From contig CAILLO010000047.1 in the NCBI GenBank assembly GCA_903835065.1, forward strand, positions 1 through 64,000: a DNA stretch of 64,000 nt, in the 5' to 3' direction. Below the pieces are notes generated by a model. It worked only from the letters and a program-made list of their open reading frames with translations. It ran no database searches and had not been told where the DNA came from. The stretch comes from an uncultured Eubacteriales bacterium. GTDB lineage: Bacteria; Bacillota; Clostridia; Saccharofermentanales; UBA5734. Each line of letters opens with the position of its first letter. The first letter of the stretch is position 1. Below, piece after piece: positions 1 through 64,000 of the stretch. Made by a program: the position numbers and the translations under genes.

Positions 1-24
1 CCGCAAGGCCTGCATACCCCCCAC

Positions 25-141
25 TTCCGGTGGAAATGACGGAGAGGCCACACCTGTTCCCATCCCGAACACAGAAGTTAAGCTCTCCAGTGCCGACGAT
101 ACCTGGCTGGTAACGGCCCGGGAAAACAGGTCTCCGCCGGA
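25..141 (+). rRNA. rrf: 5S ribosomal RNA
   Basis: A 117-nt stretch with the conserved 5S core: CCCATCCCGAACACAGAAG in loop B/helix III, TTAAGCTCTCCAG, and complementary ends TTCCGGTGG and CCGCCGGA that form helix I. The bases before it are probably the tail of a 23S-5S spacer, so the window opens at the 3' end of an rRNA operon. The ends were set from the helix I pairing and may be off by a few bases. Confidence 0.93.
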
Positions 142-147
142 GTATAT

Positions 148-223
148 TCCTCAATAGCTCAGCTGGTAGAGCATGCGGCTGTTAACCGCAGGGTCGTTGG
201 TTCGAGTCCAACTTGAGGAGCCA
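148..223 (+). tRNA. tRNA-Asn (anticodon GTT)
   Basis: Complete cloverleaf. The acceptor stem TCCTCAA pairs with TTGAGGA, the anticodon loop CTGTTAA places GTT at 181-183, the T-arm is GTTGG-TTCGAGT-CCAAC, the discriminator base is G and the CCA end is encoded. It lies 6 nt behind the 5S gene and is most likely co-transcribed with the rRNA operon. Confidence 0.97.
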
Positions 224-255
224 AAGGAGCCGGTAGCGATACCGGCTCCTTTTCC
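224..255 (+). terminator. Intrinsic terminator of the rRNA-tRNA operon
   Basis: GGAGCCGGTA (226-235) and TACCGGCTCC (240-249) form a perfect 10-bp stem with a GCGA tetraloop. The flanking A residues and TTTTCC extend the stem and supply the T-run. Confidence 0.88.
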
Positions 256-310
256 TTGTCCGGACGTTTGCAGTCCCTCGCCGCATCCGCTACACTCGTT
301 TCAGAAGAAG

Positions 311-378
311 GCCAGTTCGCGAAATCCTGGCGGATCCGGAACCGCGTGCGGCGCACCGGGTCGAACAAAACTAAGGAG
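311..378 (+). promoter_or_regulatory. Candidate preQ1-type riboswitch leader of queT
   Basis: Seen: a stem GCCAG (311-315)/CTGGC (327-331), a 7-bp stem GATCCGG (333-339)/CCGGGTC (356-362), then an A-rich tail ending in ACAAAACTAAGGAG that runs into the ribosome binding site. That tail resembles the 3' end of preQ1 aptamers (AAAAAACTAAGGAG), and the next gene is a predicted queuosine-precursor transporter, the usual preQ1 target. I could not find the type I loop sequence or a clear pseudoknot partner for CTA, so the class is unresolved. Confidence 0.42.
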
Positions 379-386
379 TTTCCGGC

Positions 387-887
387 ATGAAGAAGAGCGT
401 CCGCTATCTTGCCACCGGCGGCGTCGTCGCCGCCCTCTACGTCGCGCTGACGGCCGCGTTCGCCCCGATCAGCTTCGGTTTCACCCAGTTCCGCATCTCC
501 GAGGTCCTGGTCCTCCTGCCGGTCCTGACTCCGGCCGCGATTCCCGGCGTCGCGATCGGCTGCTTCCTGTCCAACCTCCTGTTCGGCGGACTCGGCCCGA
601 TCGATGTCATCTTCGGGACCTTGGCGACCCTGCTCGGTGCACTGGGCACCCGCTGGCTCCGGAAGCTGGCACCGTTGGCGCCGTTGCCGCCGATCGTGCT
701 GAACGCCCTGATCGTGGGCACGTACCTCGTCTACCTCCTGCCGCAACCGGTAGCCCCCACGCCATACTGGGAGAGCATGCTCGCGGTCGCGATCGGCGAG
801 ATCGTCGTCCTCTATCTGCTCGGACTTCCCTTGATCTACCTACTGATGCGCATCGACGCCCGCCACCGCCTCTTCCCTCAGGACTAG
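387..887 (+). CDS. queT: QueT family queuosine-precursor transporter (ECF substrate component)
   Basis: 166-aa very hydrophobic protein. It matches the QueT family (PF06177) in the FAPISFGFTQFRISEVLVL stretch near residue 25, the TPAAIPGVAIGCFLSNLL stretch, GLGPIDVIFGTLATLL and PPIVLNALIVG. QueT is the substrate-binding membrane component of an energy-coupling-factor transporter that imports a queuosine precursor for tRNA modification; the ATPases and EcfT would be shared and are not in this window. The start has an AAGGAG ribosome binding site 8 nt upstream, embedded in a structured leader, so translation may be riboswitch-controlled. It is followed 19 nt later by an mgtC-like gene. Confidence 0.88.
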   Translation: MKKSVRYLATGGVVAALYVALTAAFAPISFGFTQFRISEVLVLLPVLTPAAIPGVAIGCFLSNLLFGGLGPIDVIFGTLATLLGALGTRWLRKLAPLAPLPPIVLNALIVGTYLVYLLPQPVAPTPYWESMLAVAIGEIVVLYLLGLPLIYLLMRIDARHRLFPQD

Positions 888-906
888 CCGCGAAGGGAGA
901 CTCTTC

Positions 907-1587
907 ATGGAAATGCCGCCGCTCCTGCTGCTCGAATCGTTCGGCCGCGTCCTGGTCGCCGCGGCCCTGGGCGGGCTCGTCGGCCTCGAGCGCGAGCACA
1001 TCTCGCGCCCTGCCGGCCTGCGCACGCACATGCTGGTCTGCGTCGGCTCCGCGCTGGTCATGGTCGTCTCCAACGCACTGGCCGCGAACGGGAACACGAC
1101 CGTCGACGTGACGCGCATCGGCGCCCAGGTCGTCAGCGGAATCGGCTTCCTCGGCGCCGGGACGATCATCAAGGAAGGCGCGACCGTCAAGGGCCTCACC
1201 ACCGCCGCGAGCCTGTGGGCCATCTCCTGCGTCGGCATCGCAACGGGCGCCGGCTTCTATCTCCTCTCCGCCGCCACGACGCTCGCCCTGCTCGGCGTCC
1301 TTCGCCTGCTGCACCGCACGGAGGAGAAGCTCAAGTACCGCAACTTCACCTACCTGGTCGAGGCGGACGCGACGGGCTTCGACACGCGGGCCTTCACGGA
1401 CTTCCTCGAAAGGGCCGGATACGGGGTCCGGGAACTGCGGCTCGCCGACAACCGGGACTCCGCCCGCCTGCGGCTGCAGGTCGAAATCCGCTTTCCGGAC
1501 GACCGGTCGGGGAGGGACACCCGGCGCGCCGAGTTCGAAGCCAGCCTGGGCGCCTACCCGACTCCGCTCAACGTCTTCGACGCCTGA
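907..1587 (+). CDS. MgtC/SapB family membrane protein
   Basis: 226 aa. The N-terminal ~140 residues are the MgtC domain: GGLVGLEREHISRPAGLRTH, a VGSAL stretch, IGAQVVSGIGFLGAGTI and VKGLTTAASLWA, with four or so membrane segments. A soluble C-terminal ~80 residues follow, as in longer MgtC proteins where this part is ACT-like. MgtC proteins are linked to growth in low magnesium and to modulation of membrane ATPase or transporters; they are not proven transporters. An AAGGGAGA ribosome binding site precedes the ATG. It probably shares a transcript with queT and the methyltransferase gene, with no obvious functional link. Confidence 0.85.
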   Translation: MEMPPLLLLESFGRVLVAAALGGLVGLEREHISRPAGLRTHMLVCVGSALVMVVSNALAANGNTTVDVTRIGAQVVSGIGFLGAGTIIKEGATVKGLTTAASLWAISCVGIATGAGFYLLSAATTLALLGVLRLLHRTEEKLKYRNFTYLVEADATGFDTRAFTDFLERAGYGVRELRLADNRDSARLRLQVEIRFPDDRSGRDTRRAEFEASLGAYPTPLNVFDA

Positions 1588-1616
1588 CGATGCGAACGCC
1601 CGAAGGAGGACCCCGC

Positions 1617-2231
<615 letters not shown>

Positions 2232-2313
2232 CCGGCGCGCTATGGTCGACGTTGCCCCCCATGGGACAATGCCCTCGACGCGGCCCGCGGGCCGACGAAC
2301 AGGAGGATTTCCC

Positions 2314-2778
2314 ATGCGAAGCATCGCCCGTCGTGGTGCCCGGTTCGCCCTCGCCCTGCTTCTGGCCGCTGCGACGGCCTGGTCGCTCGCTTCCTGCGCC
2401 GCCCCGGCGCCAGGCCAGAAGGGCGTGACGCGCCTGTCGAACCCCAGCGGCACGCCCCAGGAGAGCGCAGTCGCGGATTTCCAGAAGGCCGTCGACGCAT
2501 CCGCCGTCCCGGTCTTCGTCGACTTCTACGCCACCTGGTGCCCGCCCTGCAAGGCCAGCATCCCCTTCGTCGAGCAGCTCGCGAAGGACTACGACGGACG
2601 CGTCCTGTTCCTGAGGGTCGACACCGACCAGGCGGCCGCGCTCGCCGGGACCTTCAACATCCGGTCGATCCCGACCTTCTACGTGATCAAGGGCGGGAAG
2701 ATCCAGGGGAATCTCTCGGGCTATGCCGACTCGATGCAGCAGGACATCCGCGACCTGATCGAGAAGGCCCTCGCCTAG
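2314..2778 (+). CDS. Thioredoxin-fold lipoprotein
   Basis: 154 aa. It starts with a basic n-region, a hydrophobic helix and a lipobox LASC (Cys about residue 29), so it is predicted to be a lipoprotein anchored outside the membrane. The mature part is a thioredoxin domain with the redox motif WCPPC in the context VDFYATWCPPCK and the cis-proline stretch RSIPTFYVIKGG. WCPPC is common in extracytoplasmic thiol-disulfide proteins such as ResA/TlpA-like reductases, although the body here resembles a plain thioredoxin. AGGAGGA lies 6 nt before the ATG; in-frame upstream codons lack signals. No cytochrome-maturation genes are nearby, so the partner is unknown. Confidence 0.88.
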   Translation: MRSIARRGARFALALLLAAATAWSLASCAAPAPGQKGVTRLSNPSGTPQESAVADFQKAVDASAVPVFVDFYATWCPPCKASIPFVEQLAKDYDGRVLFLRVDTDQAAALAGTFNIRSIPTFYVIKGGKIQGNLSGYADSMQQDIRDLIEKALA

Positions 2779-2826
2779 CTTCCGAACCCGCGCGCGGCCT
2801 CCGTGCCCGCCCCGTCCCGCTCATGG

Positions 2827-2832
2827 TATGAT
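2827..2832 (+). promoter_or_regulatory. Candidate -10 element for the acyl-CoA synthetase operon
   Basis: TATGAT lies 30 nt before the ATG of the next gene in an otherwise GC-rich gap. No convincing -35 is visible at 16-18 bp, so this is only a candidate. Confidence 0.35.
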
Positions 2833-2861
2833 GGGAAAGACGACCGCAGGAGGTGGGGAAC

Positions 2862-5111
2862 ATGCCGCTCGCGCCCGAGACGTCCCGTCTGATCGACGCC
2901 GTTTTCTACAACGCCGCGAAGGAAGGCCGAAGCACGCTGCACGAGCACGAGGTGTACGCGGTCCTGTCCGCGATGGGCCTCGACGTGCCGTACTACCGCT
3001 TCGTGAAGTCCCCCGAGGAGGTCGCGGGCTCGATGCTGGCGCGCTTCCCCGGCGGCCACGTGATGGTCAAGACCGTCTCGCGCGACCTGTCGCACAACCA
3101 GAAATACGGCGGCGTGAAGAAGGTCGCCTCGTCCGACCCCCTGTTCGTCCGCTACGTGATGCACAGCATGCGTGAAGAGGTCCTCAGGCACTTCCCGGAG
3201 GGGGAGAAGCCCCGGATCGATGGATTCCTCGTCGTCGAGTTCGCGAAATTCACGCAGTCGCTGGGCAGCGAGATCCTCGTCGGACTCAAGGACGACGCCA
3301 ACTTCGGGCCGGTTCTGACGCTGTCCAAGGGCGGCGACGACGCCGAGTTCTTTGCGAGGTACTACGACCCCGCGAACCTCTTCCTCGCGCCGATCACGCT
3401 GGACGAGGCGCGGGACGCGATGCGCAACATCAAGATCCGGCACAAGTACGACGACGCGGGGCACCCCGGATACCTGGAGATGATCGTCCGGTCGATGGTC
3501 GCGGTCAGCGAGCTGGGCGCGCACTACTCGGCGCAGCAGGTGGAGAACCCGCCGCCCTTCCTCCTCAGGTCGATCGACGTGAACCCCTTCGTCTTCACGG
3601 AGGAGGGCCGCTTCATCGCCGTCGACGGCTTCGCCGAATTCGAGCCCGCGGACGTCGCGGCCAAGCGGTCGAAGCGTCGCGCGCACCTGCCGGACGGCTT
3701 CTTCGCCCCGAAGGGCGTCGCGATCGTCGGGGTCTCGCACGACACGAGCAAGTACAGCATGGCCCGCAACATCGTCGAGCTCTTCACGGACCTCGGCCGC
3801 GACGACCTCTATCTCGTGAACCCCAAGGGCGGCACCGTCGAGATCTGCGGGCGCGCCTGGCCCCTGTACGAGAACCTCGCCGCGATCGACCGCCCCTACG
3901 ACCTCGTCGTCTACGCCGCGCCGGCCAAGTCCACGCTGGACTTCCTCTCGGAGGTGCCGGACGGCAAGGCCGTGATCGTCGTCTCCGGCATCCCGGGCGA
4001 GATCCACTACCCCGAGTTCGCTTCCCGCGTCCACGCGATGCTGCCGCACCACACGCGGATCGTCGGCCCGAACGGGATGGGCGTCTTCTACGCGCCGGGC
4101 GAGGACAGTCTCGGCGTCAACACGCTGTTCATCGGCGAGGACCGCATGCGGCTCGACTACGGGCCGATGAGCAATACCGCGCTGCTCACGCAGAGCGGAG
4201 GCATGGCGATCACGTTCATCGAGCGCACTCAGTTCGCCCCGATCTTCAAGGCGATCGTGAGCTTCGGGAACAAGGTCGACGTGGACTTCCCGGATCTCGT
4301 GAACTACTTCTCGGAACGGAAGGGCGTCGACGTGATGGCCCTCTACGTCGAAGGGATGGACCCGGGCGAGGGGCGTCGGTTCTTCGACGCCGCGCGCCGC
4401 ACGAAGAAGCCCCTGATCGTCTACAAGTCCGGGCGTACCGAGGCGGGCGTGAAGGCCGCGGCCTCGCACACGGCGTCGATGTCCGGCAGCTACGAAGTCT
4501 TCCAGGCGGCCTGCCTGCAGGCGGACGTCGTGCTGACCGACGACCTGTCCGACTTCTACAACTTCACCAAGGCCTTCTCCATGCTCAGCCGCCGCAGGAT
4601 CCGCGGCCGCCGCGTCGCCGGCATCGTGAACGCCGGCCTCGACGCGACGATGGGCGCCGACACGCTGAAGTACCTGACGCAGGCGACCTTCGCAACCGAG
4701 ACCGTCGAACGCATCCGGGCGCTCAACACGAGCGGCCTGGTCGACACGAGCACGTCGTTCCTCGATCTGACGCCGATGACGGCCGACGTGGGATTCGCCG
4801 GGTTCGTCGAGGCGGCCCTCGCGGACGACGGCGTCGACTGCGTGTTCGTCGCAGTGCTGCCGCACATCGAGAACCTGAGGACGATGGGGCCGCACATGCG
4901 CGACCCGGACGCGATCGGGCCGCTGCTCGCGGCGCTCGGACGCAAGTACGACAAGCCCATGGTGGTCTCGGTCAACGCCAGCGGCCACTACGAGGAATTC
5001 ATCCGCATGATCGAGGAGAGCGGGCTGCCGGTGTTCGGCGACATCCGCTCCGCGATCCGCTCGCTCGACGCGTTCGTGGAGCACTGGGACAGGAGAAAGC
5101 ATCATGGATGA
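2862..5111 (+). CDS. NDP-forming acyl-CoA synthetase family protein (ATP-grasp domain first)
   Basis: 749 aa. The N-terminal ~225 residues resemble the ATP-grasp/beta-type subunit of ADP-forming acetyl-CoA synthetases, with the phospho-loop SHNQKYGGVKKV in place of the usual HKxDxGGV. A CoA-binding Rossmann domain follows (GFFAPKGVAIVGVSHD, about residues 283-298). Then comes the succinyl-CoA-ligase-like domain with LLTQSGGMA and the catalytic His loop AAASHTASMSGS (His about 536). Such enzymes interconvert acyl-CoA + ADP + Pi with acid + CoA + ATP. The domain order is unusual: better-known fused forms carry ATP-grasp at the C-terminus. ATG 2862 has an AGGAGGTG ribosome binding site; GTG 2853 lies inside that site. 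The stop overlaps the regulator gene by 8 nt, so the five-gene set is translationally coupled. The acyl substrate is unknown. Confidence 0.82.
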   Translation: MPLAPETSRLIDAVFYNAAKEGRSTLHEHEVYAVLSAMGLDVPYYRFVKSPEEVAGSMLARFPGGHVMVKTVSRDLSHNQKYGGVKKVASSDPLFVRYVMHSMREEVLRHFPEGEKPRIDGFLVVEFAKFTQSLGSEILVGLKDDANFGPVLTLSKGGDDAEFFARYYDPANLFLAPITLDEARDAMRNIKIRHKYDDAGHPGYLEMIVRSMVAVSELGAHYSAQQVENPPPFLLRSIDVNPFVFTEEGRFIAVDGFAEFEPADVAAKRSKRRAHLPDGFFAPKGVAIVGVSHDTSKYSMARNIVELFTDLGRDDLYLVNPKGGTVEICGRAWPLYENLAAIDRPYDLVVYAAPAKSTLDFLSEVPDGKAVIVVSGIPGEIHYPEFASRVHAMLPHHTRIVGPNGMGVFYAPGEDSLGVNTLFIGEDRMRLDYGPMSNTALLTQSGGMAITFIERTQFAPIFKAIVSFGNKVDVDFPDLVNYFSERKGVDVMALYVEGMDPGEGRRFFDAARRTKKPLIVYKSGRTEAGVKAAASHTASMSGSYEVFQAACLQADVVLTDDLSDFYNFTKAFSMLSRRRIRGRRVAGIVNAGLDATMGADTLKYLTQATFATETVERIRALNTSGLVDTSTSFLDLTPMTADVGFAGFVEAALADDGVDCVFVAVLPHIENLRTMGPHMRDPDAIGPLLAALGRKYDKPMVVSVNASGHYEEFIRMIEESGLPVFGDIRSAIRSLDAFVEHWDRRKHHG

Positions 5112-5688
5112 CAGGGTCGCCGGAATCGGAGAGCGCCTGCGGGGCATGCGCGACGTCCTCGGGGTCGACATGGCCGAGATGGCCCGTGCGACGGGCGTAT
5201 CGGAGGACGAGTACGCCGCCTACGAGGAAGGGCGGCGCGACTTCACGTTCACGTTCCTCTACCAGGCGGCGGACCGGTTCGGGATCGACCTGACGGAGCT
5301 GCTGACGGGCGAATCGCCCCACCTCACGGCGTACGCCGTCGTGCGCAAGGGCGAAGGGCTGCCGATCCGGCGACGCAAGGGCTTCCAGTACGGCAGCCTG
5401 GCGCACCGGTTCCGCGGCCGCACCGCGGAGCCGTTCGTCGTGACGGCACCCGCGACGAGAGGAGAGGCGAAGGCCGGGATTCCCCTGAGCCGCCACGAGG
5501 GCCAGGAGTTCGACTACGTGCTCACGGGCAGCCTGCGCGTCCGCATCGAGGACCACGAGGAGGTCCTCGCCCCCGGGGACTCGATCTACTACGATTCCGG
5601 TCTCGGCCACGGGATGGTCGCGCTGGACGACGACTGCACGTTCCTGGCGGTCGTGTTGGGCCGCAAGGAGGGCCCGTCGCATGTCTGA
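5104..5688 (+). CDS. XRE-family transcriptional regulator with C-terminal cupin domain
   Basis: 194 aa. An HTH_3/XRE domain covers about residues 8-62 (GERLRGMRDVLG, MARATGVSEDEYAAYEEGRR). A small-molecule-binding cupin covers about 125-185 (HEGQEFDYVLTGSLRVRI, LAPGDSIYYDSGLGHGM). This architecture is that of HipB/SutR-type sensors of a metabolite. The gene is wedged between two acyl-CoA-forming enzymes with overlaps at both ends (8 nt each), so it probably senses an organic acid or CoA-related ligand and controls its own operon. That role is inferred from context. Confidence 0.88.
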   Translation: MDDRVAGIGERLRGMRDVLGVDMAEMARATGVSEDEYAAYEEGRRDFTFTFLYQAADRFGIDLTELLTGESPHLTAYAVVRKGEGLPIRRRKGFQYGSLAHRFRGRTAEPFVVTAPATRGEAKAGIPLSRHEGQEFDYVLTGSLRVRIEDHEEVLAPGDSIYYDSGLGHGMVALDDDCTFLAVVLGRKEGPSHV

Positions 5689-7357
5689 CCTGCACAAGGA
5701 CTATCTCAAGGAGACCTTCGCGGCCGACGGGACCCTGACGGGCGTCTCGTTCGAGATCCCGCCGGACTTCAACTTCGCCTACGACGTGGTCGACCGGATC
5801 GCCCGCGAGCAGCCCGGCCGGCGCGCGCTCGAGTGGTGCAACGTGGCCGGCGAGGAGCGGACGCTGTCGTTCGAGGACGTCGCCCGCGAGTCCGACCGCG
5901 CGGCGTCATTCTTCCGCAGCCTCGGCATCGGCCGCGGCGACCGCGTGATGCTGATCCTCAAGCGGCACTACCAGTTCTGGTTCGCCGCGATGGCTCTCCA
6001 CAAGCTCGGCGCCGTCTGCATTCCCGCGACGAACCAGCTGCAGGTCAAGGACCTCGTCTACCGCTTCGAGGCCGCGTCCGTGAAGGCCGTGGTCTGCACG
6101 GCGGAAGGCGAGGTCGCCGCGAACGTCGAGAAGGCGGTCGAGAGCAGCCCGGGCGTGCAGGTGCGCATCCTGGTCCGCGGCGAGCGCGAAGGCTGGCTGT
6201 CCTACGTGCGCGGCACGGCCGAGGCCGTACCGTTCGTGCGGCCGACCGGCGCCGACGCGCCCGTCGTCTCCGACACGATGCTCCTGTACTTCACGTCGGG
6301 CACGACCGGCCTGCCCAAGATGGTCTCGCACGACTACAGCTACCCCCTGGGACATATCGTCACGGCCAAGCACTGGCACAACGTCGTGCCGGACGGCCTC
6401 CACTTCACCGTGTCCGAAACGGGCTGGGCGAAATCGGTGTGGGGCAAGCTCTACGGGCAGTGGCTCATGGAGGCCGGCATCTTCGTCTACGACTTCGACC
6501 GGTTCGTGCCGGCGGAACTGCTCTCCCGGATCGAGAAGTACCGGATCACGACCTTCTGCGCGCCCCCGACGATCTACCGCTTCCTGATCAAGGAGGACCT
6601 GACGAAGTATGACCTCTCCTCGCTGCGCTACGCGACGATCGCGGGCGAGGCGCTCAACCCGGAGGTCTTCGAGCAGTTCCTGAAGGCGACCGGACTCAAG
6701 CTCATGGAAGGCTTCGGTCAGACCGAGACGACCGTGCAGATCGCGAACTTCCCGTGGATGGAGCCCAAGCCGGGCTCGATGGGCCGCCCGAACCCGATGT
6801 ACGACATCCTCCTGGCCGACGAGGACGGGAACGCGGTGCGCGCCGGTCAGGTCGGCGAGATCTGCATCCGCACCGATAAGGGACGTCCGGTCGGCATGTT
6901 CGGCGGCTATCTCATGAACGAGCAACTCACGCGGAAGGTCTGGCACGACGGCGTCTACCACACGGGCGACATGGCGTGGCGCGACGAGGACGGGCATTTC
7001 TGGTACGTCGGACGCGACGACGACATCATCAAGAGTTCCGGCTACCGCATCGGCCCCTTCGAGGTCGAGAGCGTGCTGATGGAGCACCCGGCCGTGCTCG
7101 AGTGCGCCGTGATCGGCGTGCCCGACCCGGTGCGCACGCAGGTCGTCAAGGCGACCGTGGTGCCGGCCAGGGGATACGTCCCCTCCGAGGCGCTCGCGCT
7201 CGAGCTCCAGGAGTATGTGAAGACGCACACCGCACCCTATAAGTATCCGCGGATCCTCGAGTTCGCGACGGAGCTGCCCAAGACGATCAGCGGCAAGATC
7301 CGACGCACCGAGATCCGCGCGCGGCACAAGGACCAGGACAAGGGAGACCCTTCATGA
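5681..7357 (+). CDS. AMP-forming acyl-CoA synthetase (acetyl-/medium-chain type)
   Basis: 558 aa ANL-family enzyme. Seen: the P-loop-like motif LLYFTSGTTGLPKMVSHD, the A5 motif GFGQTETT, the YHTGDMAWRDEDG motif, the hinge region GRDDDIIKSSGYRIGPFEVE and the C-terminal catalytic lysine in KTISGKIRR. Overall it resembles the AcsM-like/benzoate-CoA-ligase side of the family rather than long-chain FadD enzymes. The reaction is acid + ATP + CoA to acyl-CoA + AMP + PPi. It is coupled to the regulator (8-nt overlap) and to the MATE gene (4-nt overlap). Pairing with an NDP-forming synthetase gives the operon both an ATP-spending and an ATP-recovering route for a related acid. Confidence 0.9.
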   Translation: MSDLHKDYLKETFAADGTLTGVSFEIPPDFNFAYDVVDRIAREQPGRRALEWCNVAGEERTLSFEDVARESDRAASFFRSLGIGRGDRVMLILKRHYQFWFAAMALHKLGAVCIPATNQLQVKDLVYRFEAASVKAVVCTAEGEVAANVEKAVESSPGVQVRILVRGEREGWLSYVRGTAEAVPFVRPTGADAPVVSDTMLLYFTSGTTGLPKMVSHDYSYPLGHIVTAKHWHNVVPDGLHFTVSETGWAKSVWGKLYGQWLMEAGIFVYDFDRFVPAELLSRIEKYRITTFCAPPTIYRFLIKEDLTKYDLSSLRYATIAGEALNPEVFEQFLKATGLKLMEGFGQTETTVQIANFPWMEPKPGSMGRPNPMYDILLADEDGNAVRAGQVGEICIRTDKGRPVGMFGGYLMNEQLTRKVWHDGVYHTGDMAWRDEDGHFWYVGRDDDIIKSSGYRIGPFEVESVLMEHPAVLECAVIGVPDPVRTQVVKATVVPARGYVPSEALALELQEYVKTHTAPYKYPRILEFATELPKTISGKIRRTEIRARHKDQDKGDPS

Positions 7358-8760
7358 GGGACATGACCAAGGGGAGCGAGTTCCGGCACATCCTCGCGTT
7401 CTCGCTTCCGCTCTTCATCGGCAACGTGCTGCAGCAGCTGTACTTCTTCATCGATTCGATCATCATCGGCCGATTCCGCGGTGCGAACGCCTTCGCGGCG
7501 GTCAACGCCGCGACGCCCGTCCTGTTCCTCATGATCGCCCTGGTCATGGGCCTCACCATGGGCGCCACGATCATGATCTCGCAGTTCTTCGGCGCGAAGG
7601 ACCACGACCGGCTCCGCCGCACCTACGCGACCTCGATGATCTTCTACCTCGGCGCGGCGGTCGTGGTGACGGTCGTCGGCCTCCTCGTCTCGAGGCCGCT
7701 ACTGGTCCTGCTGGACACGCCGGCCGAGATCCTCCCCGGCGCCCTCGCCTTCCTCAAGGTCAGCTTCGCCGGCATCACCGGGATGATCCTCTACAACTCC
7801 TTCGCGGCTTTCCTCCGGGGCGTAGGCGACTCGAAGACGCCGCTGTACTTCCTCGCAATCTCGACGGTCCTCAACATCGGGCTCGACTTCGTCTTCATCG
7901 CGGGACTCGGGATGGGGCCGGAGGGCGTCGCGCTGGGCACCGTGATCGCCCAGACCGTGTCCGGGGTCCTCTGCCTGGTCTACATCAACCGGAGGGTCCC
8001 GATCCTCAAGCTGTCCCGCAAGGACCTCGTCTTCGACGGCAAGCTGTTCGCCACCTCGATCCGCGTCGGCCTGCCCATGGCGGTCCAGCAGTCCGTCCTG
8101 GGCATCAGCGGGCTCGCGGTCCAGGGGCTCGTCAACTCCTTCGGACTGGTCACGGTGACCGCCTACGGCGCCGCGATCCGCATCGACCAGATCGCGACCG
8201 CCTTCATCCTCAGCATCGGCATGTCGACGACGACCTTCACGGGCCAGAACGTCGGCGCCGGGCGCTTCGACCGCGTCGGCAAGGGGCTGCGCGCCTCGCT
8301 GGTGCTGATGGTCCTGATCTGCGTCGTCATCACGGGCATCGTCCTCCTGTTCGGGGAGCAGCTGATCGCCATGTTCGTCGGGGCCGGTGACACCGGCGTC
8401 CTGCAGCAGGGTGGGGAGTACCTCCGCGTGGTGTCGGTCTTCTACGTCGTCTTCGGGCTGATGTTCTGCATGAACGGCGTGCTGCGCGGGTCCGGCGACG
8501 TGATGGTCCCGCTGTACACCACGATTGCGACGCTGGTCACCCGCGTCGCGGCGGCCTATGTTCTGTCGGCGATCGCTTCGATCGGGCACCGCGGCATCTG
8601 GTGGTCCATCCCGGTCAGCTGGGTGCTCGCCTCGTCGATCAGCACGATGCGCTATTTCTCGGGCGCCTGGAAGACCAAGGCGCTGACGGCCAGGAACCGG
8701 AGGGAAGCCGCGGCCAACGCCGCCGCACAGGTCATCTTGGAGGAGGAGTGCCTATCATGA
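7354..8760 (+). CDS. MATE family efflux transporter
   Basis: 468 aa with about 12 membrane segments in two homologous halves. The first contains SLPLFIGNVLQQLYFFIDSI and the second GLPMAVQQSVLGISGLAVQG, the typical MATE start of each half. It matches the NorM/DinF-like branch common in Clostridia, which export cationic drugs or metabolites using Na+ or H+. Start and stop overlap neighbours by 4 nt (ATGA), so it belongs to the acyl-CoA operon. Its cargo may be a product of that pathway, which is inference only. Confidence 0.9.
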   Translation: MRDMTKGSEFRHILAFSLPLFIGNVLQQLYFFIDSIIIGRFRGANAFAAVNAATPVLFLMIALVMGLTMGATIMISQFFGAKDHDRLRRTYATSMIFYLGAAVVVTVVGLLVSRPLLVLLDTPAEILPGALAFLKVSFAGITGMILYNSFAAFLRGVGDSKTPLYFLAISTVLNIGLDFVFIAGLGMGPEGVALGTVIAQTVSGVLCLVYINRRVPILKLSRKDLVFDGKLFATSIRVGLPMAVQQSVLGISGLAVQGLVNSFGLVTVTAYGAAIRIDQIATAFILSIGMSTTTFTGQNVGAGRFDRVGKGLRASLVLMVLICVVITGIVLLFGEQLIAMFVGAGDTGVLQQGGEYLRVVSVFYVVFGLMFCMNGVLRGSGDVMVPLYTTIATLVTRVAAAYVLSAIASIGHRGIWWSIPVSWVLASSISTMRYFSGAWKTKALTARNRREAAANAAAQVILEEECLS

Positions 8761-9605
8761 AGACGGAATCGGCATGGCTCGTCGCCCAGGACCAGCAGCA
8801 GCTCCACGTGAGGATCTTCCGCCCGGACGGCCCGCCGAAGGCCTGCATCGCGATGGTGCACGGCTTCGGCGAGCACACGGGCCGCTATGAACGGTCCGCG
8901 GCGTTCTTCTGCGCCCGCGGGTACGCGTACGTGATCCACGACCAGCGCGGACACGGGCTGACGCCCGGCAAGCGCGGCGTCGTCCGCACCTACGCGTCGC
9001 TCATGTCCGACATCGACCTCGTGCTCGACCGGATCGGGAAGAACTTCCCCGGCCTGCCGATCGCCCTCTACGGGCACAGCATGGGCGGGAACGAGGTGCT
9101 GTTCCGCATCCTGCACGCGCCGGCGCTGCCCGCGTCGGTGAAGTGCGCGGTCGCGGGGAGCCCCTGGCTCCGTCTTCACAAACCGCCGTCGGCTGCGACC
9201 GTGGCGATGGCGAAGATCGTCTCGAAGATCCTCCCGGACTTCACGGCCAAGAGCGACCTGAAGATCGAGGAACTCAACCGTTCGAAGGAGAACCAGGAGG
9301 CGACCCGCAACGACCCGCTGTATCTCGATGCGATCGGCGCGCGGATCTTCCAGGAACTGTCGGCCAACGGGGAGCGCATCCTCGCCGAGGAGCCCGACCT
9401 GCACATCCCGCTGCTCGTGATGGTCGGGACCGGCGACCTCGTCGTCTCGCACGAGGCCGTGCAGGAATTCATCGCGAAGTGCGGCGACCGCTGCGAGTCC
9501 CGCATCTGGCCCGGATTCTTCCACGAGCTGCACAACGAGCCGGAGGCGGAGGAGGTCCTGGGCGTGGTCGCCGAGTTCCTCGACCGCCGCCTGGCGGGCG
9601 CCTGA
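8757..9605 (+). CDS. Alpha/beta hydrolase, monoacylglycerol lipase/lysophospholipase type
   Basis: 282 aa serine hydrolase (Hydrolase_4 family). Seen: the oxyanion region MVHGFGEHTGRY, HDQRGHGLTPG, the nucleophile elbow YGHSMGG, the acid residue in VGTGDLVVS and the catalytic His in FFHELHNEP. These are the hallmarks of monoacylglycerol lipases (PldB/MGL). It would release free fatty acids from monoacylglycerols or lysophospholipids, which fits an operon with two acyl-CoA synthetases. ATG 8757 overlaps the MATE stop (ATGA) and has GGAGGAG upstream; the longer open frame to 8601 lies inside the MATE gene. Confidence 0.88.
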   Translation: MKTESAWLVAQDQQQLHVRIFRPDGPPKACIAMVHGFGEHTGRYERSAAFFCARGYAYVIHDQRGHGLTPGKRGVVRTYASLMSDIDLVLDRIGKNFPGLPIALYGHSMGGNEVLFRILHAPALPASVKCAVAGSPWLRLHKPPSAATVAMAKIVSKILPDFTAKSDLKIEELNRSKENQEATRNDPLYLDAIGARIFQELSANGERILAEEPDLHIPLLVMVGTGDLVVSHEAVQEFIAKCGDRCESRIWPGFFHELHNEPEAEEVLGVVAEFLDRRLAGA

Positions 9606-9617
9606 GGCGCACGACGG

Positions 9618-10124
9618 ATGGACGCCGGACTCGTTCCGCTCTCCGCGATCGGCCAGGACAGCCACCGATTCGTCGCGCCGGGTGCCTCCCCCGGGCGACC
9701 GCTGCGCCTCGGCGGCGTGACGCTGCCGGAGGGCCCCGCGCTCGAAGGCAACAGCGACGCCGACGTGCTGCTCCACGCCGTGACCAACGCCGTGTCGGGG
9801 CTGACCGGCGTGAACGTGATCGGGGCGACGGCCGACCGGATGTGCCGCGACGAAGGCGTCACGGACAGCGCGGCCTACCTTGCGGAGGCCCTGCGCTCGC
9901 TCGGCGGCATCCGACTCACCCACCTGTCCGTCTCGATCGAGGGACTGCGTCCGAAACTCACGCCTCACCTGCCCGGGATCCGCGCACGACTTTCGGACCT
10001 GCTCGGCCTGCCTGGCCGGTCGATCGGCCTCACCGCGACGAGCGGGGAGGGACTCAGCGATTTCGGACGGGGAGAAGGCATCCAGGTCCTCTGCATCCTG
10101 AGCGCGGTGCGTCCCGCGGAGTGA
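9618..10124 (+). CDS. ispF: 2-C-methyl-D-erythritol 2,4-cyclodiphosphate synthase-like protein
   Basis: 168 aa, full IspF length. The metal ligands Asp14 and His16 (GQDSHRF) and His53 (DVLLHAV) are present, as is the C-terminal ATSGEGLSDFGRGEGIQ loop. Several usually invariant positions differ: the His of HSD is Asn45 (GNSDADV), the Asp after the metal His is Asn57 (AVTNAV), and GDIG reads NVIG (66-69). IspF closes CDP-ME-2-phosphate to the cyclic diphosphate in the MEP isoprenoid pathway. ispD lies 54 nt away on the opposite strand, which supports a MEP role, but activity is not certain. Confidence 0.8.
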   Translation: MDAGLVPLSAIGQDSHRFVAPGASPGRPLRLGGVTLPEGPALEGNSDADVLLHAVTNAVSGLTGVNVIGATADRMCRDEGVTDSAAYLAEALRSLGGIRLTHLSVSIEGLRPKLTPHLPGIRARLSDLLGLPGRSIGLTATSGEGLSDFGRGEGIQVLCILSAVRPAE

Positions 10125-10178
10125 TGCCCGACCGGTGTCCGCCGGAGCGGAAAGGCGAGCCGGCTTGTCCCGGAAGGG

Positions 10179-10931
10179 CTATCGACGCCCGCCGGCGCGC
10201 TTGCGGCCGAGCGCATACAGTTCTGCCGCCGGAAGGTCCTCCGGGGTCGTGATCTTCAGGTTCGCGTAGTCGCCCTCGACGAGGTGGACGGGGATTCCGG
10301 CCTCCTCGGCGAGCGACGTGTCGTCGGTTCCGGCGAAGCCGCTGTCGGCGACATGGCGGAGCGCCTTCTGCAGCACGGAGAGGCGGAAGGCCTGCGGCGT
10401 CTGCACGGCCCACAGCGTCGCCCGGTCGGGCGTCGAGAGCACCCTTCGCTCCGCGTCGACGACCTTGACGGTGTCCTTCACGGGCACCGCGGCCGCGCAT
10501 GCGCCGTAGCGCATCGCCCCCTCGATGCAGCGGGCGATCACCTCGGGCGACACGAAGGGACGGGCGCCGTCGTGGATCAGGACGACGGTCTCGATGCCGG
10601 AGTCGATCGGACCGGCGTCGACCTCGAGAAGGGCCTCGAGACCGTTCCGGACGGAGTCCTGCCGCGTGGCGCCGCCCGTCACGACGGCGTTGACGCGTCC
10701 CGGGGCGTATTCCTCGCAGAGGGCGAGCATCCGCCGTTCTTCGCCCGGCGAGGCCACGACGACGATCGCGTCCACGGCATCGAGGTCCGCGAAGGCGCAG
10801 AAGGTGCGCGCGACGACGGGCACGCCGTCGATCGCGAGGAACTGCTTGTTGACGGAGGACCTCATCCGCGACCCGGTTCCGGCGGCGGGAATGACGGCCA
10901 GAACGCGGCAAGGGAAGTCAGAGACAGACAT
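10179..10931 (-). CDS. ispD: 2-C-methyl-D-erythritol 4-phosphate cytidylyltransferase
   Basis: 250 aa. The nucleotidyltransferase signature AVIPAAGTGSRMRSSVNKQF (about residues 12-31) includes the CTP-binding Gly-rich loop and catalytic Arg/Lys. VTGGATRQDSVRNGL, HDGARPFVSPEVI, VPVKDTVKVV, QTPQAFR and the C-terminal KITTPEDL are all IspD hallmarks. It makes CDP-methylerythritol in the MEP pathway. The gene overlaps the 3' end of radA by 14 nt, so the two are co-transcribed on the minus strand. It converges on ispF. No terminator is obvious in the 54-nt gap. Confidence 0.95.
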   Translation of the reverse strand: MSVSDFPCRVLAVIPAAGTGSRMRSSVNKQFLAIDGVPVVARTFCAFADLDAVDAIVVVASPGEERRMLALCEEYAPGRVNAVVTGGATRQDSVRNGLEALLEVDAGPIDSGIETVVLIHDGARPFVSPEVIARCIEGAMRYGACAAAVPVKDTVKVVDAERRVLSTPDRATLWAVQTPQAFRLSVLQKALRHVADSGFAGTDDTSLAEEAGIPVHLVEGDYANLKITTPEDLPAAELYALGRKRAGGRR

Positions 10932-12330
10932 CGAGGGCCTCCCCGACCGTGTCGACGTACACGAGGTCGATTCCGTCCGGCGGGTCGCTGCGCTCCATCG
11001 CGCGACGGCATGCGCCCGGGAGGACGCAGCGCGTGAAACCGAGCCGCCCGGCCTCGATCGTGCGCCGTTCGGGGTGCGCCACGGGGCGGATCTCGCCGGT
11101 CAGGCCGACTTCCCCGAAGAGCAGCGTGCCGGACTTCACCGCGCGGTTGCGGAAACTCGCGGCGACGGCCACGACCACCGCGAGGTCACTGGCCGGCTCG
11201 TCGACGTTGAGGCCGCCGACGACGTTCACGTAGGCGTCCATGTTGCCGAGTCCGACCGCGGTCTTCTTCTCGAGCACCGCCATCAGCATCGTCACCCGGC
11301 CGGCGTCGACCCCCTGGGCCATCCGGCGGGGAGAGGGGTAGACGGACGGGGAGAGCAGCGCCTGGATTTCGACCAGCAGCGGACGGGTGCCCTCCATGCA
11401 GGCGGTCACGACCGAGCCCGGGACGTCGGTCGCGCGGCCGGAGAGCATCGCCTGCGACGCGTTGTCGACCTCCTCGAGCCCGGTGTCGCGCATCTCGAAG
11501 ATCCCCAGTTCGTCGGTCGCGCCGAAGCGGTTCTTGACTGCGCGGAGGATCCGGTACGCGCCGTGCCGGTCCCCTTCGAAGTAGAGCACGGTGTCGACCA
11601 TGTGCTCGAGCACGCGCGGCCCGGCGATCGCGCCGTCCTTCGTGACGTGCCCGACGAGGACGATCGTGGTGCCGAGCGTCTTGGCCACGCGCAACAGGCC
11701 GGCGGTCACCTCGCGCACCTGCCCGACGCTGCCGGGTGCCGATGTGAGGTCGTCGGCGTACATCGTCTGGATCGAATCGACGACGCACAGGACGGGCTTC
11801 TCGACCTCGATCGCCCGGGCGACGGCGTCGAAGGAGGTCTCGGCGAGCAGGCGGATCCGGCCCGAGACCGCCCCGAGCCGCTCGGCGCGGAGACGGACCT
11901 GCTGGGGGGATTCCTCGCCGGACACGTAGAGGACCTTGCCTTCGAAGCGCCCGCGGTCGCAGACCTGTAGCAGCAGCGTCGACTTGCCGATCCCGGGGTC
12001 GCCGCCGACGAGGACGAGCGAGCCGCGGACGAATCCGCCGCCGAGCACGCGGTCCATCTCGCGGATTCCGGTCGCGAAGCGCTGCTCGCTGCCCGCCTCG
12101 ACGTCCGCGAGGTCGACGGCTCCGCTGGCCTCGCCCTTCAGCGGTCCGGCTTCGCCCGGCAGCCAGCCGCGAGCGGCCGCCTTGCCGCCGTTCAGGGAGG
12201 AGGATGCCGTCGCGGGCGTCCGCTCCTCGACCAGCGTGTTCCAGGAACCGCAGCCGGGGCACTTGCCCATCCAGCCGCTCGCCTCGTAACCGCATTCGGT
12301 GCAATGGAAGACCGACTTCGCCTTCGCCAT
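10918..12330 (-). CDS. radA: DNA repair protein RadA (branch-migration helicase)
   Basis: 470 aa. The N-terminal C4 zinc ribbon (CTECGYEASGWMGKCPGCG) is followed by the RecA-like ATPase with Walker A GGDPGIGKST, Walker B LCVVDSIQT, the RadA-specific KNRFGATDELG motif and the C-terminal Lon-like domain (NVVGGLNVDEPASDLAV). RadA/Sms promotes branch migration of recombination intermediates. ATG 12330 is preceded by GGGGGAAAG; a longer frame reaches 12414 but adds a low-complexity stretch absent from the family. In many Bacillota radA neighbours ispD/ispF, as here. Confidence 0.96.
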   Translation of the reverse strand: MAKAKSVFHCTECGYEASGWMGKCPGCGSWNTLVEERTPATASSSLNGGKAAARGWLPGEAGPLKGEASGAVDLADVEAGSEQRFATGIREMDRVLGGGFVRGSLVLVGGDPGIGKSTLLLQVCDRGRFEGKVLYVSGEESPQQVRLRAERLGAVSGRIRLLAETSFDAVARAIEVEKPVLCVVDSIQTMYADDLTSAPGSVGQVREVTAGLLRVAKTLGTTIVLVGHVTKDGAIAGPRVLEHMVDTVLYFEGDRHGAYRILRAVKNRFGATDELGIFEMRDTGLEEVDNASQAMLSGRATDVPGSVVTACMEGTRPLLVEIQALLSPSVYPSPRRMAQGVDAGRVTMLMAVLEKKTAVGLGNMDAYVNVVGGLNVDEPASDLAVVVAVAASFRNRAVKSGTLLFGEVGLTGEIRPVAHPERRTIEAGRLGFTRCVLPGACRRAMERSDPPDGIDLVYVDTVGEALDVCL

Positions 12331-12408
12331 GCTTTCCCCCCGTCTGGACCCATTATACCCTTCCGCACCGCCGTTCCGCCACGTCGCGGGCAGGGCGCCG
12401 AAAGGCGG

Positions 12409-12437
12409 TTGCACGGTCCCGATGGGGGTGCTATAAT
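12409..12437 (+). promoter_or_regulatory. Sigma-A promoter of tRNA-Gln
   Basis: TTGCAC (12409-12414), 17-bp spacer, TATAAT (12432-12437). The predicted start lies about 8 nt before the mature tRNA. Confidence 0.85.
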
Positions 12438-12452
12438 CTCCCTCGCCGACGT

Positions 12453-12526
12453 TGCCGGATTGTGTAAGGGTAGCACAACTGCCTCTGGAGCAGTCTGTCT
12501 GGGTTCGAATCCTAGTCCGGCAGCCA
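12453..12526 (+). tRNA. tRNA-Gln (anticodon CTG)
   Basis: The acceptor stem TGCCGGA pairs with TCCGGCA, the anticodon stem is ACTGC/GCAGT with loop CTCTGGA (anticodon CTG at 12485-12487), the T-arm is CTGGG-TTCGAAT-CCTAG, the discriminator is G and CCA is encoded. It reads the CAG codon, which suits a GC-rich genome. Confidence 0.95.
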
Positions 12527-12528
12527 AA

Positions 12529-12564
12529 GGAGCCTCCGGGTCCCTCGAGGGACCCGGAGGCTCC
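12529..12564 (+). terminator. Hairpin terminator after tRNA-Gln, possibly bidirectional
   Basis: A perfect 16-bp stem (12529-12544 with 12549-12564) and TCGA tetraloop. There is no T-run on the plus strand (TGTCG), but the minus strand reads TTTGG after it, so it may mainly serve the convergent HTH gene. Confidence 0.65.
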
Positions 12565-12579
12565 TGTCGTTCCGGCGAT

Positions 12580-13008
12580 TCAGCTGCAGTCCGATTCTCG
12601 ACGGTTCGGGTGCCCGCTGTGGAGATCCCGCAGCGTCTTCACGTCGGGGACGACGTCTTCGGGGTCGATGGCATGGACGCAGGGTCCGAAGGTCCGCGCG
12701 CAGATCTCGCAGAGGAGCACGTTCGGGCAGCGGTCGACCCTTCGCGTCATGCGGAAGACCGTCGAGAGCTTGGGGTCCACCTTCTTGTTCAGGATCTCGT
12801 TCAGGTGACCTCGGTTGATGCCCACCCTGGCCGCGAACTCCTCGTTGCTCGACGAGCTCTCCTGCGCGTAGATGCGCAGGGTCCTCGCCAGGGCCTCCCG
12901 CAGGATTCTCGTTTCGGAAGCCTGGGATTCCTCGGGCGGATCATAGAAAGAATTGCCGTTCCTTTCGGATCCGTCGAGATGGGGGTCCGGTCCTTCGTTC
13001 TGGTTCAT
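12580..13008 (-). CDS. Small XRE-like helix-turn-helix regulator
   Basis: 142 aa. The central part (about residues 50-92) reads as a lambda-repressor-like HTH: NEEFAARVGINRGHLNEILN then a short helix. The N-terminal ~45 residues are polar and probably disordered. The C-terminal part holds three cysteines (LLCEICARTFGPC) that might bind metal or sense redox. AGGAGG sits 6 nt before the ATG. It is divergent from hflX, with overlapping -10 elements between them, so it may regulate itself and/or hflX. The target and ligand are unknown. Confidence 0.75.
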   Translation of the reverse strand: MNQNEGPDPHLDGSERNGNSFYDPPEESQASETRILREALARTLRIYAQESSSSNEEFAARVGINRGHLNEILNKKVDPKLSTVFRMTRRVDRCPNVLLCEICARTFGPCVHAIDPEDVVPDVKTLRDLHSGHPNRRESDCS

Positions 13009-13051
13009 GCGGTGCCTCCTGTCTTTCGTCGGGACTTATGGGTGGAATGCA

Positions 13052-13059
13052 AGTATAAT
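13052..13059. promoter_or_regulatory. Overlapping divergent -10 elements (HTH gene / hflX)
   Basis: AGTATAAT contains TATAAT on the plus strand (13054-13059, toward hflX) and TATACT on the minus strand (13057-13052, toward the HTH gene). The surrounding ~140 nt gap is markedly AT-rich. The -35 boxes on both sides are weak. Confidence 0.5.
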
Positions 13060-13152
13060 TTAGTGGGTAGGGAAAAAAGAATCCATAGTTTACGGACAAA
13101 AAAATCCGGTGCAGCGTATTTTGATGATTCTGGCGGAGAAGGCGGGCATAGC

Positions 13153-14460
13153 ATGGAATCGATGAAGTCGGACCGAGAAGGCAAGGAAATGAAGGAGACG
13201 GGGAAGCCCGTCGACCGGGCGATCGTCGTGGGGCTGGACCTTTCGGGCGCCGGGGACGCCGAGGAGGCGGACCGCTCGCTCGACGAGCTGGCCGAACTCG
13301 TGCGCGCGGCCGGAGGCGTCGTCGTCGGCCGGATGATGCAGCGCAGGGATTCGCCGGACTCCGCAACCTACGTCGGCAAGGGGAAGACCCTCGAGCTGAA
13401 GAGCGCCGGCGACTCCCTGGACGCCGACCTGCTCGTGTTCGACGACGAACTGTCCGGCTCCCAGATCCGCAACATCGAGGAGATCGTCGGCCGGCGCACG
13501 ATCGACCGCTCGATGCTGATCCTCGACATCTTCGCCCTGCGTGCTGCGTCCCGCGAAGGAAAGCTCCAGGTCGAGCTCGCCCAGCTGCAGTACCGCAAGT
13601 CCCGGCTCGTCGGCATGGGCGTCGCCATGTCCCGGCTCGGCGGAGGCATCGGCACGCGCGGACCCGGCGAGTCCAAGCTCGAGACCGACCGGCGCCATAT
13701 AGGCCGGAGGATCCTCGCCTTGAAGCAGGACCTCGCGACCGTCGGGGACCACCGGGACCGCGTGCGTTCCAGGCGCCGCGGCGGCGAAGCGTTCGTCGTG
13801 GCCGTGGCCGGCTACACGAACGCCGGCAAGTCGTCGATCGTCAACCGCCTGTGCGGCGTCGACCTCTTCGCCGAGGACATGCCGTTCGCCACGCTCGACC
13901 CGACCGCGCGCCGGATGCCCCTTGAAGACGGCCGCGAGATCGTCCTGGTCGACACCGTCGGCTTCATCCGCAAGCTGCCGCACCACCTCGTGGACGCCTT
14001 CCGGTCGACGCTCGAGGAGGTCGCCCAGGCGGACGTCGTCGTCCACGTCGTCGACGTCTCCGACCCCGAATCCGGTCGGCAGATGGAAATCGTGGAGTCC
14101 CTGCTCACGGAACTCGGCGCGGCCGCCCTGCCCCGGCTCACCGTCTACAACAAGGCCGATAGGGTCGATCTCCTGCCGGCTGCGGCGAAGACCGGCGGAA
14201 GCACGTTCGTCGTGTCCGCGCTGACCGGCGAGGGGCTCGACGCGCTGCGCGGCGCGATCGAGTCGCTCGCGCCGGGCGGCCTCGTGCCGGTCCACCTGCT
14301 CCTGCCGTACGACAAGGCGGGGATGGTCGACTGGCTGCACGGGCATGGCCGTGGGATCGCGACGGTCTACGGTGAGGACGGCATCGACGTGCGCGGTTCC
14401 CTTCGGGAGGACTGCCTGCCGGACGTCGCCCCCTGGCGCGTCGAAGGACGCGGGGAATAG
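13153..14460 (+). CDS. hflX: GTPase HflX
   Basis: 435 aa. The N-terminal HflX domain (DSATYVGKGKTLELK, VFDDELSGSQIRN, VELAQLQYRKSRL, GTRGPGESKLETDRR) precedes a TRAFAC G domain: G1 GYTNAGKSS, G2 around FATLDPT, G3 DTVGFI, G4 NKAD. HflX is a ribosome-associated GTPase that splits or rescues stalled 70S/100S ribosomes under stress. The open frame runs upstream through the tRNA-Gln, which excludes those starts. ATG 13153 was chosen, but 13162 and 13189 are also possible since no start has a strong ribosome binding site. Confidence 0.93.
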   Translation: MESMKSDREGKEMKETGKPVDRAIVVGLDLSGAGDAEEADRSLDELAELVRAAGGVVVGRMMQRRDSPDSATYVGKGKTLELKSAGDSLDADLLVFDDELSGSQIRNIEEIVGRRTIDRSMLILDIFALRAASREGKLQVELAQLQYRKSRLVGMGVAMSRLGGGIGTRGPGESKLETDRRHIGRRILALKQDLATVGDHRDRVRSRRRGGEAFVVAVAGYTNAGKSSIVNRLCGVDLFAEDMPFATLDPTARRMPLEDGREIVLVDTVGFIRKLPHHLVDAFRSTLEEVAQADVVVHVVDVSDPESGRQMEIVESLLTELGAAALPRLTVYNKADRVDLLPAAAKTGGSTFVVSALTGEGLDALRGAIESLAPGGLVPVHLLLPYDKAGMVDWLHGHGRGIATVYGEDGIDVRGSLREDCLPDVAPWRVEGRGE

Positions 14461-14497
14461 GAATTCCACGGATTCGCCTTTCCGCGGACCCTTTCGC

Positions 14498-14526
14498 TTG
14501 TCAACCTCGGAAGCAGGGGTTAGAAT
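14498..14526 (+). promoter_or_regulatory. Sigma-A promoter of the marR-acp-ligase operon
   Basis: TTGTCA (14498-14503), 17-bp spacer, TAGAAT (14521-14526). The -10 overlaps the ATG at 14525, so that ATG cannot be on this transcript. Confidence 0.75.
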
Positions 14527-14581
14527 GACGCTGAACGAAATTCTTGCATATCAAAGTATTTCCGACGAGGGCGCTTCAGAA

Positions 14582-15046
14582 ATGGATGACCAGAAAAGCC
14601 ACGTCAACGACCTGCTGCTCGAGATTTTCGAGAACATCCTCGTGACCGAGCAGAAGGCCCTCCGCAGGGGCAGCTTCAGCGACCTTTCGATCGCGGAGAT
14701 GCACACGCTCGAGGGGATCGGCCTCTACGACGCCCACACGATGAGCGAGACGGCGGCCCGACTGGAGATCACGACGGGCACGCTGACGGTCGCGGTGGAC
14801 AAACTCGTGCGGAAGGGCTACGTCGAGCGGCTGAGGGACGAAGCGGACCGCCGCATCGTGCGCGTGAAACTGACCCGCAAGGGCAAGCTCGCCTATCGTC
14901 TTCACACGAAGTTCCACACGCTCCTGGTGGAGAGACTTCTGCTGCCGCTCGACGAGACCGGGAAGAAGACGCTGATCCGGACGCTCGAGACGATCGACGG
15001 CTTCGTGCGGGAGCAATACCGCCGCTACAACATCACAGAGGACTGA
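14582..15046 (+). CDS. MarR family transcriptional regulator
   Basis: 154 aa winged-helix regulator: SIAEMHTLEGIGLYD, then MSETAARLEITTGTLTVAVD (recognition helix region) and the wing LRDEADRRIVRVKLTRKG. An ATG at 14525 is in frame but overlaps the predicted -10. ATG 14582 places the start immediately before the dimerisation helix (KSHVNDLLLEIFENI) and gives the usual length, so I prefer it. It heads an operon with ACP and a long-chain acyl-CoA synthetase, the same setting as FabT-type MarR regulators of fatty-acid synthesis genes. A role in lipid gene control is therefore likely but inferred. Confidence 0.85.
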   Translation: MDDQKSHVNDLLLEIFENILVTEQKALRRGSFSDLSIAEMHTLEGIGLYDAHTMSETAARLEITTGTLTVAVDKLVRKGYVERLRDEADRRIVRVKLTRKGKLAYRLHTKFHTLLVERLLLPLDETGKKTLIRTLETIDGFVREQYRRYNITED

Positions 15047-15098
15047 TCGCAGCCCGCAGACCCTTGCGGCCCCGCCGGCCGCGGCAGGAGGAACCGAA

Positions 15099-15359
15099 AT
15101 GCCCGAACCGACCCGCTCCGAGGTCCTGAACGAAATCTCCGCTTCGATCGCGCGCCTCTCCAACCTGCCGGAATCCGAGATCACCGAAGGGCAACTCCTG
15201 GTCGTCGACCTGAAGCTCGACTCCCTCGCGATCTACGAACTCGTCGTCGACCTCGAGGAACGATTCGGCATGCAGATCTCCAACGAGGATGCCGAGGGCC
15301 TCGAGACCGTCGGAGAAGCCGTCGATTATGTCCTGATGAGGCTCTCGGCCGCGCAGTAG
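15099..15359 (+). CDS. Acyl carrier protein
   Basis: 86 aa acidic protein with the phosphopantetheine site Ser in KLDSLAIYELV (Ser about residue 42) and the four-helix ACP pattern, including DLEERFGMQISNEDAE. The site reads LDSLA rather than the FabD-type ADSLD, so this may be a specialised carrier and not the housekeeping AcpP. It lies between the MarR gene and a long-chain acyl-CoA synthetase, suggesting it accepts or supplies acyl chains for that pair. Strong CAGGAGGA ribosome binding site. Confidence 0.9.
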   Translation: MPEPTRSEVLNEISASIARLSNLPESEITEGQLLVVDLKLDSLAIYELVVDLEERFGMQISNEDAEGLETVGEAVDYVLMRLSAAQ

Positions 15360-15410
15360 CGGGCCGCGGAGCCACTTTCCGATTTCCCATTCGCCCGAAA
15401 AGGAGTCCCC

Positions 15411-17234
15411 ATGCAGATCGTCAAGTCCAGAGAATATTTTCCCGTCCGCTCCTATCGCGACCTTCGCGAAATGCTGCACCAGAGTGTCGAGCTCTTCCCG
15501 GGAGAACCCGCCTTCCGCTTCCGCACCTCGATCGACGCTCCCCTCCAGACGCGGACCTACCTCGAGTTCCAGGGCGAAGTGGATGCCCTCGGCACCGCCC
15601 TCGCGTCCCTCGGTCTCGCCGGCCGGCGCGTCGCCGTGATCGGGGAGAACTGCTACGAGTGGTGCCTCGCCCACGTCGCGGTCACGAACGGCCTCGGCGT
15701 CTCCGTTCCGCTCGACCGCCTGCTGCCCGATACCGAGATCCTGAGCCTTCTCGAGCGCGGCGAGGCGTCGGCGGTCGTGTACGCCCCGGCGTTCCACAAG
15801 GTCATGAAGTCCGCCGCCGGCCGCCTTCCCCGTATCGAGCACTTCATCTGCATGAACGCCTCGAAGGCCGAGCCCGATGCGGACGACGCGCGCTTCCTCG
15901 ACCTGCCCGCTCTGCTCGACCGGGGCGCCGCGCTCCTCGGGACCGGCGACCGCGCGTATCTCGACGCGCCGATCGACCCCGACGCGATGGTCTCGCTGCT
16001 GTTCACGTCCGGCACGACGAGCGCCTCGAAGGCCGTCATGCTCTGCCACCGGAACTTCGTCGCCGACATCCGCGGGATCTGCTCGATGCTCGAGCTGCGG
16101 CCCGGCCATCGCCTCCTGTCCGTCCTTCCGCTCCACCACACGTTCGAGAACACGTGCGGGCTGCTGACGTCGCTCGGCATCGGCGGCTGCGTCTACGAGT
16201 GCGACGGGCTCCGCTACATCCAGAAGAACCTGCAGGAGTTCGGAATCAGCCTCCTGATCGGCGTGCCGGTCCTCTTCGAGAACTTCTACGCGAAGGTCCA
16301 GGACACGTTGAAGAAGACCGGAAAGACCAGGACCGTGAAAATCGCGATCCGCGTCTCGAACGTCCTCCGCTTCTTCGGCATCGACCTGCGCCGCAAGCTC
16401 TTCAAGCAGATCCACGAAGGGTTCGGAGGCCGGCTCACGATCGGAATCTGCGGCGCGGCGCCGATCGACCCGGCGATCATCCGCTTCTTCGCGGATGTGG
16501 GCTTCCTGATCTACCAGGGTTACGGCCTCACGGAGACCGCGCCCGTCGTGACCGGCTGCAACTCCCGCATCTTCCGGCCCGGTTCGGTCGGCCAACCCGT
16601 CGGCGGCGTCGACATAGCGATCGACACGGACATCCGGGGCGGGACGGGGGAAATCCTCGTCCGCGGCCCGATCGTCATGCTCGGCTACTACGGCGACGAG
16701 CAGGCGACCGCGGACGCCCTGCACGACGGCTGGTTCCGCACCGGCGACATCGGGCACGTCGACTCGAAGGACCGGCTGTTCGTGACGGGCCGGCTCAAGT
16801 CGATGATCGTGCTCCCGAACGGGAAGAAGGTCTTCCCCGAGGAGGTCGAGCAGCTGATCGACGGCGTCTCCGCCTTCGTCAAGGAGTCCCTGGTCTGGGG
16901 CGCGAAGCGCAAGGACGGCGAAGTCGACATCTGCGCGCGGTTCGTGCTCGACAAGGACAAGCTGCTCGAGACGCTCGGCGGCAAGCTCGACGAGTTCGAG
17001 ATCCGCAAGACGCTCGAGCGCCTGGTCAAGGAGATCAACGCACGCATGCCGTCGTTCAAGTCCGTCCGCTACTTCGTCTTCGGATTCGACGAGATGATCA
17101 AGACCACCACGCTCAAGATCAAGCGGTCGGTCGAGATCGCCCGCGTCCAGGCCGCGCTCGACGCGGCCGCGCTTCCGATCCGGGAGTTCGCGGGCCGGAA
17201 CATCGACCCGCTGCTTGCTCCCGCCACAGCCTGA
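15411..17234 (+). CDS. Long-chain fatty acid-CoA/ACP ligase (AMP-forming), paralogue 1
   Basis: 607 aa ANL enzyme of the FadD15/long-chain type. Motifs: SLLFTSGTTSASKAVMLCHR (P-loop), the LPLHHTFENT stretch, YQGYGLTETAPVV (A5), WFRTGDIGHVDSKDRLFVTG and the C-terminal lysine context KTTTLKIKR. The P-loop reads SGTTSASK rather than the common SGTTGxPK; paralogue 2 shares this deviation. It activates fatty acids as acyl-AMP and transfers them to CoA or, given the neighbouring ACP gene, possibly to ACP. Paralogue 2 at 19136-20956 shares the first five residues and the same layout throughout, suggesting a local duplication around dagK and plsC. Confidence 0.9.
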   Translation: MQIVKSREYFPVRSYRDLREMLHQSVELFPGEPAFRFRTSIDAPLQTRTYLEFQGEVDALGTALASLGLAGRRVAVIGENCYEWCLAHVAVTNGLGVSVPLDRLLPDTEILSLLERGEASAVVYAPAFHKVMKSAAGRLPRIEHFICMNASKAEPDADDARFLDLPALLDRGAALLGTGDRAYLDAPIDPDAMVSLLFTSGTTSASKAVMLCHRNFVADIRGICSMLELRPGHRLLSVLPLHHTFENTCGLLTSLGIGGCVYECDGLRYIQKNLQEFGISLLIGVPVLFENFYAKVQDTLKKTGKTRTVKIAIRVSNVLRFFGIDLRRKLFKQIHEGFGGRLTIGICGAAPIDPAIIRFFADVGFLIYQGYGLTETAPVVTGCNSRIFRPGSVGQPVGGVDIAIDTDIRGGTGEILVRGPIVMLGYYGDEQATADALHDGWFRTGDIGHVDSKDRLFVTGRLKSMIVLPNGKKVFPEEVEQLIDGVSAFVKESLVWGAKRKDGEVDICARFVLDKDKLLETLGGKLDEFEIRKTLERLVKEINARMPSFKSVRYFVFGFDEMIKTTTLKIKRSVEIARVQAALDAAALPIREFAGRNIDPLLAPATA

Positions 17235-17289
17235 TCCGGACCCTCCAGCGCCGCCCCTAGCCCCAAACTTCCATCGAGAGAGGTAGCCC

Positions 17290-18228
17290 ATGGCGAACGA
17301 GACGGCCCCGACGCTCTACCGCTTCATCATCAACCCCACTGCCGGCAAGCACCGGTCCGACCTCACCGAACTCGCGATCGAGAAGCGCTTCGCGACCCTC
17401 GGCGCGCATCGGTATGAGATCCACCGCACGGAGCGGCCGGGTCACGCGACCGAGATCGCGCGCGCGATCGGGGAACGGGACGGGTCGTCCGCCGTGATCT
17501 TCGCCTGCGGGGGAGACGGTACGGTCAACGAGGTCGTGAACGGCCTCGCCGGGACCGGCGCCGTGCTCGGCGTGCTGCCCTGCGGCACCGGCAACGACTT
17601 CGTCCGCACGGTCTACGGGATGCGCGACCCGGTCGCGATCCTCGACAGGCTCGGCTCCGAGTCGTACCGGTCCGTCGACGCGGCCCGCTTCAACGACCGT
17701 CTCTTCGTGAACGTGGCCTCCCTCGGCTTCGACACGATCGTCGGCCTCAAGGCCAAGGCGATGGTCGCCAAGGCCCCCTGGATCGGCGGCGTCTCGTATC
17801 TGTTCGCCGCGATCGCCGGACTGTCCGGCAAGCACCATTTCCCGATGGAGCTCGACCTCGAGGTGCAGTCGAAGGACGGCGCGACGGAGCGGGTGCTCCG
17901 CAAGGAGTCCTTCACGCTGATGGCCGTCTGCAACGGCGCCTATTATGGCGGCGGCTTCCACCCGGCCCCGGAGGCCGACGCCTCCGACGGACTGCTCGAC
18001 CTGTGCGTCGTGCGCAAGCTCGGGGTCTTCCGGATCCTGGCGCTGATTCCGAAATACGCCGGCGGCACCCACATGGGGAACCCGGCCGTGTCGATGTACA
18101 AGGTCCGCAAGGGGACGATCCGCAGGGTCGACGAGCCGCTCGCGGTCAACTGCGACGGCGAGAGCTCGTACGAGGATTCGATCGGATTCGAAGTGCTGCC
18201 CGGGGCGATCCGTCTCGCGGTGTTCTGA
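17290..18228 (+). CDS. Diacylglycerol kinase / YegS-like lipid kinase
   Basis: 312 aa DAGK_cat family. Seen: FIINPTAGKH at the N-terminus, the nucleotide loop ACGGDGTVNEVVNGL, LPCGTGNDFVR and the C-terminal PEADASDGLLDLCVV with VNCDGE. The family phosphorylates diacylglycerol or related lipids (DgkB in Bacillus recycles DAG to phosphatidate). It sits among acyl-activating and acyltransferase genes, so a role in phospholipid turnover is likely; the exact substrate is not set by sequence. It is 56 nt behind ligase 1 with an AGAGAGGT ribosome binding site and converges on plsC. Confidence 0.9.
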   Translation: MANETAPTLYRFIINPTAGKHRSDLTELAIEKRFATLGAHRYEIHRTERPGHATEIARAIGERDGSSAVIFACGGDGTVNEVVNGLAGTGAVLGVLPCGTGNDFVRTVYGMRDPVAILDRLGSESYRSVDAARFNDRLFVNVASLGFDTIVGLKAKAMVAKAPWIGGVSYLFAAIAGLSGKHHFPMELDLEVQSKDGATERVLRKESFTLMAVCNGAYYGGGFHPAPEADASDGLLDLCVVRKLGVFRILALIPKYAGGTHMGNPAVSMYKVRKGTIRRVDEPLAVNCDGESSYEDSIGFEVLPGAIRLAVF

Positions 18229-18249
18229 ACCGGACGGACGTCCGGGAGG

Positions 18250-18987
18250 TCAGGCCGTCGCGTACAGCGTGCTGCGCCGGCGCATCTCGCGCATCCAGGC
18301 GGCGAGGCTGTCGGTCATCTGCTTCGCGTCCTTGTAGTCGCAGGGCAGGAGCGGCTTGCCGAAGGTGATCCGCAGGCTCATGCGGCGCAGGCGCTTCCAG
18401 TCGAAGGACTTCGGCCACTTCATGTGGCGGTTGAAGATCCGGTAGCCCCCCTCGAGGAAGACCGGGACGAGCGGCGCGCCGCTCTTGATCGAGAGATAGG
18501 CGGCTCCGTCCATGAGCGGACCCAGTTCTCCGTCGGAGGTGCGGGTCCCTTCCGGATGCACCAGGACGATCTCGCCCTTCTCCAACTGCTGCTTCGCGAG
18601 GATCAGCGCCCGGACGGGATTTCCGAGGCGGTCGATGGCGATGCCGCGGCCGACGCGGAGCATCAGCTGTCCGAAGACGCCGTGGGAGCTGATCAGCTCC
18701 TGGGCGGCGAGGCTGCACATCTTCTTGAACTGGCCGGGACGAAGGTAGGACGCGACCCACATCCCGTCGACGTAGGTCTCGTGGTTCGGGCACAGGACGA
18801 AGGGCGGCGTCTCGGGAATATTCTCCAGGCCGGTCGCCTTCATGTCGAGCAGCAGCCGGGAGGCGCCGACGGCGAAGCCGAAGGCCGCGTTCCCCAGCAG
18901 TCCGCGCTGGACGGGATATTTGGAGAACATGCCGGTCTCCGGCTTCTTGAACATCACTCCCCTTGGAGTGGCGCTGGACAGTTTCAT
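18250..18987 (-). CDS. plsC: 1-acyl-sn-glycerol-3-phosphate acyltransferase
   Basis: 245 aa from this start. PlsC/LPLAT motif I is NHETYVDGM (HX4D), motif II includes GRGIAIDR and motif III is HPEGTRTSDGE. It acylates lysophosphatidate to phosphatidate at the membrane. Three in-frame ATGs exist: 19038 lies at or before the predicted transcription start, 18954 has a G-rich sequence only 2 nt away, and 18987 has GGAGGA 16 nt upstream. None is ideal and 18987 is a compromise. It is transcribed divergently from acyl-CoA ligase 2 through overlapping promoters and converges on the diacylglycerol kinase gene. Confidence 0.88.
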   Translation of the reverse strand: MKLSSATPRGVMFKKPETGMFSKYPVQRGLLGNAAFGFAVGASRLLLDMKATGLENIPETPPFVLCPNHETYVDGMWVASYLRPGQFKKMCSLAAQELISSHGVFGQLMLRVGRGIAIDRLGNPVRALILAKQQLEKGEIVLVHPEGTRTSDGELGPLMDGAAYLSIKSGAPLVPVFLEGGYRIFNRHMKWPKSFDWKRLRRMSLRITFGKPLLPCDYKDAKQMTDSLAAWMREMRRRSTLYATA

Positions 18988-19024
18988 TCTCGGCAAAATG
19001 GGGTCCTCCGCGTTTTCAGGATTC

Positions 19025-19072
19025 TTGCAGGATACCATACGCGATGGTAGAATGCGATTGTTCGATTCTCAA
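19025..19072. promoter_or_regulatory. Overlapping divergent promoters of ligase 2 (+) and plsC (-)
   Basis: Plus strand: TTGCAG (19025-19030), 17 bp, TAGAAT (19048-19053). Minus strand: TTGAGA (19072-19067), 17 bp, TACCAT (19049-19044). The two -10 elements overlap by two bases, so the promoters probably compete. Confidence 0.7.
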
Positions 19073-19078
19073 ACAATC
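19056..19078. promoter_or_regulatory. Dyad, candidate operator for the divergent lipid promoters
   Basis: GATTGTT (19056-19062) and AACAATC (19072-19078) form a perfect 7-bp inverted repeat with a 9-bp centre. It covers the predicted +1 of ligase 2 and most of the -35 of plsC. GATTCTC also occurs twice nearby (19064-19070 and 19080-19086). The nearby MarR regulator is the obvious candidate binder. Confidence 0.55.
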
Positions 19079-19135
19079 TGATTCTCCAATCAAATTCGAT
19101 GGAATGCCGCGCGAAATCGCACAGGAGGATGGAAG

Positions 19136-20956
19136 ATGCAGATCGTCAAGGGCAAGCGCTATCTACAGGGCCGACACTTCTCCACCCTGATCGAGATGCT
19201 CCGCCAGTCCGTCGGACTCTGGGGCGACACGAACGCCTACATGTTCCGCCGCACGCCGGACGGACCCGTCGAGACCCGCACCTACCGGCAGTTCCTCGCG
19301 GACGTCGAGTCGCTCGGTACCGGTCTGCTCGGTCTCGGCCTCGCCGGGAATCGGGTCGCCGTGATCGGCGAGAACCGCTACGAGTGGGCCGTCTCCCACA
19401 CCGCCGTGGTCAACGGCGTCGGCGTGTCCGTCCCGCTCGACAAGGCGCTTCCCGAGAACGAGGTCGCGACCCTGCTCGTCCGCGGCGACGCCGAGGCCGT
19501 GCTGTACGCTCCCAACTTCCACGAGATGATGGTCCGCGTCGCGCAGAAGAACCAGCGGATCCGCCATTTCCTGTGCATGGACGGCGCGGCGGTCGAGAGC
19601 CGCCTGCCCGCGGGCGATGCCCGCTTCCTGTCCTACCAGGCCGTGATCGGCGCCGGCGCTGCGGCGCTCGCCGCGGGCGACCGCGGGTACGTCGACGCGA
19701 AGATCGATCCGGCCGCCATGTGCGCGCTGCTCTTCACGTCGGGCACGACCGCGATGTCCAAGGGCGTCATGCAGAGCCAGACCAACGTCTGCAGCAACAT
19801 CTACAGCGTCTCCGGCGTCATCGAGATCTACCCCGGCGAGCGCGGGCTGTCCGTGCTGCCGCTGCACCACACCTTCGAGAACACGGTCGGCATGTACATG
19901 TTCCTGTACTACGGCGCCTGCATCTGCTTCACGGACGGCCTCCGCTACTTCGCGAAGAACCTCTCTGAGTGGAAGATCAACCTGCTGCTCGCCGTGCCGC
20001 TGCTGTACGAGAACATCTACCACAAGCTGATGGACGGCATCCAGAAATCCGGCAAGGAGAAACTCGTCGGCGCGATGCGCAAGGCCACCCGCTTCCTGCG
20101 CGTCTTCGGCATCGACATCCGCCGCAAGGTCTTCCACCAGGTCCTCGAGGGACTCGGCGGCAGCATGCGCCTCTGCGTCAGCGGCGCCGCCCCGATCGAC
20201 CCGCGCATCATCCGCGCGCTCGACGATTTCGGCATCCTCTTCCTGCAGGGATACGGCCTGACCGAGACGTCACCGGTCGCCACGGCCTGCAACGAGCGGG
20301 TCAACATCCTCGGCAGCATCGGCAACCCCGTGTCCGAGGTGGAGGTCGCGGTCGACACCGACAGCGACGAGCCCGGGGCGGTCGGCGAGATCCTCGTCCG
20401 CGGCCCGAACGTCATGCTCGGCTACTACGAGAACCCCGAGGCCTCCGCCGAGGTCCTGATGCCCGACGGCTGGCTGCGCACCGGCGACATGGGCCATTTC
20501 GACAAGCACGGCTGCATCTACGTGACCGGCCGCATCAAATCGATGATCGTCATGGCGAACGGGAAGAAGGCCTTCCCCGAGGAAATCGAGACCCTGCTCA
20601 ACAGGATCCCGGGCGTGCGCGAATCGCTCGCATGGGGCGAGAAGGAACCTTCCGGCGGCGTCGACATCTGCACCAAGCTCGTCGTCGACCCTGAGCTGCT
20701 GGCCGCCGCGGCCGGCACCGCCAATGCCAAGGCCCAGATCGACTGGCTGTGGACGCAGGTCCGCGGCGTCAACGCCCAGATGCCCGCCTACCGCGCGGTC
20801 AAGTACATGCTGGTCGCCACGAAGGACCTCGTGAAGACCACCACCCTCAAGATCAAGCGTCCCGCCGAGGCCGAACTCATGAAGAAGCTGCTCGAGACCC
20901 ACGGCGTCGCGGTCCGGGCCCTGTCCGGAAAGAACATCGACGCGCTGCTGCCTTGA
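19136..20956 (+). CDS. Long-chain fatty acid-CoA/ACP ligase (AMP-forming), paralogue 2
   Basis: 606 aa, close paralogue of the ligase at 15411-17234. Motifs: ALLFTSGTTAMSKGVMQSQT, LPLHHTFENTVGMY, LQGYGLTETSPVAT, WLRTGDMGHFDKHGCIYVTG and the C-terminal KTTTLKIKRPAE with catalytic Lys. Reaction as for paralogue 1; chain-length or acceptor preference may differ. A CAGGAGGA ribosome binding site precedes the ATG. Unlike paralogue 1 it has its own promoter with a dyad at the start site and no ACP partner, so the two copies are probably expressed under different conditions. Confidence 0.9.
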   Translation: MQIVKGKRYLQGRHFSTLIEMLRQSVGLWGDTNAYMFRRTPDGPVETRTYRQFLADVESLGTGLLGLGLAGNRVAVIGENRYEWAVSHTAVVNGVGVSVPLDKALPENEVATLLVRGDAEAVLYAPNFHEMMVRVAQKNQRIRHFLCMDGAAVESRLPAGDARFLSYQAVIGAGAAALAAGDRGYVDAKIDPAAMCALLFTSGTTAMSKGVMQSQTNVCSNIYSVSGVIEIYPGERGLSVLPLHHTFENTVGMYMFLYYGACICFTDGLRYFAKNLSEWKINLLLAVPLLYENIYHKLMDGIQKSGKEKLVGAMRKATRFLRVFGIDIRRKVFHQVLEGLGGSMRLCVSGAAPIDPRIIRALDDFGILFLQGYGLTETSPVATACNERVNILGSIGNPVSEVEVAVDTDSDEPGAVGEILVRGPNVMLGYYENPEASAEVLMPDGWLRTGDMGHFDKHGCIYVTGRIKSMIVMANGKKAFPEEIETLLNRIPGVRESLAWGEKEPSGGVDICTKLVVDPELLAAAAGTANAKAQIDWLWTQVRGVNAQMPAYRAVKYMLVATKDLVKTTTLKIKRPAEAELMKKLLETHGVAVRALSGKNIDALLP

Positions 20957-21077
20957 CGGACGGCCGTTCCGCCGGAAAAACAGCAGGATTTCCACTTTCG
21001 TTCCTTGTGTCGATGGGGTATCTTGGATTGGGATTCCCCGAAGACTCCGACCTTGACGGACCCGGGAGGGCACACGC

Positions 21078-22562
21078 ATGATCGTTTCCCTGGCAGCGGG
21101 CGACTTCTTCACGAAACTCCAGGCCACGGCACAGAATCTCACCCAGTTCGACGGCAGCTTCGTCATGGACGTCCTCTACCTGGCGCTGTTCCTCGGGATC
21201 GGCACCCTGATCAAGACCTCCCTGCCTTTCCTCAAGCGCTTCCTCGTCCCCAATGCGATCCTGGCTGGCTTCGCCGGCCTGTTCCTCGGCCCCGAGTTCC
21301 TGAAGATCTGCAACTTCAACGTCTCCAATCTCGAGCAGCTGATCTACCACCTCATGTCGATCGGCTTCATCGCGCTCGCCCTCAAGGAGCGCGAACCGGG
21401 CAAGACGAACGAGGCCGGCCGCTCCGGCATGTTCATCGTCAGCACCTACCTGATCCAGGCCGTCTTCGGCCTCGCCGTCACCCTCGGCTTCATCTACCTC
21501 TACGATCCGACGCTCTTCCCGACGTTCGGATTCTTCCTCCCCCTCGGCTACGGGCAGGGCCCCGGCCAATGCCTCGCGCTCGGCCAGCAGTGGGAGAAGG
21601 CGGGCTTCGTCGGCGGCACCAACACCGGCCTGTTCTTCGCCACGATGGGTGCCCTCTGGGCCTGCTTCGGCGGCATCGCCTACGTCAACTGGCTGATCCG
21701 GAAGAAGGGCGTCAAGGCCCGCCAGGGCGTGACCCCGAAGGCGCGGCACCACGCCGAGGTCGTCATCGAGCGCGACGCCGCGGACGAATCCCAGATGAGC
21801 GCCTCGATCGACCGCCTCACGATCCAGGTGATCCTGATCGGCGTCGTCTATCTCGCCACCTACCTGACCGTCTACCTGATCGATTTCCTCCTGCGCGGAA
21901 AGTTCGGCTCGTTCGGGACGACCTTCGCGAACATGATCCAGGGCTTCGCCTTCATCGTCGGCTCCGTATACGGCCTCCTGGCCCGCCTGGTCCTCGACAA
22001 GCTGCGCGCGAAGGGCATCGTCAAGGAGAACCACCCGAACAACTATCTGTTGAACCGCATCGCCGGCATGTCCTTCGACTTCATGGTCACCGCCTCCATC
22101 GCGATCCTCTCCTTCACCGCAATCGCGAAGTACTGGCTGCCCACCGCCGTCCTCGGTATCAGCGGCGGATTCCTGACGATCTGGTGGTGCACCTGGATCG
22201 GCCGCAAGGTCTTCAAGAAGTATCCGCTCGAGAACCTGGCGGCCCAGTACGGCATGCTGACCGGCACGATCTCCAACGGCATGGCGCTGCTCCGCGAGGT
22301 CGACCCCGACTTCTCGAGCGACGCGGCCGACAACCTCGTCCTCGGCAGCGGCACCGGGCTCGCGGTCGGACTGCCTCTCCTGATCGCCATCAACATCCCG
22401 GTCACGGGCTACACCGCGGACCAGGTGAACGGCACCCACAACGCCTGGATCTACTACCTCGCGACCCTCCTGCTGCTGTTCGTCTACATGACGGTCCTCA
22501 CCCTCCTGATGATCCGCAGGAGAAAGCCGAAGGCCGAAAAGCCGGAGAACCCGGTCCATTGA
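21078..22562 (+). CDS. GltS-like sodium:glutamate symporter
   Basis: 494 aa with 10-12 membrane segments. The GltS-family stretch is LPLGYGQGPGQCLALGQQWE in the first half, and the second half has LTGTISNGMALLREVDPDF and LVLGSGTGLAVGLPLL. The family (PF03616) imports glutamate with Na+. A long hydrophilic loop (about residues 210-240) separates the halves. At 494 aa it is longer than E. coli GltS (401 aa), so the substrate could be another dicarboxylic or amino acid. It has its own terminator and is not part of the liv operon behind it. Confidence 0.83.
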   Translation: MIVSLAAGDFFTKLQATAQNLTQFDGSFVMDVLYLALFLGIGTLIKTSLPFLKRFLVPNAILAGFAGLFLGPEFLKICNFNVSNLEQLIYHLMSIGFIALALKEREPGKTNEAGRSGMFIVSTYLIQAVFGLAVTLGFIYLYDPTLFPTFGFFLPLGYGQGPGQCLALGQQWEKAGFVGGTNTGLFFATMGALWACFGGIAYVNWLIRKKGVKARQGVTPKARHHAEVVIERDAADESQMSASIDRLTIQVILIGVVYLATYLTVYLIDFLLRGKFGSFGTTFANMIQGFAFIVGSVYGLLARLVLDKLRAKGIVKENHPNNYLLNRIAGMSFDFMVTASIAILSFTAIAKYWLPTAVLGISGGFLTIWWCTWIGRKVFKKYPLENLAAQYGMLTGTISNGMALLREVDPDFSSDAADNLVLGSGTGLAVGLPLLIAINIPVTGYTADQVNGTHNAWIYYLATLLLLFVYMTVLTLLMIRRRKPKAEKPENPVH

Positions 22563-22594
22563 GTCGTTTGGTGAAGCTTTCGGAACGATTTCAT

Positions 22595-22622
22595 GCAAAA
22601 AAGGGCGCATGCCCTCTTTTGC
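22595..22622 (+). terminator. Intrinsic terminator after the glutamate symporter gene
   Basis: GCAAAAAAGGGC (22595-22606), GCAT loop, GCCCTCTTTTGC (22611-22622): a 12-bp stem with one A/C mismatch and a T-run in its 3' arm. The A-rich 5' arm would also give a T-run on the minus strand. Confidence 0.75.
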
Positions 22623-22625
22623 CGA

Positions 22626-22654
22626 TTGTCTCGCAATTCTCCATGTGATACTCT
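22626..22654 (+). promoter_or_regulatory. Candidate promoter of the liv operon
   Basis: TTGTCT (22626-22631), 17-bp spacer, TACTCT (22649-22654), directly behind the gltS terminator and about 50 nt before the livJ start codon. Confidence 0.55.
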
Positions 22655-22709
22655 TTCACGAAACGGAGCATCCGGAGTACGGATGCGGAATGAAAGAAGG
22701 GGGTTCCAC

Positions 22710-23852
22710 ATGTTCAAGAAGTCCGCGGTCCTTCTGGTCATCCTGGCCTTCGTCGTCGCTCTCCTGCCTGCCTGCAGCGCGACCTCGAACACCATCGCCA
22801 TCGGCACGATCATGCCGATCAGCGGTCCCGTCTCCACCTACGGCATCCAGTCCCGCGACGCCAGCCAGATGGCGATCGACGAGATCAACGCCGCCGGCGG
22901 CGTGCTGGGCAAGAAGCTCCAGCTCTATGTCGAGGACGACGAGGCCACGCCCGAGAAGACCGTCAACGCCTTCACCAAGCTCGTCACCCAGCACAAGATC
23001 GTCGCCCTCGTCGGCGGCCTGACCAGCCCCTGCACCCTCGCGATCATCGCGGATGCACAGAAGCGCAAGGTCGTCCTCGTGACGCCTTCGTCCACGAACG
23101 ACACCGTCACCGACGCCGGCAACTTCATCTTCCGCGCCTGCTACAACGACTCCTTCCAGGGCCAGGTCATGGCCAAGTTCGCCTATCAGAACCTCGGCGC
23201 CAAGACCGCCGCCATTATCTTCGACAACACCAACGACTACTCCAAGGGCCTCAAGGACAGCTTCACCGCCGCCTTCACCGCGCTCGGCGGCACCCTGGTC
23301 GACACCGAGTCCTATGCCAAGGGCGACACGGACTTCAACGCCCAGCTGACCAAGATCGCCAGCAACAAACCCGACGTCCTGTTCGTCCCCGACTACTACA
23401 GCACCGTCTCCCTCGTCGCGAAGCAGGCCCGCACCGCCGGCATCACGGTTCCCATGCTGGGCGCCGACGGTTGGGACGAGATCGCCAACAACGCCGGCGA
23501 TGAAGTGGACGGCTGCTACTACAGCAACCACTACTCCCCGGACGCCAACGACCAGCAGGTCAAGGACTTCGTCGCGGCTTACAAGGCCAAGTACAACGCC
23601 GAGCCCAACGCCCTCGCCGCGCTCGCGTATGACGCCACCTACATGATCGCCGACGCCATCAAGCTGGCCGGCTCCACCGACCCCGATGCGATTCAGGCCG
23701 CCATGATGAAGACCAACAAGAAGTTCGTCACCGGCCAGATCTCCTTCAACGAGAAGCGCAACCCCGTCAAGTCCGCCGTCATCCTCGAACTGGTCAAGGG
23801 CGACGTCGCCAACAAGCCCAAGGTCGTCTACAACACCACCGTCAACCCGTAG
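22710..23852 (+). CDS. livJ: Branched-chain amino acid ABC transporter, substrate-binding lipoprotein
   Basis: 380 aa. Signal sequence with lipobox LLPACS (Cys about residue 20), then a type I periplasmic-binding fold of the Peripla_BP_6/LivJ family: IAIGTIMPISGPVSTYG, MAIDEINAAGGVLGKKL, VVLVTPSSTNDTVT and LGADGWDEIANN. It captures leucine, isoleucine, valine or a related ligand outside the cell and delivers it to LivH/LivM. ATG 22710 follows GAAAGAAGGGGG; the frame is open further upstream but lacks signals. A hairpin and second promoter separate it from livH, which would allow much higher expression of the binding protein. Confidence 0.92.
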   Translation: MFKKSAVLLVILAFVVALLPACSATSNTIAIGTIMPISGPVSTYGIQSRDASQMAIDEINAAGGVLGKKLQLYVEDDEATPEKTVNAFTKLVTQHKIVALVGGLTSPCTLAIIADAQKRKVVLVTPSSTNDTVTDAGNFIFRACYNDSFQGQVMAKFAYQNLGAKTAAIIFDNTNDYSKGLKDSFTAAFTALGGTLVDTESYAKGDTDFNAQLTKIASNKPDVLFVPDYYSTVSLVAKQARTAGITVPMLGADGWDEIANNAGDEVDGCYYSNHYSPDANDQQVKDFVAAYKAKYNAEPNALAALAYDATYMIADAIKLAGSTDPDAIQAAMMKTNKKFVTGQISFNEKRNPVKSAVILELVKGDVANKPKVVYNTTVNP

Positions 23853-23859
23853 GTCTTCC

Positions 23860-23887
23860 TTGTATGCCGGTCTCCATCCGCTATAAT
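23860..23887 (+). promoter_or_regulatory. Internal promoter between livJ and livH
   Basis: TTGTAT (23860-23865), 16-bp spacer, TATAAT (23882-23887). Transcription would begin inside the hairpin that follows. Confidence 0.6.
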
Positions 23888-23918
23888 GGGTGGCGTGGCC
23901 CGTCCGGCCACGCCACCC
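23888..23918 (+). terminator. livJ-livH intercistronic hairpin
   Basis: A perfect 13-bp stem, GGGTGGCGTGGCC (23888-23900) with GGCCACGCCACCC (23906-23918), and a 5-nt loop. It is followed by GTTCC, not a T-run. It may act as a partial terminator or as an mRNA-stabilising structure for livJ. Confidence 0.6.
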
Positions 23919-23952
23919 GTTCCTTCGTCCGGCAACTCCGAGAGGTGGGCAC

Positions 23953-24855
23953 ATGGTCTTCCTGCAGCAGCTCGTGAACGGCATCTCCCTCGGTAGCGTC
24001 TATTCGCTGATCGCGATCGGCTACACGATGGTGTACGGCATCGTCAAGCTGATCAACTTCGCGCACGGCGACATCCTCATGATCGGCGCCTTCTGCGGCT
24101 ACTACGCGTTCCTCTGGGCGCAGGGCTCGGCGTCGCCGGTGCTGGCGGTGGCCTTCGCCTTCCTGCTCGCGATGGCGATCTCCGCTCTCGTCGGCGTGAT
24201 CATCGAGAAGACCTGCTACAAGCCGCTGCGCAACGCCCCGCGGATCAACGCCCTGATCACGGCGATCGGCGTCTCGATTGTCCTCGAGAACGGCGCGCGC
24301 GTCATCCCCTTCATGGGACCCAACCCGCGCCAGGTCTCGATCCCCGAAGCCTTCAAGGGCGTGTTCGCGCTGGGCGGGCTCACGATCAGCAAGGTCCAGG
24401 TCCTGACCCTCGCCACGTCGCTGGTCCTGATGGTCGTTCTCACGGCCTTCGTGCAGCTAACCCGCACGGGCAAGGCGATGCGCGCGGTCTCCCACGACAT
24501 GGACGCGGCCCAGCTCATGGGCATCAGCGTCAACCGGATCGTCTCGATCACCTTCGCGATCGGCGCCGCGCTCGGCGGGGCGGCCGGCGTGCTCTACGCG
24601 ATGAACTTCCCGATGATCAACCCCTATATGGGCATCATGCCCGGCCTGAAGGCCTTCATCGCCGCGGTGTTCGGCGGCATCGGCAGCATCCCGGGCGCCA
24701 TGATCGGCGGACTGGTGATGGGCGTGGCCGAAACCCTGACGAAGGGCTTCATCAGTTCGAAGCTCGCGGACGCCGTCGCGTTCGGCATCCTGATCGTGAT
24801 CCTGCTCGTCCGTCCCTCCGGCCTGCTCGGAAAGTCCGCGCGGGAGAAGGTGTGA
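23953..24855 (+). CDS. livH: Branched-chain amino acid ABC transporter, permease LivH
   Basis: 300 aa with about eight membrane segments. It begins with the conserved QQLVNGISLGSVYSLIAIGY and VKLINFAHGDILMIGAF stretches and has the permease signature GGIGSIPGAMIGGLVMGVAE. LivH pairs with LivM to form the membrane channel. GAGAGGTG lies 7 nt before the ATG. Only 3 nt separate it from livM. Confidence 0.95.
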   Translation: MVFLQQLVNGISLGSVYSLIAIGYTMVYGIVKLINFAHGDILMIGAFCGYYAFLWAQGSASPVLAVAFAFLLAMAISALVGVIIEKTCYKPLRNAPRINALITAIGVSIVLENGARVIPFMGPNPRQVSIPEAFKGVFALGGLTISKVQVLTLATSLVLMVVLTAFVQLTRTGKAMRAVSHDMDAAQLMGISVNRIVSITFAIGAALGGAAGVLYAMNFPMINPYMGIMPGLKAFIAAVFGGIGSIPGAMIGGLVMGVAETLTKGFISSKLADAVAFGILIVILLVRPSGLLGKSAREKV

Positions 24856-24858
24856 CGC

Positions 24859-25848
24859 ATGAAGAAGAAGGGCGTCGACTTCCTCCTCCTGCTCGGCAGC
24901 GGCCTCCTCGTCTACTGCCTGATCGCGTCGCTCGCCTGGGTCGGCGTGATCGACGAGTACTACATGCAGCTCCTCTCGGTCGCCGGCGTCTACATCATCG
25001 TCGCCCTGAGCCTCAACCTGATCACCGGGTTCACGGGCCAACTGGCTCTCGGGCACGCGGGCTTCATGTCGATCGGCGCCTACACGGCCGCGATCTTCGT
25101 CATGCGCGCGTCCCTGCCGCTGCTTCCCTCCGTGCTCCTCGGCGGGCTCGTCTCCGCCGTCTTCGGCTTCGCGATCGGCTTCCCGACCCTCCGGCTGCGC
25201 GGTGACTACCTGGCGATCACGACGCTCGGCTTCGGCGAGATCATCCGCGTCGTCCTCAACAACCTCGAGGGTCTCACGGGCGGATCGGCCGGCCTCCAGG
25301 GCATCCCCTCGTTCTCCGACACGGGGAACTACACGCTCGACGCGATCATCAAGTTCTCCTGGATCTTCGCCTTTTTCGTGGCGACCGTCGCCACGATCTC
25401 GAACCTGATCCGCTCCTCTCCGGGCCGGGTCATCGTCTCCGTCCGCGAGGACGAAATCGCGTCCACCTCGATGGGCAACGACGTCACCCGGTACAAGATG
25501 ATCGCCTTCACCGTATCGGCCTTCTTCGCCGGCATCGGCGGCGGTCTCTTCTCGGCGCTGATCGGCTACCTCAACCCCTCGGACTTCAATTTCCTCTATT
25601 CGGTCAACTTCGTCGTGATCGCCGTCCTCGGCGGCCTCGGCAGCCTCACCGGCACGGTCCTCGGCGGCCTCGTGTTCACCTTCGCGCAGGAGTGGCTCCG
25701 CGTGCTCGGCGACTTCCGGCTCGTCGTCTTCGGACTGCTGCTGATCCTGCTGATGATCTTCTGGCAGTCGGGCATCATGGGCAACAAGGAGCTGTCGATC
25801 ACCGGACTCGTCCGGCGGATCTTCCGGAAGGGGGGGCGCGCGCAATGA
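24859..25848 (+). CDS. livM: Branched-chain amino acid ABC transporter, permease LivM
   Basis: 329 aa, polytopic. Typical LivM stretches: [51 protein letters not shown] and the EAA-like [16 protein letters not shown]. It partners with LivH. Its stop overlaps the livG start (ATGA), so the two are coupled. The C-terminus is basic ([11 protein letters not shown]), consistent with a cytoplasmic tail. Confidence 0.95.
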
Positions 25849-26636
25849 GCATCCCGATCCTCCAGGCCAAGGAGATCTCGGTCGTCTTCGGCGGCCTGCG
25901 CGCCGTCTCCGACTTCAACCTCACGCTGATGGAAGGGGAGCTCGTCGGCCTGATCGGCCCGAACGGCGCCGGCAAGACCACGGTCTTCAACCTCCTGACG
26001 GGCGTCACGCCGCTATCGTCGGGCGAGATCGCAATCCGTTCCTCGAAGGACGGCAAGGCCCACTCCACGAAGGGCATGAAGGCTCACCAGATCGCCCGTC
26101 TCGGCCTCGGCCGCACCTTCCAGAACATCCGCCTCTTCAAGAGCCTCACGGTGCTCGACAACCTGCGGATCTCCATGGACCACCTCCGCAGGACCACGAT
26201 CGCGGACGCCATCCTGCGCACCCGCCGATTCTCGGCGGAGGAGGAGGCCTTCACGGCGCGCTCGGTCGAACTCCTGAAGATCTTCGAGCTCGACGACAAG
26301 AAGGACCTGCTGGCGCGCAACCTGCCCTACGGCGAGCAGCGCAAGCTCGAGATCGCGCGCGCTCTCGCGACCGACCCGAAGCTGCTGCTCCTCGACGAGC
26401 CGGCCGCCGGGATGAACCCGCAGGAGACCAAGGACCTGATGCGCCTGATCGCGTTCGTCCGCGAGCGGTTCCAGCTGACGATCCTGCTGATCGAGCACGA
26501 CATGAGCCTCGTGATGAACCTGTGCGAGCGGATCGCCGTCCTGGACTACGGCCAGGAAATCGCAATGGGCACGCCCGCGGAGATCAGCCGGAATCCGGCC
26601 GTCATCAAGGCCTATCTCGGAGAGGAGGAGATCTAG
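25845..26636 (+). CDS. livG: Branched-chain amino acid ABC transporter, ATPase LivG
   Basis: 263 aa ABC ATPase. Walker [11 protein letters not shown]-loop region RTFQNIRLF (the LivG hallmark), signature [16 protein letters not shown] (LPYGEQ instead of LSGGQ, as usual in LivG) and Walker [14 protein letters not shown] with IEHDM. ATG 25845 overlaps livM by 4 nt; the longer frame upstream lies within livM. Confidence 0.96.
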
Positions 26637-26638
26637 CG

Positions 26639-27343
26639 GTGCTCCGGGTCGAATCCATCAACGTCTCCTACGACACGATCCAGGTCCTCCACGACCTGAC
26701 CTTCCACGTGGACGAGGGCGAGATCGTCACCCTGATCGGCGCGAACGGCGCCGGCAAGACCACCACGCTGCACACGATCTCGGGCCTGATCCGCCCGAAG
26801 TCGGGATCGGTCGCCTTCGAGGGCGCCGACATCACGCGCCTTCCGGCCGACCGGATCGTCAAGGCGGGCCTCTGCCAGGTCCCCGAAGGCCGCCGCATCT
26901 TCGCGAACCTGTCGGTCATGGAGAACCTCGAGATGGGCGCCTATTCACAGCGCAACCGCGCCAAGGCGACGGAGAGCCTCGAGCAGGTCTTCCGCAGCTT
27001 CCCGCGCCTCCGGGAGCGCAGAACCCAGAGCGCCGGCACGCTGTCCGGCGGCGAGCAGCAGATGCTGGCGATCGGCCGCGCGCTGATGGCCCGCCCGAAG
27101 CTTCTGCTGCTGGACGAACCCTCGATGGGACTCGCGCCGCTGCTGGTGAAGGAGATCTTCTCGATCGTCCAGGAGATCAACCGGTCCGGCACGACCGTCC
27201 TGCTCGTCGAGCAGAACGCGAGGATGGCCCTCTCGATCGCGAACCGCGCCTATGTCCTCGAGACGGGGCGGATCGTCGCGTCCGGCGACGCGAAGGAGCT
27301 CTCGGAGAGCGAAGAGGTCCGCAAGGCCTATCTGGGCATGTGA
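26639..27343 (+). CDS. livF: Branched-chain amino acid ABC transporter, ATPase LivF
   Basis: 234 aa ABC ATPase: Walker A GANGAGKTT, GLCQVPEGRRIFANLSVMEN (LivF hallmark), signature LSGGEQQMLAIGRALM, Walker B LLLLDEPSMGLAP and VEQNA. The start is GTG 26639, two bases after the livG stop, with AGGAGGAG 8 nt upstream. The ATG-initiated open frame at 26522 lies inside livG and has no ribosome binding site. Confidence 0.95.
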   Translation: MLRVESINVSYDTIQVLHDLTFHVDEGEIVTLIGANGAGKTTTLHTISGLIRPKSGSVAFEGADITRLPADRIVKAGLCQVPEGRRIFANLSVMENLEMGAYSQRNRAKATESLEQVFRSFPRLRERRTQSAGTLSGGEQQMLAIGRALMARPKLLLLDEPSMGLAPLLVKEIFSIVQEINRSGTTVLLVEQNARMALSIANRAYVLETGRIVASGDAKELSESEEVRKAYLGM

Positions 27344-27353
27344 GGAGGAGATC

Positions 27354-27983
27354 ATGTACGTACTCAACAGCATGACGTCCAACCCCTATACCGTGACCCC
27401 GGACGCGACGATCGCCGAGACGCTCGAGATCATGCGGCAGAAGAAGGTGCGGCGCCTGCCGGTCCTCGAGAACGGCCGGCTCGTCGGCATCATCACCGAG
27501 CGCAAGTTGCTCGAGGTGTCCCCGTCGCCCGCCACGAGTCTCTCCATCTTCGAGATCAACTACCTGCTCGCCAAGACCAAGGTCGTTTCCCTGATGACGC
27601 GCGACGTCTACACGGTCATGCCGGGCACCCTCCTCGAGGAAGCGGCCCGCATCATGCGCGACCACGATATCGGCGCCCTGCCGGTGCTCGACGGCGGCCA
27701 GCTGGTGGGCATCATCACCGAGACCGACCTGTTCGACGCCTTCCTCGAGATCATGGGCTATCGCAGCCGCGGCACGCGCCTGTCGATCGACGTCGAGGAC
27801 GACAAGCCCGGCAATCTGGCGGAGATCGCGTCGATCATCGCTGGACAGGGCGTGAACATCATGAACGTCGCGACGTATCGGAACGAGCTGATCTTCAAGG
27901 TCAACACGCTGAACTCCAAGGAACTCGTCGGCCTGGTCTCGGCCCGCGGCTACCGCATCCTGTCCGTCCTCGAGTACGACTGA
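27354..27983 (+). CDS. CBS-pair and ACT domain protein (AcuB-like)
   Basis: 209 aa. Two CBS repeats: MTSNPYTVTPDATIAETLEI...RLPVLENGRLVGIITE and MTRDVYTVMPGTLLEEAARI...ALPVLDGGQLVGIITE. A C-terminal ACT domain follows (about residues 142-209: TRLSIDVEDDKPGNLAEIAS, GQGVNIMN). CBS pairs bind adenine nucleotides and ACT domains bind amino acids, so it could report energy or amino-acid status to the Liv transporter. It ends the liv operon, 10 nt behind livF with TGAGGAGGAG as ribosome binding site. This livF-CBS-ACT order recurs in Clostridia; the function is not established. Confidence 0.85.
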   Translation: MYVLNSMTSNPYTVTPDATIAETLEIMRQKKVRRLPVLENGRLVGIITERKLLEVSPSPATSLSIFEINYLLAKTKVVSLMTRDVYTVMPGTLLEEAARIMRDHDIGALPVLDGGQLVGIITETDLFDAFLEIMGYRSRGTRLSIDVEDDKPGNLAEIASIIAGQGVNIMNVATYRNELIFKVNTLNSKELVGLVSARGYRILSVLEYD

Positions 27984-28006
27984 CCCGTCGTGCAGGCGGT
28001 CCCTGC

Positions 28007-28040
28007 GGCGGCGCTTCCCGGGCGGGAGGCGCCGCCTTCG
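28007..28040 (+). terminator. Terminator of the liv operon
   Basis: GGCGGCGC (28007-28014) pairs with GCGCCGCC (28029-28036); a T/G wobble and TCCC/GGGA extend it to a 13-bp stem with a GGGC loop. Only TTC follows, so the T-run is weak. Confidence 0.6.
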
Positions 28041-28050
28041 CATCGTGCCG

Positions 28051-28079
28051 TTGACAGGGCCGGGGGCGAGTGGTATTTT
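28051..28079 (+). promoter_or_regulatory. Sigma-A promoter of the heat-shock operon
   Basis: TTGACA (28051-28056), 17-bp spacer, TATTTT (28074-28079). The start site falls at the CIRCE element. Confidence 0.88.
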
Positions 28080-28083
28080 TGCT

Positions 28084-28110
28084 TTAGCACTCCGAGGCAT
28101 TGAGTGCTAA
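28084..28110 (+). promoter_or_regulatory. CIRCE operator (HrcA binding site)
   Basis: TTAGCACTC, a 9-bp spacer and GAGTGCTAA: a perfect match to the CIRCE consensus. Bound HrcA would block initiation from the promoter just upstream; heat titrates HrcA away. Confidence 0.97.
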
Positions 28111-28170
28111 CCGGACCGGCACGGCCGCTGGAAACGCGCGGAGGCCGACGGAAGACTTGGAAGGACGAAG

Positions 28171-29259
28171 ATGACCCCGCTCGACGAACGCAAGAGAAGC
28201 ATCCTCAAGGCCGTCGTGGACGACTACATCGAGACCGCGGAGCCGATCGGCTCCAAGCAGCTCGTAAGCCGCCACGCGCTCGCCGTGAGCCCCGCGACCG
28301 TCCGCAACGAGATGTCCGACCTCGAGCAGCTCGGGTACCTCGAGCAACCGCACACCTCCGCCGGGCGCGTGCCGTCGGACAAGGGGTACCGGGAGTACGT
28401 CGACAGCCTGATGAGCGTCGACCCGCTGTCTCCGGAGGAGGAGACCCTGATCCGCGAGCGGCTGGACGTGCATTTCGACGAACTCGGCGAAGCGTTGCGC
28501 AGCGCCTCGTCCGTGCTGTCCGCGACGACCGGGTACACCTCGGTCGCGATGACCCCCCGCCTCCGGACGTCGCAGTTGAAGCAGATCAAGATGCTGATGA
28601 TCGAGCCCGGCCGCGCCGTCGTGGTCGTCGTCCTCGCCGCCGGCATCGTGAAGGACCGGGTGGTCCGCATTCCGGAACTGCTGGACGCCGCGACGCTCGC
28701 GAAGGTGTCCGCCGCCGTCGAGGAGGGCCTCTCGGGCATGAAACTCGAGGACATCACCCTGATCGCCGTCACGGCGGCCGGACGGCGCGCGAAGCTCCCG
28801 GAGGCTCTGCTCAACCAGATCCTGTACGAGGCGTATATTTCGATCAAGCAGGCCGACAGCATGTCGGTCTACATGGACGGGACCAACCGTATGCTGGGCT
28901 ACCCCGAGTTCCAGGAGATCCGGAAGGCCCGTGGTTTCCTCGATGCGCTGCACGAGGAGGGCCTGATCGCCGGGTACCTCGCCGAGGACAACCCGGACGG
29001 GGAGGACACGGACGGCCACAGGCGGCCCTACATGATCCGGATCGGCCAGGAGATCTCGCTCGGCGGGCTCGACGGCTGCAGCTTCGTGACGACGACCTGC
29101 CGCGACGCCGGGACGCTGCTCGGCAGCATCGGCGTGATCGGCCCGAAGCGCATGGACTATTCCAAGGTCGTCTCCCATATCGGATTCGTCCGCAGGACCC
29201 TCGACGAGGGCATGCGGAATCTCATGGACGGAAATCGCAACACGGAGGAGACCCGCTGA
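28171..29259 (+). CDS. hrcA: Heat-inducible transcription repressor HrcA
   Basis: 362 aa. N-terminal winged helix: RKRSILKAVVDDYIETAEPI, GSKQLV, VSPATVRNEMSDLEQLGYLE and HTSAGRVPSDKGYREYVDSL. The C-terminal GAF-like domain carries IGQEISLGGLDGCSFVTTTC and IGVIGPKRMDYSKVV. It represses its own operon through the CIRCE site 61 nt upstream. It heads the operon hrcA-grpE-dnaK-dnaJ-prmA-rsmE, the usual Bacillota order. It overlaps grpE by 1 nt. Confidence 0.96.
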   Translation: MTPLDERKRSILKAVVDDYIETAEPIGSKQLVSRHALAVSPATVRNEMSDLEQLGYLEQPHTSAGRVPSDKGYREYVDSLMSVDPLSPEEETLIRERLDVHFDELGEALRSASSVLSATTGYTSVAMTPRLRTSQLKQIKMLMIEPGRAVVVVVLAAGIVKDRVVRIPELLDAATLAKVSAAVEEGLSGMKLEDITLIAVTAAGRRAKLPEALLNQILYEAYISIKQADSMSVYMDGTNRMLGYPEFQEIRKARGFLDALHEEGLIAGYLAEDNPDGEDTDGHRRPYMIRIGQEISLGGLDGCSFVTTTCRDAGTLLGSIGVIGPKRMDYSKVVSHIGFVRRTLDEGMRNLMDGNRNTEETR

Positions 29260-29870
29260 TGAAGAAAAAGCACGACCGCGAGGAGATCGAGCAGGAACTC
29301 GCCCGCAGGGACGCCGAGGCGGCGCAGGGCGACGTGACCGAAATCGGGCTCGCGGAAGAGGACGGCATGGCCGCGGAAGCGGTCGAGGGGGACGCCGGCG
29401 ACGCGCCGGTGCCGGCGGCGGCCGACGACGCGAAGGACCGCGAGCTGGCGGAGCTGAAGGACGCCCTGCTGCGCCTGTCCGCGGAATACGACAACTACCA
29501 GCGCCGGACGCAGCGCGAGAAGGAGCAGCTCTACGCCGATTCCCTCGCGGACGTCGTCGCACTGTGGGTCCCGGTGCTCGACAACCTGGAGCGCGCCGCG
29601 GCCGTCGCGGCCGCCAGCCCGTCGCCGGACGCCGCGAAGATCGCGGACGGGATCGCGATGGTCCTGCGCCAGGCGAACGACGCGATGGCGAGGCTCAGGG
29701 TCGAGGAAATCCCCGCGCTGGGAGCCGCGTTCGACCCGCACCTGCACAACGCCGTGATGCACGTCGAGGACGACGCGGCCGGCCCCGGGCAGGTCGTCGA
29801 GGTCTTCATGAAGGGATACCGCTGCGGCGCCAAAGTGATCCGCCACAGCATGGTCAAGGTCGCCAACTGA
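29259..29870 (+). CDS. grpE: Nucleotide exchange factor GrpE
   Basis: 203 aa. The acidic, low-complexity N-terminal ~65 residues are followed by the GrpE coiled coil ([20 protein letters not shown]) and the C-terminal beta domain ([33 protein letters not shown]). It exchanges ADP for ATP on DnaK. ATG 29259 shares its A with the hrcA stop and has GGAGGAG upstream. The larger open frame further upstream is out of frame with hrcA and not real. Confidence 0.96.
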
Positions 29871-29952
29871 CGGACGGCCCGCGGCAGGACGCCGCGCGGC
29901 CCCGGAACACAGTGCCGACCCGGAGGATCCGGGCGGCAAGAAGGAGTTCATC

Positions 29953-31788
<1,836 letters not shown>

Positions 31789-31886
31789 CCGGAGACCGAC
31801 GATAGGCACTTGACGGACGACGGTCCGCCGACCCGGAAGGGACGGCGGGCCTTGTCCTTGCAGCAGGAAGGGAGCGGTGGCGGGAC

Positions 31887-33017
31887 GTGCCGGAGAAGAG
31901 GGACTACTACGAGGTGCTCGGGGTCGCGAAGGGCGCGAGCGACGAGGAGATCAAGAAGGCCTATCGCAAGCTCGCCAAGCAGTATCACCCGGACCTGAAC
32001 CCGGACGACAAGGCGTCGGAGGCGAAGTTCAAGGAGGCCAGCGAGGCCTATTCAGTACTGTCCGACGACGAGAAGAAGGCCCGGTACGACCAGTTCGGCC
32101 ACGCGGGCCTCGACGGGGCGGCCGCGGGCGGCGGCTTCGACGGCGCCGGCTTCGACATCAACCTCGACGACATCTTCGGCTCCTTCTTCGGGGGAGGATT
32201 CGGCGGCGGACGCCGCCGGGCGGGACCGGCGCGCGGAGCGAACCTCAAGTACCGGATGGGCCTCGAGTTCCTCGAGGCGGCCTTCGGCTGCGAGAAGGAG
32301 ATCACGATCACCAAGGAGGACCTCTGCGACACGTGCCACGGCACGGGATCCAAGGACGGTTCCGCGCCGAAGCGCTGCACGACGTGCAACGGAACGGGAC
32401 AGGTCTCGCAGCGGCAGCAGACCATGTTCGGCACCGTGATGACCAACCGCCCCTGTTCCGCGTGTGGCGGACAGGGCGCGGTCGTGACCGACCCCTGCCC
32501 GGCCTGCGCCGGCCGCGGCCGCCGGCAGAAGAAGAAGACGCTCAAGGTGCGCGTCCCGGCCGGCGTCGACGCCGGTCAGAGCATCGTCCTGCAGAACGAG
32601 GGGGAGCCCGGCCAGAAGGGCGGCGGCTACGGTGACCTCTACGTCGAGTTCCACATCCGTCCGCACCCCGTGTTCACCCGGGAGGGTTTCCAGACCTTCT
32701 GCGAGGTGCCCGTGACCTTCGTCCAGGCAGCACTTGGCGCCGAACTCGACGTCCCCACGATCGACGGCCCCGTGAAGTACCGGATCAAGGACGGCACGCA
32801 GACCGGAGAGCGATTCACGCTGCGCGGCAAGGGCATCCCCCGTGGCGACCGCAATGGGTACCGCGGCGACCATGTCTTCGTCGTGGCGGTCGAGGTGCCC
32901 AAGCACCTCGACGCGAAGCAGAAGGATCTTCTCAAGGAGTTCGAGGCGATCAGCGGCGACCGCAACTACGAGAAGCGCAGGAGCTTCTTCGACAAACTGA
33001 AGGAAGGCTTCAAGTGA
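31887..33017 (+). CDS. dnaJ: Chaperone DnaJ (Hsp40)
   Basis: 376 aa, class A. J domain with HPD ([10 protein letters not shown]), a Gly/Phe-rich linker (about residues 77-115), and four zinc-binding repeats [24 protein letters not shown] and CPACAGRG. The C-terminal substrate domains carry FEVPVTF-like and GDHVFVV stretches. The start is GTG 31887 with GGAAGGGAG upstream. The stop overlaps the prmA start by 4 nt (GTGA). Confidence 0.97.
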
Positions 33018-33985
33018 GGTGGGTGCAGCTCGAGGCCCTGACGACCGGCGAGGCTTCGGACGCCCTTTGCGAGGCGTTCCTGGAGCTCGGAGCCGACGGG
33101 ACCGCCGTCGAGGACCCGGGCGAGATCCTCGCGCTGCTGGCGCGTCCCGACTCGCTTGCCTACGCCGACGAAGGATATGCCGAGTCGCTGGGCGAGGACG
33201 TACGCGTGCGCGCCTTCTTTCCCGAGATGGACGAGGGAATCCGCACGGCGGCCGGCTTCCGGACCGTCGAAGCCCTGGTCGCCGACGCCGCGGAACGGCT
33301 CACCGACATCGGGAGATTCCTCGCGACCGGCAAGGGCACGCTGTCCTTCTCGTTCGTCGCCGACGAGGACTGGGCCAACGGGTGGAAGAAATACTACCAC
33401 CCGCTCCTCATCTCTCCGCGCATCCTGATCTGTCCCTCCTGGGAGACCGCGTCCCCCGGACCGGGGGAGACCGTCGTGTCGCTCGACCCCGGTTCTGCAT
33501 TCGGCACCGGCTCGCACGAGACCACCGCGCTGTGCGCCGAGCGGATCGACGCGCTGCTCGCGCCCGGGTCCACCGTGCTCGACCTCGGATGCGGCTCCGG
33601 CATCCTCGCGATCATCGCCGCCCGCCTCGGCGCCGGCTTCGTCGAGGCGATCGACATCGACCCGCTCGCCGTGAAAGTCGCGGCAGAGAACTGCGCGGTC
33701 AACCGGGTCGCCGTCGACGTGCACGCCGGGGAGCTGAAAGGCGCGCGACGCCCGCGTTACGACTTCATCGTCGCCAACATCATCGCCGACGTCATCGCCG
33801 CCCTCGCTGCGGACATCCCGGACCGCCTCGCTCCCGGCGGGATTTTCGTCGCGTCCGGCATCATCGCCGAAAAGTCGCAGCGGGTGCTGGACGCCTGCCG
33901 CGCGGCCGGCCTCGCGCTCGCCGAGTCCCATCGCAAGGGCGACTGGTGCGCCTACGTCTTCCGCCCGGGACCTTCCGCCCCATGA
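33014..33985 (+). CDS. prmA: Ribosomal protein L11 methyltransferase PrmA
   Basis: 323 aa. N-terminal substrate-recognition domain, linker [14 protein letters not shown], then the SAM domain: [17 protein letters not shown] (PrmA hallmark), [12 protein letters not shown] (motif I) and [11 protein letters not shown] (the NPPY-equivalent). It trimethylates lysines and the N-terminus of L11. The GTG start overlaps dnaJ, and the stop overlaps rsmE (ATGA). The prmA-rsmE pair after dnaJ is the conserved Bacillota arrangement. Confidence 0.95.
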
Positions 33986-34785
33986 CGCGCTTCTTCCTGC
34001 GGGAGCGGATTCCCGAGGACAGGGAAGCGCTGGTCCTGACCGGTCCGGACGCCCATCACCTGCGCGACGTCCTGCGCGCCCGGCCAGGCGAGTCCGTCGT
34101 CGTCTGCGATGCGAATGGCACCGAACTCTCGTGCCGGGTCGCGGACGCGGAAGCGGACGGCGTGCGGCTGACGATCGAGTCCCGGCGCCCCGACGACGCG
34201 GAACCGCACTATGAGGCCGTCCTGCTGCAGGGACTCGCGAAGGGCGAGCGGATGGACGTCCTGGTCCAGAAGTCCGTCGAACTCGGCGTCTCGCGCATCG
34301 TCCCGTTCTCCTCGTCCCGGTGCGTGGTCCGGCTCGACCGCGAGGAGGGAAGGCGCAAAGCGGATCGCTGGAACCGCATCGCGGAGGAGGCGGCCAAGCA
34401 GAGCGGCCGCAGCCGGATTCCCCCCGTCGACCCGCCCGTCCCCTTCGACGAGGCCCTGCGGATCGCCCGCGAGGCCGACCTCTGCTTCCTTCCCTGGGAA
34501 GGGGAGACCGCCCGGAATCTCTGGGATTTCCGATTGGATCCGGCGACGCGCGAAACCGTGCGCTTCGTTACGGAATCCGGCCGAGTCCCCCGCATCGCCT
34601 TCCTGATCGGCCCGGAGGGGGGATTCTCCCCCGAGGAAGCCGGAGAGGCCCTGTCCATGGGCATTCCGACGATCACGCTCGGCCGCCGGATCCTCCGCAC
34701 GGAGACCGCGGGACCGGCCGTCCTGGCCCAGCTCTCCCTGCTTTTCGATCGCTTTCCGAACCCCTACCCAGACGCTCCGATTTGA
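33982..34785 (+). CDS. rsmE: 16S rRNA (uracil1498-N3)-methyltransferase RsmE
   Basis: 267 aa SPOUT methyltransferase. N-terminal PUA-like domain (LTGPDAHHLRDVLRARPGE). The knot region has LLQGLAKGERMDVLVQKSVE, IAEEAAKQSGRSRIP, LIGPEGGFSPEEA and LGRRILRTETA, which form the SAM pocket. It modifies U1498 near the decoding centre. It is the last gene of the heat-shock operon; its stop codon overlaps the -35 box of the next promoter, so no separate terminator is seen. Confidence 0.95.
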   Translation: MTRFFLRERIPEDREALVLTGPDAHHLRDVLRARPGESVVVCDANGTELSCRVADAEADGVRLTIESRRPDDAEPHYEAVLLQGLAKGERMDVLVQKSVELGVSRIVPFSSSRCVVRLDREEGRRKADRWNRIAEEAAKQSGRSRIPPVDPPVPFDEALRIAREADLCFLPWEGETARNLWDFRLDPATRETVRFVTESGRVPRIAFLIGPEGGFSPEEAGEALSMGIPTITLGRRILRTETAGPAVLAQLSLLFDRFPNPYPDAPI

Positions 34786-34811
34786 CAGGTTTTATCTGAA
34801 CCCCCTATAAT
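34782..34811 (+). promoter_or_regulatory. Strong sigma-A promoter of the yabE-like gene
   Basis: Consensus TTGACA (34782-34787), 18-bp spacer, consensus TATAAT (34806-34811). Only 8 nt lie between the -10 and the ATG at 34820. Confidence 0.88.
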
Positions 34812-34819
34812 TCAACTAC

Positions 34820-36142
34820 ATGAGACGAAATATCCTTCCGAACCTCCTCTTCGAGGTCCGCCGTTTCGCCCCATTCCGGAAGCGTGGACTCCGGTACCGG
34901 GATATCTCCCTGACGCGGATCGTCCTGCGCTCGGTCGCCTTCGCGGTGCTCTTCCTGGCGGCTGGATTCCTTTCCTACTCGTCGCTCGCCTTCCGGACCA
35001 CCCCCGTGGATGCCCGGAATCTCCCCAGCAGCGTCGTGGTCCATTCTTCGTCCGGCGATTCCAACTTCCTCACGTACCGCCGCACGCTGGTCGCGGCACT
35101 CGACGGTCAGGGCATCGCGCTGACGTCCGAGGACCGGCTGAATCTCCCCGCGGACTATCCTCTCGTGCCCGGCGGCCGCTATACCGTCACGATCGACGAC
35201 CTCCACGCGGTCCGCCTCGCCTGGAACGGATACGTCCTCGCCACCGTCGCCTCCGACGATTCCGTCCTCGCCCTGGCGGGCGTGGCGGGCTACACGGACG
35301 TGACGCCCGAGGGCCGGGACCGCATCGAGGTGACGCCGACCTCCGGCGTCTCCGGGACCGCGGAGATCTCCTACGTCGTCGTCGGCACGCGGCAGGTCCC
35401 GGTGCAGGAGGCGATCGCCTACGGCACTATCTACGTCGACGACCCGGCGCAGCGCATCGGTTGGACGAACGAAACGCAGAAAGGCAGAAACGGCGTCCGG
35501 GAGATCACCTATGAGGAGACCTACGAAAACGACCTGCTCACGCAGCGGCTGGTCGTGAAGACCGCGGTCGTCAAGGCCCCGGTGTCCCGCATCGTCAAGG
35601 TCGGCACCTCGGGCTCGGTCCCGCTCCTCTCCCGATCCGTCTGGCCGAAGACCGTCGCCGAGCGCTACAGGGCGATCTCCTCGATGCTCGTCCCGAACGG
35701 CTCGTACGACTACAAGTCCTTCTCGGACAACGGCAACGGGACGATCACCGTCGACGGCCGCACCTTCAAGGTGCAGTCCATGGCCAAGAGGAACATCACC
35801 GCCTACGACGCATCCGAATGGTACGCCATCAGCCACGGCGGCATCGCGGCCTGGCCGATCGGCTCCGCGGTCCCGCAGGGTCCGACCTACAGCGGCATCC
35901 CCGCCCGTCGCGGCATCGTCGCGACGTACGCCTTCCAGGAGAACGGCGTCTGGGTCGCCACGCGGCTCCCGATGGGCACGGTGCTCTTCATCGAGCGCTA
36001 CGGCCTCGCCGTCGTCGGCGACATCCACCACGTGACCTTCGATATCGACCGCATCGACTGCGCCTACAACCCCGGCGAAGTGCTCTACACCTACCGGTTG
36101 GGACTCACGAACCGCCGCGTCTACGTCCTCGCCTGGCCCTGA
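34820..36142 (+). CDS. YabE-like cell-wall protein: membrane anchor, DUF348/G5-like region and degenerate 3D domain
   Basis: 440 aa. A basic N-terminal ~33 residues precede one membrane helix (about 36-56: IVLRSVAFAVLFLAAGFLSY), leaving a large outside domain. A ubiquitin-like DUF348 stretch follows (VVVHSSSGDSNFLTYRRTL, ALDGQGIALTSEDRLN), then a G5-like region (REITYEETYENDLLTQRLVV). The C-terminal part recalls the 3D domain of YabE/YocH/MltA-fold lytic enzymes (LPMGTVLFIERYGLAVVGDI), but only part of the Asp signature is kept. It precedes rsmA as yabE does in Bacillus, where YabE-type proteins are resuscitation-promoting-factor-like wall enzymes. The start has no ribosome binding site. Confidence 0.75.
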   Translation: MRRNILPNLLFEVRRFAPFRKRGLRYRDISLTRIVLRSVAFAVLFLAAGFLSYSSLAFRTTPVDARNLPSSVVVHSSSGDSNFLTYRRTLVAALDGQGIALTSEDRLNLPADYPLVPGGRYTVTIDDLHAVRLAWNGYVLATVASDDSVLALAGVAGYTDVTPEGRDRIEVTPTSGVSGTAEISYVVVGTRQVPVQEAIAYGTIYVDDPAQRIGWTNETQKGRNGVREITYEETYENDLLTQRLVVKTAVVKAPVSRIVKVGTSGSVPLLSRSVWPKTVAERYRAISSMLVPNGSYDYKSFSDNGNGTITVDGRTFKVQSMAKRNITAYDASEWYAISHGGIAAWPIGSAVPQGPTYSGIPARRGIVATYAFQENGVWVATRLPMGTVLFIERYGLAVVGDIHHVTFDIDRIDCAYNPGEVLYTYRLGLTNRRVYVLAWP

Positions 36143-36155
36143 CGGGCGCCGCGCG

Positions 36156-37010
36156 ATGGCCGGACTGCGGGAGACCCGCGACCTGATCGGACGCCATGGC
36201 GTCCGCCCGACGAAATCGCTCGGGCAGAACTTCCTCGTGGATGAGAACGTGCTCGCGAAGATCGCGTCGACGGGCGGGCTCGACCGGAACGACCTCGTGA
36301 TCGAGGTCGGCCCCGGGCTCGGCGCCCTGACGCGGCACCTGGCGGCGCAGGCGGGCCGGGTCGTCGCCGTGGAGATCGACCGCCACCTGCTGGAGGCGCT
36401 GAACGAAGCACTGTCGGGACTCGACAACGTCGAGGTCGTGCACGCCGATATCCTCGATTGCGACCTGCCCGCCCTGCTGCGCGGTTGGGAAGGTCCCGTG
36501 AAGGTCGTCGCGAATCTCCCGTACTACATCACGACGCCTGTCGTCATGAAATTCCTGGAGGAGCTTCCTGCATGTTCCCGCATGGTGTTCCTCGTCCAGC
36601 GCGAAGTCGCGGACCGGATGGCCGCCGGACCCGGAACCAAGGACTACGGCTCGCTTTCCGTCGCCGTCCGCTACTTCGCGGACCCGAAGCGCGTCTTCAC
36701 GGTCCCGCCCTCGTGCTTCCTACCGCCTCCCGAGGTCGAATCGGCGGTCGTGCGCCTCGACGTGCGCCCCACCCCCCCGGTCGCGCTCACGGACCGGCGC
36801 CTCTTCAGCGCCGTCGTGCGGGCCGCCTTCGGCCAGCGGCGCAAGACGCTGCACAACGCCCTGGGCTCCTCCGGACTGGTCCCAGGAGGGCGCGACGCGC
36901 TCGCCGCCGTGCTCGCCGAACAAGGCTTGCCGCCCCAGATCCGGGGAGAAGCCCTGACGATGGAGCAATTCGCACAGTTGGCCAATCACATTGCAAGTAT
37001 GAAATCGTGA
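36156..37010 (+). CDS. rsmA: 16S rRNA dimethyladenosine transferase RsmA (KsgA)
   Basis: 284 aa. Hallmarks: KSLGQNFLVDENVLAKI, the SAM motif VIEVGPGLGALTRHLA, the NLPYYITTPVVMKFLE catalytic motif, LVQREVADRMAAGPGTKDYG and the C-terminal AAFGQRRKTLHNAL. It dimethylates A1518 and A1519 of 16S rRNA late in 30S assembly. It lies 13 nt behind the yabE-like gene, so the two share the promoter at 34782. Confidence 0.96.
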   Translation: MAGLRETRDLIGRHGVRPTKSLGQNFLVDENVLAKIASTGGLDRNDLVIEVGPGLGALTRHLAAQAGRVVAVEIDRHLLEALNEALSGLDNVEVVHADILDCDLPALLRGWEGPVKVVANLPYYITTPVVMKFLEELPACSRMVFLVQREVADRMAAGPGTKDYGSLSVAVRYFADPKRVFTVPPSCFLPPPEVESAVVRLDVRPTPPVALTDRRLFSAVVRAAFGQRRKTLHNALGSSGLVPGGRDALAAVLAEQGLPPQIRGEALTMEQFAQLANHIASMKS

Positions 37011-37020
37011 AATTGCATCT

Positions 37021-37049
37021 TTCACCGGAACGAACGGTTGTGCTACCAT
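37021..37049 (+). promoter_or_regulatory. Candidate promoter of pckG
   Basis: TTCACC (37021-37026), 17-bp spacer, TACCAT (37044-37049). If used, transcription starts near 37056, which supports the downstream start codon 37090 over the ATG at 37048. Confidence 0.4.
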
Positions 37050-37089
37050 GACCATGGCGAAAATCGTTGCGCTAGAAAGGACGGAACCC

Positions 37090-38841
37090 ATGGTCTGCAC
37101 CAACAAAACCGTTCTCCAGTGGGTCAAGGACATGGCGGAGCTCACCAAGCCGGACCAGATCGTCTGGATCGATGGCTCCAAGGCCGAGAAGGACCGCCTC
37201 GAAATCGAGGCCGTCTCCTCCGGGGAGATGACCCGTCTCGACGAGAAGAAGCTCCCGGGCTGCCTCTACCACCGCACGGCCCTCAACGACGTTGCTCGCG
37301 TCGAGCACCGCACCTTCATCTGCACCTCGAAGAAGGACGACGCGGGCCCGACCAACAACTGGATGGCCCCGGCCGAAGCCTACGCCATGATGCGCGGTCT
37401 CTTCGACGGCTCCATGAAGGGTCGCACGATGTACGTGATCCCGTACCTCATGGGTCCCGCCGGCTCGCCCGTCTCCAAGGTCGGCATCGAACTCACCGAC
37501 AGCATCTACGTCGTGCTCAACATGCGCATCATGACCCGCATGGGCGATGTCGCCATGAAACAGCTCGGCGATTCCCCCGAATTCGTGCGCGGCCTGCACG
37601 GCAAGGCCCAGATCGACGAGGAGAAGCGCTATATCATGCACTTCCCCGAAGACAACACGATCTGGTCCGTCAACTCGGGCTACGGCGGCAATGTCCTGCT
37701 CGGCAAGAAGTGCTTCGCCCTCCGCATCGCGAGCAACCTCGCGCACCGGGAAGGCTGGCTCGCCGAGCACATGCTGATCCTGGGCATCGAGTCGCCCGAC
37801 GGCAAGGTCCAGTACGTGACCGGCGCCTTCCCGAGCGCCTGCGGCAAGACCAATCTCGCCATGCTGATCCCGCCCGCCTACGCGAAGGGCTACAAGGTCT
37901 TCACGGTCGGCGACGACATCGCCTGGATGCGCATCGGCGAGGACGGCCGTCTCTGGGGCGTCAACCCCGAGGCCGGCTTCTTCGGCGTCGCTCCCGGCAC
38001 GAGCATGAAGTCGAATCCGAACGCGCTGCTCACCACCAAGTCCAACACGATCTTCACGAACGTCGCCCTGACCTCCGACGGAGACGTCTGGTGGGAAGGC
38101 ATGGGCGTTCCGGCTCCCGCGACCGCGACCGACTGGAAGGGCAATCCCTGGACCCCCGCCTCGACCGAGAAGGCCGCGAACCCCAACTCGCGCTTCACCG
38201 CCCCCGCGTCCCAATGCCCCTGCATCTCGCCGAAGTGGGAAGCCCCCGAAGGCGTCCCGATCAGCGCGATGCTGTTCGGCGGCCGCCGCGCCAAGGCCGC
38301 TCCGCTGGTCTACCAGTCCTTCGATTGGGAGCACGGCGTGTTCGTCGGCGCGACGATGGCCTCCGAGACGACCGCGGCCGCTTCCGGCGCCGTGGGCGTG
38401 GTGCGCCGCGACCCGATGGCCATGCTGCCATTCTGCGGCTACAACATGGGCGACTATTTCGCGCACTGGATCGCCATGGGCAAGAAGATCAAGAACCCGC
38501 CGAAGATCTTCAACGTCAACTGGTTCCGCACCAACGAAGCCGGCAAGTTCATCTGGCCCGGCTACGGCGAGAACTTCCGCGTCCTCCAGTGGGTCCTCGA
38601 CCGCTGCGACGGCAAGGTCGACGCCGTGTCCACGCCGATCGGCTACATGCCCAAGGCCGAGGACATCGACCTGACCGGCCTCGAGGGCTTCACGAAGGAA
38701 GACCTGGAGGGCATCCTGTCCATCGACCCGGCCGTCTGGGCCGATGAGATCAAGGGCATCGAGGAGCACTTCGCGAAGTTCGACCGTCTCCCCAAGGAGA
38801 TGGCCGCGCAGCTCGCAGCGCTCAAGAAGAGATTCGCCTAG
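37090..38841 (+). CDS. pckG: Phosphoenolpyruvate carboxykinase (GTP)
   Basis: 583 aa, the size of GTP-dependent PEPCK (the ATP form is ~540 aa and unrelated in detail). Seen: KPDQIVWIDGS near the N-terminus, GPTNNWMAP, the P-loop FPSACGKTNLAMLIPPAY, VGDDIAWMRI, VNPEAGFFGVAPGTS and the GTP-form stretch NWFRTNEAGKFIWPGYGEN. It interconverts oxaloacetate + GTP with PEP + CO2 + GDP, either for gluconeogenesis or, in fermenters, to fix CO2 toward C4 acids. Two starts compete: 37048 lacks a ribosome binding site, whereas 37090 follows AAAGGACGG at a proper distance, so 37090 was chosen. It has its own terminator. Confidence 0.95.
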   Translation: MVCTNKTVLQWVKDMAELTKPDQIVWIDGSKAEKDRLEIEAVSSGEMTRLDEKKLPGCLYHRTALNDVARVEHRTFICTSKKDDAGPTNNWMAPAEAYAMMRGLFDGSMKGRTMYVIPYLMGPAGSPVSKVGIELTDSIYVVLNMRIMTRMGDVAMKQLGDSPEFVRGLHGKAQIDEEKRYIMHFPEDNTIWSVNSGYGGNVLLGKKCFALRIASNLAHREGWLAEHMLILGIESPDGKVQYVTGAFPSACGKTNLAMLIPPAYAKGYKVFTVGDDIAWMRIGEDGRLWGVNPEAGFFGVAPGTSMKSNPNALLTTKSNTIFTNVALTSDGDVWWEGMGVPAPATATDWKGNPWTPASTEKAANPNSRFTAPASQCPCISPKWEAPEGVPISAMLFGGRRAKAAPLVYQSFDWEHGVFVGATMASETTAAASGAVGVVRRDPMAMLPFCGYNMGDYFAHWIAMGKKIKNPPKIFNVNWFRTNEAGKFIWPGYGENFRVLQWVLDRCDGKVDAVSTPIGYMPKAEDIDLTGLEGFTKEDLEGILSIDPAVWADEIKGIEEHFAKFDRLPKEMAAQLAALKKRFA

Positions 38842-38879
38842 GCCGGTTCCGTCCGGAACGCTTCGGGCCATCCCGCACG

Positions 38880-38916
38880 AAGGGCTTCCGTCGCCGGACG
38901 GGGGCCCTTCTTCTTC
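38880..38916 (+). terminator. Intrinsic terminator of pckG
   Basis: AAGGGC (38880-38885) with GCCCTT (38904-38909), and CCGTC (38888-38892) with GACGG (38897-38901) around a GCCG loop. CTTCTTCG follows as a broken T-run. Confidence 0.7.
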
Positions 38917-39020
38917 GTCCCCGCGCCGCCCTATGCGGCGGATGGACCGGACGCTATAATCAGGGCAGGTCCGGGAGCCTTCGCGTGGACGACGACCGGA
39001 CCCGCAAGGAGGCGATTTCC

Positions 39021-39503
39021 ATGCCCGCTCCCGCATCCCCCCGCAAGATCGAGATCCGTATCGGCGCCGGCCAGTATTCGCTGGTCACGGGCGACGACGA
39101 GGCCTACGCGCGCCGTGTCGCGACGCAGGCCGACCAGCTCGTCCGGCGGATCCTCCAGTCGAACACGTCCCTCAATCAGCCGTCCGCCCTCGTCCTCGGC
39201 CTCGTCAACTCCGTCGACGAGAGTCTGCGGCTCGAGATGCAGGTCGAGGTGCTCGAAGGGCGCCTGGCCGAGGCGGAGAGCCGGATCGCCGAAGCGCGCA
39301 CCGAGATGCTCCGGTTCAAGGAGCGCGCGGACGCCGCCGTCGCGGAGATGAACCGACTGCGCGCTCAGGTCGAGCGCATGGAGCGCGTGACCGCCCGGAG
39401 CGACCGCGCGGCCGGCGCCGAACCCGCCCGACGCACGCAGGCGACCTTCCTGGACGCGATGCCGATGTACGACGCCGAACCGGAACGGGATCCGGAGGCA
39501 TGA
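39021..39503 (+). CDS. zapA: Cell division protein ZapA-like
   Basis: 160 aa. The N-terminal ~70 residues match ZapA (KIEIRIGAGQYSLVTGDDEA, RVATQADQLVRRILQ); the rest is a long coiled coil (VEVLEGRLAEAESRIAEAR...RAQVERMERV) and a short polar tail. ZapA cross-links FtsZ filaments in the division ring. ATG 39021 follows AAGGAGG; an in-frame ATG at 38985 adds 12 residues without a ribosome binding site. The stop overlaps the U32 protease gene (ATGA), the conserved zapA-U32 pairing of Clostridia. TATAAT at 38955-38960 may be its -10. Confidence 0.85.
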   Translation: MPAPASPRKIEIRIGAGQYSLVTGDDEAYARRVATQADQLVRRILQSNTSLNQPSALVLGLVNSVDESLRLEMQVEVLEGRLAEAESRIAEARTEMLRFKERADAAVAEMNRLRAQVERMERVTARSDRAAGAEPARRTQATFLDAMPMYDAEPERDPEA

Positions 39504-42028
39504 GCGGGCGGACGCGCATTCCCGAACTGCTCGCCCCCGCCGGGGACCGCGCCTCGCTCGAGGCAGCCGTCCGCAACGGCGCCGACGCGGTCTATTTCGG
39601 CGCCCGGAGTTTCAGCGCGCGCGCCCGCGCCGGCAATTTCGACGCCGAGGCCCTCCGCTCCGCGGTCGACTTCGCGCGTCGGCACGGCGTGCGCCCCTAC
39701 CTCGCGCTCAACACGCTGCTCCACGACGAGGAGCTGGACGCTGCGGTCGAACTGGCCGCCCAGGCGTACGAAGCGGGCGTCGAGGCCGCGATCGTCCAGG
39801 ACCTGGGGCTCGCCCGCCGCCTCCGGACCTCGCTCCCGGACCTTCCGCTGCATGCGAGCACCCAGGCGACCGTCTTCGACGCCGCCGGACTCCGCGCCGC
39901 GCATGCGCTCGGATTCTCCCGGATCATCCTCCCGCGGGAGCTGTCCGTGCCGGAAATCGCCGACCTGTCGCGCACGGCCGAGGTGATCGGCGCCGAGACC
40001 GAGGTCTTCGTGCACGGCGCGCTCTGCTACTGCTATTCGGGACAATGCCGCATGAGCTCGCTGATCGGCGGCCGCAGCGGAAACCGCGGCGAATGCGCGC
40101 AGCCCTGCCGACTGGGATACTCGCTGGAGTGGAAGGGGAGCGGAGCCGCACCGGCGGCGAAGCCGATGCTCAGTCCGCGCGACCTCTCGGCGCTGCCGCT
40201 GCTTCCGGAACTCGTCGCGTCGGGCGTGACCGCCCTCAAAATCGAAGGACGCATGCGGTCCGCCGACTACGTGGGACAAGTGGTCGGGGTCTTCCGGCGG
40301 CGCCTCGACGCGATCGCGGAAAAGGGCATCGTCGAGGGGCGGGCGACGCCGGCGGAGGCCGACGAGGACCTGCGCCGCCTGCTGCTCGCGTTCAACCGCG
40401 GCGGCGGCTTCACGGACGACTACCTGCGCGGAGCCAAGGGCCCCGCGATGATGGCCGGCGCGTCCGCCGGCAGCCACGGCGTGCGCCTCGGCACGGTCCG
40501 CCGCGTCGTTTCCGGAGCCGGCGTCCTCGAGATCCTTCTTGCGCCGGCCGGCGTCCCGCTCCCCGGACCGGGCGACCTCCTCTCGGTCCGCGACGCCGAC
40601 ACCGGGGAGGAGCGCGCGAGCGCGCCGTGCACGCCGTCCGTCGCGACACCGGGCGGACCCGGCGTGCGACTGCTGACCGTCAAGGGGTTCCACCCCGACG
40701 TCCTGCGCACGTTCCGCGAGGGCGACCCCGTCCACCGCATGAATGACGTCGTTTTCGAGCGCGAGGCCCGTTCGGCCGAGCGCAGGCGGATCCCGGTCGC
40801 CGGCGTCTTCTCGCGGGACGAGGGAACCGGGTGCCTGCGCCTCGACGTGCGGATCGTCGAAGGCCCTTCCGACGGTCTGGCGGCGAGCGCCGCCGAGGAG
40901 ACGCCGCGCGACGGCTCCGTCCCGGCCCTCGACGAGGTCCGACTGCGCGACCAGCTCGCCCGGACGGGTGGGACCCCGTTCCGGCTCGAGGCGTTCGAGA
41001 TGCTCGCCCCGCCGACGCTGCCCGTCTCCGCCGTCAACGCCCTACGACGCACCGCGCTGGAGCGCCTCTCCGAAGCGCTCGTCGCGTCCTTCCACCGCGT
41101 CCGTCCGGCTCCGCCCCCTGAAGGCTCGCCCGCCGCACCTGCCGCGCTCGGTGCCCCGCTCCGACCGTCCTCCGGTACCGCCTGGACGATCGCCGTCGAG
41201 TCCGCCGTGTTCGACGGGGATGCGGAGGACGCCGCGTGCGGCGCCGACGCGTATTATCTGCCTGCCGTCGCCTGGCTGTCCCCCGAGGGCCTCGCCCGGA
41301 TCCGCCGTCTTCACGCCCTTGAGCCCGGCGCGGCCCTCTACGCCGCGCTGCCGCCCGCCGCGCGGGGCGACTTCGCCCGCCGCCTCGCCCGCCTCCCCGC
41401 GCTCGTCGCCGACGAGGGCGGCCAGGGCGTCGTGACCGGCAGCCCCGGCACCGTCGCCGCCGCCTCCACACTCGGCCTCTCGTCCGTCGCCGGTCCGGAT
41501 GCGAACCTCTGGAACGCGCCGGCCCTCTCCGTCTTCCAGGCCTTCGGCGCCACGGTCGCGACGCCCTCCACCGAACTCGACTCCGCCCATGTGGCCGCCC
41601 TCTGCCGTTCCGCCGCCGCGTCGGGACTCGTCCCCGAACCGGTCGTCCACGGCCGGCAGCGCCTCATGTTCGACGAGCTGTGTCCCGTCGGTCAGAACCG
41701 GCCGGGCTGCACGCTGTGCAGCCGAGGTCCCGTCGCCCTCCGCGACCGGACCGGCGTCTCGTTCCCCGTGGTCTGCCTGCCGGAGTGCTGTTCAGCCTCC
41801 ATCCTCAACGCGAGCATCCTGTCGATCCCGCGCGAGGCGCTCGCTTTCCGCGACGCCGGCGCGTCCCGCCTCCGGCTCTGCTTCTACGACGAGACACCGG
41901 CCGAGCGCCGGCAGCTCGTCGACCTGCACCGCCGGCTGACGGATGCGGACGGCGCGGAGCGCGTCCGCGCCGCCGCTGGCGCCGTCGCCCTCCGGGCGGG
42001 CACCCGTCTCACCCGAGGCCCCCAGTGA
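39500..42028 (+). CDS. U32 family peptidase / RlhA-type hydroxylation protein
   Basis: 842 aa. The N-terminal TIM-barrel-like U32 domain has ELLAPAGDRASLEAAVRNGA, DAVYFGARSFSARARAGNF and the U32 signature EVFVHGALCYCYSGQCRMSS followed by GNRGECAQPCRL. Its cysteines would hold an iron-sulfur cluster in the RlhA/TrhP/UbiU group. A middle DUF3656-type region and a second U32-like segment (EPVVHGRQRLMFDELCPVG...GCTLC) follow. Long members of this size modify rRNA (RlhA hydroxylates C2501 of 23S) or tRNA wobble uridines; classical peptidase activity is doubtful. The length agrees with the DUF3656-containing Clostridia form. Confidence 0.87.
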   Translation: MSGRTRIPELLAPAGDRASLEAAVRNGADAVYFGARSFSARARAGNFDAEALRSAVDFARRHGVRPYLALNTLLHDEELDAAVELAAQAYEAGVEAAIVQDLGLARRLRTSLPDLPLHASTQATVFDAAGLRAAHALGFSRIILPRELSVPEIADLSRTAEVIGAETEVFVHGALCYCYSGQCRMSSLIGGRSGNRGECAQPCRLGYSLEWKGSGAAPAAKPMLSPRDLSALPLLPELVASGVTALKIEGRMRSADYVGQVVGVFRRRLDAIAEKGIVEGRATPAEADEDLRRLLLAFNRGGGFTDDYLRGAKGPAMMAGASAGSHGVRLGTVRRVVSGAGVLEILLAPAGVPLPGPGDLLSVRDADTGEERASAPCTPSVATPGGPGVRLLTVKGFHPDVLRTFREGDPVHRMNDVVFEREARSAERRRIPVAGVFSRDEGTGCLRLDVRIVEGPSDGLAASAAEETPRDGSVPALDEVRLRDQLARTGGTPFRLEAFEMLAPPTLPVSAVNALRRTALERLSEALVASFHRVRPAPPPEGSPAAPAALGAPLRPSSGTAWTIAVESAVFDGDAEDAACGADAYYLPAVAWLSPEGLARIRRLHALEPGAALYAALPPAARGDFARRLARLPALVADEGGQGVVTGSPGTVAAASTLGLSSVAGPDANLWNAPALSVFQAFGATVATPSTELDSAHVAALCRSAAASGLVPEPVVHGRQRLMFDELCPVGQNRPGCTLCSRGPVALRDRTGVSFPVVCLPECCSASILNASILSIPREALAFRDAGASRLRLCFYDETPAERRQLVDLHRRLTDADGAERVRAAAGAVALRAGTRLTRGPQ

Positions 42029-42042
42029 AGGAGGAATCCCGC

Positions 42043-42546
42043 ATGGATGTCCGCGTCGCGATCGAGATCTGCCGGGACGGCGTCTCCCTGCCCGCCTATT
42101 CCCGCAGGGGGGACGCCGGGATGGACGTCCGCGCGGCCGTCGACCTCGTGCTCGAACCGGGGCGGACCGCGGTCGTTCCGACCGGCCTCCGGTTCGCGAT
42201 CCCCGAAGGGTACGAGATCCAGGTCCGGCCGCGCAGCGGCCTCTCGCTCCACACCCCGCTGCGCATCCCCAACGCGCCGGGCACGATCGACGCCGGTTAC
42301 CGGGACGAGCTCGGCATCCTGATGACCAACGAAAGTCCCTGCCCGGACGGCCCGGGCGCAGCCGAGGCGCCCCTCCTGACCCTCGATTCGAAGGGCGGGC
42401 TTCCGGGGCGGTACCTGATCCGCAGGGGCGACCGGATCGCCCAGATCGTGCTCGCCGAAGTCCCCCGCATGGTCTTCGACGTCGTCGACCGCGTCGCGGG
42501 GATCGGGGAGGACCGTGGCGGCGGTTTCGGCTCGACGGGACGGTGA
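42043..42546 (+). CDS. dut: dUTP diphosphatase
   Basis: 167 aa trimeric dUTPase. Motif 1 AGMDVRAAVDL, motif 2 PRSGLSLH, motif 3 GTIDAGYRDELGI (catalytic Asp), motif 4 GDRIAQIVL and motif 5 RGGGFGSTGR are all present. Between motifs 3 and 4 lies an insert of about 35 residues (NESPCPDGPGAAEAPLLTLD...) longer than in E. coli Dut. It converts dUTP to dUMP + PPi. It lies 14 nt behind the U32 gene with AAGGAGGAA as ribosome binding site, so it is in the same operon. Confidence 0.95.
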   Translation: MDVRVAIEICRDGVSLPAYSRRGDAGMDVRAAVDLVLEPGRTAVVPTGLRFAIPEGYEIQVRPRSGLSLHTPLRIPNAPGTIDAGYRDELGILMTNESPCPDGPGAAEAPLLTLDSKGGLPGRYLIRRGDRIAQIVLAEVPRMVFDVVDRVAGIGEDRGGGFGSTGR

Positions 42547-42634
42547 CGCGCCCGCTCCGCCCGGCTTTGCGGGATGCCGTGCAAATGCATGAGCGGTGCG
42601 GCTTCCAGCCCGGAAAGCCTGTACAGGATTTTCG

Positions 42635-42664
42635 TTGACACGCTCTTCCGCGGAGACTTATAAT
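42635..42664 (+). promoter_or_regulatory. Sigma-A promoter of the M-box/corA unit
   Basis: TTGACA (42635-42640), 18-bp spacer, TATAAT (42659-42664); transcription would begin near 42671, at the 5' edge of the riboswitch. Confidence 0.87.
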
Positions 42665-42670
42665 CGATAT

Positions 42671-42840
42671 GCAGTCGAAGGATTCGCACCCATTGTTAGG
42701 TGAGGCTCCTGTGCAGATATACGCTGCTACCCGGAAACATCGAGAGATGCCAATGGGTGAACAGACATCGCCGGATTAAGGCCTTGTCTAACGCAGCTGG
42801 GAGAGATCCCGACGCCGCACAGTGCCGAAACTCGACGAGG
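42671..42840 (+). promoter_or_regulatory. M-box (ykoK) magnesium riboswitch
   Basis: The conserved M-box core is present nearly unchanged: TTAGGTGAGGCTCCTGTG, ATATACGCTGCTACCCGGAA, ATGCCAATGGGTGAACAG and CCGGATTAAGGC. GTCGA (42674-42678) can pair with TCGAC (42832-42836) as the closing stem P1. GACGAGG (42834-42840) can instead pair with CCTCGTC (42870-42876) of the terminator, giving the antiterminator. High Mg2+ should stabilise the aptamer and allow termination before corA. Confidence 0.95.
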
Positions 42841-42867
42841 ACGGGGGATGCTCGCGCCATACGCCGA

Positions 42868-42900
42868 GACCTCGTCCATGGATGTGCGACGAGGTCTTTT
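42868..42900 (+). terminator. Riboswitch-controlled terminator before corA
   Basis: GACCTCGTC (42868-42876) pairs with GACGAGGTC (42888-42896), with an 11-nt loop, followed by TTTTCC. Confidence 0.9.
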
Positions 42901-42963
42901 CCTGTCCCGGAGCGGACGGGGGGCCCCATTCAAGGAGGACCATTCCAGGAAGGAGGAACGACC

Positions 42964-43941
42964 ATGCTCGAGATCTTCATCACCCGGTTCCATGATTTGA
43001 ACGGAAAGACGGTGACGGAACTCGAACGCATCGAAGAGATCGTTCCCGACTGTTGGATCAACCTCTACTCGCCGACCGAGGACGAGCTGGAGCGCGTCCA
43101 GACGGCCCTCGACCTGCCGCCCGAGTTCCTCCGGTACCCGCTCGACGAAGAGGAGCGGCCGCGCATCGACACCGGCGACGAGCCCGAGCAGACGCTGATC
43201 CTCGCCGACCTTCCGATCGTCCGCAAGGAAGGGACCTCGATCAAGTACGAGACGATGCCGATCGGCATCATCGTAGTCGGCCACAAGGCGATCGTGACGA
43301 TCTCCCTGCGCGAGGCGAACGTCCTCGAGACCTTCAAGAACAACCGCGTCCGCGACTTCCTGACGGGATACCGCACGCGCTTCGCGTTCCAGATCATGTA
43401 CGCGATCGCCAAGGATTTCCTGAAGTACCTCCGCTTCATCGACAAGACCCTCGACTCCACCGAGCGCCAGCTCACGAAGTCCGTCACGAACAAGGAGCTC
43501 TTCAAGCTGATGGAGCTCGGCAAGTCGCTGGTCTATTTCTCCACGTCGATCAAGTCGAACGAGGGCGTGCTCGAACGGCTGATGCGGGGCAAGGCGCTCA
43601 AGCAGTACGAAGAGGACCAGGACCTGCTGGAGGACGTCATCATCGAGAACCGGCAGGCCATGGAGATGAGCAGCACCTATGCCAGCATCATCAACGGGAC
43701 GATGGACGCCAACGCCTCCATCATCTCGAACAACCTCAACGTCGTCATGAAGTTCCTCGCCGCGGTCACGATCGTCTTCTCGATTCCGACCGTCGTGAGC
43801 AGCCTGTTCGGGATGAACATCCCGCTGCCGATGCAGGACGGGTTCGGCGGCGACCCCTGGCCCTTCGCTATCGTGGTCGGGGCGATCCTGGTCTTCAGCG
43901 GCGCCGTCGCCTGGTGGATGCACAAGCGGGACATGCTCTAG
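42964..43941 (+). CDS. corA: CorA family magnesium transporter
   Basis: 325 aa. A large N-terminal cytoplasmic domain, a long helical stalk (about residues 130-250) and two C-terminal membrane helices with the pore signature LFGMNIPLP (GMN, with IPLP instead of the common NFE/MPEL loop). CorA pentamers import Mg2+, sometimes Co2+/Ni2+. The gene is under the M-box leader. ATG 42964 follows AAGGAGGAA. The last 4 nt overlap the 3' end of a convergent hydrolase gene, with no terminator between. Confidence 0.93.
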   Translation: MLEIFITRFHDLNGKTVTELERIEEIVPDCWINLYSPTEDELERVQTALDLPPEFLRYPLDEEERPRIDTGDEPEQTLILADLPIVRKEGTSIKYETMPIGIIVVGHKAIVTISLREANVLETFKNNRVRDFLTGYRTRFAFQIMYAIAKDFLKYLRFIDKTLDSTERQLTKSVTNKELFKLMELGKSLVYFSTSIKSNEGVLERLMRGKALKQYEEDQDLLEDVIIENRQAMEMSSTYASIINGTMDANASIISNNLNVVMKFLAAVTIVFSIPTVVSSLFGMNIPLPMQDGFGGDPWPFAIVVGAILVFSGAVAWWMHKRDML

Positions 43942-44948
43942 GGGAAGTACTGGTCCAGGAACTCCGTCAGTTCTGCCTGATAGGCCTTCGGGTCGGTGCC
44001 GTAGAGCGTCGCGCCGGAGGACCCGTCGACCGCCTTTTCGTAGACCGTCGTCGTCTCCGGTTGCAACCGAAGCCGCTCGGCCAGCAGGATCGACCGCTTG
44101 CCGTCGGCCGGGAGCGTCTCCAGCACGAGCATCGGACGCTGGAACCGGGACGCGAGCGCGGCCAGCGGGTATTCCGACGAGGCGCCCGCGGACAGCCGCA
44201 CGGCGAGCGGCACGGTCGCCGAGAACGGGAAGAAGGACGGGAGTCCGAGCCGGTCCATCGCCAGGCGGATCGAGTCGTCCGGCGAATCCAGCGGTCCGTC
44301 CAGCATCATGGCGAGGACGTAGTCCCGCAGCAACGGCAGGGCCGCGACCGACGACGGGACCTCGTTGCGGTCGGCCTCCGTCGCGGGCAGTTGCTCCCAG
44401 GCGGCGAGCGCGGCGCCCGCTCCGCTACCGAATCCGTACAGGACGACGCCTGTCGTCGTGGTCGTCTTCCGGGCGTAGTCGACGGCGGCGAGGACGTCCT
44501 CCCACTCGTCGTATCCATAGGTCGTCAGGCGCCCCTCGGAGTCGCCGCTGTGCCGCAGGTCGAAGGACAGGACGTTGAACTTCCGGTCGACGAGACTCTT
44601 GTAGAGGGCCGGAGTCGCATCGCCGAACTGGAGCCGGTTCACCGAGTCCCCGTGTACCATCACGACCGTGCCGCGAGGCGTGCCCTTGGCGGGAAAGAAC
44701 CAGCCGCTCAGGGCCGTCCCGTCGAGGGACTTGAATCCGACGATCGAGTAGCCCGGCATGACGTTCGAAGAGAAGTTCTCGACGACCTTCGGTTCGCGGC
44801 GCATCGTCGCATTGGCATATCGGAACGTCAGCGCGGCGACGAGGACGCAGATCAGCGCGACCGCCGTCAGGAGGACGGCGGCGGTCCGCAGGGCCCGCGA
44901 TGCGCGGCTCTGCGAGCGCATGCCGTGGATGGAGGTGTACGTGTCCAT
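43938..44948 (-). CDS. Membrane-anchored alpha/beta-hydrolase-fold protein, probably inactive
   Basis: 336 aa. One N-terminal membrane helix (about residues 19-41) is followed by an outside alpha/beta-hydrolase domain: GTVVMVHGDSVNRLQFG, VLSFDLRHSGDSEGR, YGYDEWEDVLAAVDY. The nucleophile elbow, normally GxSxG, reads YGFGSGAGA, with Gly at the Ser position. The C-terminal stretch where YqkD-like relatives have the catalytic His reads GATLYGTDPKAY and lacks His. It therefore looks like a pseudoenzyme. ATG 44948 was chosen over the longer frame because a TATAAT lies just before it. It converges on corA with a 4-nt overlap. Confidence 0.75.
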   Translation of the reverse strand: MDTYTSIHGMRSQSRASRALRTAAVLLTAVALICVLVAALTFRYANATMRREPKVVENFSSNVMPGYSIVGFKSLDGTALSGWFFPAKGTPRGTVVMVHGDSVNRLQFGDATPALYKSLVDRKFNVLSFDLRHSGDSEGRLTTYGYDEWEDVLAAVDYARKTTTTTGVVLYGFGSGAGAALAAWEQLPATEADRNEVPSSVAALPLLRDYVLAMMLDGPLDSPDDSIRLAMDRLGLPSFFPFSATVPLAVRLSAGASSEYPLAALASRFQRPMLVLETLPADGKRSILLAERLRLQPETTTVYEKAVDGSSGATLYGTDPKAYQAELTEFLDQYFP

Positions 44949-44955
44949 GCACGGG

Positions 44956-44961
44956 ATTATA
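44956..44961 (-). promoter_or_regulatory. -10 element of the hydrolase-fold gene
   Basis: Consensus TATAAT on the minus strand, ending 7 nt before the ATG at 44948. The -35 position reads CACCGG (weak). No ribosome binding site fits between them, so the transcript may be leaderless. Confidence 0.55.
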
Positions 44962-45059
44962 ACACCCGGGGCACGAAGCCGGTGTGATAGAATAGGAGAG
45001 CCGCGGCGCGCAGGGAACCCCCGTGCCGCGCGGCGCACCGGCCGAAAGGAGGCCCCCGC

Positions 45060-45860
45060 ATGAATCCGTGGCAGGCGCTCGTCCTGGGAATCGTCCAGGG
45101 CGCGACCGAATTCCTCCCGATCAGCAGTTCCGGACACCTCGTCCTCGTCGGCAAGCTGCTCGGGCTGAGCACCGATCGCTTCTTCGCCTCGATGCTGCAC
45201 ATGGGCACGCTGATCGCCGTCCTCGTCGTGATGCGCCGCGAGATCCTCGCGATCCTCAAGGATATCCTTGGCCGCCTGACCTGGCTGCTGCTCCTCGCGA
45301 CGGTGCCCGCGATCCTCTTCGCCGTGCTGCTCGGAGGACTCGTCGACCGCCTCTTCCAGAGCGGCGCGACGCTCGGCTACGAATTCCTGTTCACGGGCGC
45401 CGTGCTGATCTCCGCCGTCTTCGTGAAGGCCGGCACCCGTCCGCTCGCGAAGCTGCGCGTCGGTGACGCGGTCGCCAGCGGCATCGGACAGGCCGTCGCG
45501 ATCCTCCCCGCCGTCTCCCGCTCCGCGTGCTCTCTCGTCCCGCTCCTCTGGTTCGGCGTCGAACGGAAGGCCGCGATCCGCTTCACGTTCCTTCTCTCAA
45601 TCCCCGCGATCCTCGGCGGCCTCGTCTTCGACCTGAAGGACGTCCTCACGGGGGATCCCGCCGTCCTCCAGCAGGTCGGCGTCGCCAGCCTGGTGGTCGG
45701 CATCGCCGCGGCGGCCGTCGCCGGATTCGTCGCGATGCGCCTGATGCTGAATCTCCTCACGAGACGCGGATTCCTCTGGTTCGGCCTCTACGTGATCGTC
45801 CTCGGAGGTTTCGTCCTCCTCGACCAGAACGTGCTGCACCTCCTGCCCTGGGGCGCCTAG
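45060..45860 (+). CDS. uppP: Undecaprenyl-diphosphatase UppP (BacA)
   Basis: 266 aa, about eight membrane helices. Motif 1 is LGIVQGATEFLPISSSGHL (catalytic Glu and Ser/His region). Motif 2 reads LPAVSRSACSLVPLLWFGVE, where many UppPs have PGTSRSG; the Arg is kept. It dephosphorylates undecaprenyl diphosphate for cell-wall lipid recycling and gives bacitracin resistance. AAAGGAGG precedes the ATG. tsaD follows after 7 nt. Confidence 0.93.
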   Translation: MNPWQALVLGIVQGATEFLPISSSGHLVLVGKLLGLSTDRFFASMLHMGTLIAVLVVMRREILAILKDILGRLTWLLLLATVPAILFAVLLGGLVDRLFQSGATLGYEFLFTGAVLISAVFVKAGTRPLAKLRVGDAVASGIGQAVAILPAVSRSACSLVPLLWFGVERKAAIRFTFLLSIPAILGGLVFDLKDVLTGDPAVLQQVGVASLVVGIAAAAVAGFVAMRLMLNLLTRRGFLWFGLYVIVLGGFVLLDQNVLHLLPWGA

Positions 45861-45867
45861 GAGCCGC

Positions 45868-46923
45868 ATGGCCGTCAACCGCCCATTCCGGGTCCTCGGC
45901 ATCGAGACCAGCTGCGACGAGACTGCCGCGGCCGTGGTCCAGGACGGGCGCACCGTCCTGTCCGACGTCGTCTCGACGCAGGTCGAGCTGCACGCGCGGT
46001 ACGGCGGCGTCGTTCCGGAAATCGCATCCCGCCTGCACGTCGAGCGGATCGTCCCGGTCGTCGACCAGGCCCTCGCCGAAGCCGGCCTGGCGCTGGCGGA
46101 CCTGGACGGGATCGCCGTGACCCGCGGGCCGGGCCTCGTCGGCGCCCTGCTCGTCGGGGTATCCGCCGCGAAGGGGCTCGCTTCGGTGACCGGCCTGCCG
46201 CTCGTCGGCGTGCACCACATCGCCGGACACATCGCCGCCAACTATCTCTCCTCGCCCGGCCTCGAGCCGCCGTTCGTCTGCCTCGTCGCCTCGGGAGGAC
46301 ACAGCCACCTCGTGAGGGTCCTGTCCCACGACCGGTTCGAGATTCTCGCGCGCACCCGCGATGATGCAGCCGGCGAGGCCTTCGACAAGATCGCGCGCGC
46401 CATGGGGCTGGGATATCCCGGCGGCCCGGCCGTGGATCGGGAGGCGGAGGGCGGGCGCACGGACGCCGTATCCTATCCGAGGATGGACCTTGGCGGCAGG
46501 AGCCTCGACTTCAGTTTCAGCGGCGTGAAGACGCATGCGCTGAATTCGCTCAACCGACTGACGATGAGAGCCGCGGAAGAGGGCATCGATGTCTGGAGCC
46601 TGATGCCCCGACGGGACTTCGCGGCTTCCTTCCAGTCGGCGGTCGTCGACGCATTGGTCGACCACGCGTTCGCTGGGCTGGAACGCACCGGACTCCTCGT
46701 CCTAGCGATGGCGGGCGGGGTGTCCTCGAACCGGGAGCTGCGCCGTCGGATGGCGGAGCGCGCGGCCCGGGACGGCGTCGCGCTCCACGTGCCGCCACCT
46801 CGGCTATGCACGGACAACGCCGCGATGATCGCCGCGGCTGGGTCCTTCGCGCTCCGGGAGGGTCGCCGGGATGGCCCGGAGATGAACGCGGACCCCTCGT
46901 GGGAGCTCGATGATCCGATTTAG
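45868..46923 (+). CDS. tsaD: tRNA threonylcarbamoyladenosine synthase component TsaD
   Basis: 351 aa ASKHA-fold protein. Seen: VLGIETSCDETAAAVV, YGGVVPEIASRLHVE, the metal-binding HHIAGH, VASGGHSHLV, AGEAFDKIARAMGLGYPGG and DFSFSGVKT. With TsaB/TsaE it transfers threonylcarbamoyl from TC-AMP to A37 of ANN-decoding tRNAs. TsaB, TsaE and TsaC are not in this window. It probably shares a transcript with uppP. Confidence 0.96.
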   Translation: MAVNRPFRVLGIETSCDETAAAVVQDGRTVLSDVVSTQVELHARYGGVVPEIASRLHVERIVPVVDQALAEAGLALADLDGIAVTRGPGLVGALLVGVSAAKGLASVTGLPLVGVHHIAGHIAANYLSSPGLEPPFVCLVASGGHSHLVRVLSHDRFEILARTRDDAAGEAFDKIARAMGLGYPGGPAVDREAEGGRTDAVSYPRMDLGGRSLDFSFSGVKTHALNSLNRLTMRAAEEGIDVWSLMPRRDFAASFQSAVVDALVDHAFAGLERTGLLVLAMAGGVSSNRELRRRMAERAARDGVALHVPPPRLCTDNAAMIAAAGSFALREGRRDGPEMNADPSWELDDPI

Positions 46924-46962
46924 GCAATCCGTGCAAACGCTTGGCGCCGACGCGGAGGAATC

Positions 46963-47034
46963 TGTGGAAAACGCCCGCGGAACGCTTGAATCCACAATTC
47001 CGATTGTGGATAACCCTGTGGATAGTGTGTATAA
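46963..47034. repeat. Cluster of DnaA-box-like nonamers between tsaD and smpB
   Basis: TGTGGATAA (47005-47013), TGTGGATAG (47017-47025) and TGTGTATAA (47026-47034) lie in tandem on the plus strand. TGTGGAAAA is at 46963-46971, and TGTGGATTC lies on the minus strand at 46996-46988. The first is an exact match to the DnaA consensus TTATCCACA (reverse complement). No dnaA/dnaN or other origin genes are nearby. TATAAC at 47030-47035 could be the smpB -10. Confidence 0.6.
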
Positions 47035-47124
47035 CCCGGTTCGCCCGTGGGGATTGTCGGGGAAGAACCGGACCGGAACGGTAGGGAATGTCGGCTTCGG
47101 GACAAGAAGGGGGTGACGGCGAAG

Positions 47125-47592
47125 ATGCAGGACAAGGGGACCAAGGTCGTCGCCGAGAACCGGAAGGCGTACCACGAATATTTCATCGAGGAGCGCATGG
47201 AAGCCGGCATCGAGCTGTCGGGGACCGAGGTCAAATCGATCCGCGGCGGCAAGGTGAATCTCGGCGACAGCTACTGCTCCGTCCTGGACGGGCAGCTCTG
47301 GCTGATCGGCTGCCACGTCAGCCCGTACGAGCAGGGCAACCGGTTCAATCGCGACCCCGTGCGCACGCGGCGCCTGCTGATGCACAAGTCCGAGATCATG
47401 CGGCTGTACGGGCTCGTGAAGCAGAAGGGCCTGACGCTCGTCCCGACGAAGATGTACTTCAAGGCCGGGCGCGTGAAGGTCGAGGTCGGTGTCGGCAAGG
47501 GAAAGAAGCTGCACGACAAGCGCGAGGCCGAGGCCGAGCGCAGCGCCGAGCGCGAGATCGACCGGCGGATGAAGGGAAACCGCGACGACTAG
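47125..47592 (+). CDS. smpB: SsrA-binding protein SmpB
   Basis: 155 aa. Hallmarks: NRKAYHEYFIEERMEAGIEL, LSGTEVKSIRGGKVNLGDSY, RTRRLLMHKSEI, KGLTLVPTKMYFKAGRVKVE and the basic tail KKLHDKREAEAERSAEREID. It binds tmRNA for trans-translation; the ssrA gene was not found in this window. ATG 47125 was chosen; GTG 47113 in frame is an alternative, since GAAGGGGGTGA lies about 11 nt before the ATG. Confidence 0.96.
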   Translation: MQDKGTKVVAENRKAYHEYFIEERMEAGIELSGTEVKSIRGGKVNLGDSYCSVLDGQLWLIGCHVSPYEQGNRFNRDPVRTRRLLMHKSEIMRLYGLVKQKGLTLVPTKMYFKAGRVKVEVGVGKGKKLHDKREAEAERSAEREIDRRMKGNRDD

Positions 47593-47612
47593 AAGCTGGT
47601 ATGCCGCCTGAG

Positions 47613-47711
47613 CAGCGCCGTAAGCTTCAAGAGCGAGTATCAGCGGGAGCCTGTCACGATGCCACAGGCATCGTACGGCTCCCGACTCGCTCTAGAAGCT
47701 TCGCGGCGCTG
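47613..47711 (+). other. Long near-perfect hairpin downstream of smpB
   Basis: Five consecutive complementary blocks form a 39-bp interrupted stem: CAGCGCCG/CGGCGCTG, AAGCTTC/GAAGCTT, AGAGCGAGT/ACTCGCTCT, GGGAGCC/GGCTCCC and ACGATGCC/GGCATCGT, closing on an ACA loop at 47664-47666. Only small bulges separate the blocks. There is no T-run, so it is not a standard terminator. It could be an smpB terminator, a mobile-element-like repeat or a structured RNA. Confidence 0.7.
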
Positions 47712-47713
47712 AG

Positions 47714-47743
47714 TTGACTACCCGGCGACGCGCGGTGTAGGAT
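47714..47743 (+). promoter_or_regulatory. Sigma-A promoter of the T-box/valS unit
   Basis: TTGACT (47714-47719), 18-bp spacer, TAGGAT (47738-47743). The start site would be about 47750, at the 5' end of the T-box leader. Confidence 0.65.
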
Positions 47744-47749
47744 GAACCA

Positions 47750-47977
47750 TACGAATCGGTCCGTGAACGGGAAGAGTACGATTCCACAGAACCGCCGTCA
47801 GAGAGTGGGGGTCCCGGCTGAAAGCCCCCTCGGCGCGAAGAATCGGAAGGTCGCCCGGGAGACCGGCGAAGGGGTCGCGGAAGACCCGCAGAGCGCCTGC
47901 TCCGGCAGGAAGACTGGTGGTACCACGGAGGCAAGCAGGAACGCCTTCGTCCAGTAGGTGGACGGAGGCGTTTTTTT
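47750..47977 (+). promoter_or_regulatory. T-box leader responding to tRNA-Val
   Basis: Stem I is recognisable: GGGAAGAGTA (AGTA at 47775-47778), a stem CGATTC (47779-47784)/GAATCG (47840-47845), CAGAGAG and a distal GGCTGAAAG loop. The specifier loop, closed by CGGG (47768-47771)/CCCG (47854-47857), contains GTC at 47850-47852, a valine codon. The T-box sequence TGGTACCACGG (47918-47928) has TGGT in the bulge, whose variable T pairs with the A discriminator of tRNA-Val. Uncharged tRNA-Val should prevent the terminator at 47941. Confidence 0.93.
47941..47977 (+). terminator. T-box terminator
   Basis: ACGCCTTCGTCC (47941-47952) pairs with GGACGGAGGCGT (47960-47971), followed by six further T residues. 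Confidence 0.93.
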
Positions 47978-48015
47978 CGACGTCGGTGGCGGATGGCCGT
48001 ACAGGAAAGTGAGGC

Positions 48016-48285
48016 ATGCACATGGACCCGATTCTCAAGATCGTCCTAGAAGCCCTCGGAGGCGTCGCCGCGTTCGCGGGGTTGATCCTCGTCTACGCGG
48101 CCGCGTGGGTCGTCGACCGGCGCGGTCTGGCGGCGAAGCACAAGGTCGACCCGCGCATGGTCGAGCACCTGCTGCCCGAGGAGGTCGAGAAATACAAGCG
48201 CGACGGCGCGGTCCTCAACGTGAAGCTCGTCGGCGTCGGCATCGCGGTGCCCGCCCTGCTGCTGATCGTCTTCGTCATCAAGTAG
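48016..48285 (+). CDS. Small two-helix membrane protein, unknown function
   Basis: 89 aa. Membrane helix 1 covers about residues 8-32 (IVLEALGGVAAFAGLILVYA). A charged loop contains DPRMVEHLLPEEVEKYKRDG, and helix 2 is at the C-terminus (VGIAVPALLLIVFVIK). I do not recognise a family. GTGAGG precedes the start; ATG 48022 is an equally good alternative. The gene lies between the T-box terminator and valS with no terminator of its own, so it is under valine-tRNA control. It could be a lineage-specific membrane protein with a role unrelated to translation. Confidence 0.75.
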   Translation: MHMDPILKIVLEALGGVAAFAGLILVYAAAWVVDRRGLAAKHKVDPRMVEHLLPEEVEKYKRDGAVLNVKLVGVGIAVPALLLIVFVIK

Positions 48286-48302
48286 CCCCAGAGGAGGAAC
48301 CC

Positions 48303-50954
48303 ATGGCACGCATCGATTCCATCCCGAAGAACTTCGAACCGGCGGAGGCCGAGACCCGGCTGTACAAGGGCTGGGTCGAGGCGGGACACTTCCACGCCGA
48401 GCCCGACCCCGCGAAGAAGCCGTTCACGATCGTCATCCCGCCTCCCAACATCACGGGCCAGCTCCACATGGGGCACGCCCTGAACAACACGCTGCAGGAC
48501 ATCCTCGTGCGCGCCAAGCGCATGCAGGGCTTCGCCGCACTGTGGTTGCCCGGCGCCGACCACGCCTCGATCGCCACCGAGGCCAAGATCGTCGAGAAGA
48601 TGGCCAAGGAGGGCATCACCAAGCAGGATATCGGGCGCGACGCCTTCCTCGTGCGGGCCTGGGAGTGGAAGCGCGAGTACGGCGGCCGCATCATGGAGCA
48701 GCTCCGGCGCCTCGGCAGCTCGTGCGACTGGGACCGCGAGCGCTTCACGATGGACGAGGGCCTCTCCCGCGCCGTCAACGAGGTGTTCGTCCGCCTCTAC
48801 CGCAAGGGCCTGATCTACCGCGGCGAGCGGATCATCAACTGGTGCCCGCACTGCCTGACGTCGATCTCCGACGCCGAGGTGGAGTTCGAGGAGCGGGAAG
48901 GGAAATTCTGGCATATCCGGTATCCGTTCAAGGACGGCAGCGGCTACGTGACCGTCGCGACCACGCGCCCCGAGACGATGCTCGGCGACACGGCGGTCGC
49001 CGTGCACCCCGAGGACGAGCGCTACAGGGCGCTCGTGGGCAGGACGCTGCTCCTGCCGCTCATGGGCCGCGAGATCCCGCTCGTCGCCGACTCCTACGTC
49101 GACAAGGACTTCGGGACCGGCGCCGTGAAGATCACGCCCGCCCACGACCCGAACGACTTCGAGGTCGGCGCGCGCCACAAGCTCCCCGTCATCGACGTCA
49201 TGACCGACGACGCGCACATGTCCGCGGCCGCCGGTCCCTATGCCGGCCTCGACCGCTACGAGGCGCGCAAGCGCGTCCTCGAGGACCTCGAGGCGATCGG
49301 CGCCGTCGTGAAGGTCGAGCCTCACAAGCACAACGTGGGCACCTGCTATCGGTGCGACACGACCGTCGAGCCTCGCGTGTCGCTGCAGTGGTTCGTGCAC
49401 ATGGAGCCGCTCGCGCAACCCGCGATCGAGGTCGTGCGCGACGGCGGCACGTCCTTCGTGCCCGATCGATTCGCGAAGACGTACTTCAACTGGATGGAGA
49501 ACATCCGCGACTGGTGCATCTCGCGCCAGCTGTGGTGGGGCCACCGCATCCCGGCCTGGTACTGCGGCGCATGCGGCGAGACCGTCGTCGCCTCCGAGGC
49601 GCCCGATACCTGTCCGAAGTGCGGGAGTTCGCATCTGCGTCAGGACGAGGACACCCTCGACACCTGGTTCAGTTCCGCCCTGTGGCCGTTCTCCACCCTC
49701 GGATGGCCCGAGCGGACGGCAGACCTGGCGTACTTCTACCCGACCGACGTGCTCGTGACCGCGTACGAGATCATCTTCTTCTGGGTCGCCCGCATGATCT
49801 TCTCGGGCATCGAGTTCATGGGAGAGACGCCGTTCCACCACGTGCTGATCCACGGCATCGTGCGCGACGACCAGGGCCGCAAGATGTCCAAGTCGCTCGG
49901 CAACGGGATCGACCCGCTCGAGATCATCGACAAGGTCGGCGCCGACGCGTTGCGCTTCGCCCTCGTGTCCGGCACGGCCCTCGGCATCGACCAGCGCCTG
50001 TCCGACGAAAAAATCGAGGCCGGACGCAATTTCGTGAACAAGATCTGGAACGCGCACCGGTTCGTCCTGATGAATTTCGAGGACGACCTCGATTTCGCCG
50101 GCGTCGACCCCGCGCGCTTCTCGATGGAGGACCGCTGGATCCTGTCGCGCTTCAACGCGGTGGCCGCCGAGGTCGCGGCGAACCTCGAGAAGTACGAGAC
50201 CGGGCTCGCGCTCGGAAAGATCTACGGATTCCTGTGGGAGGAGTACTGCGACTGGTACATCGAGATGGCCAAGTCGCGCCTGTCCGACAAGGATGCGCCG
50301 GGCCGGCTCGAGGCCCAGTACGTGCTCAACCGCGTGCTGTGCGGTGCGATGCAGCTGCTGCACCCCTTCATGCCCTTCGTGACCGAGTCGGTCTACCAGG
50401 ACCTGATCCACCCGGCGGGCTCGATCGTCGTCTCCGCCTGGCCCGAGCCCGACCCGGCGCTCGACGCACCGGACGAGGAGCGTCGCATGGCCGTCCTCAT
50501 GGACGCCGTCCGCTCGATCCGCAACGTCCGCACGGGCCTCGGCGTGCCGCCGTCCCGGAAGGCGGCCCTGCTGGTCGTCTCGCAGGACGCCGACACCCGC
50601 GGCATGTTCGCGGCCGGCCAGGGGCTGCTCGAGCGTCTTGCGTCCGCCTCGTCGGTCGAGACGCGCGCCTCCCGCGACGGGATCCCCGCGACGTCGGTCA
50701 CGGCGGTCTTCGCAGGCGGCGAGATCTTCCTGCCGCTCGAGGACCTGATCGACATCGCCCGGGAGATCGAGCGGCTGGCCAAGGAACGAGACCGCCTGGA
50801 CGGCGAGATCGCCCGCGTCGGCGGCAAGCTCGCCAACGTCGAATTCGCCTCCAAGGCTCCGCCCCGGGTCATCGAAATCGAGAAGGAGAAGCTTTCGAAA
50901 TACGAGGAGATGCGGACGGCCGTCCTCGACCGCCTGAAGACGCTCGGTGGCTGA
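48303..50954 (+). CDS. valS: Valyl-tRNA synthetase
   Basis: 883 aa class I synthetase. HIGH-type motif PPPNITGQLHMGHALNNTL, zinc-like CPHC and CGAC/CPKC clusters, the editing (CP1) domain with TTRPETMLGDTAVAVHPED, KMSKSLGNGIDP, the anticodon-binding domain and the C-terminal coiled coil (RLAKERDRLDGEIARVGGKL) typical of ValS. It charges tRNA-Val and edits mischarged threonine. GAGGAGGAA precedes the ATG. Expression is controlled by the T-box leader at 47750. Confidence 0.97.
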   Translation: MARIDSIPKNFEPAEAETRLYKGWVEAGHFHAEPDPAKKPFTIVIPPPNITGQLHMGHALNNTLQDILVRAKRMQGFAALWLPGADHASIATEAKIVEKMAKEGITKQDIGRDAFLVRAWEWKREYGGRIMEQLRRLGSSCDWDRERFTMDEGLSRAVNEVFVRLYRKGLIYRGERIINWCPHCLTSISDAEVEFEEREGKFWHIRYPFKDGSGYVTVATTRPETMLGDTAVAVHPEDERYRALVGRTLLLPLMGREIPLVADSYVDKDFGTGAVKITPAHDPNDFEVGARHKLPVIDVMTDDAHMSAAAGPYAGLDRYEARKRVLEDLEAIGAVVKVEPHKHNVGTCYRCDTTVEPRVSLQWFVHMEPLAQPAIEVVRDGGTSFVPDRFAKTYFNWMENIRDWCISRQLWWGHRIPAWYCGACGETVVASEAPDTCPKCGSSHLRQDEDTLDTWFSSALWPFSTLGWPERTADLAYFYPTDVLVTAYEIIFFWVARMIFSGIEFMGETPFHHVLIHGIVRDDQGRKMSKSLGNGIDPLEIIDKVGADALRFALVSGTALGIDQRLSDEKIEAGRNFVNKIWNAHRFVLMNFEDDLDFAGVDPARFSMEDRWILSRFNAVAAEVAANLEKYETGLALGKIYGFLWEEYCDWYIEMAKSRLSDKDAPGRLEAQYVLNRVLCGAMQLLHPFMPFVTESVYQDLIHPAGSIVVSAWPEPDPALDAPDEERRMAVLMDAVRSIRNVRTGLGVPPSRKAALLVVSQDADTRGMFAAGQGLLERLASASSVETRASRDGIPATSVTAVFAGGEIFLPLEDLIDIAREIERLAKERDRLDGEIARVGGKLANVEFASKAPPRVIEIEKEKLSKYEEMRTAVLDRLKTLGG

Positions 50955-51029
50955 TCCGCCGCGCGAATCCTCCTAGAACCGCGGCCCTTCCGGCCCTGAA
51001 AACCATGCACTCGGCGAGGCCCGCGCGAA

Positions 51030-51058
51030 TTGACGCGAGGCCGCACGCAAACTACAAT
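51030..51058 (+). promoter_or_regulatory. Sigma-A promoter of fba
   Basis: TTGACG (51030-51035), 17-bp spacer, TACAAT (51053-51058). Confidence 0.8.
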
Positions 51059-51127
51059 GGAATGGCGCATCGAAGCGGACCCCGGGTCCACCCGCGGTCC
51101 ATGATCCAGGTGAAGGAGCTGAAAGAA

Positions 51128-52057
51128 ATGCCACTCGTCACTTCGACCGAAATGTTCAAGAAGGCCTATGCCGGCGGCTACGCCATCGGCGCGTTCAACG
51201 TCAACAACATGGAGATCATCCAGGGCATCACAGAAGCCGCCAAGGAAGTCCAGGCGCCCCTGATCCTCCAGGTCTCCGCCGGCGCCCGCAAGTATGCGAA
51301 GCACGTCTACCTGATGAAGCTGATCGAAGCCGCCCTCGAGGACACGGGTCTCCCGATCTGCGTGCACCTCGACCACGGCGACGACTTCGAGATCTGCAAG
51401 TCCTGCATCGACGGCGGCTTCACCTCCGTCATGATCGACGGCTCGAAGCACCCGTATGAAGAGAACGTCCGCCTGACCCGCGAAGTCGTCGAGTACGCGC
51501 ACGCCCACGGCGTCGTCGTCGAAGGCGAGCTGGGCAAGCTGGCCGGCATCGAGGACGCGGTCAACGTCGCAGACCACGACGCCTCCTTCACCGACCCCGA
51601 CCAGGTCCAGGACTTCGTCGGCCGCACCGGCGTCGACTCGCTCGCGATCGCGATCGGCACCTCCCACGGCGCCTTCAAGTTCAAGGGCGAACCCCACCTC
51701 CGCTTCGACATCCTCGAAGAAGTCCAGCAGCGCCTGCCCGGCTTCCCGATCGTGCTGCACGGCGCCTCCTCGGTCATCCCGGAGCTCGTCGCCACGATCA
51801 ACAAGTACGGCGGCAACATGCCCGGCGCCCAGGGCGTCCCCGAGGCGATGCTCCGCCAGGCCGCCAAGATGGCCGTCTGCAAGATCAACATCGACTCCGA
51901 CCTGCGCCTCGCGATGACCGCCTCGATCCGCGAGTACTTCGGCGAGCACCCCGGCGACTTCGACCCGCGCCAGTACCTCAAGCCTGCCCGCGAAGCGATC
52001 AAGGGCATGGTCAAGCGCAAGATCGTCAACGTCCTCGGCTGCGACGGCAAGGCCTGA
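51128..52057 (+). CDS. fba: Class II fructose-bisphosphate aldolase
   Basis: 309 aa. Metal ligands and active site: VHLDHGDDFEICKSCIDGGF (catalytic Asp, His ligand), VVVEGELGKLAGIED (Glu), AIGTSHGAFKF (His), VLHGASSVIP (His) and KINIDSDLRLA. It cleaves fructose 1,6-bisphosphate to dihydroxyacetone phosphate + glyceraldehyde 3-phosphate. The start at 51128 follows AAGGAG at 11 nt; an upstream ATG at 51100 adds nine residues without a ribosome binding site. The protein has the length of the longer glycolytic class IIA/B forms. It is monocistronic, with its own promoter and terminator. Confidence 0.95.
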   Translation: MPLVTSTEMFKKAYAGGYAIGAFNVNNMEIIQGITEAAKEVQAPLILQVSAGARKYAKHVYLMKLIEAALEDTGLPICVHLDHGDDFEICKSCIDGGFTSVMIDGSKHPYEENVRLTREVVEYAHAHGVVVEGELGKLAGIEDAVNVADHDASFTDPDQVQDFVGRTGVDSLAIAIGTSHGAFKFKGEPHLRFDILEEVQQRLPGFPIVLHGASSVIPELVATINKYGGNMPGAQGVPEAMLRQAAKMAVCKINIDSDLRLAMTASIREYFGEHPGDFDPRQYLKPAREAIKGMVKRKIVNVLGCDGKA

Positions 52058-52105
52058 TCCGGTCGATGCCCTCCGCCGGGTCCGCCGGCTTCCAACCGCA
52101 CCGCG

Positions 52106-52140
52106 AAGGCGCTCTTCCGAAAGGAAGGGCGCCTTTCCTT
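52106..52140 (+). terminator. Intrinsic terminator of fba
   Basis: AAGGCGC (52106-52112) with GCGCCTT (52129-52135), CTTCC/GGAAG inside, a GAAA tetraloop, and TCCTT after the stem. Confidence 0.82.
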
Positions 52141-52164
52141 CGCGTTTTCCGTCACCTGGGCCGC

Positions 52165-52192
52165 TTGAAACGGCCGATGAACGGAGTACCAT
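52165..52192 (+). promoter_or_regulatory. Candidate promoter of the phasin-ubiB operon
   Basis: TTGAAA (52165-52170), 16-bp spacer, TACCAT (52187-52192). Confidence 0.5.
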
Positions 52193-52256
52193 GGAATCAG
52201 CATCATCGGCATGACACCTGAAAGGATGCAGCCAGCATCGGAAAGGGAGGATCGCC

Positions 52257-52628
52257 ATGGAGGATTTCTTCGACAAATCTTTGAATTTCGGTCTCGGCCT
52301 CTTCGACTACACACGGGAGAAAGCGGAGCAGCTGGTCGACGAGATGGTCAAGCGCGGGGAAGTGCACCGCAAGGATGCCCAGGGCCTCGTCGGCGAGATC
52401 GTGAAGCGCGGCGAGGCCCAGCGCCAGGCCGTCGAGAAGTTCGTGCGCGACGAGGTCGACAAGGCCCTCGGAAAGACAGCCGAAGCGCTGCATATCCCCA
52501 AGAAGGAGTCGCCGGTCTCGGCCGAGGAGCTGCGGAAGATCGTCCGCGAGGAGATCGCCGCCGCGCTGAAGCCGAAGGCGCCCAGGGCGCCGAAGACGCC
52601 GTCAGCCCCCAACCCTCCGAAGAAGTGA
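52257..52628 (+). CDS. Phasin-superfamily (PhaF/COG3937-like) protein
   Basis: 123 aa, almost entirely amphipathic helix with heptad-like spacing (REKAEQLVDEMVKRGEVHRK, DAQGLVGEIVKRGEAQRQAV). A short Lys/Pro/Ala-rich tail (PKAPRAPKTPSAPNPPKK) resembles the histone-like tails of PhaF proteins. Phasins coat polyhydroxyalkanoate granules, but no PHA synthase is seen here. In Bacillota such proteins often sit next to ubiB-like genes, as here (27 nt gap), so the partner is probably the UbiB kinase. Confidence 0.8.
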   Translation: MEDFFDKSLNFGLGLFDYTREKAEQLVDEMVKRGEVHRKDAQGLVGEIVKRGEAQRQAVEKFVRDEVDKALGKTAEALHIPKKESPVSAEELRKIVREEIAAALKPKAPRAPKTPSAPNPPKK

Positions 52629-52655
52629 TCTGACCCGGCATCCGGGACGCACGGC

Positions 52656-54347
52656 ATGACCCTCTTCGGGCGCCGCCGCCTGCTGAGACGGTATCGCGCC
52701 ATCCTCGCGGTCTTCATCCGCCACGGCTTCGGGACCTTCCTGGACCGTCTGGGGATCCTGCAGCACGGCCGGGTCCGTGCGCGGCGCATGCCGCGCACGA
52801 ACCGGCACGCGGAACACGCCCTCTCCGTGGGGGCGAGGCTGCGGCTCGCCCTCGAGGAACTCGGTCCCACCTTCATCAAGCTCGGGCAGATCCTCAGCAC
52901 GCGCCCCGACATGCTGCCGCACGACGTGGTCGACGAACTCGAGAAGCTGCAGGACAGCGTCCCGCCGGTCCCGTTCGAATCCGTCCGCGCGGTCGTCGAG
53001 GAGTGCCTCGGCGCGCCTCTGGCGGAGCTCTTCACCGACTTCGACCCGGTCCCCCTCGCGGCGGCCTCCGTCGCGCAGGTCCACCGCGCCACGGCCCACA
53101 ACGGCCGGAAGGTCGTCGTGAAGGTCCTGCGCCCGGACATCGAGGAGACGATCGACCAGGACCTGCAGATCCTCCACGACCTCGCAGAATTCCTCGACAA
53201 GAAGACACGCCTCGGCGACCTCTACGACTTCACCTCGATGGCCAAGGAGTTCGACAACACGATCCACACCGAACTCGACCTGCGCATCGAAGGCGAGAAC
53301 ACCGACGCGTTACGCAAGCTCACGGCGCGCGACGAGGGCATCAAGGTGCCCGAAGTCGTCTGGACGCACACGGCGCACAACGTCCTCACGCTCGAGTTCA
53401 TCGACGGCTACGCCATGAAGGAGCTCGAACGCAAGGAATTCACGTGCGTCGACAAGAAGAAGGTCGCGGTCCGGCTCGCGACGTCGGTGCTCAACCAGAT
53501 CCTGCGCGACGGATTCTTCCACGCCGACCCGCATCCCGGCAACCTGATCGTGCTGGAGGACGGCACGGTGGCCTTCATCGACCTCGGCATGGTCGGCCGC
53601 CTCAACGGCGACCGGCGCGTGCTCTTCCTCGAGATGCTGGCCGGGCTGGTCCAGAAGGACAGCCGCATGCTGGTGCAGGCCATCATGGACCTCGACTCCA
53701 TGACCGGACCCGTCAACACGCGCCGCCTGCAGGGCGAACTCGACCTGCTGCGCGACCGCTTCCTCGAGCTCCCGTTCGAGGAGATCAAGCTCGGCGCCCT
53801 GTTCGGCGAGATCTTCGCGCTGGCCTTCTCCTACCGCATCCGGCTGCCGGGCGAGTTCACGATGCTGTCCAAGACCCTCGCCACGCTCGAGGGCGTCGTG
53901 GAGCGCATCGCGCCGGAGGTCAGCCTGTTCGAGGTGGCGGCGCCGATCGTCAAGGAACGCATGAAGGACCTCTACTCGTTCGACCGCATCAAGCACGACG
54001 CGTTGCAGGCCGCCTCCGAGTACGGCCACCTGCTGAGCGGCCTGCCGGGGTTCCTCACGAACTTCATGCGCAAGGTCGAGGACGAGAACTACACCGTCAA
54101 GCTGCGGCACGAGAACTTCGAAGTCTACATGGGGCGCATCAGCAAGGGCGTCAGCCGGATCTCGCTCAGCATCGCCCTCCTGTCCGTGAGCATCCTCACC
54201 GTCGGCCTGGCGGTCGCGCTCGGCACGGGCCTCCCGGTGGGGAGCAGCCTGCTGCCAGTGCTGACGGTCTTCGTGGAGGCGGGGCTCGGGATCATCGTGG
54301 CGCTGCTGGCCTGGCTTCTTGTGACCATCCTGACGACAAAAAAGTAG
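52656..54347 (+). CDS. ABC1/UbiB (AarF) family atypical protein kinase
   Basis: 563 aa. Family marks: KLGQ (Lys75-Gln78 in FIKLGQILSTRPDMLP), the Ala-rich nucleotide loop PLAAASVAQVHRA, VVVKVLRPDIEE (ATP-site Lys), ELDLRIEGENTDAL, HADPHPGNLIVLEDG and AFIDLGMVGRL (DFG-like Asp). Two C-terminal membrane helices (about residues 497-560) anchor it. UbiB proteins have ATPase activity and support ubiquinone synthesis in aerobes; in anaerobes without ubiquinone the role is open, perhaps lipid handling. It is paired with a phasin-like gene. Confidence 0.9.
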   Translation: MTLFGRRRLLRRYRAILAVFIRHGFGTFLDRLGILQHGRVRARRMPRTNRHAEHALSVGARLRLALEELGPTFIKLGQILSTRPDMLPHDVVDELEKLQDSVPPVPFESVRAVVEECLGAPLAELFTDFDPVPLAAASVAQVHRATAHNGRKVVVKVLRPDIEETIDQDLQILHDLAEFLDKKTRLGDLYDFTSMAKEFDNTIHTELDLRIEGENTDALRKLTARDEGIKVPEVVWTHTAHNVLTLEFIDGYAMKELERKEFTCVDKKKVAVRLATSVLNQILRDGFFHADPHPGNLIVLEDGTVAFIDLGMVGRLNGDRRVLFLEMLAGLVQKDSRMLVQAIMDLDSMTGPVNTRRLQGELDLLRDRFLELPFEEIKLGALFGEIFALAFSYRIRLPGEFTMLSKTLATLEGVVERIAPEVSLFEVAAPIVKERMKDLYSFDRIKHDALQAASEYGHLLSGLPGFLTNFMRKVEDENYTVKLRHENFEVYMGRISKGVSRISLSIALLSVSILTVGLAVALGTGLPVGSSLLPVLTVFVEAGLGIIVALLAWLLVTILTTKK

Positions 54348-54420
54348 ACCGGTACTCCGGTCGCTTCTCCGGACCGCGGTCTTTATGCACAAACCCGAAC
54401 TTCTTCCTCCCTGCGTACCT

Positions 54421-54437
54421 CCGATTCTCCGAATCGG
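54421..54437. promoter_or_regulatory. Perfect dyad upstream of the ldh promoter
   Basis: CCGATTC (54421-54427), TCC, GAATCGG (54431-54437): a perfect 7-bp inverted repeat 15 nt before the ldh -35. It could be a regulator site or the 3' hairpin of ubiB; it is not a Rex consensus. Confidence 0.35.
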
Positions 54438-54452
54438 CAGGCCCTCCACGCC

Positions 54453-54481
54453 TTGCCCCGGTCCGCCCCTCATCGTATGAT
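54453..54481 (+). promoter_or_regulatory. Promoter of ldh
   Basis: TTGCCC (54453-54458), 17-bp spacer, TATGAT (54476-54481). Confidence 0.65.
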
Positions 54482-54538
54482 GTGCGAGGTATCCCAATAA
54501 TGGGCGGGAATTGGCTTTCCATTGAGGAGAAGAACGAC

Positions 54539-55486
54539 ATGAAGAAGGGTTCCAAGGTCGCCATCATCGGAGCGGGGTTCGTCGGCGCATCGGCCGCCTA
54601 TGCCATGGCCATCAACCAACTGTGCAACGAGCTCGTGCTCATCGACGTCAACAAGGAGAAGGCCATCGGCGAAGCCGACGACATCAGCCACGCCCTCGCG
54701 TTCCTCGGCCAGATGGACATCTACGCGGGCGACTACAGCGACGTCAAGGACTGCGACGTCATCGTCGTCACGGCAGGAGCCAACCGCAAGCCCGGCGAGA
54801 CCCGCCTCGACCTCGCGAAGAAGAACGTCGCGATCGCCCGGGACATCACCACCAACATCATGGCGCACTACAACACGGGCGTGATCCTGGTCGTCTCCAA
54901 CCCCGTCGATATCCTGACCTACATGATCACCAAGTGGTCCGGCCTGCCCAAGGGACGCGTCCTTGGCACCGGCACCGTGCTCGACAGCCTGCGCTTCCGC
55001 TACCTGCTCAGCAAGAAGTTCGACGTCGACGTCAAGAACATCCACGGCTACATGATCGGCGAGCACGGCGACTCCCAGATTCCCGCCTGGAGCGCGACGC
55101 ACATCGCCGGCCTCAGCATCGAGGAGTACTGTGAGACGTCCGGCATCGTCTTCACCGACGAGGAGCGCGCCGCCATCATCGAGAACACCAAGAAGGCCGG
55201 CGCCAACATCATCAAGAACAAGGGCGCGACCTATTACGCGATCGGCATCACCATCAATACGATCGTCGAGACCCTGCTCAAGAACCAGAACACCATCCGC
55301 ACGGTCGGCAGCGTGATCGACGGCCCCTACGGCATGCACGACGTCGTGCTGAGCCTCCCGTCCGTCGTCAGCCGCAACGGCGTCGAGAAGGTGCTGGAGC
55401 TCAAGCTGACCGACAAGGAGCTCGATGGCCTCAAGGCTTCCGCCGAGGCCGTCCGTCTCGTCCTCGCCGAAGTCAAGGACCTGTAG
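54539..55486 (+). CDS. ldh: L-lactate dehydrogenase family protein (specificity uncertain)
   Basis: 315 aa. NAD-binding KVAIIGAGFVGASAA with Asp36 in VLIDVN selecting NAD. The mobile loop is AGANRKPGETRLDL (catalytic Arg89), the substrate Arg is in SLRFRYLLS, and the catalytic His176 is in IGEHGDSQIP. The length and the ATYYAIG stretch near residue 240 fit L-LDH. Residue 83, equivalent to Gln102 of Bacillus LDH, is Arg as in malate dehydrogenases, so lactate, malate or both could be substrates. ATG 54539 follows GAGGAG; an upstream ATG at 54500 adds 13 residues. Its own promoter and a strong terminator frame it as a single-gene unit. Confidence 0.9.
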   Translation: MKKGSKVAIIGAGFVGASAAYAMAINQLCNELVLIDVNKEKAIGEADDISHALAFLGQMDIYAGDYSDVKDCDVIVVTAGANRKPGETRLDLAKKNVAIARDITTNIMAHYNTGVILVVSNPVDILTYMITKWSGLPKGRVLGTGTVLDSLRFRYLLSKKFDVDVKNIHGYMIGEHGDSQIPAWSATHIAGLSIEEYCETSGIVFTDEERAAIIENTKKAGANIIKNKGATYYAIGITINTIVETLLKNQNTIRTVGSVIDGPYGMHDVVLSLPSVVSRNGVEKVLELKLTDKELDGLKASAEAVRLVLAEVKDL

Positions 55487-55514
55487 CGCGGAACCGCGGA
55501 TCGTCCGCGTTGGA

Positions 55515-55548
55515 AAGAGCCCGTCCCGGAAGTCCGGGGCGGGCTCTT
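55515..55548. terminator. Bidirectional terminator between ldh and the DUF4153 gene
   Basis: AAGAGCCCGTCCCGG (55515-55529) pairs over 15 bp with CCGGGGCGGGCTCTT (55534-55548), with one T/G wobble and a 4-nt loop. It lies between convergent genes; the T-runs are short on both sides. Confidence 0.75.
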
Positions 55549-55570
55549 CGCTGTTTCAGGTGTCGGGACG

Positions 55571-57409
55571 TCAGCCTGCCTTCACCAGCAGATAGCCCGT
55601 GAAGTTCACGTCCTGGAAGGTCATTCCGGTGCCGGATCCGAGCGTCGTGACGTTGATCTGCTCCGGCACGAGGGCGAACGTCGCGCCGCCCGCCGAGCCG
55701 GTCCAGGTGACGGTCGCGTGGGAGATGGGCGTCCCGGTCTTCGTGCTGTCGGGGTAGGCCGCGATCACGTCCTTCAGGTAGGCGGCGAGATCCAGGTCGA
55801 CGACGCGGGCTCCGTCCTTCCAGATCGTCACGACCATCGTGGCCGGATCCACCGTCGTGTCGTAGCCGGAGGTCTTCGGCGCGGGCGCGGCCTGGCCGGA
55901 GGTGCCGTAGAACCGTGCCGGGACGAGCAGGTCGTAGCCGCTCACGTCCAGCGAACCGTTGACGGAGAGGTCGGACGAGAAGTTGTAGTAGGTCGAGCCC
56001 GTGTCGGGGTTGGTGACGGGTGCGAGGGTCGAGATCCCCAGCGCGTCGAGCTGGACCTTGGCGGCGGTCGCGTCGGAGGGAAGGGCGCGCAAGGAGGACA
56101 GGCCGTAGCCTTTGGAGAACCAGGACGCAATGGAGGAGAGCTGCGCGGTGTCTTCCTTGGACAGGGTCGGAGCGGAACCCATGGTGGGCAGCGTCAGCTT
56201 GCCGTCCGACAGAAGGCCGTACGACGCGACGATGCGGTCGAAGCGCGCGTTCTGGGAGGCGCGGGCGATCGAGAAGCAGCTCAGCGGGCCGACGACCGCG
56301 ATCACGGCCACGAGGGCGAGCGTCGCGGGCAGGAGGGCGGGGAGACGGAAGGGGGCCTTCGAGCGGACCGCGAGGACGACGGTGATGGCGATGACCCACA
56401 GTCCGGCCAGCAGGCCGAGGTAGCGGATTTCGGTGAAGCCGTACGCGGCGATCCGGATCGATAGCGACAGCATCATCATCGCCTCGAGCGGAAGCAGGAC
56501 GAAGGGCATCCAGCGGGAATAGGCGTTCGCGAACTTCGATTTCGCGCGCAGGGGAATCAGCACGGTGCCGACGAGCAGCACGACGGCGGCGAACCAGAAG
56601 ACGAGGTTGAAGACCATGTTCGAGGGCATGACGAGGGTGAAGGCGATCTTGAGGAGATAGCCCAGCAGGATCAGGGTGTAGGCCAGCGTGATGGGGGCGA
56701 CGATGTAGAGGGCCAGCATCTTCATGAAGAGGGGGTACTCGCGCTCGGGGACCTCCTGGTCGGGCCGGAGGACGCCGGAAAGGAAGTACACCGGAGCGAA
56801 GAGCGTCCAACAGGCGGCGATGATGTCGAGGTAGATCTTGGGATCGACATGCAGGACGAAGAGAATGTCGGACGCAGCGACGACGCCGCACAGGCCGCCG
56901 AAGAGCACGGAGGTGAAGACGCCGGTCGTGAATAGGCGGAAGAAGAGGTGGATCTGCTCGCGGACGAAGCCGGCACGGGCCGGGAAACGGGGAATCGCGA
57001 TGAAGAGCAGGACCGAGGCGAACGAGAGGCCGACCACGCGGGCCGGGAGGACGGAGCCGGTCAGGCCGTTCGACCCGGTGGTGAGGAACAGGCCGTAGAG
57101 GGCGAGCAGCGCCACGACGACCGCCTGGGAGAGCCAGCGCGGCAGGAGGAGGCGGTCCTCGCCCTTTCCGAAGAGGCGCTCGACGAGCAGGACGACGGCG
57201 GCGGAGAAGGGCAGGCCGATCGCGAGGGTCATCTCGATGCGACCGAGGATCTCCTGGCCGGCGGTCGAGAGGTCGCCGTGGTTCTGGACGACGAAGCAGA
57301 CACCGACGAGGACGGCGAAGAACAAGGTCACGGGGAAGCGGAGGAGGACCTGGGAAAGGCCGCGCTTCATGCTCTGGAGCCAGCGGGTGAGGAAGTTCGG
57401 GTTCGCCAT
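55571..57409 (-). CDS. DUF4153 domain-containing membrane protein
   Basis: 612 aa. About twelve membrane helices fill roughly residues 20-385, followed by a ~230-residue C-terminal domain predicted outside the membrane (from about ARASQNARFDRIVASYGLLS). The N-terminal SQVLLRFPVTLFFAVL and the middle KMLALYIVAPITLAYTLILL match DUF4153 proteins. Function is unknown; members are often near sensor or stress genes. ATG 57409 has AGAGGTG upstream; the longer frame to 57463 overlaps the next gene's intergenic region. It follows a zinc-ribbon membrane protein in the same direction (55 nt gap), probably one operon. Confidence 0.82.
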   Translation of the reverse strand: MANPNFLTRWLQSMKRGLSQVLLRFPVTLFFAVLVGVCFVVQNHGDLSTAGQEILGRIEMTLAIGLPFSAAVVLLVERLFGKGEDRLLLPRWLSQAVVVALLALYGLFLTTGSNGLTGSVLPARVVGLSFASVLLFIAIPRFPARAGFVREQIHLFFRLFTTGVFTSVLFGGLCGVVAASDILFVLHVDPKIYLDIIAACWTLFAPVYFLSGVLRPDQEVPEREYPLFMKMLALYIVAPITLAYTLILLGYLLKIAFTLVMPSNMVFNLVFWFAAVVLLVGTVLIPLRAKSKFANAYSRWMPFVLLPLEAMMMLSLSIRIAAYGFTEIRYLGLLAGLWVIAITVVLAVRSKAPFRLPALLPATLALVAVIAVVGPLSCFSIARASQNARFDRIVASYGLLSDGKLTLPTMGSAPTLSKEDTAQLSSIASWFSKGYGLSSLRALPSDATAAKVQLDALGISTLAPVTNPDTGSTYYNFSSDLSVNGSLDVSGYDLLVPARFYGTSGQAAPAPKTSGYDTTVDPATMVVTIWKDGARVVDLDLAAYLKDVIAAYPDSTKTGTPISHATVTWTGSAGGATFALVPEQINVTTLGSGTGMTFQDVNFTGYLLVKAG

Positions 57410-57464
57410 GGACGGCACCTCTTTCGTGCTCCGCCGGTGGCCCGGCGGGCGGCCTCGGGTCATC

Positions 57465-57818
57465 TCACGCGTGCAGGGAAGCGCCGCAGAAGCCGCAGAA
57501 GCCGGCGCCGGGAGGGCTGAAGCGGTGGCAGGCCGGACAGGAGGCGGCGCCGCAATCGGCGCAGAAGGCGTATTCCGCAGGAACGGGCCGGCCGCAGTGG
57601 TCGCAGGTCCGGGAGGCGGGCGCGGTCGGAGTCAGGTCCGGGGCGAAGCGCTCGTCGTAGGACGGGACATAGGGCGCGGGGACGATGGGATTGGCGTGGA
57701 AGACGTCCCTGGGGGCGCGGCGCTTCCGGAAGACCACGACCAGCACCGTGCCGACGGCCGCCAGCGCGAGCAGGGCCAGAGAACCGTAGAGCAGCAGGAT
57801 TCCGTCGACCGGGTTCAT
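57465..57818 (-). CDS. Zinc-ribbon membrane protein
   Basis: 117 aa. One N-terminal membrane helix (about residues 5-29: GILLLYGSLALLALAAVGTV), a Pro-rich linker, then a double zinc ribbon: CDHCGRPV...CADCG followed by CPACHRF...CGFCG. Such DZR/zinc-ribbon membrane proteins are common beside large membrane proteins in Clostridia, but no function is known. AAGGAGG lies 6 nt before the ATG. The open frame extends to 58013, but that part overlaps the divergent promoter region and lacks signals. Confidence 0.8.
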   Translation of the reverse strand: MNPVDGILLLYGSLALLALAAVGTVLVVVFRKRRAPRDVFHANPIVPAPYVPSYDERFAPDLTPTAPASRTCDHCGRPVPAEYAFCADCGAASCPACHRFSPPGAGFCGFCGASLHA

Positions 57819-57840
57819 CGTGCGTCCTCCTTTTCCTCCC

Positions 57841-57869
57841 ATCATAGCAGATGGGAAAGGACGCGCCAA
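57841..57869 (-). promoter_or_regulatory. Promoter of the zinc-ribbon/DUF4153 operon
   Basis: On the minus strand: TTGGCG (57869-57864), 17-bp spacer, TATGAT (57846-57841). Confidence 0.65.
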
Positions 57870-57880
57870 ACGCCCCGGCA

Positions 57881-57909
57881 TTGCCTTTCGGCGGGGCATC
57901 CCGTACACT
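57881..57909 (+). promoter_or_regulatory. Promoter of the oxidoreductase gene
   Basis: TTGCCT (57881-57886), 17-bp spacer, TACACT (57904-57909). It is divergent from the promoter at 57841-57869 without overlapping it. Confidence 0.65.
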
Positions 57910-57955
57910 TGCCTCATCGGCCCGGCCCCCAGGCGGCGGGCCCACGGAGGAACGC

Positions 57956-59083
57956 ATGAGATACGCCCTCGTCGGTTGCGGCAAGGTCGCGGAGAAGCAC
58001 CTGAAGGCCGCACTGGACCACCGGGACCGGCTGGAGATCGTCGCCCTCGTCGACCGCGACGCGACGGCGCCCGGACGCCTGCTCGACCGCTGCGGCATCG
58101 GGCGGAAGGAAAGGCTCGGGATCCGCATCTTCTCCGACCACCGCGAGATGCTGCGCGAAGCCCGTCCCGAGCTCGTCGCGATCACGACGCCGAGCGGCAC
58201 GCATGCCGCGATCGGTCTCGACGCGGTCGCCGCCGGCGCGCACGTCCTGGTCGAGAAGCCCCTGACGCTCGACCTTGTGGAGGCGGACCGGCTCGTCGTC
58301 GCCGCGCGCCAGGCTGGCGTGCGGATCGCGGTCGGCCACATGTACCGGTTCTTCCCGATGGTCGCGATGCTGCGCGAGGACCTGGTGGCCGGCCGGTTCG
58401 GCCGCATCCTGTTCGGCGACGTCAAGGTGCGCTGGGGACACGGGCAGGACTACTACGACCAGGCCTCGTGGCGCGGGACCTGGGCCGCCGACGGCGGCGC
58501 GCTGATGAACCAGAGCGTGCACGCCTTCGACCTGATGACCTGGCTGATGGGCCACGAGCCGGCGCCTATCCTCGACGTCACCGGGACGGTCTCCCGGATG
58601 GCCCGGAACATCCAGGCCGAGGACTACGGGGCGGCCGTCCTCCGGTTCCGGAGCGGCGCGGACTGCCTGCTCGAGGGCACGACCCTCACCGACCCGCACC
58701 GCAAGGAGGCGTCGTTCTTCGTGCAGGGGACCGACGGGTTCGTGCGCGCCGGACTCCGCAAGGGGATTCCGCACGTGGAGATCCGCGACGGCAGGGGCCG
58801 GAGTCTGGTCGGGAAATATCTGCGCCGCTGGCTGCGCGAATCGATGCGCACGCGGACCGGCCGTCTCGCCCTGCGGCGGCTGGGCAACGCCCACAGCGGC
58901 CTCTACGGCGACCTGCTCGACGCGATCCGCGACGGCCGCGACCCCCGCGCCGACGGCGTCTCGGGGCGCGACGCCCTTGAGCTCGTCCTCGCGATCTACC
59001 GCTCCGCCCGCACCCGACTCCCGGTCTCCCTGCCGCTGGCCGAAGGGTCGACGAGGGAGATGGAGGGTTTTTTCGACGCCTGA
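57956..59083 (+). CDS. Gfo/Idh/MocA family oxidoreductase
   Basis: 375 aa. N-terminal Rossmann fold: YALVGCGKVAEKHLKAAL, ITTPSGTHAAIGLDAVAAGA and the family hallmark HVLVEKPLTLD (EKP with catalytic Lys). The C-terminal GFO_IDH_MocA_C domain contains HGQDYYDQASWRGTWAADGG, MNQSVHAFDLMTWLMG (catalytic His) and DGVSGRDALELVLAIYRSA. Members oxidise or reduce sugars, often UDP-sugars (WlbA-like) in surface polysaccharide synthesis. The WRGTWAxDGGGALxNQxxHxxDL pattern is the one seen in such UDP-sugar dehydrogenases. ATG 57956 follows CGGAGG. The TspO-like gene is 38 nt downstream. Confidence 0.9.
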   Translation: MRYALVGCGKVAEKHLKAALDHRDRLEIVALVDRDATAPGRLLDRCGIGRKERLGIRIFSDHREMLREARPELVAITTPSGTHAAIGLDAVAAGAHVLVEKPLTLDLVEADRLVVAARQAGVRIAVGHMYRFFPMVAMLREDLVAGRFGRILFGDVKVRWGHGQDYYDQASWRGTWAADGGALMNQSVHAFDLMTWLMGHEPAPILDVTGTVSRMARNIQAEDYGAAVLRFRSGADCLLEGTTLTDPHRKEASFFVQGTDGFVRAGLRKGIPHVEIRDGRGRSLVGKYLRRWLRESMRTRTGRLALRRLGNAHSGLYGDLLDAIRDGRDPRADGVSGRDALELVLAIYRSARTRLPVSLPLAEGSTREMEGFFDA

Positions 59084-59121
59084 GCCGTCCGCCGCGCAAG
59101 CTTCCCCGCAAGGAGGTCCGT

Positions 59122-59928
59122 ATGGTTTCGACGAACCGCTCCCGGATTCTTCCCATCGCCTGGCTCAACGCCCTCGGATTCCTCGTCGTCTTCGCCGTCA
59201 ATTCCGTCTCCGCGACCGGCCTGATCAACGGGAAGACGCCCGGGGAGCTCTCGGACGGCATCAAGAATCTCTTCGTGCCGGCCGGACTCACCTTCGCGAT
59301 CTGGGGCGCGATCTACCTGGCCCTGGCCGCCTTCACCGCTTTCCAGTTCCGCAGGCCCGACGAGGCGCGCGGGGTCGGGCTTCCCTATCTCCTGTCCTGC
59401 GCCGCGAACGTCGCCTGGATCTTCCTCTGGCATTACCAGCAGGTCGCCCTGTCGATGGTCGCGATGGTAGTCCTGCTCGCCTGCCTCCTGTGGATCGAAC
59501 GCCTCCAGACGAAGGCGCTGTCGCTGCGGGTTCGCCCCGACCGCGCCGCCTACTGGCTTTCGGTCGTCCCGTTCCGCATCTACCTCGGCTGGATCGCCGT
59601 CGCCACGATCGCCAACGCGACTGCCTTGCTCGTGGTGGCCGGCTGGGACCGATTCGCGATCGCCGAGTCCACCTGGACGGTCGTGGCGGTCGTCGTCGCG
59701 GCCGCGCTCGCCCTGCTTCGCCTGCTGCTGCTGCGCGACGCCGCCTTCGCGGCCGTCGTCCTGTGGGCGTTCTGCGGCATCCTGATCCGGCACATGACCA
59801 CCTTCGGGGCGCAGTACCGCGACGTGGTCGGCGCGACGGCGGTCCTGTCGCTCGTCCTCCTGTCCGGCATCGCCGTGACGGTCGCCGCCGCCGCGCGCCG
59901 CTGCAAGGGAAGTGGCGCCGCATCGTGA
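59122..59928 (+). CDS. TspO/MBR-like tryptophan-rich membrane protein
   Basis: 268 aa with about seven to eight membrane helices, longer than classical five-helix TspO (~160 aa). The core recalls TspO: VPAGLTFAIWGAIYLALAAF (the PAG..WxxIY pattern) and SCAANVAWIFLWHYQQVALS. TspO-type proteins bind porphyrins or lipids; this extended form is found in Gram-positive bacteria without a proven role. AAGGAGG precedes the ATG. Its stop overlaps the acyltransferase start (GTGA), so the two are translationally coupled. Confidence 0.75.
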   Translation: MVSTNRSRILPIAWLNALGFLVVFAVNSVSATGLINGKTPGELSDGIKNLFVPAGLTFAIWGAIYLALAAFTAFQFRRPDEARGVGLPYLLSCAANVAWIFLWHYQQVALSMVAMVVLLACLLWIERLQTKALSLRVRPDRAAYWLSVVPFRIYLGWIAVATIANATALLVVAGWDRFAIAESTWTVVAVVVAAALALLRLLLLRDAAFAAVVLWAFCGILIRHMTTFGAQYRDVVGATAVLSLVLLSGIAVTVAAAARRCKGSGAAS

Positions 59929-61184
59929 AGCGGCAGCTGGCCGGACTCGACCTGCTCCGCGGCATCGGCATCTTCGGCGTCGTGACGCTGCATGGCGCGT
60001 TCTACCACTTCGGCGGCCTCTACGACCTCGACCTGTCGAATCCGCCGCCCGCGGTGACCGTGATCGGCTTCCTGCTCATGTTCGCCGGGCTCTTCGGCAT
60101 CCTGAGCGGTCTCGTCCACGGACTGTCGTACCAGCGGCGCGCCGAGGTCCCGGGCTTCCGCCCCGGGCGCGCCCTGCTCCGCGGCATCTCCGCAGGCGGC
60201 TTCTTCCTCGTCGTCGCATATGCCTATTTCCTTTTGACCGGACCCGGTATCGTCCACCTCGCCGAACGGTACATGGACGAATCGGTCCTCGTGCACCTGA
60301 TCCGCACGGGCCGGTTCGTCGCCCCCAGCCTCGACCGGATCCTCTATGTCGACGCGCTGGTCATGATCGGCTGCAATCTCTTGCTGCTTGCGCTCTACCA
60401 GTTCGTCGCCGGAAAGGTCACCGCTCGCATGCCTCCGAAGCTGCGCGCGCATCTGCCGTTGTTCGCCGCGGTGTCCGTCTTCCTGATCTCCCTGCTGCGC
60501 ATCCCTCTGTATTCCGCCTACCTCGACGCGGTCGCGGCCGGGAACTGGCCCGCGACGCTCGCCCTCAACTGGCTCGTCAACAAGAACAACCCCATCCTCC
60601 CGTACTTCGCCTTCGGGCTTTTCGGCACCTGGTGCGCCGCGCTGCTCGCCTCGCCGGGCGGATTCGTGCGTTTCCGCCGCGCCGCGGCTCCCGTCGGGCT
60701 TCTCTTCCTCGCCGTCGGCGCCGCCCTCTTTGTCTTCCTGCCCGAAAGCATGCTGCAGCGGAGCATCGACGGCCAGTGGTACGCGATCATGACCCTGCAG
60801 GTCGGACTCTTCCTCCTGGTCGTCCTCGCGTTCCTGCGTGCCTGCGACTTCCGGCGCGACGGCTCCGAGAAGACGACCCGCACGCCGGTTGCGTTCCTGT
60901 CGCGTTTCCTGACGCGCTTCGGCGTCGCCGGCCTCACGGTTTTCTTCGTCGAGAGCCTGGTCAGCGAGGCCGTGTTCGGCCTGTTCCGCCGCGTCGACCC
61001 GTCGTTCTCGCTCTCGCTGGGCGGCGCACTGGTCTTCGGGTTCTGCCTCGCCGTCTTCTGGGGCTTCGCGCTGCTTCTGTGGGCGAAGTCGGGCTACCGG
61101 TACGGCATCGAGTACGCCTACACGCGCTCGATGAAGCCATTCGGAGGCAGCCAGAAGGCCGCGAAGCTGACGAGCGGCCTATGA
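59925..61184 (+). CDS. Polytopic membrane acyltransferase-like protein (HGSNAT/acyltransferase-3-like)
   Basis: 419 aa, about ten to eleven membrane helices. It opens with RQLAGLDLLRGIGIFGVVTL then HGAFYHFG, the LDxLRG...H pattern of membrane acyltransferases (acyltransferase-3, DUF1624/HGSNAT, OafA-like), with His23 as the probable catalytic residue. NPILPYFAFGLFGTW is another HGSNAT/DUF1624-like stretch. These enzymes carry an acyl group across or at the membrane onto sugars or lipids. The start is GTG 59925 within the GTGA overlap. The stop overlaps the adenylate-forming fusion gene (ATGA). Confidence 0.72.
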   Translation: MKRQLAGLDLLRGIGIFGVVTLHGAFYHFGGLYDLDLSNPPPAVTVIGFLLMFAGLFGILSGLVHGLSYQRRAEVPGFRPGRALLRGISAGGFFLVVAYAYFLLTGPGIVHLAERYMDESVLVHLIRTGRFVAPSLDRILYVDALVMIGCNLLLLALYQFVAGKVTARMPPKLRAHLPLFAAVSVFLISLLRIPLYSAYLDAVAAGNWPATLALNWLVNKNNPILPYFAFGLFGTWCAALLASPGGFVRFRRAAAPVGLLFLAVGAALFVFLPESMLQRSIDGQWYAIMTLQVGLFLLVVLAFLRACDFRRDGSEKTTRTPVAFLSRFLTRFGVAGLTVFFVESLVSEAVFGLFRRVDPSFSLSLGGALVFGFCLAVFWGFALLLWAKSGYRYGIEYAYTRSMKPFGGSQKAAKLTSGL

Positions 61185-63292
61185 GTCCCCGCGCGGCCGA
61201 CCGGCTCCGCGGCCTCCTCCTGCTTCCCTTCTTCGCGATCCGGTCCGTCGTCGACTACGCCCGCCTCCAGCGACACTTCTACCGCTTCAGCCCAGCGCGG
61301 ATCCGCGCCTTCCAGCGCAAGGCATTCCGTCGCACCCTGTCCCTCGCGCGGCTGCGCAGCCCCTTCTACGAAGCGCTCTATGCACCCTGGTCGACGGCCG
61401 AGGTCGTCCGGTCCCTGCCCGTCCTCGCCGAACCCGGCTCGCCGCAGGCCGTCGCTCCGCCGCCCGAGGCGCTCGAGGCGACCGTCCTCGACAAGTCCTC
61501 CATGATGGCCCATTTCGACGGAATCAACACCGCGGGCCTGCGCCTCGACGAAGTCATGCGCTGGGCCGTGTCGCACGAACTCGCCAAGGACTATCTCGGA
61601 TACTTCAAGGGGAGGTTCGTCGTCGGTCTGTCGAGCGGCACGTCGGGCAACAAGGGAATCTACGTCACGCCTCGTGCGCTCACCGAGCGCCTGCCCGCCG
61701 TCTTCCTCGCGCGCTGCGGCGTCTCCCCCCGCATGCTGCCCCTGCGCATCCTCTTCCTGCTTCGCGTCTTCAGCCAGGGCTTCGCGGACATCCGTGCGCC
61801 GCTGCTCTCGTTGCGCTACCTGTCCACGATGGTCCCGCCCGAGGAGATCGTCACCGCGGCGGTCGCGGACCGTGCGAACGTTCTGATGAGCCCGCCGAGC
61901 CTGCTCCGGACCCTGCTGCCGCTCGCCGGGCGCCTGAAGGGCCGCCTCGCGCGCATCCTGTGCTACGCCGAAGTGCTCGAGGACGAGGACCGCGCGCGCT
62001 TCGAACGGGAATTCGGGGCACCGGTCGCCCAGATCTACCAGGCCAGCGAGGGACAGATCGCGAGCCCCTGCCGGCTCGGGGCGCTGCACGTCAACGAGGA
62101 CCTCGCGCTGGTCGAACTCTACGACGACGCCGGCCGCCCGGTGACGGAGCCGGGCGAGACGGCGTCGACGATGCTGGTGACCAACCTCGTCAACGACGTG
62201 CAGCCGATCGTCCGCTACCGCATGAACGACCGCGTCGAACTCGGCGGTCCCTGCACCTGCGGCAGTTCCTTCCGGACGCTCCGGCGCGTCCTGGGCCGTT
62301 GCGACGACGTGCCGACGCTCCGGCGGACCTTCCCCGACCCGGCGACCGGCGCGGACGTCCGTCCCGTCTTCCCGGACCTCGTCAGCCGCTGGATCATCAC
62401 GACGGACGATGCCATCCGCGAGTTCCGCCTGGCCGTCTTCACGCCGGATGCGCTGGAACTGTGCCTCGACCTGCTGCCGGGGACTCCTCCCGAAGAGGCC
62501 GAGCGTGTGCGCCTCAAAGTCGAGCGGCGTCTCGGCGCGGAGCTGGCCGCATGCGACGTCGGCGTGCGGCGCCTCGCGGTGCGGCTGGGACCGGTTCCGC
62601 CGCCGTCCGGCAACCTCAAGTTCCGCCGCTTCGTGAACCTGACCCCGCGGCAGACCCTGGACCGGGCGCTCGCGCGGGTCGCCCGCGCCTTCGCCGCCGC
62701 CGGCGTGCCCTTCGGCGTCTGCTCGTCGATGCTGCTCGCCCTGCGCGGTCTCGACGTCGAACCCCACGACCTCGACCTCCTCGTCGCGGAAGGGTCGTTC
62801 GACGCGGCCCGAGAAGCGCTGCGAGGCCTGGGCGCAGATTTCTCGCCCGAGCGAACGCAGCCCCACGCGGTCTACGGGACGCGTCGATTCGCCGAAGCGA
62901 CGCTGGACGGCGCCGAGATCGATCTCATGGAAGGACTCTCCGTATTCGTCCCAGAAGCCGAATACCGCTTCGATCTGCGTACGGAGACCGTCGACCGCCT
63001 CGTGCCGGCGCCCGAGCCCGACGCCCTCGCCGACCCTGATGCTTCGCCAGCGCTCCTGCCGCTGACATCGCTCGAGGACTGGTTCGTCCTCTACCTGCTG
63101 ATTCCGGGCCGTGCGGCGAAAGCGGCGGGCATCGAGCGCCATCTGCGCGCGCATCCCCCCGAGGGCGCCGCCAGGGAGGACGCCTGCCGCAGGCTGAAGG
63201 AAGCGATCGACCGGCCCTTGCCGGAAGAGGTGCGCATGCAGACGATTGCCCTGTACCATATGCTCCGGACGACACAGGACGGAATGCTATAA
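61181..63292 (+). CDS. Adenylate-forming (PaaK/F390-synthetase-like) enzyme fused to a nucleotidyltransferase-fold domain
   Basis: 703 aa. Residues ~1-490 match the putative adenylate-forming clade near PaaK and coenzyme F390 synthetase: P-loop LSSGTSGNKGIYV (151-159 core), A5-like IYQASEGQIASPC (285-297), NDVQPIVRYRMNDRV and the C-terminal Lys in GNLKFRR (477-483). Residues ~495-690 form a second domain with the minimal nucleotidyltransferase pattern: GVPFGVCSSMLLALRGL, the metal-binding DxD in PHDLDLLV (Asp530, Asp532) and a third acid in AEIDLMEG (Asp581). Thus both halves look catalytically complete. The substrate is unknown; activation of an acid coupled to nucleotidyl transfer is possible. 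ATG 61181 overlaps the acyltransferase stop. Confidence 0.8.
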   Translation: MSPRAADRLRGLLLLPFFAIRSVVDYARLQRHFYRFSPARIRAFQRKAFRRTLSLARLRSPFYEALYAPWSTAEVVRSLPVLAEPGSPQAVAPPPEALEATVLDKSSMMAHFDGINTAGLRLDEVMRWAVSHELAKDYLGYFKGRFVVGLSSGTSGNKGIYVTPRALTERLPAVFLARCGVSPRMLPLRILFLLRVFSQGFADIRAPLLSLRYLSTMVPPEEIVTAAVADRANVLMSPPSLLRTLLPLAGRLKGRLARILCYAEVLEDEDRARFEREFGAPVAQIYQASEGQIASPCRLGALHVNEDLALVELYDDAGRPVTEPGETASTMLVTNLVNDVQPIVRYRMNDRVELGGPCTCGSSFRTLRRVLGRCDDVPTLRRTFPDPATGADVRPVFPDLVSRWIITTDDAIREFRLAVFTPDALELCLDLLPGTPPEEAERVRLKVERRLGAELAACDVGVRRLAVRLGPVPPPSGNLKFRRFVNLTPRQTLDRALARVARAFAAAGVPFGVCSSMLLALRGLDVEPHDLDLLVAEGSFDAAREALRGLGADFSPERTQPHAVYGTRRFAEATLDGAEIDLMEGLSVFVPEAEYRFDLRTETVDRLVPAPEPDALADPDASPALLPLTSLEDWFVLYLLIPGRAAKAAGIERHLRAHPPEGAAREDACRRLKEAIDRPLPEEVRMQTIALYHMLRTTQDGML

Positions 63293-63293
63293 T
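63288..63293 (+). promoter_or_regulatory. Candidate -10 element before the NagB-like gene
   Basis: TATAAT spans the stop codon of the fusion gene, 41 nt before the GTG at 63335. No good -35 is visible, so read-through from the upstream operon is also likely. Confidence 0.45.
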
Positions 63294-63334
63294 CGTTACG
63301 ATACCATCCGTGGCCTCCAACAAGGGAAAGTCAG

Positions 63335-64000
63335 GTGGAAATCGTGCCTCTGAGTATATTCGTACATTCGACCCTGGAAGATCTCGTCGACGCCGTGGCG
63401 TCGGAATTCATTGCCAAGATCCGCAGCCGCCCCGCCGACCTCGTCGCCCTGCCGACCGGGCCGATCTCCTCGGCGGTCTATGAACGAATCGTCCGACGGG
63501 AGCGGGATCGGGTCCCGGCCGAAGCGGTCACCGCCGCGGACCCTGCATTCGGCTTCCCCGACACCCCCTTCGTCTCGGTCGGCGAGAAGTTCGTCGACCC
63601 GACCCTGGCCGGACCCTCGATGCGCGACCTCCTCGTCGACGCCATCTTCCGCCCGCTCTCCATGGACCCCTCCCGTCTCACGTCCTTTCCCGAGAATCCC
63701 ACTTCGACGACCGAGGAGTGCTGGAAGATGGACCGGTACGTCGACTCGTTCGGCGCGGTGGGCCTCTTCTTCGCGGAAATCGACGCGAAGGGCCGGATCG
63801 GCCTTTCGGACGGCGGGACGGGCTTCGAGATGCGGAGTCAGGTGTCCACCCGCTGCGACGAGGACGACGCCCGCTCGCTCTTCGGCCAGCCCCTGCCGAA
63901 GGCCTGCGGCCTGTCCCTCGGGCTGCAGGACGTCACGGACGCTGAATTCTGCCTCGTCGCCGCGGTCGGCGCCGAGACCGGCGCCATCGTCCGCCACGCA
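63335..64000 (+). CDS. NagB/6-phosphogluconolactonase-fold protein, partial (cut by window end)
   Basis: 222 codons are open to the window edge without a stop. The start is GTG 63335 (AAGGGAAAG upstream) or GTG 63344 (AGGTGG upstream). The sugar-phosphate isomerase fold is shown by LVALPTGPISSAVYERIV, the counterpart of the LPTGSTP loop, and by VDSFGAVGLFFAEIDAKGRI, which aligns without gaps to the SYGGIHLFMGGVGNDGHI region of glucosamine-6-phosphate deaminase. The catalytic Asp, His and Glu there are replaced by Lys152, Arg154 and Asp159. It may be a sugar-phosphate-binding regulator or an altered isomerase rather than a deaminase. Confidence 0.65.
   Translation, partial: MEIVPLSIFVHSTLEDLVDAVASEFIAKIRSRPADLVALPTGPISSAVYERIVRRERDRVPAEAVTAADPAFGFPDTPFVSVGEKFVDPTLAGPSMRDLLVDAIFRPLSMDPSRLTSFPENPTSTTEECWKMDRYVDSFGAVGLFFAEIDAKGRIGLSDGGTGFEMRSQVSTRCDEDDARSLFGQPLPKACGLSLGLQDVTDAEFCLVAAVGAETGAIVRHA

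Follow-up and report, generated by a model that had tools for sequence, protein, structure and literature searches.

Among described regulators of bacterial lipid genes, FapR senses malonyl-CoA, and FadR of the gammaproteobacteria, a GntR-family protein that acyl-CoA releases from DNA, responds to acyl groups and controls fadD, which encodes a fatty-acid ligase. Characterised FabT proteins are repressors of fatty-acid synthesis genes that bind more tightly to their operators with acyl-ACP, and in the cited work FabT is described for streptococci, enterococci and lactococci. In S. pyogenes, ANTTTGATTATCAAATT served as the FabT probe (PMC10138225), and the sequence given for S. pneumoniae FabT is ANTTTGACTGTNAAATT (PMC8406281).

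Analysis of a 64-kb stretch of DNA (64,000 nucleotides, here the window) from an uncultured clostridial bacterium provided well-supported indications of a FabT operator before a fatty-acid ligase gene, that is, of a variant of this system outside the Lactobacillales with an acyl ligase as its target. We consider it highly probable, for the account as a whole, that a dyad between the divergent genes for this ligase (ligase 2) and a PlsC-like acyltransferase serves the ligase-2 promoter as its main FabT operator, that repression there would be tuned by acyl-ACP, and that any influence on plsC would be a neighbour effect. The genes of the locus are as follows.

14582..15046, plus strand: fabT, a MarR-family regulator of 154 aa (NCBIfam NF050133 FabT and PDB 6jbx)
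15099..15359, plus strand: acyl carrier protein-like gene behind fabT, 86 aa with a DSL motif (Pfam PP-binding, E 1e-9; gene order conserved in the family)
15411..17234, plus strand: ligase 1, an AMP-binding acyl ligase (Pfam AMP-binding)
17290..18228, plus strand: YegS/DagK-type lipid kinase (TIGR00147, 137 bits, above cut-off; DAGK_cat)
18250..18996, minus strand: plsC-like acyltransferase (Pfam Acyltransferase, E 7e-20; PDB 5kym PlsC, E 3.6e-13)
19136..20956, plus strand: ligase 2, a predicted AMP-binding fatty-acid ligase (Pfam AMP-binding, E 7.5e-63; FabT box before all family orthologues examined)

The order fabT, ACP-like gene, (ligase 1) and lipid kinase, with plsC convergent, forms a cassette that is conserved in the family; a ligase divergent from plsC was found in some family genomes only. 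Ligase 2 is assigned by family membership as an AMP-binding fatty-acid ligase, with acyl-CoA or acyl-ACP as its putative product. Translation of plsC probably starts at the TTG at 18996 or the ATG at 18987 rather than at the ATG at 19038, because GGAGGA (19009-19004) precedes both and homology begins later, the alignment to most relatives starting at residue 28-42. Elsewhere in the window, a perfect 30-bp palindrome (GCCTCCGGGTCCCTCGAGGGACCCGGAGGC, 12532-12561) is perhaps a terminator.

The initial annotation had proposed the MarR protein encoded at 14582 as the probable regulator of the dyad, and it very probably is. This protein matched the NCBIfam FabT model (NF050133) with 152 bits (E 1.2e-44), far above all other models, and its best PDB match by far was 6jbx (E 3.6e-30; family profile, E 1.2e-38), whose title is 'fatty acid biosynthesis transcriptional regulator'. 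The score does not reach the equivalog cut-off of 200 bits, which is not diagnostic here because a control match in Lactococcus lactis, of a genus with a characterised FabT, also fell below it. We class the protein as a 'FabT homologue with a FabT-type operator'. Among 196 sampled genomes of the class Clostridia, 25 had homologues with E below 1e-25, and FabT itself is therefore not new to this class; the new part is the cassette and the ligase target.

The dyad had been annotated as GATTGTT and AACAATC separated by nine nucleotides, with GATTCTC repeated next to it. Both descriptions were exact: the arms of the dyad lie at 19056-19062 and 19072-19078, and GATTCTC at 19064-19070 recurs 16 bp on at 19080-19086, where it forms part of a weaker box (19072-19094). 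The inner bases of the dyad pair as well, giving the full element GATTGTTyGAnnnTCAAACAATC, and its core at 19061-19073 (TTCGATTCTCAAA) has one mismatch to the FabT consensus TTTGANNNTCAAA. A search for further dyads across the 2.51-Mb genome, which had also been suggested, found the exact sequence once, at 19056-19078 alone, and with three mismatches allowed it returned the dyad itself and chance matches, which indicated that conservation does not extend to the outer arms. In the 97-bp gap between plsC and ligase 2, a box with no more than one mismatch has a chance probability of ~0.009 (first-order shuffle), and a chance origin is untenable because relatives conserve the box.

A looser 13-mer pattern gave many chance matches across the AT-rich genomes of the family, and for this reason promoter-anchored tests were used. 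In addition, a 23-bp position-weight model was trained on 26 boxes that precede ligase 2, fabT and fabH/fabD in relatives, with the window's own genome and the sole other genome of its genus held out. In the 64-kb window, this model ranked a site that ends 21 bp before the fabT ATG first and the dyad second (24.1 bits), followed by a site exactly 16 bp from the dyad; the next non-overlapping site scored 0.9 bits.

14538..14560, plus strand: FabT box before fabT, AAATTCTTGCATATCAAAGTATT (24.3 bits, held-out model)
19056..19078, no strand assigned: putative FabT operator 1, the dyad (core TTCGATTCTCAAA; over the predicted +1, ~19060, of ligase 2)
19072..19094, no strand assigned: putative FabT operator 2, weaker (core TCTGATTCTCCAA at 19077-19089; 10.7 bits)

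That a model trained on other genomes placed the dyad and the site upstream of fabT as the best two of the window agrees with the assignment of the regulator, and autoregulation of fabT through the box at 14538-14560 is probable; seven relatives have perfect boxes at -50 to -57 before fabT. Very probably, then, the dyad would be the docking site of FabT, encoded 4.5 kb away. We also considered that another lipid regulator, of the MarR or TetR type, might read the TTTGA palindrome by coincidence. Three more weak MarR matches occur in the genome, and binding by FabT is itself deduced from sequence, but the FabT homologue is the neighbour and FabT proteins elsewhere read TTTGANNNTCAAA, the same box stands before fabT's own gene, and boxes and fabT co-occur in fabT-fabH operons of other Clostridia. 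A coincidental site for such a regulator thus appears most improbable.

A further question was which of the two divergent genes the box belongs to. The dyad had been expected upstream of orthologues if it were functional, and a homologue search found the box before all 15 of the family ligase-2 orthologues that have upstream sequence, 31-113 bp before the ATG (11 perfect, three with one mismatch and one, in genome G001, with two); beyond these 15, the ligase 2 of genome G003 has a one-mismatch box at -141. The idea of a regulatory site thus withstood this comparison. Outside the genus, all 13 of the genomes considered had a box of no more than one mismatch within 120 bp, compared with 0.23 on average and 3 at most in shuffles. 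A quick protein tree placed the family ligase-2 proteins in one clade. Most of the boxed ligase-2 orthologues are not beside plsC. No box with fewer than two mismatches was found in the 300 bp upstream of ligase 1 or of the other ligases, and ligase 1 was without a box of its own over this distance in four genomes. Where plsC lies beside ligase 2, it has a box with no more than one mismatch, or with two in the case of G001; elsewhere, plsC has one in genome G020 alone (TTTGTCAATCAAA at -55), where plsC may still adjoin ligase 2 because the contig ends soon after. Since the box tracks ligase 2 and is near-absent from plsC elsewhere, we assign the element to ligase 2.

The promoter elements in the gap are closely interleaved.

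19025-19030 (TTGCAG, spacing 17) or 19024-19029 (CTTGCA, spacing 18), plus strand: alternative -35-like elements of ligase 2 (from the sequence)
19045..19053, plus strand: extended -10 of ligase 2, TGG-TAGAAT (TGn-TAnnnT precedes the box in 16/16 ligase-2 promoters)
19044..19072, minus strand: possible plsC promoter, TTGAGA-17-TACCAT (consensus scan; overlaps the ligase 2 -10 and the box)

Two overlapping -10 elements had been annotated, and both hexamers do exist, TAGAAT at 19048-19053 on the plus strand and TACCAT at 19049-19044 on the minus strand, with a two-base overlap. The extended -10 motif lies 7-11 nt ahead of the box in all 16 ligase-2 promoters, which places the box over the predicted +1 of ligase 2, and this would be the position of a repressor. 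For plsC, a scan of a 2-kb region gave TTGAGA-17-TACCAT a score of 9/12, a level at which 0.3 sites would be expected there. Its TACCAT is the complement of the ligase 2 extended -10, which carries TGn in front of the -10, and because TGnTAnnnT is equally present in ligase-2 promoters that do not adjoin plsC, this hexamer is no evidence for a plsC promoter. The ligase-2 promoter is conserved, and the plsC promoter appears to draw no support of its own from conservation. The annotation had also placed the dyad over the +1 of one gene and the -35 of the other; the predicted +1 of ligase 2 is covered, and the -35 of plsC is a possible one.

Relatives that bear names are uncultured Clostridia akin to Saccharofermentans and Mageeibacillus. 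More distant relatives also have divergent plsC/ligase loci, and in 26 of 44 of these a perfect box lies between the genes. In most such loci (L177-L227), the ligase promoter is of the type TAGACG-17-TATCAT, with a weak but conserved -35 that begins 15-19 nt behind the box, and the box centre is nearly fixed at ~-59 relative to the ligase start, an activator-like place. The best plsC -35 in the same loci lies 17 to 84 nt from the box. Here too, therefore, the box appears to keep step with the ligase. Two of these loci (L209 and L211) have the fabT box directly after TAGAAT.

These comparisons bear on the proposal, made with the initial annotation, that a single regulator chooses between overlapping divergent promoters and so arbitrates between fatty-acid activation (ligase 2) and phosphatidate synthesis (plsC). 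The overlap of the -10 hexamers and the ~100 bp between the divergent genes speak for it, as do the retention of the divergent pair with a box between in G001, G003 and G007 and the frequency of the boxed pair in the more distant relatives. However, the box stays with ligase 2 when plsC is elsewhere, plsC lacks a box when ligase 2 is elsewhere, and the box of the distant genomes stands at a constant 16-18 nt from the ligase -35 and at variable distance from that of plsC. In addition, the plsC -10 is explained as the complement of the ligase extended -10, and both promoters would be expected to be shut together because a dimer over the ligase 2 +1 also covers the possible plsC -35. We consequently regard a choice between the promoters as very unlikely and do not retain it. 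Joint shut-off could instead be the purpose of the site, with FabT lowering ligase 2 and plsC together so that acyl activation and use are controlled as a unit. Although the box and the possible plsC -35 overlap in this genome, and the box lies between both genes in G001, G003 and G007 as well, the arrangement is not conserved where the genes lie apart and the plsC promoter is unproven; a dedicated coordination of the two genes is accordingly possible but rather unlikely. The preferred reading is an operator of ligase 2 with, at most, an effect on its neighbour.

The weaker box 16 bp from the dyad is part of a wider pattern. Around the ligase 2 and fabT boxes, consensus matches peaked at offsets +16 and -16 (z 6.7 and 5.7; next 3.3), and 37 perfect boxes from other loci, a few of them shared, gave the same top offsets (z 5.2 and 5.9). 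These z values are somewhat inflated, as flanks were shuffled base by base and related promoters treated as independent, an inflation that does not single out offset 16. In other Clostridia, the second box of fabT-fabH loci often fits the consensus perfectly or nearly so (L255, L258 and L259), with L258 and L259 each having two perfect boxes in 16-bp tandem. A literature search returned nothing relevant on FabT operators in Clostridia or on tandem FabT boxes, and such reports may still exist. The 16-bp double box could be relevant to reports that FabT binds its operators weakly. We speculate, with considerable doubt, that tandem 16-bp dimers are the basic operator and that FabT works in two directions according to position, repressing from +1 (fabT and family ligase 2) and perhaps activating from ~59 bp upstream.

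Other boxes in the genome suggested a putative regulon. Perfect boxes were found between fabD and fabH-fabG (C8:9428) and before a FabK-like gene (C18:41897). A one-mismatch box (TTTGATTATCAAG; C66:4852, or L117:4852) is found 4 nt past a TATAAT and shortly before a gene for an acyl-CoA dehydrogenase, and another lies beside FabV (C5:5793; FabV model, 602 bits). The latter, the box-like TTTGATATGCAAA (L119:5793), is situated between FabV and a flavodoxin-like gene, and a near-duplicate of this region (L121:4828, on C21) has TTTGCAAATCAAA beside a similar gene. Boxes also occur near genes for an M28 peptidase (C16) and a BMP-type lipoprotein (C35), which have no evident link to this pathway, and these may be chance. 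The box pattern had 13 matches in this genome compared with 4 for a reversed-pattern control, an approximately threefold excess which means that some of the other boxes are due to chance.

PlsX (PF02504) was not found in any of the 23 family genomes, including this one, with control genomes positive; PlsY was identified in 13 of the 23, this genome included. Approximately 2.4 kb from plsY, on contig C11, a gene (L247:556-2355) encodes a Dak2 - FakA-middle - DegV fusion, a single polypeptide that unites fatty acid kinases A and B.

Based on these data, we infer that a FabT dimer encoded 4.5 kb upstream binds the dyad box, with a second dimer possibly on the weaker box 16 bp downstream. As the sites cover the predicted start point of ligase 2, bound FabT would block initiation. 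By analogy with characterised FabT proteins, long-chain acyl-ACP would tighten this binding, and when acyl-ACP is plentiful fabH/fabD, the FabK- and FabV-type reductases, fabT and ligase 2 would be turned down. The plsC gene may be co-repressed because the box overlaps its possible -35; this would be an effect on a neighbour, and relatives do not conserve it. If the product of ligase 2 is acyl-ACP, this product would load FabT and shut off both the ligase and the synthesis genes, closing a direct feedback loop. A lipid feedback loop known from streptococci and enterococci thus seems to operate here on an unusual target.

The FabT regulon of the Lactobacillales (Streptococcus, Enterococcus and Lactococcus) resembles this system in having a MarR-family FabT that reads the box TTTGANNNTCAAA, and in having boxes near the start point and before fabT, fab genes and enoyl-ACP reductase genes. 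Here, however, fabT heads a lipid cassette (ACP-like gene, ligase 1, lipid kinase and convergent plsC), whereas that of the Lactobacillales belongs to a fab operon. The AMP-forming ligase is a conserved target in our genomes, unlike the E. faecalis regulon, in which plsX, acpB and fakAB lie outside FabT control (PMC13046290); genes of fatty-acid activation are not part of that regulon. The second box that recurs here at 16 bp may be a further difference, and the family differs from the Lactobacillales FabT systems in that no PlsX was found in it. The fabT-fabH operons of other Clostridia share the FabT homologue, the same box and the 16-bp tandem, but have fabT directly before fabH. FapR of Bacillus, Listeria and Staphylococcus is alike in being one repressor over fatty-acid and phospholipid genes (PMC5052256) and unlike FabT in its protein family and operator. 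FadR is similar to the FabT proposed here in controlling a fatty-acid ligase gene, and differs in belonging to the GntR family. Conservation points to FabT regulation within an order of uncultured Clostridia, in a family in which no PlsX was detected, with the activator of free fatty acids as its steady target.
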